Positions 1-22,523 of a stretch of 22,523 nucleotides of DNA are shown here, piece by piece. Made by a program: the position numbers and the translations under genes. The notes beneath the pieces are model-generated. The model saw only the letters and a list, made by a program, of their open reading frames with translations, was not told the origin of the DNA and ran no database searches. The stretch's first letter is position 1, and each line of letters begins with the position of its first letter. The DNA lies in the IMG/VR virus record IMGVR_UViG_3300037558_001777, positions 1 to 22,523 of that record. One strand, given 5' to 3'. The stretch comes from a virus.

Positions 1-1
1 G

Positions 2-349
2 AATTATTGCGCGATTGAAGGCAGCATCAGCGACGCCACTGATGAATCAGAAGACGGCGCACTGAAGTTCAAAGTTGAGAAAGCTGGCACGCTATCGACG
101 CAGCTTGAAGTAAGTGGGGCCAACATCGGGTTTTTTGGTGCCACGGCTGCAGCGCAATCAACGCACGTTGCAGACATCACCACGTCTGCTTCAAGCGGGT
201 CATTGCCAACCGCTAGCGATACGAACACGATTGCAAATGCTGCGGCTCCAACGAATGCTGAGCTACTGCAGTATTGCGTCACGCTTGAGGCGAAGGTTGA
301 GGCGCTACTACTATTCGCTAGTGCTCATGGCCTGATGGCTTCTAGCTGA
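2..349 (+). CDS. C-terminal part of a phage tail or fibre-type structural protein (5' truncated)
   Basis: An open frame enters from the left edge and runs 115 codons to a TGA, with no start inside the window. The visible protein has a short beta-rich stretch, then the motif NIGFFGATAAAQ at about residues 40-51, then a Ser/Thr/Ala-rich stretch and a helical tail with LLQYCVTLEAKVEALL. The IGFFG-(A/T)-x-x-x-Q pattern followed by a TxAELL-type helix is familiar from the ends of phage virion proteins, especially tail or fibre-associated ones; that is family knowledge recalled, not searched. The stop overlaps the next start (TGATG), so the two genes are likely translated together. It could equally be another virion surface protein, since only the end is seen. 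Confidence 0.6.
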   Translation, partial: NYCAIEGSISDATDESEDGALKFKVEKAGTLSTQLEVSGANIGFFGATAAAQSTHVADITTSASSGSLPTASDTNTIANAAAPTNAELLQYCVTLEAKVEALLLFASAHGLMASS

Positions 350-543
350 TGCAAAGACCCGACCCAATGATCCCGTGCAAACCAGGGGCTGAAGATTTAG
401 CTGCAATGAATAATCGTAATGTGTGGATGACCATGCTTTTCATGCTGGAAGGTCGCGACAAGTCAGATCATCCAAAACGCGGTCTTTACACCGGATTGCA
501 CCGTAAGCACTACTCAACGTTTCCTGGAACGGATGAGAACTAA
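349..543 (+). CDS. Small hypothetical protein, 64 aa
   Basis: The ATG overlaps the stop of the preceding virion-protein gene (TGATG), a typical sign of translational coupling. The 64-residue product is polar, has no membrane segment or signal peptide, and is rich in Met, Arg, Lys and Asp (for example NNRNVWMTMLFMLEGRDKSD). I do not recognise the family. Its place at the end of the structural operon suggests a minor virion, assembly or chaperone role, but nothing in the sequence shows this. The following 71 bases before the next likely start hold no other gene. Confidence 0.55.
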   Translation: MQRPDPMIPCKPGAEDLAAMNNRNVWMTMLFMLEGRDKSDHPKRGLYTGLHRKHYSTFPGTDEN

Positions 544-614
544 GGAGCAGATCCTTAACCGTCCATTGACTAGGGCAGTTAATGTACCTACGGAAAACAT
601 TTTCTCTTCCCAAA

Positions 615-974
615 ATGATCAAAGCATTAATTGTGAGTTTTGCCGTAGGTGGCGCTGCTGCGCTGGCATCTCCTGCCCAAGCCGAAGGTTTTTACCTGAA
701 TCCTGAGTACAACGCTGGCTGGTCTGGCTCTGATTTCACTGCTGGCGTTCTAGACGCTCACGTGGGGTATGAATCTGGTGCGTTCTACCTGCAAGGTGGT
801 CCATCAGTACTAATGGGAGATGGAGTTGATGCAGAGACTGGATTCTCCGGCAAAACCGGTTTGTCCGCTGCTGTTGCAGACAACGTTGATATGTACGGCG
901 AAGTTTCGTTTGCTAAGTACTCAGATGTTGACGCGGGTTATGGGTTAAAAGTGGGAGCTAAGTACAGCTTCTGA
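615..974 (+). CDS. Exported outer-membrane beta-barrel-like protein
   Basis: The protein starts with a clear Sec signal peptide: MIK, a hydrophobic Ala/Val/Gly core to about residue 18, then ASPAQA and likely cleavage before EGF. The mature part of about 95 residues alternates polar and aromatic residues with Gly turns (YNAGWSGSDFTAGVLDAHVGYESGAFYLQGGPS) and ends in KYSF; a terminal aromatic residue is typical of outer-membrane barrels. It resembles small porin or opacity-type barrels, though it is short, enough for perhaps six to eight strands. An earlier in-frame ATG at 582 would add 11 residues and has a weak AGGG upstream; I chose 615 because it gives a normal signal peptide. It is followed at once by a strong terminator, so it probably ends a transcript. 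A phage-encoded outer-membrane protein could alter receptor access or superinfection, which is inference. Confidence 0.7.
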   Translation: MIKALIVSFAVGGAAALASPAQAEGFYLNPEYNAGWSGSDFTAGVLDAHVGYESGAFYLQGGPSVLMGDGVDAETGFSGKTGLSAAVADNVDMYGEVSFAKYSDVDAGYGLKVGAKYSF

Positions 975-1000
975 GCTAGTCTCTAAAAGGGAGACACACT

Positions 1001-1040
1001 GCCTCTTTCCTGTCCTCACACCAGGAAGGGGCTTTTTATT
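1001..1040 (+). terminator. Rho-independent terminator after the beta-barrel gene
   Basis: An 11-base-pair stem with one bulged T (left arm 1001-1012, right arm 1022-1032, including GCC/GGC at the base and TTCCTG/CAGGAA at the top) closes a 9-base loop and is followed by TTTTTATTT. It lies 27 bases after the stop of the beta-barrel gene and 14 bases before the next start, so it should separate the structural transcript from the next gene pair. Confidence 0.85.
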
Positions 1041-1053
1041 TGCACATCTGATT

Positions 1054-1293
1054 ATGCAACGCTTCTTTAATTTGGCCGGAGCCCTTGGGTTTTTGATGTC
1101 AGCGGGAATGCTTGTTGGAACAGCGGTGGTTTACAGCCGCATCCCATCAATCACAAAGCACTACATGGAAAAGCTTCAAGGTGAATTGACTGGAGTAATG
1201 GCTGACATGGTGCCAACGCAGATAGACGACGCCATGCCTAAGTTGCCTACATCGACGGGGCCAGCAATCAAGCTTCCTACGTCACCGTTCTGA
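1054..1293 (+). CDS. Small single-pass membrane protein, 79 aa
   Basis: The product has one hydrophobic segment at about residues 6-27 (NLAGALGFLMSAGMLVGTAVVY), followed by a polar, partly helical tail with Pro/Thr/Ser repeats near the end (KLPTSTGPAIKLPTSPF, which repeats KLPTS). It begins just after the terminator and ends 4 bases before the next gene, so the two are probably co-transcribed. No enzyme motif is visible. Similar short anchored proteins stand beside proline-rich proteins in cyanophage late regions as I recall them; their function is unknown. A holin or spanin-like role is possible but not shown. Confidence 0.6.
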   Translation: MQRFFNLAGALGFLMSAGMLVGTAVVYSRIPSITKHYMEKLQGELTGVMADMVPTQIDDAMPKLPTSTGPAIKLPTSPF

Positions 1294-1297
1294 CTAG

Positions 1298-2008
1298 ATG
1301 CCTGACATCCCGGATATACAGATCCGAAGAATTGAACCGCGAATAATTTCTGAACCATACGTTTACGCTCCACCGATAACAGCAGAGTTACCACCTGCTC
1401 CGATTTATCAGGTGCCTGGTTGTGCCAACGTCCATAGGGATGCACAACTCAATCCGTCACTGCTGCGTGATGACCCTAATGGTGTTGGACAAGCGTGCCC
1501 TGAAGGAGAGATCCCAGGATATAACCCGATGGATTGGAATCCACGGGATCTAAAAATCATTGAAGCAGCTCCTGTTCAGAATCAAGAGCAAGAGGAGCCG
1601 CCAGCAGAGACAAAGCCACAAAAACCAAACCCACCGCCAGAGGATAAAAAGCCAGAAATTAATTGTCCTGCTGCAGACGCTGCAGAGATTGGCACACTGT
1701 TGCCTGATGGCCGCAAGATTCTTGAGTCCTACGAGTTGGTGGATGGCGTCTGTAAAGAGGTTTATCGAAACGTGCCAGTAACGGAGCAGTTGATCAAAGC
1801 TGTTCCATCCCCTTATCAAGCAACGCAAACGGCAAGCATCGCCGTGCTTGCTACTACCGCTGCATTGAGTACGCCTTTTTTGCTGCGTATCGTCAAGCCG
1901 CTGGTAAAAAAAGTAATTACGAAACTAAAAGAGGTCGTAACCCGTAAAAAGGAAGATCGCCCTTCTACTTTTGAGCGTCAGAAGAATCAGCGGAAGGCGC
2001 GGAAATAG
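1298..2008 (+). CDS. Proline-rich protein with a C-terminal membrane segment
   Basis: The 236-residue protein has a proline-rich N-terminal part (residues 1-60, with several Pro-Pro steps), a short motif around PGCANVHRDAQ and DDPNG, and a central low-complexity Pro/Glu/Gln/Lys linker at about 95-122. A small domain with two Cys follows, then one hydrophobic segment at about 176-197 (ASIAVLATTAALSTPFLL) and a strongly basic tail rich in Lys and Arg. This layout of an extended proline arm, anchor and basic cytoplasmic end is seen in cyanophage proteins of unknown function. It follows the small membrane protein after 4 bases. Its last 44 bases overlap the end of a minus-strand gene, an unusual convergent overlap. 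Confidence 0.65.
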   Translation: MPDIPDIQIRRIEPRIISEPYVYAPPITAELPPAPIYQVPGCANVHRDAQLNPSLLRDDPNGVGQACPEGEIPGYNPMDWNPRDLKIIEAAPVQNQEQEEPPAETKPQKPNPPPEDKKPEINCPAADAAEIGTLLPDGRKILESYELVDGVCKEVYRNVPVTEQLIKAVPSPYQATQTASIAVLATTAALSTPFLLRIVKPLVKKVITKLKEVVTRKKEDRPSTFERQKNQRKARK

Positions 2009-2741
2009 AGTGAATATGTGGGATTACTTTTTTGGGTGGGACGTAAACCACAATGTCTTCGCAAACTTGAGCGTATCGACTGCTTGGCCTAAATTGGATT
2101 CTTGATTCAGCTAACTGCCCGCATTGCTTGGCCCTAAAAAGCTCGTACTCCAGCCGCTTTGTTGCCAACAATTGCTGTTGCAATTCAATGTTTGTTTCTA
2201 CGGCACGCTTACACCTAGCAGTTAGGCCACCATCTAATGGCATTGAAAACGTTGCTGTTATGCCGTAGTTAACTGATCTACGATCTTTCTCGAATCGTGG
2301 CATTTCTGAGTAGTAGAGCACCTTGCCTGGCGAATCTGGCTCGCCATTATCGTCTGTATCAGCACTTGAGTAGACAGGCGTTCTGGTTACTGATTGATGG
2401 GGTAGATCAAAATTTCGGCTAGATGTGACAAATGGACTAAGCGATAACGTAGGACCAGGGCATTGAATACCTTGACTCATCCGATAAATAGGATGTGGCC
2501 CGGTCATCATTTGATAGGCGTTATTTACCACTGAACCGCTTGATGTACTGGATGGATTCGCCACTGTTGTGTTGGCTTGAACCGGTCCACCAAGTGCAGT
2601 AATTACTGCGAGAACACCGATTGCGACTCGGTTACGCTTTCGGTTTGGATGGTGCGTTGGATTGTAGTCACTGCATCTAAGCCCGGAGCCATGAATGATT
2701 CTGTAAGGCTCCAGCTTGCGCCGGGTGTGATCACTTGCCAT
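1965..2741 (-). CDS. Exported protein of cyanophage type with a displaced signal peptide
   Basis: Last gene of the inverted cassette. The recognisable protein begins at about residue 38 with RKRNRVAIGVLAVITALGG and a cleavage-like VQA before NTTVANPSSTSSGSVVNNAYQ. That is a Sec signal peptide followed by a Ser/Thr-rich start that I associate with cyanophage and marine Synechococcus proteins of unknown function. The middle has several Pro/Ser/Tyr stretches; residues 175-215 form a helical, coiled-coil-like part (ETNIELQQQLLATKRLEYEL). The only ATG in frame lies 37 codons before the signal peptide and inside the upstream gene, giving a 139-base overlap; no ATG, GTG or TTG stands at the expected place. 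The start is therefore uncertain. The C-terminus overlaps the convergent plus gene by 44 bases. Confidence 0.6.
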   Translation of the reverse strand: MASDHTRRKLEPYRIIHGSGLRCSDYNPTHHPNRKRNRVAIGVLAVITALGGPVQANTTVANPSSTSSGSVVNNAYQMMTGPHPIYRMSQGIQCPGPTLSLSPFVTSSRNFDLPHQSVTRTPVYSSADTDDNGEPDSPGKVLYYSEMPRFEKDRRSVNYGITATFSMPLDGGLTARCKRAVETNIELQQQLLATKRLEYELFRAKQCGQLAESRIQFRPSSRYAQVCEDIVVYVPPKKVIPHIHSISAPSADSSDAQK

Positions 2742-3067
2742 TGGGGTTTAGTTTCAAGGTTTGGACTTGTCCATGAAAAATTAACTCCACCAACTGTCTG
2801 ATTGTTTGTGACGGTAGCGTCAGGCGAGATGGGAACATCTCCAACAGTTTCAACGTTATGACCTGCTGCTGAGTAGCTGTAACCAGTTCGATAATTGTGG
2901 GACGTAATTGTTTCGTTAATGATCGTGGTGGATTCCGATCTTGAGTTGAGTTGACCTTGCGTAAACTGCGGCACGATTGGTGCGGCCAATGCAGAACAAG
3001 GCAACAACAAAACTAGCAGCCAAGCCCTAATCAATCTCAATCTCCATGGAGTTACTGAGGATGGCAC
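2603..3067 (-). CDS. Exported Ser/Thr-rich protein, paralogue of the gene upstream
   Basis: The product has a signal peptide (basic RLRLIRAW, then LLVLLLPCSALA, likely cleaved near ALA-AP) and a mature beta-rich, Thr/Ser/Asn-rich part of about 120 residues with almost no Lys. TTG codons at 3040 and 3034 are alternative starts; 3034 has GGAG nearby and gives a classic signal peptide with only an 8-base overlap with the upstream gene, so the true start may be there. Motifs RTGYSYSAAGHNV, TVGGVNF and PGASWSLTESFMAPG line up with matching motifs in the upstream 175-residue protein. The function is unknown; secretion is inferred from the signal peptide. Confidence 0.65.
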   Translation of the reverse strand: MPSSVTPWRLRLIRAWLLVLLLPCSALAAPIVPQFTQGQLNSRSESTTIINETITSHNYRTGYSYSAAGHNVETVGDVPISPDATVTNNQTVGGVNFSWTSPNLETKPQWQVITPGASWSLTESFMAPGLDAVTTIQRTIQTESVTESQSVFSQ

Positions 3068-3554
3068 TTGTGCCCGCTCCGCCTGCAGTCACACTCATAA
3101 TTCCACTGCTCAGGTTTGTTGCCGCCAACGTGGATTTCACGCCTCCTGAGCCAGTCACGACTTCGCCGTAAGTCGGAAGGTCGTCAACGGTGCCAGTAGT
3201 GGTAGTTACCGCAGTGGCTGCGCTTATCGTGTCGCCGATTACCGCTGACTCACTAAATGAGAAAGCCGAACCGGCGGTGGTCACCGCATAATTCGTGTCA
3301 ACCATGGCAGGGACGCCACTGGTCAGGCTGCCAAGATTCAAACCGCCGATGGCCCCGCTGGTTGTAGTGCTCCCACTGGTGACGCTCGGTGTGACATTTG
3401 TGCCTGATGCGCTGTAGGTAGAACCGATGCGTTTGGCTGAGCTGTAAGCCTGATCAACCGAGACCTGGGCGCTCTGTACTAGCCGATGGGTGATTTGGGC
3501 CTGAGCCGGGACAGCCAACAAAGTGATGCCCAATACCAAAAGTGTGCGGGTCAT
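3027..3554 (-). CDS. Exported Ser/Thr/Gly-rich protein
   Basis: A typical signal peptide (MTRTLLVLGITLLAVPAQA, cleavage before QIT) leads into a 155-residue mature protein dominated by Ser, Thr, Gly, Ala and Val with only a few charged residues, suggesting an extended beta structure. Motifs RIGSTYSASGTNV, IGGLNLGSL and TAGSAFSFSESAVIGDT match motifs in the same order in the next gene downstream, so the two look like diverged tandem copies. The start overlaps the stop of the 93-residue gene as ATGA, which indicates translational coupling. I do not recognise a catalytic motif. It may act in the periplasm or on the cell surface of the infected host, or be a virion decoration; the sequence does not decide. 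Confidence 0.7.
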   Translation of the reverse strand: MTRTLLVLGITLLAVPAQAQITHRLVQSAQVSVDQAYSSAKRIGSTYSASGTNVTPSVTSGSTTTSGAIGGLNLGSLTSGVPAMVDTNYAVTTAGSAFSFSESAVIGDTISAATAVTTTTGTVDDLPTYGEVVTGSGGVKSTLAATNLSSGIMSVTAGGAGTSAILSNSMEIEID

Positions 3555-3832
3555 TTAATGCCTGCTTTGGTTTTACTGTTATCAACGATAACGCCGTTGT
3601 CCTCTTTCTTTTTCTTGCCTAGTTTGCCGAGTGCTGGGGAATAAGAAGCCGCCGTACCCGTAAGCAAAGACGCCGGGAAAGTTGGATCGACAGATTGGGA
3701 AAAGATACCCAAGTAGTTTGCAGTCAGTATTCCCATCGACCACAGCAAAATGGTTACGCGGACAACATCGCCCAGCCAAGAATGACCTTGATCCTCTTGT
3801 TCTTCTGACTTGGCCTGCGGTGTTTCTGCCAT
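3551..3832 (-). CDS. Small membrane protein, first gene of the inverted cassette
   Basis: The 93-residue protein has a charged N-terminus (residues 1-15, Glu/Gln/Lys), a hydrophobic segment at about 20-44 (LGDVVRVTILLWSMGILTANYLGIF), a second weaker apolar stretch at 51-68 and a Lys-rich tail (KLGKKKKEDNG). Size, one to two membrane segments and a basic C-terminus would fit a holin-like protein, but the family is not recognised with certainty. Its start lies only 14 bases from the start of the divergent plus-strand coiled-coil gene, so any promoters must reach into coding sequence. It is coupled to the next gene by an ATGA overlap. Confidence 0.6.
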   Translation of the reverse strand: MAETPQAKSEEQEDQGHSWLGDVVRVTILLWSMGILTANYLGIFSQSVDPTFPASLLTGTAASYSPALGKLGKKKKEDNGVIVDNSKTKAGIK

Positions 3833-3846
3833 GATGAACTCAAGCT

Positions 3847-4110
3847 ATGGGTCGAATGGTGGTGGAAATCTGGGCCGCTGTGGCGGGTGCTAGTGCGGGA
3901 GTTGTTGCCTCCAGCTTTAAAACAGCCAATCGCGAAACCCAGCATGGGAGGGATTCCTTGGTGCGTCTCACGAGTGCTGTCGATAATTTAGCCAATCGGA
4001 TGGATGTGCTCCACGCTGATCTGAGGGTTAGAGACCAGGAGCTATTCCAACGCATATCAACGCTCGAACAAGATGTGGCAAGACTTGAGGGACACGCCAA
4101 TAGGAATTAG
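3847..4110 (+). CDS. Small membrane-anchored coiled-coil protein
   Basis: The 87-residue product has an N-terminal apolar segment (IWAAVAGASAGVVASSF, residues 8-24) and then a long helix with heptad-like spacing (LTSAVDNLANRMDVLHADLRV and ELFQRISTLEQDVARLEGH). A short anchor plus coiled coil resembles inner-membrane spanins and some cyanophage proteins near the lysis genes; no diagnostic motif separates these options. It starts a plus-strand run of small membrane proteins that leads to the C39-like peptidase, so a part in membrane disruption is a reasonable but unproved guess. A minus-strand frame over the same bases is a shadow: its product lacks the regular helix pattern. Confidence 0.65.
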   Translation: MGRMVVEIWAAVAGASAGVVASSFKTANRETQHGRDSLVRLTSAVDNLANRMDVLHADLRVRDQELFQRISTLEQDVARLEGHANRN

Positions 4111-4134
4111 AGTAATTGAACATACAGTGATCTC

Positions 4135-4308
4135 ATGGTTTTACTACTAAAGCCAATCCTGTTCGGATTCATCAAATCAAAAGCCGTAAAACAGCTAGTA
4201 CTTGATTGTCTGGTGAAGCTCAGCGAGCAAACTGACAACGAGCTTGACGATGTGGCCTGTACCTATTTGAAGAACTTGTTGTTCCCAACCGAAAGGGTAG
4301 AAAAATAG
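4135..4308 (+). CDS. Small conserved-looking protein, 57 aa
   Basis: A short frame from ATG 4135 to TAG 4308 encodes 57 residues: an apolar start with Lys (MVLLLKPILFGFIKSKAVKQ), then an amphipathic helix with acidic residues (LSEQTDNELDDVACTYLKNLLFP). It sits 24 bases after the coiled-coil gene and 4 bases before the next small gene, on the same strand. The MxLLLKPILFGFIKSKAVK start is one I recall from short cyanophage proteins of unknown function. It may lie along the membrane rather than cross it, because lysines break the apolar face. Confidence 0.6.
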   Translation: MVLLLKPILFGFIKSKAVKQLVLDCLVKLSEQTDNELDDVACTYLKNLLFPTERVEK

Positions 4309-4312
4309 CTTT

Positions 4313-4432
4313 ATGGCATCCGTATTAGCTGTTGTGATTAGCGTCTCGATTGTCGTGTTTGGTAGCGGCGCAATGTTTCTGACCGGTTTTGCAGCTAGGC
4401 ACACACCATGTTCTCCGGCATTATCACGGTAG
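4313..4432 (+). CDS. Tiny membrane protein, 39 aa
   Basis: A 39-codon frame starts 4 bases after the previous stop. Residues 2-28 are almost entirely hydrophobic (ASVLAVVISVSIVVFGSGAM then FLTGFAA), enough for one membrane crossing, followed by a short polar end. It overlaps the start of the peptidase gene by 25 bases in another frame. Tight packing in a run of membrane proteins supports a real gene, but at this length chance cannot be excluded. A pinholin or antiholin-like role beside a lysis enzyme is possible; no motif proves it. Confidence 0.45.
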   Translation: MASVLAVVISVSIVVFGSGAMFLTGFAARHTPCSPALSR

Positions 4433-5148
4433 TTTTGTTGTCGAGCGTTGTTGTGCCATTGAGTCTGCTGCCTTTCTTCAGATGGTTTCGTGAAACACCG
4501 CACCAGATGGCAGCGATCAAAGAACTAGAAGACTCGCTTCTCGATCAAAACCTGTTGGATGAAGAGGCAGGGTGGTTTCAAACTTGGAAAACCACAGGCC
4601 GTAGCCAACAGGTTTACGGAGTTCCGTATTACAGCCAGTTAGACAGCCACACCGGTTACGGCTACAGAGAATGTTTTGATGCAGCGGCTGCAATGGTTGC
4701 TTCGTTTCATCGAGCTGTAAAAGGCCAGGGCGTTTACCGTCAACTTCGTAGAAAGTATGGCGATACAACTGAAGTTTACGCTCAGGTATCTGCGTTAAGG
4801 GCTCTTGGCTTAGACGTTGAGTTTCGCAAAAACATAAGAGTGGAGGACATTGAGATTGAGATTGACGCCGGTAGACCGCTGATGGTTGGTTGGCTTCATC
4901 GCGGAGATTTCACCGAGGGCAAACCTGCTGTTTGTGACAGCAACGGATGTGGTCATTGGAGCGTAATTGTCGGGTATAACAAAGACGAATTTATTGCGAT
5001 GGATCCAATGGGCAGGCCCGACATGCATCGTGGCGGACATGACATCCGAAAATCAGGAGAGCTAGTGAGGATGTCGCGGCCCGCGTTCTATCAAAGATTT
5101 TTGATCGAGGGTGAAGCGTCTGGGTGGGGCATTTTTGTCGACCGATGA
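4408..5148 (+). CDS. Membrane-anchored C39-like (papain-fold) cysteine peptidase, possible endolysin
   Basis: The 246-residue protein has one N-terminal hydrophobic segment (residues 4-24), a linker, and a peptidase domain at about 68-245. The domain starts with VYGVPYYSQLDS, as in the C39-like family 2, and shows the expected catalytic set: Cys89 in RECFDAAAAM, His183 in GHWSVIVGY and Asp199 in AMDPMG. Family members cut peptides, including leader peptides and cell-wall cross-links. Here the gene ends a run of small membrane proteins and no lysozyme or amidase gene is visible in the window, so a wall-peptide hydrolase held in the membrane until lysis is plausible. The segment is rich in Val, Ser and Leu rather than Gly/Ala, so a signal-anchor-release endolysin is only one option. 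The next gene overlaps it as ATGA. Confidence 0.75.
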   Translation: MFSGIITVVLLSSVVVPLSLLPFFRWFRETPHQMAAIKELEDSLLDQNLLDEEAGWFQTWKTTGRSQQVYGVPYYSQLDSHTGYGYRECFDAAAAMVASFHRAVKGQGVYRQLRRKYGDTTEVYAQVSALRALGLDVEFRKNIRVEDIEIEIDAGRPLMVGWLHRGDFTEGKPAVCDSNGCGHWSVIVGYNKDEFIAMDPMGRPDMHRGGHDIRKSGELVRMSRPAFYQRFLIEGEASGWGIFVDR

Positions 5149-5342
5149 GCTGGACTTATGTCAGCGCGCTTTGGACAACAGTCGTGATGAACTGTGTTCA
5201 ACCCGTGAATTGGCAAGCTTGCGTGCCAGTACAGGACTGGTTAGTTCCCGCGATTGGTGATTACATACGATTTAAAACAGAAGAGCCGTATGTTTCCGAA
5301 AAACGGGCATTGCGATCAATCAATACAGTAGATAAAAATTGA
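5145..5342 (+). CDS. Small Trp/Cys-containing protein, 65 aa
   Basis: The ATG at 5145 overlaps the peptidase stop (ATGA), which is why it is preferred over an in-frame ATG 21 bases upstream. The 65 residues start with an apolar, Trp-rich stretch (MSWTYVSALWTTVVMN), contain two Cys (residues 17 and 27) and end in a charged segment. The layout suggests an exported or membrane-associated peptide, perhaps with one disulphide. I do not recognise a family. It is the last gene of the plus-strand late run before the convergent junction. Confidence 0.5.
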   Translation: MSWTYVSALWTTVVMNCVQPVNWQACVPVQDWLVPAIGDYIRFKTEEPYVSEKRALRSINTVDKN

Positions 5343-5422
5343 GCGGGGACTTACACGAAGCGCTCGAAGGTTAATCAATAAACCCGCAGTCGTTTCCAAT
5401 CCTGCACGCTTGATGCCCCGCT
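5342..5422. other. Convergent intergenic junction closed by a 7-bp inverted repeat
   Basis: Between two converging genes, AGCGGGG (5342-5348) and CCCCGCT (5416-5422) are exact complements 67 bases apart, and a smaller GCAG/CTGC pair lies inside. The element is 81 bases long, the size of a tRNA, but no T-arm or anticodon arm can be folded on either strand. There is no clear T-run for a normal terminator. It may be a bidirectional transcription end or a recombination scar; it coincides with a sharp change in base composition. Confidence 0.3.
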
Positions 5423-5424
5423 GA

Positions 5425-5751
5425 TCAGAAGTCGATGTCGATGCTGCTTGGGGCAGCAACAGCGGCCGGTTTGTTTTCGGGCTTATAGGGGCCGTTGAGC
5501 TTGCCTTTTAGCATCGGGCGAAACTCGCCGTTTCGGTTTTTGAACGTGCCGTTCCAGCCGGCAAGGCGCAGCCGAACAACAGTTTCATCCCGGTAGTTGG
5601 TCTCGCGGTCTGCGGTCTGCAGGTGACTGATTAGAGCTGCAACATCCTCCTCCAAAACCTCGATCGATCCGGTGACGTCTGGGCTTTTTTCGGTGCGTTT
5701 TTCCTCCTCAAGAGTAGTGAACTGAGCGAATCCAATCGAAAAATCAGGCAT
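5425..5751 (-). CDS. Candidate ssDNA-binding accessory protein
   Basis: The last gene of the minus-strand recombination operon encodes 108 residues. A small, possibly beta-rich core runs from about residue 26 to 90 (TGSIEVLEEDVAALISHLQ, then VVRLRLAGWNGTFKNRNGEFRPMLKG), followed by a Pro/Ala linker and the tip SSIDIDF. The short acidic tip ending in Phe resembles the C-terminal tail of bacterial SSB, which recruits recombination proteins. No OB-fold motif is provable by eye. Co-location with ERF, RusA and a nuclease supports a DNA-binding role; confidence is moderate. Its start overlaps the RHH gene by 8 bases. Confidence 0.5.
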   Translation of the reverse strand: MPDFSIGFAQFTTLEEEKRTEKSPDVTGSIEVLEEDVAALISHLQTADRETNYRDETVVRLRLAGWNGTFKNRNGEFRPMLKGKLNGPYKPENKPAAVAAPSSIDIDF

Positions 5752-5929
5752 TGGTGTGTCCTTTAAAAAAGAGAGTAACGATGATCTTTAACGCCTCATT
5801 GGCGCTGTAACTTCTGTTTTCCATGAAGTGATGGAGCATGGCGGCTGTATCGGAATCCAGCCGCACAGAGAACTGGTTGTTTCGCCGTTTGTCGTCGGAG
5901 AGCGCTTGCGGGGTCTTCTCACTGGTCAT
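5744..5929 (-). CDS. Ribbon-helix-helix (Arc/CopG-like) DNA-binding protein
   Basis: This 61-residue protein has the ribbon-helix-helix pattern: a short beta strand NQFSVRLD (residues 18-25), helix SDTAAMLHHFMEN, a turn SYS, and helix ANEALKIIVTLFF. Such proteins bind operators as dimers through the strand. It overlaps both neighbours by a few bases (ATGA with the ERF gene, 8 bases with the downstream gene), so it is coupled inside the recombination operon. It may regulate that operon; no operator is identified, although a palindrome recurs in this region. Confidence 0.7.
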   Translation of the reverse strand: MTSEKTPQALSDDKRRNNQFSVRLDSDTAAMLHHFMENRSYSANEALKIIVTLFFKGHTNA

Positions 5930-6636
5930 TTCTTAGCTTGTTTTTTAATGAACTCGTTTTCGATCAGTTTCACCTGTTCCTCAATCCAATCTTTGTGCTT
6001 TTGCTTTTGGATGCCATCAGAAACTTTGACTGCAGTGATCTTGAACTGAGAGCGGAAAGACTCGCAGAGTTGTTTCTGAGCAGCTTTGTCGCCCATCCCG
6101 CCGTCTGCGGTGGCTGTTGCAATCTGCGCGATCATGCCGATGCACAGATCCTTTTCTTTTTGGGTGAGATCTTCTGAGGATTTGGCCGCGGCCGGCTCAG
6201 ATTTGCCACCTCGAACTGGCGGGGCGGAGGGCTCCAAATCAGCATCGTTGTCTTCGATGCCAACGCAGAGGCCGAGCACAGCCTGAAGGGCGTAACGCCG
6301 GGTGTAAGTCATGGCTTTGCCCCACTCTTGGGTGCCGTTTTTTCCAGCGTTGATCGAGAGCGGTGTAATAGACGAGATCTGCTGACCGCTGACGTGCATC
6401 AACGTGGTGCGAAGCCCTGGGGCTCCGTTGATCTGCTCTGGTAGCTGCGAAACGGCGAGGCCGTTCGCCCGGAGAGCAGGGCCGATGGTGGAGAGGATGC
6501 CGGGCAAGTTGGCGAAACTGCCGTGATAGCTGTTGTCGTTGTCGTGGATAGTCGGGACTGCTTTCTGAAACTCAATGAGAGCAGCAGCGAGATCACTCAA
6601 GGGCTGTGACGGTGATAATTGCACAGGGTCGTTCAT
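5926..6636 (-). CDS. erf: ERF-family single-strand annealing protein
   Basis: The protein shows the ERF core: LSDLAAALIEFQKAVPTI, then YHGSFANLPGILSTIGPALRANGLAVSQ, TTLMHVSGQQISS and EWGKAMTYTRRYALQAVLGL, all within about 160 residues, followed by an Ala/Lys-rich linker and a charged helical tail (QKQKHKDWIEEQVKLIENEF). ERF proteins form rings on single-stranded DNA and anneal complementary strands during phage recombination and circularisation. I chose ATG 6636 (236 residues) because the 19 residues added by ATG 6693 are low complexity and lie over the end of rusA; a 44-base overlap with rusA remains. Neighbouring RusA and nuclease genes agree with this role. Confidence 0.85.
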   Translation of the reverse strand: MNDPVQLSPSQPLSDLAAALIEFQKAVPTIHDNDNSYHGSFANLPGILSTIGPALRANGLAVSQLPEQINGAPGLRTTLMHVSGQQISSITPLSINAGKNGTQEWGKAMTYTRRYALQAVLGLCVGIEDNDADLEPSAPPVRGGKSEPAAAKSSEDLTQKEKDLCIGMIAQIATATADGGMGDKAAQKQLCESFRSQFKITAVKVSDGIQKQKHKDWIEEQVKLIENEFIKKQAKK

Positions 6637-7033
6637 CAGGGTTTGTGTAGCGGCGGTGGGCGATAAGGCTGACGACCTGAGAGTCGTCGTCATAGGCCAC
6701 CCCAGTCAGCGCGTCGCAGATCGCTCGACAGAGTTTGTCGAGGTCTCCGATGCGTTTGACCGAGTATTTAGGTGCGGTTGCTTTCAGCTCGCGGGCGGGA
6801 TCGCCTGCGACGTAATGGCTGTTCGGGCGCCTGAAAACAAAGGTGGCTTGCACCTGCATTGGCATTATGGCGCGCCATGGCAGGGTATGCAATGCCTCCT
6901 CAGCGGCGAACTTCACGTCTGATCGCCATGGTTTTGTCCGAGAGCTGGCTTCGAGCATGACGCCGCGGCCCTTGTAGGTTTTGCTGCCTTGAGGAGCCGG
7001 AACGCCGGGAACGATAAACGTGAAGCTGTTCAT
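6593..7033 (-). CDS. rusA: RusA-family Holliday junction resolvase
   Basis: The 146-residue protein has the RusA layout: FIVPGVPAPQGSK at the start, and the acidic active-site block GDLDKLCRAICDALTGVAYDDDSQV at about residues 97-120, with Asp97, Asp99, Asp107 and Asp115-117 as metal-binding candidates. Its length is near the family norm. RusA cuts four-way DNA junctions, resolving recombination intermediates before packaging. The start overlaps the AT-hook gene's stop (ATGA). The gene also carries one copy of an 18-base palindromic repeat (6865-6882). Confidence 0.88.
   Translation of the reverse strand: MNSFTFIVPGVPAPQGSKTYKGRGVMLEASSRTKPWRSDVKFAAEEALHTLPWRAIMPMQVQATFVFRRPNSHYVAGDPARELKATAPKYSVKRIGDLDKLCRAICDALTGVAYDDDSQVVSLIAHRRYTNPDERPCAIITVTALE
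6865..6882. repeat. Palindromic GGCGCGCC element, copy 1
   Basis: The 18-base string TTATGGCGCGCCATGGCA contains the perfect 12-base palindrome ATGGCGCGCCAT (6867-6878). It is identical to bases 8068-8085 although here it lies inside rusA and there it ends another gene in a different reading frame, so protein similarity does not explain it. Confidence 0.7.
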
Positions 7034-7524
7034 TCAGGCTGGCTCTCTTTTTTGGGGCGGCCGGGGCCGCGTTTAACTGGCTCCAGAGATGCGCGGTAGC
7101 GCTTTTCGGCTTCCTCTCGCGCAGCAGTGAGGCTGTTGCAATGAGAGGAGGCTTCCTTTTGCAGCTTTTCCGCGAGGTTGACTTGCATCAGAACAGCCCT
7201 GCACTGCTCAACGCCCTGATCTTTTATCAGATCGGCGGCTTGGTTGTACTGGCCGAACCAGACGTCGCTGCTGTCAGGCGTGAGTCGTTTTAGCTGTTTG
7301 TCCAGCTCTCCGTCTTCTTCAACATTTTCGTGCTCCCATGCCTTTTCGACGCATAAGTCGAAGGCCAAAAGCAAGTGGTTGATTTTACGCAGCTCACACA
7401 TCACGTGCATTCTTGCGGACTGAGCTTCTTGGTACATTTTGTTGTGACGCTCTTGGACAAGCTTGAAGCCGTCGTCGTTTTCAACGAAATCGCTCTGCAG
7501 TTTGTGATCGATGGGTTGTGTCAT
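7030..7524 (-). CDS. Helical protein with a C-terminal AT-hook
   Basis: The 164-residue protein is mostly alpha-helical with coiled-coil-like stretches (residues 20-60 and 95-145) and ends with KRGPGRPKK at 151-159, whose RGPGRP core is a textbook AT-hook that inserts in the minor groove of A+T-rich DNA. No catalytic motif is visible. It lies between the winged-helix gene and rusA with ATGA overlaps on both sides, so it is probably made together with the recombination proteins and could bridge or load them on DNA. The family is not recognised. Confidence 0.65.
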   Translation of the reverse strand: MTQPIDHKLQSDFVENDDGFKLVQERHNKMYQEAQSARMHVMCELRKINHLLLAFDLCVEKAWEHENVEEDGELDKQLKRLTPDSSDVWFGQYNQAADLIKDQGVEQCRAVLMQVNLAEKLQKEASSHCNSLTAAREEAEKRYRASLEPVKRGPGRPKKESQPE

Positions 7525-7853
7525 TTGGCGAAATAGATACGGGCAGTTCGACCGGATGAATTGACGCGCCGCTGGGGTTTGCCAGTTTTTTCATCTAGCC
7601 GAAACTCGAGAGGAGACGGGTGCATCTCCATCAGATCGCGGAGTCGAGCGCTTGCGGTCTGATGTTTCATTTCCAACAGTTGCTCGATTTGTTCGCACGT
7701 GAGTCCTAAACGGCACTCTCGGATTATTTCAAGAACATCTCGGCACATGCCGTTGATCTGGAAGCGGATGCTTTCAGCAGCGTCGCGACTGGTGTCGGTG
7801 CCGTTATGGGGTGCCGTTGGATGATTGAACAACGGCAGGTCAGCGTGATCCAT
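7521..7853 (-). CDS. Winged helix-turn-helix DNA-binding protein
   Basis: The 110-residue protein has a winged-helix pattern at about residues 38-108: helix DVLEIIREC, then LGLTCEQIEQLLEMKHQTASARLRDLMEM as helix-turn-helix, and a wing of EFRLDEKTGKPQRRVNSSGRTARIYFA. The GLTxxEIxxLLxxxHQTxSARLRDL and SGRxARIY patterns are common in small phage DNA-binding proteins. It may act as a regulator or replication accessory factor. It is coupled to the AT-hook gene by ATGA, and starts 3 bases after a 54-residue gene. Confidence 0.75.
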   Translation of the reverse strand: MDHADLPLFNHPTAPHNGTDTSRDAAESIRFQINGMCRDVLEIIRECRLGLTCEQIEQLLEMKHQTASARLRDLMEMHPSPLEFRLDEKTGKPQRRVNSSGRTARIYFAK

Positions 7854-7856
7854 GAG

Positions 7857-8021
7857 TTACAAAGGGGAGATGTTTTCCTCGATGTCGTGGGTGATGTCGC
7901 GGATGAAATCATCGAGGTGCTCGTAGATTCCACCGTGGCTGTCGGCCTCCTCAACCGTCATCAGCTCATGTAGAGCCTTGCGGATGCGGATGGCTTGATA
8001 CAGCCTTTCGGATGCAGTCAT
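7857..8021 (-). CDS. Small acidic helical protein, 54 aa
   Basis: A short frame from ATG 8021 to TAA 7857 encodes 54 residues that form two likely helices: SERLYQAIRIRKALHELMT and YEHLDDFIRDITHDIEENI, the second strongly acidic. The gene fills the gap in the operon, 3 bases before the winged-helix gene and 46 bases after the zinc-ribbon gene. A longer frame on the same strand nearby is Ser/Thr/Arg low complexity and is a shadow. Function unknown. Confidence 0.6.
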   Translation of the reverse strand: MTASERLYQAIRIRKALHELMTVEEADSHGGIYEHLDDFIRDITHDIEENISPL

Positions 8022-8067
8022 TTGATTCAGGCAAACAGTGCCGTCGCCGGCAATCAGAGACTAGCTC

Positions 8068-8085
8068 TTATGGCGCGCCATGGCA
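8068..8085. repeat. Palindromic GGCGCGCC element, copy 2
   Basis: An exact copy of the 18-base string at 6865-6882, with the 12-base palindrome at 8070-8081. It covers the last codons and the stop of the zinc-ribbon gene and adjoins the 46-base gap before the 54-residue gene, a suitable position for an operator or an RNA-level signal. Confidence 0.7.
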
Positions 8086-8325
8086 AGCAAAGGAGGGACG
8101 GTACATTCCCGCCGTTGCCTCCAGCTCATCCACTAGCTCGTCTCGGACTTTGAATGATCCCCAATGCCTGCCTGCCACCGATGCGATGGCAGGGCAGGTG
8201 ATTTCTGCTGTAGGCCATTTATGACCGCATATTTTGCATTGACGCTTTCGGCTTATGACGTTTTTACCTGTATGGCGCGACTCGAGGACGCAGATCAGCG
8301 TGGCGTTGCAGCTTGGGCAGTTCAT
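8068..8325 (-). CDS. Zinc-ribbon protein resembling the NrdR N-terminus
   Basis: The 85-residue product has a zinc ribbon at residues 3-36: CPSCNATL and CKICGHKWPTAEI. The second half of this pattern is very close to the zinc finger of the ribonucleotide-reductase repressor NrdR (CPxC, basic stretch, CxxCGxxWxTxE). The ATP-cone domain that follows in NrdR (about 90 residues) is missing; a short helix (VRDELVDELEATAG) stands instead. It could compete with or mimic NrdR to raise dNTP supply, or be a generic DNA-binding ribbon. It overlaps the nuclease stop (TAATG), so is coupled to it. Confidence 0.65.
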   Translation of the reverse strand: MNCPSCNATLICVLESRHTGKNVISRKRQCKICGHKWPTAEITCPAIASVAGRHWGSFKVRDELVDELEATAGMYRPSFACHGAP

Positions 8326-9032
8326 TAAAAATCAGGTTGATCGAGTTCATAGCGAGCCCACACGTCTTCCCATGCAGCCAAGCAATCTGTGGGATCCTCT
8401 CTGATCACGCGGCAGCCATCCGGACCAGAGACCACTGTGACGCATTGATCGACGCGAAGATCAGGGTGATGCTTTTGCAGCATTCCTAGATACGCACCGA
8501 GTTGAGCAGTGGCCGGCTTCCGTCTTTTTAGCGCTTGGGCTGATGAAACAGTTTTGAGATCTCCTAAAACCATCAGTCCTTTACCTTTTGGCACTCCCTG
8601 CTCCTGCTGTTCAACTAAAAAATCAAAACTGCCGCCCATCGAGCGATCCTCGTCTACCAGCTTGTACTCGCAAGCATGTAGCCACATTCGGCTGAATAGC
8701 GCCTCTTCCAATAATGGGGTGATCCATGGTTCCCACATTTCGTCATGGACGCATGGTTCATCACGAAGATGATGCTCGAGAACTTTGTGGATGGCTTGGC
8801 CTCGTGCCGCCCAGCCCTTGGGGCCATTTTTGTAACGCTCCATCCCTGCGCGCTGAATGTCCGTTAGCTGATAGCCGACGACCTCCGAAACCGAACGGGC
8901 GAGGAGATTACCTCGAAGGCTGTAGCGGTGACGCACCTCGTCGAGGTTCAGTTCAGGGATCGGGTCGAGCACTTTGGGGTTGCATGTCCGGCTAACAATG
9001 GCAGAGTCAGGGCCTGAATCAACCCCTGCCAA
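8325..9032 (-). CDS. PD-(D/E)XK nuclease of the RecB/Cas4-like type
   Basis: The 235-residue protein carries the RecB-type nuclease motifs in order: GQAIHKVLEHHL with His82, GGSFDFLV with Asp137, GDLKTVSS with Asp158 and Lys160, and QLGAYLGML with Gln177. These positions form the metal site of exonucleases such as RecB and Cas4; no Cys cluster for an Fe-S centre is evident. It leads the minus-strand operon, so it probably makes the single strands used by the ERF protein. The longest frame starts at TTG 9032, abutting the divergent gene exactly; GTG at 8972 (215 residues) is an alternative that would leave room for a promoter. Confidence 0.8.
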   Translation of the reverse strand: MAGVDSGPDSAIVSRTCNPKVLDPIPELNLDEVRHRYSLRGNLLARSVSEVVGYQLTDIQRAGMERYKNGPKGWAARGQAIHKVLEHHLRDEPCVHDEMWEPWITPLLEEALFSRMWLHACEYKLVDEDRSMGGSFDFLVEQQEQGVPKGKGLMVLGDLKTVSSAQALKRRKPATAQLGAYLGMLQKHHPDLRVDQCVTVVSGPDGCRVIREDPTDCLAAWEDVWARYELDQPDF

Positions 9033-9229
9033 TGCCCGTCACAGGCCCCGCTCATGCCCAGCCAGGAGAAGTCATCGACCCGCACGGCGAATATCGCGTG
9101 GTGATCGACCCTCGCGTTTTGCAGGAGCTGCATCGGAAAAAGCCAATCGGGCAAACCAGGGTTTCATGGGTGAACTTCCTGCTGCAACGAGCTATTGCTC
9201 AGGAGCCCGAGCCGATTGATCGTGACTAA
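9032..9229 (+). CDS. Small ribbon-helix-helix-like protein
   Basis: The 65-residue protein has an extended N-terminus and then a strand EYRVVID (residues 20-26), helix PRVLQELHRKK, a turn, and helix SWVNFLLQRAIAQE, which fits a ribbon-helix-helix DNA-binding fold. It is the first gene of the plus-strand replication operon and stands head to head with the nuclease gene, the usual place for a regulator of divergent operons. No ribosome-binding site precedes ATG 9032. The next gene starts at an overlapping GTG in GTGACTAA. Confidence 0.55.
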   Translation: MPVTGPAHAQPGEVIDPHGEYRVVIDPRVLQELHRKKPIGQTRVSWVNFLLQRAIAQEPEPIDRD

Positions 9230-9590
9230 AGATGACATTGAGCGGCGAGCCTACGAGCTGCTTCAGTGGGTGCCCTACGGGCTCCAAGCCGAGTTTGATG
9301 ACGAGCTAGCTCAGGCCGGCTACTACTCAAAAATGCAGCGGCAGCGCTCTAATGAAGCGCTCGACGCGTTTGATGCAGCCCATCCCTACCGGTCAAGCGA
9401 CGAGCTGGCTGCGTTTCGGGAGTTAGAGCGCCTTCGCATCTATACCAATCACACCCTGTTTTCTCCCTCAAAAGCGAAGGATGGTTTTTACACCCGACGA
9501 CTCAAAGAGCTACGTGCGCCCGGAGGCGCTCAACGATCACAGAGCGCTCCTCCGCGACGTTCAGCAGGCCGCCGCCGCAGTCATCTCTGA
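9222..9590 (+). CDS. Hypothetical protein, 122 aa, overlapping the helicase gene
   Basis: I start this gene at GTG 9222, whose frame overlaps the end of the RHH gene by 8 bases; an ATG at 9195 would overlap more. Residues 1-95 look like a real helical protein (DDIERRAYELLQWVPYGLQ, DELAQAGYYSKMQRQRSNEA, SSDELAAFRELERLRIYTNH). The last 25 residues, encoded where it overlaps the helicase gene by 110 bases, are Arg/Ser/Pro low complexity, as expected when the other frame carries the selective constraint. The family is not recognised; it may be a replication accessory factor. Confidence 0.55.
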   Translation: MTKDDIERRAYELLQWVPYGLQAEFDDELAQAGYYSKMQRQRSNEALDAFDAAHPYRSSDELAAFRELERLRIYTNHTLFSPSKAKDGFYTRRLKELRAPGGAQRSQSAPPRRSAGRRRSHL

Positions 9591-11130
9591 CGAGCCTGAT
9601 CAGTTTCTCCAAAGCCAGCGGCTGCGGCTCATGGCTGAGGAGCTGGGCTGTCCGATCAGTGAGCGAACTGCGGCGACATACCTAGCTCGCGCACGCGGCG
9701 AGATAAGCGGCGTGACTATTCCTCGCATGAAAGGCGAGCGGATGGACACCACTCCCACGCCTTGGGCATGGGAGGGCGTGATCATGGCGGGCACATTCAA
9801 TCTGCTGGTGGCCCCGCCAAAGGTTGGTAAATCTGCGCTGATGGTTGGCATGATCGGAGCTTGGTGGCGAGGCGATCCGACATACCTCGGCCAACCGTTA
9901 CATGGTCCATGCCCCAAGGTTTTCATCGTTGGGACTGACCAACCAGAGAACGATTGGCACACGCTGTTTGAGCGGGAGGGCCTTGTGGCTGCAGATGGCG
10001 GGCTTGGCGGTCCGGTTGAGATGCTCTGGCATACCGGCGCGCCGCTTCATCTGACGGCTGAGGGCATCGCGCACTTGGGCTCCATCGCTGAGCAGCACCC
10101 CAGATCGCTGTTCCTTGTCGATAGCTATCACGCTTGCATCAGCCCGCTCGGGGTTGATGAGGCCACGAGTGCATTTGATGGCCCGGCCCGCGACCTCGCT
10201 CATGCCCTAGCGCCGCATCACGCCACGCTGGCGATGATTCATCACACCAACAAATCAGTGGCGGGCGGCAACGCAACCAACGCCTCTCGAGGATCAAACG
10301 CTTTGCCGGCCGCAGCGAGCCTGACCATTCTGATGAACTGGTTTCGGCAGCCAGCCGAGGGCCAGACTCAGCAGGATCACCGCGTCATTTTGAAAACGCA
10401 GGGGCGGGCCAAAGGCTCGACGCTGCTGATCGAGCTGCACGATGATGGCTGGATTCATCACGGCGATGGTGAGGCTGTGCTTCAGGGCGAGGCGCTGCAG
10501 GAGGCGGCGGACGATCTGCAGGGCCGATCGGCTGATGTTTTTGATTACATCAACGAGCGGTGGATGATCGGTCAGTTCCCCTGCACCGTTGCTGAGCTGG
10601 GCCGCCGCTTCAACCTTGAGGCAAACAAAATGCACCGATGCCTCAGAACGCTCAACAGAAAGGGGCTTGTTCATCAGGTCGGACAGGCAGATACCGGAGC
10701 AGAGGGTGGCCGCCCAGCGGCTCTGTTTGCGCCGATCAACCCCCTCCCCGCTGAAGGGCAGATAAACGTGATAAAGGGGAAAAACCCTGACGATGTTTCC
10801 ACGCTCACGCACGCGCGCACCCAGGAACTGAGAGGTTTATCACCTTTATCACGTTCTTATCGGGGTTCTGAGGGAGGGGTGGTTAATCACCCTGCCTCTG
10901 AGGGTTTATCACCTCTGTCTGATGGCGATCCTGTAGAGCGCTTTACCGGCGGCCAGTGGAGCAACGGTTGGGTTGTCCATGACGCCAGCAATCCGTTGTC
11001 GATCACGATCTCAAAGCTGGGCACGCCCACGATCCAGTTCAGGAATCAGCGGCCTGATCTGGACATCCGTTCCTGCCGGGGCTCTGCATTTTCGGCTCAG
11101 CTAGATGGGGTGGATCCGTTCGATTTCTAG
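9481..11130 (+). CDS. RepA-like replicative helicase/ATPase with winged-helix C-terminal part
   Basis: The 549-residue protein has a RecA-fold ATPase of the RepA/AAA_25 type: Walker A APPKVGKSA at about 111-119, Walker B SLFLVDS at 209-215, and the MIHHTNKS motif at 252-259 that is typical of hexameric helicases such as RepA. The helix-turn-helix region at about 355-400 (TVAELGRRFNLEANKMHRCLRTLNRKGLV) suggests DNA binding. A low-complexity linker at 430-480 repeats the peptide GLSPLS, then a small beta-rich domain (RFTGGQWSNGWVVHD) ends the protein. It probably unwinds the phage origin. No DnaB, primase or polymerase is in the window. The ATG at 9481 gives a 110-base overlap; ATG 9631 is a less likely alternative. 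Linker DNA carries iteron-like repeats. Confidence 0.8.
   Translation: MVFTPDDSKSYVRPEALNDHRALLRDVQQAAAAVISDEPDQFLQSQRLRLMAEELGCPISERTAATYLARARGEISGVTIPRMKGERMDTTPTPWAWEGVIMAGTFNLLVAPPKVGKSALMVGMIGAWWRGDPTYLGQPLHGPCPKVFIVGTDQPENDWHTLFEREGLVAADGGLGGPVEMLWHTGAPLHLTAEGIAHLGSIAEQHPRSLFLVDSYHACISPLGVDEATSAFDGPARDLAHALAPHHATLAMIHHTNKSVAGGNATNASRGSNALPAAASLTILMNWFRQPAEGQTQQDHRVILKTQGRAKGSTLLIELHDDGWIHHGDGEAVLQGEALQEAADDLQGRSADVFDYINERWMIGQFPCTVAELGRRFNLEANKMHRCLRTLNRKGLVHQVGQADTGAEGGRPAALFAPINPLPAEGQINVIKGKNPDDVSTLTHARTQELRGLSPLSRSYRGSEGGVVNHPASEGLSPLSDGDPVERFTGGQWSNGWVVHDASNPLSITISKLGTPTIQFRNQRPDLDIRSCRGSAFSAQLDGVDPFDF
10761..10914. repeat. Iteron-like TTTATCAC repeats within the helicase gene, possible replication origin
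   Basis: Five copies of a motif close to GGTTTATCACC lie in 154 bases: an inverted copy GATAAACGTGATAAAGG (10761-10777), GGTTTATCACC (10834-10844), TTTATCACG (10845-10853), GGTTAATCACC (10881-10891, within a near-perfect 14-base palindrome from 10878) and GGTTTATCACC (10903-10913). They coincide with the low-complexity linker of the helicase, where protein constraint is weak. Iterons next to or inside a rep gene are the usual binding sites of replication initiators. That this is an origin is inference. Confidence 0.45.
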
Positions 11131-11131
11131 G

Positions 11132-11157
11132 GCTTGCCATCTGGCGCGCCATATGCC
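11132..11157. repeat. Palindromic GGCGCGCC element, copy 3
   Basis: In the gap before the tiny-gene operon, TGGCGCGCCA (11142-11151) is a perfect palindrome. Its flanks match the reverse strand of copies 1 and 2: GCTTGCCAT, then two extra bases, then GGCGCGCCATA, then TGCC. Unlike the other copies it lies between genes, 61 bases before the next likely start, where a promoter or operator is expected. Confidence 0.6.
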
Positions 11158-11217
11158 AATATTCAATCACGGAGGCGATCCCCGACGCCTCCCCTACAGC
11201 TGGAGACAGCTCTGTTC

Positions 11218-11451
11218 ATGGATTATCAACACGCTTCACTCGCTCTCCAAGAGTGGCTCGAGCAACAACAGCCCCAAGACCAACAGCCTGAGTTGGCCTA
11301 CTACTGCGAAGCCATCAACCCCGCTACCAACGAGGTGATCTGGGACGACTTGCTTTACACCGATGAGCAGCGCACCAAGCGTCTCGAAGAGGCTGCTGCT
11401 GCTGGACTCACCCTGACCATCGAGGCAACCCCCGACGAGATCTGGGCATGA
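11218..11451 (+). CDS. Small acidic protein, 77 aa, first of a coupled set
   Basis: I start at ATG 11218 (77 residues), since the longer frame from 11134 adds a Pro/Arg low-complexity start that covers the palindromic element. The protein is Gln/Glu-rich with helices (HASLALQEWLEQQQPQDQQ, TDEQRTKRLEEAAAAG) and a beta-like middle (YYCEAINPATNEVIWDDLL). The overall charge is strongly negative. It is coupled to the next gene by an ATGA overlap. The family is not recognised; small acidic early phage proteins are often inhibitors of host functions, which here is only a suggestion. Confidence 0.6.
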   Translation: MDYQHASLALQEWLEQQQPQDQQPELAYYCEAINPATNEVIWDDLLYTDEQRTKRLEEAAAAGLTLTIEATPDEIWA

Positions 11452-11630
11452 ACATCGACAGCATGGACACCATTCAGCTTTGTTCCCTCATGCGGCAGCG
11501 CCTCGAGCGCGCCGCCCGCACTGAATATCTCGAGATTCCCCTCAACATCCTCGCCAGCATCGAGGACGACGTCTTGCCTGCTCTCGAGTTCATCCTGACC
11601 ACCTACGAAAACCTGCCCGAGAAAGACTAA
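11448..11630 (+). CDS. Small acidic helical protein, 60 aa
   Basis: The ATG overlaps the stop of the preceding gene (ATGA) and its own stop overlaps the next start (TAATG). The 60 residues form three likely helices (TIQLCSLMRQRLERAAR, PLNILASIEDDVLPALEFIL) and are rich in Glu and Asp toward the end. No motif is recognised. The chain of overlaps on both sides supports a real gene of the tiny-gene operon. Confidence 0.6.
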   Translation: MNIDSMDTIQLCSLMRQRLERAARTEYLEIPLNILASIEDDVLPALEFILTTYENLPEKD

Positions 11631-11839
11631 TGACATCCGCTCAGTTCATCGCCAAGCTCGCTGACCTGCTCGAGCCAGTCATGGAATGCGACATGCTCGA
11701 TCAAGAGAGCCTTTTCGAGATGCAGGAGGGCGTCTGTGACCTGATCGCAGAGGGCTCTAATGGAAATATCTCAGCTGCCAAGCAGTTCGCGAAGCACTGG
11801 GATCAAATGTTTATCACAACTCAGGTTCCCGTCAAATGA
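11630..11839 (+). CDS. Small acidic helical protein, 69 aa
   Basis: The product is helical and acidic (SAQFIAKLADLLEPVMECDML, QESLFEMQEGVCDLIAE, SAAKQFAKHWDQMF). It overlaps both neighbours by 1 and 4 bases. The regular amphipathic pattern suggests a folded helical bundle, possibly paired with its neighbours. No family is recognised and no membrane segment is visible. Confidence 0.6.
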   Translation: MTSAQFIAKLADLLEPVMECDMLDQESLFEMQEGVCDLIAEGSNGNISAAKQFAKHWDQMFITTQVPVK

Positions 11840-12174
11840 CCGCCTCCTCCTCCACCCTCCAGACCAAACAGTTCGAAATCGGACAGATCGTTTACTCGAG
11901 CTACGGCTACAACATGACCATCGTCGAGTTTTACCTTGTCGATCGGATGACCAAATCAAACATCTGGCTCCGCCCTATCGGCCGCCATGTCAAAAACGAC
12001 GACGGCAAAGGAGACGGCACCGCTGAGCCCAGCCTCGACTTCAAAGCAGCCGACAACATGATCTTTCGCAAAAGGATCCAGCACAGTTGCAATGGCTGTC
12101 AGTTCATCTCTGACAACATCAGGTCCTACTCAATCTGGGATGGGCGCCCTCAGTACCACAACACTTGGGACTGA
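11836..12174 (+). CDS. Conserved-looking small phage protein with an IVYSSYGYNMT motif
   Basis: The 112-residue protein starts with a flexible Ser/Thr stretch and then a beta-rich core: FEIGQIVYSSYGYNMTIVEFYLVDRMTKSNIWLRPI (residues 13-48), a charged loop, and an end of SYSIWDGRPQYHNTWD. The pattern GxIxYSSxGYxxTxxxFYxV followed later by W-D-G-x-P is one I recall from short phage and plasmid proteins without known function. It shares the operon of tiny genes (ATGA overlap) but differs from the others in being beta-rich. The HNH-like gene follows after 3 bases. Confidence 0.6.
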   Translation: MTASSSTLQTKQFEIGQIVYSSYGYNMTIVEFYLVDRMTKSNIWLRPIGRHVKNDDGKGDGTAEPSLDFKAADNMIFRKRIQHSCNGCQFISDNIRSYSIWDGRPQYHNTWD

Positions 12175-12177
12175 TCG

Positions 12178-12627
12178 TTGCCATCTCCAAAAGATCGAGA
12201 GCGTGCTCGCTCGAATGGCTTCTGCGTTAGCTGCTGCAAGAGGCCCCAAGCAATCGGGCGAGTCACCTGCCATTACTGCCTTACAAGGGTCACGATTCAA
12301 AACTATTTCAAGCATCGGCTAGGCCCTGCATCTGCGCATGGTACTTGCTACATCGAGGGCTACAGCCCTGATTGGCTCCAACAGATGTTCGACAAATTTA
12401 ACGGCCGCTGTTTTTACACCAACGCAGCTATTGAGATCGGCGGCGAGGAAACGGCTGCCGTCACCTTTGACACCCCTCGACGTTTAATCACTGCTTATGG
12501 CGAGGCAAAAATCATTCACCCTGACAACCTTGTTTGGTGCCATCGGGCTGTCAAACGTTTCAAAGGTCAGCTCACGGGCGATGACTTCAAAACTTTATGG
12601 CGTGATCTCACTTTCCACGCCGCTTAA
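12178..12627 (+). CDS. HNH-endonuclease-like protein with two CxxC zinc knuckles
   Basis: The 149-residue protein starts at TTG 12178, 3 bases after the previous stop. Its N-terminal half has Cys16/Cys19 (FCVSCCKRP) and Cys31/Cys34 (VTCHYC), as in many small phage HNH proteins. The C-terminal part, NGRCFYTNAAIEIG, VTFDTPRR and HPDNLVWCHRAVKRFKG (residues 75-130), follows the HNH frame (CxYTG, LDH, NLxW, VNxMKG), but the usual DH is FDT here and the N of VNRMKG is K. It may therefore be a weak or inactive nuclease, or a specialised one. HNH proteins act as packaging, homing or restriction nucleases. Confidence 0.65.
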   Translation: MPSPKDRERARSNGFCVSCCKRPQAIGRVTCHYCLTRVTIQNYFKHRLGPASAHGTCYIEGYSPDWLQQMFDKFNGRCFYTNAAIEIGGEETAAVTFDTPRRLITAYGEAKIIHPDNLVWCHRAVKRFKGQLTGDDFKTLWRDLTFHAA

Positions 12628-12634
12628 ATTTGGC

Positions 12635-12739
12635 ATGTCGGGGAGCCTGACGCCTTCGGGCTGAAAGCCATACAACACCCAATGTGCAAAACGGGAAAAG
12701 CAGGGCGCGATTAAAACAGCGCGATCTATCCCCCGACAT
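12635..12739 (+). ncRNA. Candidate structured RNA in a 132-base gap
   Basis: The ends of this segment, ATGTCGGGG (12635-12643) and CCCCGACAT (12731-12739), are exact complements. Immediately inside the left arm is a 7-bp hairpin (AGCCTGA 12644-12650 with TCGGGCT 12656-12662). Toward the right the 7-base repeat GCGCGAT occurs twice, 14 bases apart (12705-12711 and 12719-12725). A 9-bp closing stem with a nested hairpin suggests a folded RNA of about 105 bases. It matches no RNA class I can name. The strand is assumed from the flanking genes; a DNA-level role is possible. Confidence 0.35.
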
Positions 12740-12759
12740 CACAATTCAAATCCTTTTTT

Positions 12760-13119
12760 ATGACTCAAGAATCTTGGACCACCTCTGTCTCAAAAGACGG
12801 AATCTCAAATGCTGCCCGACTGCATCCAGAAATCGCTGAGTTTGCTGTTCAGATTGTCAAACGAGATTTGGGGATCATCAAAAAATCAGGGATCAAGATG
12901 TTTAAACGCAGGCTTTACGAGGATTTATACGAGATTGACATGTTTTTGCAGGAGGCTGAAACACGTGGGAAAGTTTTTGACGTGCCCATCGTCGGCGTTG
13001 CTGTAATCAACTTTGGGCAAGAGAGCAACGCTCGTATTCCCTTGACTGCTGAGCAGTGGGAAAAAGAGCGCGACATGCTGACCGTTCGACTCGGTCACAA
13101 CAAAGGTTTCAAAGCATGA
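12760..13119 (+). CDS. Hypothetical protein, 119 aa
   Basis: The product is an alpha/beta protein: a helical first half (NAARLHPEIAEFAVQIVKRDL, IKMFKRRLYEDLYEIDMFLQEAE) and a beta-like stretch VPIVGVAVINFG, then an acidic helix (TAEQWEKERDMLTVRLGHN). No known motif is recognised. It starts 20 bases after the possible structured RNA, with no Shine-Dalgarno sequence before its ATG, so expression could depend on that RNA. It is coupled to the next gene by ATGA. Confidence 0.6.
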   Translation: MTQESWTTSVSKDGISNAARLHPEIAEFAVQIVKRDLGIIKKSGIKMFKRRLYEDLYEIDMFLQEAETRGKVFDVPIVGVAVINFGQESNARIPLTAEQWEKERDMLTVRLGHNKGFKA

Positions 13120-13418
13120 ACTCAGATATTTACCACAAACGCCTCCATGGCACGGACCTGATCGCTCAGGTAAAAATGTCAGCCAAGCTTCGGAAAGCTG
13201 CTCTTGTTATCCGCTGCGGTTACACCAAAATTGTTGGAACTCAGGGTCGCATCCTCCCGGATTACGACGCGTTCTACACATCTTTGAATGAGGCCAGACG
13301 TGAGCACGAGCAATTTGTCAGTTTCGTACAACAAAACAGCAACGATCACAAAATTTTCCTCAACTATGAGCGCCGACTTCGAGACGCCTACGCCAAATCC
13401 AAAAATCAGAGTGCTTAA
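13116..13418 (+). CDS. Hypothetical basic protein, 100 aa
   Basis: I start at ATG 13116, which overlaps the preceding stop as ATGA, rather than at an in-frame ATG at 13056 inside the upstream gene. The 100-residue protein is basic and mostly helical (AQVKMSAKLRKAALVIRCGY, SLNEARREHEQFVSFVQQN, LNYERRLRDAYAKSKNQ), with a central KIVGTQGRILPDYDAFY. It is not recognised. A basic helical character fits nucleic-acid binding, but no motif supports this. Confidence 0.55.
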   Translation: MNSDIYHKRLHGTDLIAQVKMSAKLRKAALVIRCGYTKIVGTQGRILPDYDAFYTSLNEARREHEQFVSFVQQNSNDHKIFLNYERRLRDAYAKSKNQSA

Positions 13419-13563
13419 CACCGGCGTTATCCGCATCCAGATCGATGATCTGGTTGGCTTTGTTGACTCCCAACATCTGATAAATGCAAAAATTTTGAAG
13501 CTGCAGGTAACGTGGCGTCAGCGAAACAATCCTTGTGGATTCAATCAACAGCCTGAAGTCTGA
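13366..13563 (+). CDS. Small hypothetical protein, 65 aa
   Basis: An in-frame ATG at 13366 gives 65 residues; an ATG at 13288 would lie deep in the upstream gene. The core is beta-like (KIRVLNTGVIRIQIDDLVGFVD) with a basic end (TWRQRNNPC). It overlaps the upstream gene by 53 bases and the methyltransferase start by 29 bases. The overlap with both neighbours is larger than elsewhere in this operon, so the evidence is weaker. Confidence 0.4.
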   Translation: MSADFETPTPNPKIRVLNTGVIRIQIDDLVGFVDSQHLINAKILKLQVTWRQRNNPCGFNQQPEV

Positions 13564-15103
13564 CCATAAAAATGCACGGAAGCGCACAGATCGATCCTCT
13601 GAACTAATCAAAGAGTCCCTACAGCGCTACGGCGCCGCTCGCTCCATCGTTATCGACGAAGAAAATCGCATACTTGCCGGCAACGGCACTGTCGAGGGCG
13701 CTAAGGCTGCAGGCATCAGCAACATTCGAGTCATCGAAACCGAGGGCGACGAAATCATCGCGGTGCGCCGCACTGGCTTATCCGAGGAGCAAAAAGTCGG
13801 GCTTGCCCTCGCCGATAACCGCACGTCTGATCTCTCTACCTGGGATCAGGAGATGTTGAACCGGCTCTCTGATGAGCATGACATCAGCCCTTGGTTCTCC
13901 GATGCAGATCTGACCGGCCTTGCAGAGGCGGAGGATCTCGCGGCATTTGATGAGGCTATTAACGATTCGATTGAGGCAGAAACAGCCCAGCCCGGCGCAA
14001 AGCTTGCAGATCGTTTCGGCATTGCTCCGTTCTCAATCCTCAACGCTCGTGAGGGTTGGTGGCAGGAGCGCAAACGACAGTGGCTGGATCTCGGCATTCA
14101 GTCAGAGGTCGGTCGCGAGGGCAATCTCCTCGGCATGTCCGAGACAGTGCTGCAGCCTGATGAACAGCTGCGCCAACTAAAGGAGGCCCTGCAGGCTGGA
14201 GGCGGAGCAGGTAACGGCAGCATTCACGCCAAAATCCCCGGCTACTACCAAAAGAAAAACGCAGGTATGAGCGACGAGCAAATCGTCGCCGAGTTCCTTG
14301 ACTCTGGCTCTCAGATCGGCGCAGGCACCTCAATCTTCGATCCTGTCTTAGCTGAGCTGGCCTACCGTTGGTTTTCTCCCCCAGATGGCGTCATCCTCGA
14401 TCCGTTCGCTGGCGGATCAGTCCGCGGCATCGTTGCCCTGAAGTCAGGTCGGCAGTACATCGGCTGCGATCTACGGGCTGAGCAAGTCGAGGCCAACCGC
14501 GCCCAGGGCGCAGAGATCACCCCGGACAACCCGCCGATTTGGTACTGCAGCGACTCCCGCAACATCGACCGGGTTTGCGAGGGACTGCAAGCCGACATGA
14601 TTTTTTCCTGTCCTCCTTACGCAGATCTTGAGGTTTACAGCGACGATCCGAAGGATTTGTCCACCCTCCCCTATGACCAGTTCGTTGAGAGCTACCGGGA
14701 AATTATCGCTAAATCCTGCAGCCTCCTGAAGGACAACGCCTTCGCATGTTTCATCGTTGGCGACGTACGCGACAAAAAGGGCAATTATTACAACTTCGTC
14801 GGCGACACCATCAAAGCGTTCACCGATGCAGGGCTCAGCTACTACAACGAGGCGATCCTCATCACTCCCGTCGGCACCCTGCCGATAAGGGCCGGCCGCA
14901 CGTTTGCAAGCACTCGCAAGCTGGGCAAAACTCACCAGAACGTTCTCGTTTTCCTCAAAGGCGATGCCCGCAAAGCCGTGGCCGCTTGCGGCGAATGCGA
15001 TTTTGCAGAGGTCGAGGAACAGCCCGCAGAGCACGGCCCCGTAGCTGAGAGCACTGAGTACGGCGAGAAACTGACCGCTGATTCCATCGGAGGTGAGCTT
15101 TGA
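13535..15103 (+). CDS. ParB-like domain fused to a DNA amino-methyltransferase
   Basis: The 522-residue protein starts at GTG 13535. Residues 10-130 form a ParB/sulfiredoxin-like domain (RSIVIDEENRILAGNGTVEGAKAAG, ADNRTSDLSTW). The central part has REGWWQERKRQWLDLGI, seen in phage fusions of this kind. The methyltransferase domain at 265-480 has the S-adenosylmethionine-binding motif DPFAGGSVRG (289-298) and the catalytic motif SCPPY (358-362), in that order, with YSDDPKDLS after it. Motif IV of the (D/N/S)PPY type transfers methyl groups to exocyclic amino groups (N6-adenine or N4-cytosine). It may protect phage DNA from restriction or prepare bases for further modification. The next gene overlaps its stop by 4 bases. 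Confidence 0.85.
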   Translation: MDSINSLKSDHKNARKRTDRSSELIKESLQRYGAARSIVIDEENRILAGNGTVEGAKAAGISNIRVIETEGDEIIAVRRTGLSEEQKVGLALADNRTSDLSTWDQEMLNRLSDEHDISPWFSDADLTGLAEAEDLAAFDEAINDSIEAETAQPGAKLADRFGIAPFSILNAREGWWQERKRQWLDLGIQSEVGREGNLLGMSETVLQPDEQLRQLKEALQAGGGAGNGSIHAKIPGYYQKKNAGMSDEQIVAEFLDSGSQIGAGTSIFDPVLAELAYRWFSPPDGVILDPFAGGSVRGIVALKSGRQYIGCDLRAEQVEANRAQGAEITPDNPPIWYCSDSRNIDRVCEGLQADMIFSCPPYADLEVYSDDPKDLSTLPYDQFVESYREIIAKSCSLLKDNAFACFIVGDVRDKKGNYYNFVGDTIKAFTDAGLSYYNEAILITPVGTLPIRAGRTFASTRKLGKTHQNVLVFLKGDARKAVAACGECDFAEVEEQPAEHGPVAESTEYGEKLTADSIGGEL

Positions 15104-16260
15104 GCGATGCACCGGCTTGGGCGCTTGGTTACGACCTCGCGTTCCTAAAACAGCTCGCCGTAGTTTTTGCTCGCGATTTCAAGCCGCACTGCTACGGAGC
15201 GTTCGGCCTGCCAAAAGAACGCGACATCGCTACCGCGATGAAGGAGGGTCAGTTGGCCTGGACTCGCTCACCTGACACCAACGAGATTGCAGCTGTAGCG
15301 ATGTTCCGCGTCGCCAAGGTTGCCAGCTCTCAGAGCGACTTCGCTCAGCGGCCGGTCAGCATCCACAAAGGTGATCTGCAGATCCGCGCCCTCGCTGGCA
15401 ACCCTGCAGATCTCAGCAGGCTCGTCACCAAACTGATGGACAAAGCCGGCCCACGGCCCGTCTGGATTGAGCTACACGAAGAGAACCGCCAGATCAGAGA
15501 TGTCGCAATCAGCCTCGGTTTCAAATCAGTGGCAACCAAGGTCACTGCATCGTCCGACATCAAAGCGCTCTACATCCATGGGGTAGCCAACCCAACGGCT
15601 CGCGTTCAAGGTGGCCTCTACTCCTCAGACATTCCGGCACTGAAACTCTTGGGATGCGGGGCGATGCCTGGCGAGATTCAGGCGTGCCTCGAAGAAATCT
15701 CTGCGTTCAACCCGGCATGGGAGCAGCACTACAGCTCCTATAACAAACGCAAAAGCTGGACAGCTATCGCCCTACAGGGTTTCGATCCCTCTGATCCTGG
15801 GTTCATCATTAAACCGGGAGAGATGAGCAAAGGCTGGAAACAGGACAATCCCGAGCGGCTTAAGGCTGCTTGCGCTCCAACCATCGCTGCAATGGCACTA
15901 CCTACGATTTGGCGCTTGGCTAAATCCATCCCAGGCAAACTCGAGCGGGTTCGGCTGATGCGCTTGCGTGCATCGAATGGCGAGCTAACTCGTCATGCCG
16001 ACATCACAGATCGAGATGCGGGCACCGCAGACGGCAGGATCGCCCGCTTGCACATCCCCCTGCGAACAGCAAAAGGCTGTGAGTTTTCAAGCTGGGAGCT
16101 GTCAGGGGATCGCACTCGTTTGCATTTCCCAGCCGGCGCACTGTTTTACCTCGACATCCGAAAGCCCCACGCGGTCAAAAACACCAGCGATTGCGATCGA
16201 ATTCACCTCGTTGTTGATGTCGCTTGCAACTCTCAAGTCAGGAGGTTGATCGATGCCTGA
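15100..16260 (+). CDS. GNAT-like domain fused to a 2-oxoglutarate/Fe(II) dioxygenase
   Basis: The 386-residue protein starts at TTG 15100, preceded by GGAGGTGA. The C-terminal domain (about 215-386) matches the aspartyl/asparaginyl hydroxylase-like double-stranded beta-helix: the His299-x-Asp301 pair (TRHADITDR), distal His357 (RKPHAVKN) and Arg367 for 2-oxoglutarate ten residues later (RIHLVVDV). The N-terminal part looks like a GNAT fold: a strand-rich middle and PVWIELHEENRQIRDVAISLGFKS at about 124-147, which resembles the N...LGF end of acetyltransferases. That part is less certain. Such oxygenases hydroxylate proteins, small molecules or nucleobases. Its place between a DNA methyltransferase and a PLP-type enzyme suggests work on DNA or a base-attached group. 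Confidence 0.65.
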   Translation: MSDAPAWALGYDLAFLKQLAVVFARDFKPHCYGAFGLPKERDIATAMKEGQLAWTRSPDTNEIAAVAMFRVAKVASSQSDFAQRPVSIHKGDLQIRALAGNPADLSRLVTKLMDKAGPRPVWIELHEENRQIRDVAISLGFKSVATKVTASSDIKALYIHGVANPTARVQGGLYSSDIPALKLLGCGAMPGEIQACLEEISAFNPAWEQHYSSYNKRKSWTAIALQGFDPSDPGFIIKPGEMSKGWKQDNPERLKAACAPTIAAMALPTIWRLAKSIPGKLERVRLMRLRASNGELTRHADITDRDAGTADGRIARLHIPLRTAKGCEFSSWELSGDRTRLHFPAGALFYLDIRKPHAVKNTSDCDRIHLVVDVACNSQVRRLIDA

Positions 16261-16978
16261 TCGTTGGTGGCAGCCCACGCCAATCATCGACCGCCACGAT
16301 CGTTTTCTGATCGTCCGAGATGACCAGGTGCCTGGAGGATCAAAGATGCGGTTCCTGCCTTATCTCGTGCAGGACGGCAAAGAGGTTGTGTTCGGCGGCC
16401 CGTTCTGCGGCGGGGCTCCCTATGCACTGTCTGTATGGGGGCAGCGGACCAACAACAAAGTCACGCTGTTTTACGCCAAACGAAAAGAGCTGCACGTCCG
16501 CCAGAAAAAAGCCCTGCTCAATGGCGCAACGATTTATCAGGTGCCCTACGGCTACATGACAAACGTGCAGGCAAAGGCCAAGCGTTACGCCCGAGAACAC
16601 GACGCTTTGTTCCTGCCGCTCGGCTTCGATGTTCCAGAGGCTTCGAACCCTTTTATTGAACAGATGCGCCGCGTCCGATCGATGGTTGGAAATGTGGAAC
16701 AGGTGTGGGCAGCAACGGGGTCAGGGATGCTGGCCCGCTGTCTCGGCGAGGCGTTCTACCCGACTCCTGTTCATGGCGTCGTTGTCGGCCTGGCAAGTCG
16801 CAACTCAAAACAGCCATACCCGTCCAACGTCACGCTGCACGAGTACCCGAAACAGTTCTCGTGGTCCTGTTCCTACGACGCGCCTTTCCCTACGTGCGGT
16901 AACTACGATCGGAAAGCGTGGGAGCTATGTCACAAACTGTCGAAAGGAACGGTTCTGTTTTGGAATGTTTTGGGGTAA
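16253..16978 (+). CDS. PLP-dependent enzyme-like protein of fold type II
   Basis: ATG 16253 has a perfect AGGAGG seven bases upstream and overlaps the previous gene by 8 bases. The 241-residue protein resembles ACC deaminase and D-cysteine desulfhydrase types: VPGGSKMRFLPYL (residues 26-38) with Lys31 at the position of the PLP-binding lysine in GGNKxRKLE, FGGPFCGGAPYALSVWG (47-63) like the GGxQSNHAxA segment, a NGATIYQVPYG stretch, and ATGSGMLARCLGE (154-166) like the phosphate-binding loop. It is shorter than the usual 320-340 residues, so part of the fold may be lost. It is directly before terS. Such enzymes act on amino acids; here the substrate could be an amino acid bound to a DNA base, which is inference. 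A phosphoribosyltransferase-like fold is an alternative. Confidence 0.5.
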   Translation: MPDRWWQPTPIIDRHDRFLIVRDDQVPGGSKMRFLPYLVQDGKEVVFGGPFCGGAPYALSVWGQRTNNKVTLFYAKRKELHVRQKKALLNGATIYQVPYGYMTNVQAKAKRYAREHDALFLPLGFDVPEASNPFIEQMRRVRSMVGNVEQVWAATGSGMLARCLGEAFYPTPVHGVVVGLASRNSKQPYPSNVTLHEYPKQFSWSCSYDAPFPTCGNYDRKAWELCHKLSKGTVLFWNVLG

Positions 16979-16981
16979 ATC

Positions 16982-17305
16982 ATGCCGGCTAGTAACACGA
17001 CCAGAGCCAAAGTCGAGATGAGGGTGAACCGGATCGCTCGTTTGTTATCAAATGGCGCAACGAGATCTGAATGCGTGCAATACGGTTCAAATGAGTGGGG
17101 CATCGGCGCCCGGCAAATCGACAAGTACATCAACCGTGCCCGAGAGCTGCTGAGAGCCGACTGGGAGATGGATCGGCAGACAATGGTGGCCGAACTGCTG
17201 AGCCAATGCGCAACGCTGCAAAAGGAGGCGCGCAAGCAGGGCAACCTCAACGCTGCACTGGGCTGCATTAACTCAGCCGCACGTCTCGCGAGGATCTTCG
17301 ATTGA
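16982..17305 (+). CDS. terS: Terminase small subunit-like protein
   Basis: The 107-residue protein has a helix-turn-helix start (RVNRIARLLSNGATRSECVQYGSNEWGIGARQIDKYINRAR, residues 14-53) and a helical second half (MVAELLSQCATLQKEARKQGNLNAALGCINSAARLARIF), the layout of small terminase subunits: DNA recognition followed by oligomerisation. Its position one gene step before the large subunit, with the stop overlapping the large-subunit start (TTGA), supports this. The gene starts 3 bases after the PLP-type enzyme. Confidence 0.75.
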   Translation: MPASNTTRAKVEMRVNRIARLLSNGATRSECVQYGSNEWGIGARQIDKYINRARELLRADWEMDRQTMVAELLSQCATLQKEARKQGNLNAALGCINSAARLARIFD

Positions 17306-18651
17306 CCATCCTCGACGCCGTCCCACCGGGCTACGTACTAAACCGGCCCGGCGAACATGGCCGCGATCTCGACATGCAGGAGCTGTTGAATCGCGTGCGG
17401 GAGGATCTGCACCCAGGACAGCGCGATTTTGTAGACGATTGCTCGACGCAGATTATCGGCGTATCCGCTGGCTATGGGGCAGGCAAAACGCGAGCGCTAG
17501 CCGCAAAGACCTTGTTTATGGCCGCGGCCAACCAAGGCTTCACCGGATGCGTAATGGAACCCACCGGACCGCTTATACGTGACATATGGATGAATGACTT
17601 CGAGGAATTTCTCGAGGCGTACGAGGTGCCCTATACGTTCCGGGCCTCGCCTCTTCCCGAGTACATCTTGCATTTACCTAAAGCGGACACAAAAGTTCTG
17701 TGCCGAAGCTTTGAGAACTGGTCGCGCATTATCGGTTTAAACCTGGCGTACGTTCTCGCGGACGAAATCGACACTGTTAACCCAACAACCTGTCAACGAG
17801 CCTTTCCCAAAATCCTCGGCCGTCTGCGCGCTGGCAACGTGCGTCAGTTCGCTGCAGCATCAACACCTGAGGGTTTCCGTTGGATGTGGAAAACGTTCGG
17901 TTCAGAGGATGCCCAACAGCGGAGCGATCGCAGGCTAATTAAAATGAGGACGGTGGATAATCCGCATCTACCCCATGATTTCATCGAACGGCTCGAGGCC
18001 AACTACGACCCAAGCATGTTGCAGGCGTACTTGCACGGCGAGTTCGTCAACCTCAACACCGGACAGGTCTACGACCGGTTCGATCGATCGAAACACGTAA
18101 CCAGCATCATTCCCGACGTCAGCTCCGAACCTCTACGCGTCGGCGTTGACTTCAACATTGGCAACATGTCGGCTGTAATTGGTGTTCGTCTTGGTAGCAA
18201 GCTCGTGCTGATCGATGAAATCAGTGGTGCTCACGATACGGACGCCATGGCCCTAGAAATACAACGTCGTGCTGATGGACGCCAGGTTTACGTTTACCCT
18301 GATGCCTCTGGTGGCAGCCGCAGTACAAATGCTTCACGTACGGACATTCAAATTTTGGAGTCCTACGGGTTTAGTAATCAATCACCAAAGGCCAACCCTC
18401 CCGTTCGTGATCGGGTGGCTTCTGTTCAAGCTTTGCTGGAAAACGGAAAGGGCGAAGTCAGATTGCAGGTTGCCGCAAATTGCAAACGAACGATTGAATG
18501 TTTAGAGCTGCAGAGTTACACCGAAGCCGGTGATCCCGATAAAGGTGCGGGTTATGACCATATGAATGATGCTTTGGGCTACTTGATTTACAGAGACTTC
18601 TCCATGATTCACTCGCGTGCGGGGCGGGGTACTGGAATCAGACTATATTGA
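17302..18651 (+). CDS. terL: Terminase large subunit (packaging ATPase and nuclease)
   Basis: The 449-residue protein has the packaging-motor layout. ATPase: Walker A SAGYGAGKT at 55-63, Walker B YVLADEID at 150-157, and the coupling motif AAASTPEG at 184-191. Nuclease: RNase H-like acidic residues Asp283 (VGVDFNIG), Asp334 (VYVYPDASG) and Asp423 (YDHMNDALGY). It translocates DNA into the prohead through the portal and cuts the concatemer. The start is TTG 17302, overlapping the terS stop, with GAGG eight bases upstream. Base composition falls from about 60% G+C in the ATPase part to 40-48% near the 3' end, suggesting a recombination point inside the gene. Confidence 0.93.
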   Translation: MTILDAVPPGYVLNRPGEHGRDLDMQELLNRVREDLHPGQRDFVDDCSTQIIGVSAGYGAGKTRALAAKTLFMAAANQGFTGCVMEPTGPLIRDIWMNDFEEFLEAYEVPYTFRASPLPEYILHLPKADTKVLCRSFENWSRIIGLNLAYVLADEIDTVNPTTCQRAFPKILGRLRAGNVRQFAAASTPEGFRWMWKTFGSEDAQQRSDRRLIKMRTVDNPHLPHDFIERLEANYDPSMLQAYLHGEFVNLNTGQVYDRFDRSKHVTSIIPDVSSEPLRVGVDFNIGNMSAVIGVRLGSKLVLIDEISGAHDTDAMALEIQRRADGRQVYVYPDASGGSRSTNASRTDIQILESYGFSNQSPKANPPVRDRVASVQALLENGKGEVRLQVAANCKRTIECLELQSYTEAGDPDKGAGYDHMNDALGYLIYRDFSMIHSRAGRGTGIRLY

Positions 18652-18664
18652 TTAAACTGAGATC

Positions 18665-18703
18665 TGACGGAACAACGGCTGGGTGATACCAGACCCGCCG
18701 TCA
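18665..18703 (+). other. Nested hairpin after terL
   Basis: TGACGG (18665-18670) and CCGTCA (18698-18703) are exact complements, and a smaller CTGG/CCAG hairpin lies between them. There is no T-run after it, so it is not a normal terminator. It lies 14 bases after the terL stop in the 201-base gap before the portal gene, and may act in RNA processing or stability. The rest of the gap holds a terminator and no coding frame that I can support. Confidence 0.4.
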
Positions 18704-18772
18704 CGACTGTTCATCTAGGTGGACTGGCCGATTCGTTTCTAGAGCGTCTAACGGGATTAAAGGCATTGAATT

Positions 18773-18806
18773 GGGGGTGCGTGAATAACCGCCCCCTTTC
18801 TTGTGT
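18773..18806 (+). terminator. Probable Rho-independent terminator between terL and portal
   Basis: GGGGGTG (18773-18779) pairs with CGCCCCC (18790-18796), seven base pairs including one G-T, around a 10-base loop, and is followed by TTTCTTGTGT. It would end the packaging/modification transcript, implying a separate promoter for the head genes in the 46 bases before GTG 18853. A possible TTGTGT and TAACAT pair (18801 and 18823) is too weak to call. Confidence 0.65.
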
Positions 18807-18852
18807 CTGCAGATCTGTCGATTAACATCAGACTATTGGGCGGGATTTAACT

Positions 18853-20289
18853 GTGTATTCAGGCTTTTCTGGTGGTCGCCAACGTGTTGGCAACGTCACT
18901 CAGGTGAACGACCCCAGCACGGCTTGGGTTAATCAAGAACCGCATTGGGGATTAATTGAACATTTGCTTGGTGGCACATACAAAATCAGAAAAGGCCACC
19001 GCAAGTTTTTACCGCAAGAACCAAGAGAATTAGACGAGTCTTATGACAACAGGTTGCAACGGTCTGTTCTTGCGCCTTATTACGTCAGGCTAGAACGCAT
19101 GTTGGCAGGCATGTTGACGCGTAAACCAGTCAGGCTTGACGATGTATCCGATCAGATCCGCGAACAATTATTTGACGTTGACCTGCAATCAAATGATCTG
19201 CAGACATGGCTTTACAACACGTCGCGCATTTGCATTCGCTACGGGCACGTTGGTGTATTGGTTGATGCGCCAAAATCTGGTGACAATGGCCGTCCATACT
19301 GGGCAACTTATGACCCAAGAAGCATATTGGGATGGCGTACTGAAATGGCCGATGGGCAACAGAAGCTGACGCAACTTCGTCTTTCTGAAAAGATTGTCGT
19401 GCCTGATGGCTTGTACGGAGAAAAGCAAGTCGAGCAAGTACGTGTCTTGACTCCTGGCGCGTTTGAAATTTTCCAAAAAGATCAAAAAGGCGACTTTCGT
19501 GTAATTGACGAAGGCACGACAAGCTTGAGCGAGATTCCTTTTAGCGTTGCTTATTCCAACAGGATTGGCGTTTTGGAGTCATTCCCACCGCTGGCCGATA
19601 TTGCCGAGTTAAACCTGCAGCACTATCAAGTCCAATCAGATCTTGGAAATCAACTGCACATCAGTGCAGTACCGATGCTGGCATTATTTGGCTTCCCTGC
19701 ATCAGCAGAAGAAGTCAGCGCAGGGCCAGGCGAAGCACTAAGCCTTCCCGAGGGAGCCGCTGCGAGCTATATAGAACCGGCTGGCAACAGCTACGACGCG
19801 CAGTTCCGCAGGCTTGATCAGATCGTTTCGCAGATTAATGATCTTGGCTTGGCCGCTGTGATGGGTGCAAAGCTCAGCGCAGAAACTGCCGAGTCAAAAC
19901 GAATCGACCGCAGCCAAGGCGACAGCACGATGATGGTACTGGCACAGCAAATGCAAGACATGATCGACAACTGCTTGCGGTTCCACGCTAATTACCTGCA
20001 AGAGTCACAAGCTGGCAGCAGCCTTGTCAATCGTGACTTTATGGGCGCAAGACTTGAGCCGCAAGAGATTCAAGCGTTGTTGCAGCTTTACACCGCTGGC
20101 ACGGTGACACAGGAAACGTTGTTGCTACAGCTTGAAGCAGGGGAAGTTTTAGGAGACGACTTCGATGTAGAAGCAGAACTAGAAGCGACACAGGCTGGCG
20201 GATTAATGGAAACACCGCAGCCAGTCCCAAAGCAAGAAGTCACAATGCCTGAAGGAGAACCGGAGGTAACCGATGAGCTGGTTGGATGA
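18853..20289 (+). CDS. Portal protein (DUF4055-like)
   Basis: The 478-residue protein starts at GTG 18853. Features of phage portals are visible: an early KIRKGHRKFLPQEPRELDESYDNRLQRSVLAPYYVRLERMLAGMLTRKPV region, a beta-rich middle with VGVLVDAP and YWATYDPRSILGWR, a long helical stem region (about 260-290, ADIAELNLQHYQVQSDLGNQLHISAVPML), and a helical crown part ending in an acidic Glu/Gln-rich tail. The YLP..E..dYDxRLxxxxxxPxYxRxxxxxxGxxxRKP pattern fits the DUF4055 group of portal proteins, recalled without a search. It forms the ring at the head vertex through which TerL pumps DNA. terL lies just upstream and the MuF-like gene just downstream. Confidence 0.85.
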   Translation: MYSGFSGGRQRVGNVTQVNDPSTAWVNQEPHWGLIEHLLGGTYKIRKGHRKFLPQEPRELDESYDNRLQRSVLAPYYVRLERMLAGMLTRKPVRLDDVSDQIREQLFDVDLQSNDLQTWLYNTSRICIRYGHVGVLVDAPKSGDNGRPYWATYDPRSILGWRTEMADGQQKLTQLRLSEKIVVPDGLYGEKQVEQVRVLTPGAFEIFQKDQKGDFRVIDEGTTSLSEIPFSVAYSNRIGVLESFPPLADIAELNLQHYQVQSDLGNQLHISAVPMLALFGFPASAEEVSAGPGEALSLPEGAAASYIEPAGNSYDAQFRRLDQIVSQINDLGLAAVMGAKLSAETAESKRIDRSQGDSTMMVLAQQMQDMIDNCLRFHANYLQESQAGSSLVNRDFMGARLEPQEIQALLQLYTAGTVTQETLLLQLEAGEVLGDDFDVEAELEATQAGGLMETPQPVPKQEVTMPEGEPEVTDELVG

Positions 20290-20557
20290 TTTACGCAAGC
20301 CAAAAGCCGAACAACCATCAAGTCGAGAATTCTTTTATTCGCATGACAGGCTTGCTAATCAGTATTTTGCCGTCATCAGACTGACTTGGTATCAAGACGG
20401 CAAGGTTTGCGCCGTTACCGAAAGCAGTATTGCTATTTATGACAAAGATGTCGTGGCGGAATTTACGTCAATTTTGGATAACGCTTTGAAGCTTGGCGCT
20501 GATGCGTCTGTTGTTTGCATTGAAGAAGCGCAAGCCCTTGGCATCTATGAAAAATGA
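20273..20557 (+). CDS. Hypothetical protein, 94 aa, between portal and head morphogenesis genes
   Basis: The ATG lies in the last codons of the portal gene (17-base overlap) and the stop overlaps the MuF-like gene's ATG, so it is coupled on both sides. The 94-residue protein looks like a small alpha/beta fold (YFAVIRLTWYQDGKVCAVTESSIAIYD, then helix VVAEFTSILDNALKLG and strand ASVVCIEEA). I do not recognise it; its position suggests a head-assembly accessory protein. Confidence 0.65.
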   Translation: MSWLDDLRKPKAEQPSSREFFYSHDRLANQYFAVIRLTWYQDGKVCAVTESSIAIYDKDVVAEFTSILDNALKLGADASVVCIEEAQALGIYEK

Positions 20558-21789
20558 GCACACCTGCCGAGCTTTACCGCAATGCAATCGACCTCAACCG
20601 ATTTAGCAACAGCGTTGCCAAACGAATTGTCATTACATACAACGATCTTATTTTGGATGCTGTTGATCAGTTGCGTCGGCTTGATGAGCTTGACGTTTCT
20701 GCTAAAGCTGTACGGCTGCAAGCCATTCTTGCGCAACTAAAACAATCTCTTGATGGTTGGGCCGGCACCAGCACTCTTGCAGCAGTTCAAGATTTGCAAG
20801 GCGTAGCGGAACTCCAAGGTGAATTTGTGGCAAATGAATTGCGAAGGGCTTTGCCAATTGATTTAAGAGAACAAGTAAAAAGCATTCAAATCAGCTCACA
20901 GTTTGCGCAAGCCGTAGCGGTGACAGACCCAACGGCCTTGAGTGTTGTTGCATTAAGCGATGATTTACAGGCTGCAGTGGCTGGAGCACGGCAGACCTTT
21001 CAATTAACAGCTACTCAGGGAACAATGATTACGTTGCCAAACGGCAAGGTGCTTGCAAAATCGTTTCGTGGCTTGGCCGAATCACAGGCTGATCTTTTTG
21101 CAAAGACTGTTAGGAATGGATTGTTGACGGGTGAGTCAACTGACAAGTTGGCGCGGCGTTTGAAAGGTCGTTTGAAGTTTGGAGATCTTGGCCCGTTATC
21201 AGTCAGGCAATTGGCGCAGGCTGGTGGAGAACTAACAACTGTTGCCAATCGTCAGGTGATGGCACTGGTGCGCACCAGCATCAACCAAGTAGCAAACGCA
21301 TCAAGCCAACAAGTGTATGAAGCCAATCAAGATGTGACCAAGCGTTATCGATACGTCGCAACACTAGACAGCAGGACATCTCCAATCTGTCGTGCATTGG
21401 ATGGCAAAGAATTTGATTACGGCAAAGGCCCAACACCACCGCAGCATTTCAACTGCAGATCAACGACTGTTCCGGTCATTGATTACAAGGGGCTAGGCAT
21501 TGAACCACCACCGCCAAGTGATTTGAAACGGCCTAACACTGCGTTTGGTCCATCACGCAGTACAAGAGGCGACACGGTGCCAAGCAATCAAACGTATGGC
21601 GAATGGCTTGAGAAGCAGCCAAAGGCCGTAAAGGTTGACGTTCTTGGCGCTTCCAAGGTTTTGTTTTTTGAAAGCCGCGTCAAAAAAGTAGGGCCTACGC
21701 AAGCGATACGGGATTTTGTCAGTCAGGACGGTTCAGAGTTAACCTTGGATCAGCTCAAGCTCCGGTACCCTGATGGGAAAGCTTCATAG
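20554..21789 (+). CDS. MuF-like (SPP1 gp7 type) head morphogenesis protein
   Basis: The 411-residue protein is mostly helical for 230 residues and then has the MuF signature: VRTSINQVANASSQQVYEAN, then YRYVATLDSRTSPICRALDGKEF, then PPQHFNCRSTTVPV at about residues 240-310, with two conserved Cys as in minor capsid proteins of SPP1 and Mu type. The C-terminal 90 residues hold a further region (TYGEWLEKQPKAVKVDVLG, LTLDQLKLRYPDG). These proteins enter the prohead with the portal and are ejected or act in DNA delivery. The start overlaps the previous gene as ATGA; its stop lies within the next gene. Confidence 0.88.
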   Translation: MSTPAELYRNAIDLNRFSNSVAKRIVITYNDLILDAVDQLRRLDELDVSAKAVRLQAILAQLKQSLDGWAGTSTLAAVQDLQGVAELQGEFVANELRRALPIDLREQVKSIQISSQFAQAVAVTDPTALSVVALSDDLQAAVAGARQTFQLTATQGTMITLPNGKVLAKSFRGLAESQADLFAKTVRNGLLTGESTDKLARRLKGRLKFGDLGPLSVRQLAQAGGELTTVANRQVMALVRTSINQVANASSQQVYEANQDVTKRYRYVATLDSRTSPICRALDGKEFDYGKGPTPPQHFNCRSTTVPVIDYKGLGIEPPPPSDLKRPNTAFGPSRSTRGDTVPSNQTYGEWLEKQPKAVKVDVLGASKVLFFESRVKKVGPTQAIRDFVSQDGSELTLDQLKLRYPDGKAS

Positions 21790-21886
21790 CAGATTTCAAC
21801 TCACGCTTTCGGGCGAAGAGAAGAAAGCCAAGCCTGCAGCCAAAAAAGCTGAGGCCAAAAAAGCAACAGCCAAGGAGGAAGTCTGA
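21773..21886 (+). CDS. Lys/Ala-rich miniprotein, 37 aa
   Basis: A 37-codon frame starts inside the end of the MuF-like gene (17-base overlap) and ends overlapping the next ATG (TGATG). The start MGKLHSRFQLTLSGEE is followed by a tail of repeated AKK/AEAKK units. I recall similar short Lys/Ala-rich proteins in cyanophage head operons; their function is unknown. Its place in a chain of overlapping starts and stops supports it. Confidence 0.55.
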   Translation: MGKLHSRFQLTLSGEEKKAKPAAKKAEAKKATAKEEV

Positions 21887-21960
21887 TGCCTAGTTACTCC
21901 GGGCCAAAGAAGCCACAAAAGCCTGCGCCTAAAAAGAAAAAAGGGGGCAAGAAAAAGTGA
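21886..21960 (+). CDS. Very small basic protein, 24 aa
   Basis: The frame encodes MPSYSGPKKPQKPAPKKKKG plus four more residues, nearly half of them Lys. Start and stop overlap those of the neighbours (TGATG and GTGA). Such a short, basic product could bind packaged DNA or the scaffold, or the frame may serve only to couple translation of its neighbours. It is too short for certainty. Confidence 0.4.
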   Translation: MPSYSGPKKPQKPAPKKKKGGKKK

Positions 21961-22181
21961 AAAAAGGTTCTCGCGTTAGCTGGGTTTACCAGGGCAAGCG
22001 GACTTTTGGCGTTGTCACCGGCAGCGGTGGTAAGCGTGCATCAGTCAAAGGGCCAAGTGGCGGCACGATCACTCGCGTTGGCACTGATGCTGATCCTGTT
22101 GTGCGGATCAAATCAGAAAGCACGGGCAACCCTGTTTTGAAACGTCGTTCTCAACTGAAGGCGGCACCAAAAGGAAAGTGA
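21957..22181 (+). CDS. TUDOR-like small basic protein (DUF2945-like)
   Basis: It starts at GTG 21957, overlapping the previous stop (GTGA). The 74-residue product has KKGSRVSWVYQGKRTFGVVTG, then TITRVGTDADPVVRIKSES and PVLKRRSQLKA. The pattern KGxxVSWxY...GxV...VTRxGxxxxPxxxIxxxxxxxVLKxxSxL fits the DUF2945 (TUDOR-like beta-barrel) group, a small fold that may bind nucleic acid or basic peptides. The next gene starts in its last codons. Confidence 0.65.
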   Translation: MKKGSRVSWVYQGKRTFGVVTGSGGKRASVKGPSGGTITRVGTDADPVVRIKSESTGNPVLKRRSQLKAAPKGK

Positions 22182-22456
22182 GAATCAAGTATCAAGGTGA
22201 AGAGTTCAGCGGCTACAACAAGCCCAAACGGACGCCCAATCACCCAAAAAAGAGTCATGTTGTTTTAGCTAAAGAAGGCGACAAGATCAAAATGATTCGT
22301 TTTGGGATGCAGGGTGCAAAAACAAAGCCCCCGCGCAAAGGCGAATCAACGGTTGATAAGACAAAGCGTTCTTCTTTTAAGAAGCGTCATGCAAAAAACA
22401 TTGCGAGAGGGAAAATGTTTCCAGCATGGTGGGCTAACGAAACCAAATGGAGCTGA
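22178..22456 (+). CDS. Small basic phage protein with a RHAKNIARGKM-type motif
   Basis: It starts at GTG 22178, overlapping the previous stop (GTGA). The 92-residue protein is very basic, with KMIRFGMQGAKTKPPRKGES and then RSSFKKRHAKNIARGKMFPAW, ending in WANETKW. The RFG...KxSFKxRHxxNxxxxKxxxxxWW pattern is one I recall from phage head-operon proteins without known function (similar to families of small zinc-binding proteins, though no Cys is present here). Its position before the probable scaffold gene fits a virion or DNA-binding role. Confidence 0.6.
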   Translation: MRIKYQGEEFSGYNKPKRTPNHPKKSHVVLAKEGDKIKMIRFGMQGAKTKPPRKGESTVDKTKRSSFKKRHAKNIARGKMFPAWWANETKWS

Positions 22457-22458
22457 TA

Positions 22459-22488
22459 GCCTTTAAAGGCAATTTAGCCTGTGGCTAA
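22459..22488. other. Two adjacent hairpins before the next head gene
   Basis: GCCTTTAAAGGC (22459-22470) is a perfect 12-base palindrome, and TTAGCC/GGCTAA (22474-22479 and 22483-22488) forms a 6-bp stem with a 3-base loop. They fill the 35-base gap before ATG 22492. No T-run follows, so they are more likely RNA stability, processing or translation-control elements than a terminator. Confidence 0.5.
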
Positions 22489-22491
22489 TTC

Positions 22492-22523
22492 ATGTCCGAA
22501 GAACAAACTGCTCCTGTGGAGCA
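22492..22523 (+). CDS. Start of the next head gene (3' truncated), possibly scaffold
   Basis: The frame from ATG 22492 to the window edge encodes MSEEQTAPVE and part of a further codon, with no stop. The acidic start and its position after portal and MuF-like genes would fit a scaffolding protein, which is usually encoded just before the major capsid protein. Only ten residues are visible. Confidence 0.4.
   Translation, partial: MSEEQTAPVE

Follow-up and report, generated by a model that had tools for sequence, protein, structure and literature searches.

Genes at the locus

Three overlapping genes lie on the plus strand of the window (the whole 22,523-nucleotide stretch of viral DNA that was analyzed). 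Gene 1 (13535..15103, GTG start) encodes a 522-amino acid protein with a ParB-like N-domain and an amino-methyltransferase-fold domain, gene 2 (15100..16260, TTG start) a 386-amino acid protein with a GNAT-like N-domain and a 2OG-Fe(II) oxygenase domain, and gene 3 (16253..16978, ATG start) a compact PLP fold-type-II enzyme of 241 amino acids. Genes 1 and 2 overlap by 4 bases and genes 2 and 3 by 8 bases, and Shine-Dalgarno-like sequences read directly from the DNA precede gene 2 (GGAGG, 15089..15093, plus strand) and gene 3 (AGGAGG, 16240..16245, plus strand). Each of these features, like the active-site residues of the three proteins, was found where the initial annotation had placed it. Gene 3 ends 3 bases before the next open reading frame (16982..17305, plus strand), which had been called terS. 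Its position directly upstream of the terminase large subunit gene terL (17302..18651, plus strand; PF03237, PF17289, and phrog_2) makes it a probable small terminase subunit; its sole match was to phrog_34910, a family of unknown function.

The ParB-like domain of gene 1 (about 13535-13984) matches phrog_620 and phrog_15396 (E 1e-24 to 1e-27), and the methyltransferase (MT) domain (about 14264-15076) has the motif order X-I-IV. The protein exceeds the curated cut-off of N6_N4_Mtase (PF01555, E 6e-13, 49.6 bits against 26.7), matches the DNA methyltransferase family phrog_498 (E 8e-109), and is named a DNA methylase by both Pfam and NCBIfam. Motif I (DPFAGGSVRG, residues 289-298, 14399..14428) and motif IV (SCPPY, 14606..14620) are both present. 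Motif IV does not fit the catalytic pattern [D/N/S]PP[Y/F/W], as Cys359 takes the place of the Asp, Asn, or Ser of amino-methyltransferases. Nearly all members of this MT family have (S/T)CPPY at this site, and one (L294) has FSSPPY. Of 95 MTs of the gene 1 type in a sample selected by motif IV, about 75 stand alone, and these could be plain methyltransferases. No conserved positions discriminate PLP-linked from stand-alone MTs, which share motif I.

Within gene 2, the oxygenase domain (about 15652-16257) is of the Asp/Asn/Pro hydroxylase kind and exceeds the cut-off of PF05118, Asp_Arg_Hydrox (E 7e-8, 32.9 bits against 22.6). It contains the HxD...H iron triad and the 2OG-binding Arg in a double-stranded beta-helix, with iron-binding H299-A-D301 at 15994..16002 and the second iron ligand H357 and R367 within 16168..16200. 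Across 44 diverse homologues, D301, H357, and R367 do not vary and at least 90% keep H299, in agreement with the dioxygenase-type domain and the four residues first proposed for this protein. Foldseek matches of this domain include 4p7w, 7v4f, and AspH, and its closest relatives are L-proline cis-4-hydroxylase, a nucleoside-antibiotic beta-hydroxylase, proline-3-hydroxylase, and AspH. Because the oxygenase clusters with amino-acid hydroxylases, TET/JBP- or AlkB-type oxidation of a methyl group was rejected. The earlier proposal of a methylated base that is oxidized is further disfavored by the sister MT clade described below, which suggests that the MT moves the propyl arm of SAM rather than methyl.

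The N-domain of gene 2 (about 15112-15579) was also described as GNAT-like. In the DSSP assignment of a confident structure model, residues 13-160 have the GNAT topology a1-a2-b2-b3-b4-a3-b5-a4-b6-b7, so this description holds for the predicted fold. The acetyl-CoA loop Q/RxxGxG/A after b4 is absent; gene 2 has ALAGNPADL there, and its homologues are variable at this place. No GNAT match was present among the best 50 Foldseek matches. The missing CoA loop weakens the analogy that had been drawn to Mom of phage Mu, and Mom-like acyl-CoA chemistry was set aside for this reason.

For gene 3, the AF2 model (pLDDT 95.5) has the fold of a type II PLP enzyme, and Foldseek retrieves D-cysteine desulfhydrase and an ACC deaminase homologue (E about 1e-10, TMq 0.71-0.78). 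The protein matches phrog_7093 (E 2e-28), and its match to PALP (E 2e-4) is below the cut-off that its relatives pass. The predicted PLP lysine, K31 of the RDD..GGSK motif (codon at 16343..16345, plus strand), is invariant in 63 homologues; in the predicted phosphate loop GSG (residues 156-158, 16718..16726, plus strand), S157 and G158 are invariant and G156 is conserved in at least 90% of these 63 sequences. The reading of gene 3 as a fold-II-like PLP protein is thus upheld by both its lysine and its predicted fold. SNH is the consensus of the Asn-type substrate loop in PLP fold II enzymes, and in the gene 3 family this substrate-carboxylate loop (SNH/T) is replaced by PFCGGA or PAxGGAQ. Because the loop of its relatives has been lost, the PLP protein may act on something other than an ordinary amino acid.

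Conserved association and a sister clade

A member of this MT family lies within 3 kb of 43 out of 48 non-redundant PLP homologues that had 2.5 kb or more of flanking sequence, and a further 4 are accompanied by the oxygenase; no PLP homologues were found on plasmids. Since the MT family is rare, with matches at E<=1e-10 in only 25 of the 50,697 phage records, the association of the PLP protein with the MT is not due to chance. The oxygenase gives a similar picture: 30 of 35 representatives occur with the MT and/or the PLP protein (6 of the 35 with the MT but without the PLP protein), and 3 of 35 occur with ADDT. The gene neighborhood is therefore conserved in other phages, and the homologues of genes 2 and 3, which the initial annotation had considered might lie mostly away from DNA-modification genes, are nearly always found with an MT or ADDT.

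Fusions join the same domains. Between motifs I and IV, the MTs of Erythrobacter phages R6L and ZS04, of phage Pam4, and of four other loci (L312, L372, L393, and L412) harbor the PLP domain as an insertion. One locus (L149) encodes an MT-GNAT-oxygenase fusion, and a viral contig (L152) encodes ParB-MT-PLP-GNAT-oxygenase-MT as a single 1,218-amino acid chain. Full-length homologues of gene 2 adjoin ADDT (amino acid:DNA transferase, PF18724) in phage LilMcDreamy, whose gp4 matches gene 2 over its full length with a TM score of 0.84, and in loci L169, L173, and L174; L169 and L174 additionally contain P-loop nucleotide kinase 3 (PF18751) and Tet_JBP (PF12851). ADDT, P-loop nucleotide kinase 3, and Tet_JBP are parts of an amino-acid-on-base pathway. 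The structure-model alignments drew on viral and genome contig loci only. Variants are also carried by cultured phages, namely Erythrobacter R6L and ZS04, Pseudanabaena Pam4, Microcystis Mae-JY30, Mycobacterium LilMcDreamy, Croceibacter P2559S, and Pseudomonas ZRG1. These data demonstrate that the trio is a genuine, conserved, and co-inherited unit in many unrelated phages, centered on a DNA methyltransferase-like protein.

In 73 of 80 loci of a sister MT clade, the MT gene is overlapped at its 3' end by an AdoMet decarboxylase (AdoMetDC) gene, and this decarboxylase scores above the cut-off of TIGR03330. In an unbiased sample, selected by motif IV alone, AdoMetDC accompanies 7 of 8 MTs with a GD-type motif I and none of the 95 others (Fisher p 4e-10, a small value that reflects common descent, as the link is one evolutionary event in one clade). 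The top discriminating positions of the AdoMetDC-linked clade are G294D and R297F, which their place in motif I would put in the presumed SAM pocket. Since dcSAM would benefit a transferase only when the propyl arm is what counts, we count this clade in favor of propyl-arm transfer; the motif I switch could also serve methyl transfer from dcSAM. Complementation showed the AdoMetDC of phage P2559S to be active (PMC9992855), and the annotation of that phage includes no spermidine synthase. The speD genes of four cyanophages examined and of Bacillus phage vB_BcoS-136 do not adjoin the MT family, and the link to AdoMetDC thus seems specific to the MT clade with GD..F.

A proposed route to a hypermodified base

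The trio is likely a phage-DNA hypermodification cassette, one that would build a side chain of the amino-acid type on a base. We infer DNA as its substrate, transfer of the 3-amino-3-carboxypropyl (acp) arm of SAM, an order of steps, a product, and a protective role for that product. The ParB domain would aim the MT-fold enzyme at DNA, and the MT would bind SAM and move its acp arm, rather than its methyl group, to a base, most likely to an exocyclic amine of cytosine or adenine. The PLP enzyme, held on the MT (and inside it in some phages), would then act on the DNA-bound alpha-amino acid, for example by deamination, elimination, epimerization, or decarboxylation. In a third step, the GNAT-like/2OG-oxygenase protein would bind the side chain and hydroxylate it, in the way that Asp/Asn/Pro hydroxylases act on amino acids and TYW5 hydroxylates the acp chain of wybutosine. 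The position of the trio beside the terminase fits a product that would protect virion DNA against host nucleases shortly before it is packaged. We consider this chemistry, acp transfer by the MT followed by rework of the DNA-bound amino acid by the PLP and GNAT/2OG enzymes, plausible but somewhat short of probable. Still more tentatively, the SCPPY phage MTs as a whole may be DNA aminocarboxypropyl/aminopropyl transferases, in which the GG..R type moves the acp arm of SAM and the GD..F type uses dcSAM from the overlapping AdoMetDC, with the PLP and GNAT/2OG partners remodeling the DNA-bound amino acid.

Other explanations account for part of these data. The MT might only methylate or mark a base, to which the PLP enzyme would couple aminoacrylate from a free amino acid (a willardiine-like beta-replacement in the fashion of cysteine synthase) before the oxygenase hydroxylates that amino acid. 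Points that fit are the fusion of the PLP domain to the MT, the link of the oxygenase with amino acids bound to DNA, and the presence of O-acetylserine sulfhydrylase and D-cysteine desulfhydrase among the PLP fold II relatives; yet this scheme leaves the AdoMetDC sister clade unexplained and calls on a PLP protein that lacks the usual substrate loop, and we regard it as unlikely. The PLP enzyme might instead act on SAM itself and supply the MT with a new SAM-derived donor, as AdoMetDC would in the sister clade or as CmoA does for CmoX. The PLP and AdoMetDC genes occupy the same operon place, and there is published precedent for phage synthesis of a SAM analogue (PMC12783734). Unlike the dcSAM-linked clade, however, MTs that have a PLP partner share motif I with those that lack one, and no positions discriminate the two groups; as the presumed pocket positions do not change, this idea was downgraded and now seems improbable. 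For the same reason, a PLP step that follows the MT is more likely than synthesis of a new MT cofactor by the PLP enzyme.

Ordinary N4/N6 DNA methylation, with the PLP and oxygenase genes as morons for host or phage metabolism, would agree with the database names of the MT and with the many family members that stand alone. It seems improbable in view of the near-obligate co-occurrence and single-chain fusions of these genes, the presence of the oxygenase in ADDT loci as well, and the Cys of motif IV in place of D/N/S. A protein or tRNA substrate is harder still to credit: proteins are indeed the substrates of AspH and prolyl hydroxylases, and enzymes with the GNAT fold accept many substrates, but ParB and DNA-MTase domains are present here and DNA-modification genes surround all variants of the trio.

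Hypermodified phage DNA withstands restriction enzymes, and such modifications have been a source of new enzymology. Nothing direct on acp or aminopropyl DNA or on this gene set was found in the literature searched. If the acp-transfer model is correct, the amino-acid arm of SAM, known as a building block in RNA and polyamines, would also be one for DNA, and phages would have a new chemistry for disguising their DNA. If the wider reading of the SCPPY MTs holds, their products would form a class of DNA base modification without description in the literature searched, and some phage-borne speD genes would gain a new role. The model also gives an alternative reading of a phage AdoMet decarboxylase activity now explained as polyamine synthesis. 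The model is directly testable, since cultured phages carry variants.

Comparison with known systems

With Mom of phage Mu, the locus shares a GNAT-like fold in a phage DNA-modification setting, whereas in gene 2 only the N-domain is GNAT-like, without the CoA loop and fused to an oxygenase; the Mom family had no match in Pfam or PHROG scans of the window ORFs. Hypermodification of the 5hmdU type uses ADDT/aGPT, a P-loop kinase, and Tet/JBP. Such loci house homologues of gene 2 beside ADDT, as in LilMcDreamy and the three contig loci named above, whereas ADDT, the kinase, and Tet/JBP are absent among the window ORFs scanned and the MT and PLP proteins take their place.

Gene 3 resembles D-cysteine desulfhydrase and ACC deaminase in its fold, its RDD..GGxK lysine, and its GSG loop, and differs from them in being ~80-90 residues shorter, in its rewritten Asn loop, and in being nearly always tied to a DNA MTase. 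In tRNA wybutosine synthesis, TYW2 transfers acp and TYW5 carries out hydroxylation. The proposed logic is shared, with a Rossmann MT-fold enzyme moving the acp arm and a 2OG enzyme hydroxylating it, but this is an analogy only, as the substrate there is RNA and the protein families are others. Gene 1 is itself a ParB-N6_N4 MTase fusion of the phrog_498 family; such fusions are common in phages, and the text of the survey reporting them makes no mention of PLP or dioxygenase partners (PMC12704722).

In Synechococcus phage S-B43, CmoA, CmoX, and CmoY make up a pathway to 5-carboxymethylcytosine (PMC12783734). CmoX, which depends on CmoA, belongs to the C5-MTases and has a catalytic motif with Cys, whereas gene 1 is of the amino-MTase kind (PF01555, not PF00145); no CmoA-like family or AMP-forming ligase was found among the window ORFs scanned, and the trio, unlike the Cmo system, has PLP and 2OG enzymes. 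ParB domains are common near the Cmo genes, and gene 1 carries a ParB-like domain. In the Cmo system, as proposed for the trio, a phage DNA-MTase homologue moves a non-methyl group of a SAM derivative, which a later enzyme elaborates.

The three genes and their predicted products

The window, a viral record of 22.5 kb, carries the three genes at 13535-15103, 15100-16260 and 16253-16978, confirming the overlaps of 4 and 8 bases reported in the initial annotation, as well as clear Shine-Dalgarno sequences ahead of genes 2 and 3. Gene 1 encodes a ParB-like domain fused to an amino-methyltransferase-type domain (MT; PF01555, phrog_498), the product of gene 2 ends in a 2OG-Fe(II) oxygenase domain of the Asp/Asn/Pro hydroxylase family (PF05118), and gene 3 falls in phrog_7093 ("threonine dehydratase") and matches PALP weakly, with the PALP cut-off exceeded by its relatives in a profile search. 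The 3-base interval to the next ORF also stood, while "terS" is a small ORF that immediately precedes the gene for the large terminase subunit and is placed by position. The window also encodes a domain resembling a cyanophage outer-membrane protein (PF24653; 582-974) and a candidate endolysin of the C39-peptidase type (4408-5148); alongside the ERF and RusA genes, these suggest that the source is siphovirus-like and cyanobacterial.

AlphaFold2 models of the products of genes 3 and 2, with viral and genome loci as input alignments, had high confidence (pLDDT 95.5 and 95.9, respectively). The gene 3 model agrees with the proposed PLP fold: it is a compact fold-type-II enzyme whose closest PDB structures are D-cysteine desulfhydrase and ACC deaminase homologues. 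Homologue alignments show no variation at the RDD..GGSK lysine or at S157 and G158 of the GSG loop, but a different sequence stands where such enzymes normally have an Asn substrate loop. For gene 2, the oxygenase assignment held, with L-proline cis-4-hydroxylase, a nucleoside-antibiotic beta-hydroxylase, proline-3-hydroxylase and AspH nearest in a structure search; the N-domain has the helix/strand order of a GNAT fold, but lacks a CoA loop. The best full-length viral match to gene 2 was gp4 of Mycobacterium phage LilMcDreamy (TM 0.84). In one homologue (L022:1109-2983), the GNAT/oxygenase gene is split in frame by ∼250 intein-like residues with a LAGLIDADG-like stretch.

Conservation and fusion of the gene set

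Alignment-based scans of IMG/VR gave 264 PLP and 161 oxygenase candidates, from which the best 80 and best 79 loci, respectively, were used; GTDB genomes added another 34 PLP loci. Among non-redundant, sufficiently flanked loci, an MT lay ≤3 kb from the PLP gene in 43 of 48, and an MT and/or PLP gene lay near the oxygenase gene in 30 of 35. The gene set is therefore kept together in other phages, and its homologues are not found mostly away from DNA-modification genes. Gene order varies (MT-oxygenase-PLP, MT-PLP-oxygenase, oxygenase-PLP-MT), but the set itself stays together.

In Erythrobacter phages R6L and ZS04, Pseudanabaena phage Pam4 and several viral contigs, the MT holds a PLP insert between motifs I and IV. 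One viral locus (L149) encodes an MT-GNAT-oxygenase fusion, and another (L152) a single 1,218-residue chain with ParB, MT, PLP, GNAT and oxygenase domains. These fusions strongly imply that the predicted proteins serve one shared process, with physical contact.

Other genes were seen at related loci. Small proteins with a papain-/transglutaminase-like Cys-His-Asp pattern are encoded between oxygenase and PLP genes (L056:4061-4660, L162:7059-7529, L166:5678-6142). Large marine phage contigs of ≤170 kb (L162-L168, L176) pair oxygenase and PLP genes with another MT family, which has no ParB domain and reads AGWGGR at motif I and TSPPY at motif IV. At PLP-less loci, a second small amino-methyltransferase, whose motif IV is replaced by TSLPD, lies 3' of the oxygenase (L127:7114-7740, L155:7160-7774), and HCTV-2 gp12 (L220:4326-4967) may resemble it. 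PAPS-reductase-like genes, frequent companions of phage ParB/MTase genes, occur near an MT-PLP fusion or MT/oxygenase pair (L039:1-939, L040:8386-9429, L146:7802-8605).

Related systems with AdoMet decarboxylase or ADDT

An AdoMet decarboxylase (AdoMetDC) gene overlaps an MT of the same family in two phages, ZRG1 of Pseudomonas and P2559S of Croceibacter; the ZRG1 pair adjoins the terminase genes on their upstream side. ParB-SCPPY "methyltransferases" with motif I DxFAGD(T/S)VFG and an overlapping AdoMetDC gene occur at L223:2895-4740, L225:2865-4506 and L227-L306. An AdoMetDC gene overlapped or lay close to the MT in 73 of 80 loci of a scan centred on the two phages, a sample biased by its use of a motif-I pattern. 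In a second sample, drawn by motif IV alone, AdoMetDC accompanied 7 of 8 GD-type versus 0 of 95 GG..R-type MTs among the matches listed. The two most discriminating positions across the MT domain, both fixed, were 294 (G in the GG..R type, D in the GD type) and 297 (R and F, respectively). Because the GD type falls in one clade of a tree with motif I masked, we read its link to AdoMetDC as one evolutionary event, retained since.

Others have shown the P2559S decarboxylase to be a true AdoMetDC (PMC9992855); no spermidine synthase is annotated in the P2559S genome. The partnering of a transferase with decarboxylated SAM suggests that the sister-clade MT transfers an aminopropyl arm, not methyl, and the pair is a candidate DNA aminopropyl transferase system. 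Loss of the motif I Arg and gain of Asp would fit the missing carboxylate of this cofactor.

Gene 2 homologues without the MT/PLP pair occur with an amino acid:DNA transferase (ADDT; PF18724) at three loci and in LilMcDreamy; a P-loop nucleotide kinase 3 is present at L169, L174 and L173, and a Tet/JBP oxygenase at the first two. The feature common to the ADDT and MT/PLP settings would be a base-attached amino acid, which fits gene 2 as an amino-acid hydroxylase. LilMcDreamy gp2 (L041:855-1787), which adjoins the ADDT gene, is annotated as a queuine tRNA-ribosyltransferase; phrog_6059, the family to which it belongs, has a clear Tet/JBP oxygenase (L169:7622-8530) among its matches too, and gp2 is probably a misnamed Tet/JBP-like protein.

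Proposed chemistry and comparison with known systems

The window MT has the GG..R motif I of stand-alone family members. Since PLP-linked and lone MTs agree at the conserved positions of the MT domain, GG..R included, the PLP protein probably acts after the MT and not as supplier of a new cofactor. Were the MT to add a plain methyl, its PLP and oxygenase partners would be left without an obvious substrate. Transfer of the 3-amino-3-carboxypropyl (acp) arm of SAM to DNA would instead create a DNA-bound alpha-amino acid, a natural substrate of a PLP enzyme and of an amino-acid hydroxylase. That the trio carries out DNA hypermodification of some sort is likely; the full acp/PLP/hydroxylase scheme is our best-supported model, though we place it slightly below even odds.

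In the passages of the literature covered, we found no description of the trio gene set or of aminopropyl or acp DNA modification; we do not claim priority for either the trio or its chemistry. Published papers describe ParB-MTase fusions (PMC12704722) and Cx-SAM-based 5-carboxymethylcytosine (PMC12783734), and treat phage AdoMetDC genes as polyamine genes (PMC9992855). The trio is probably a further form of phage DNA hypermodification, possibly with a new class of base chemistry.
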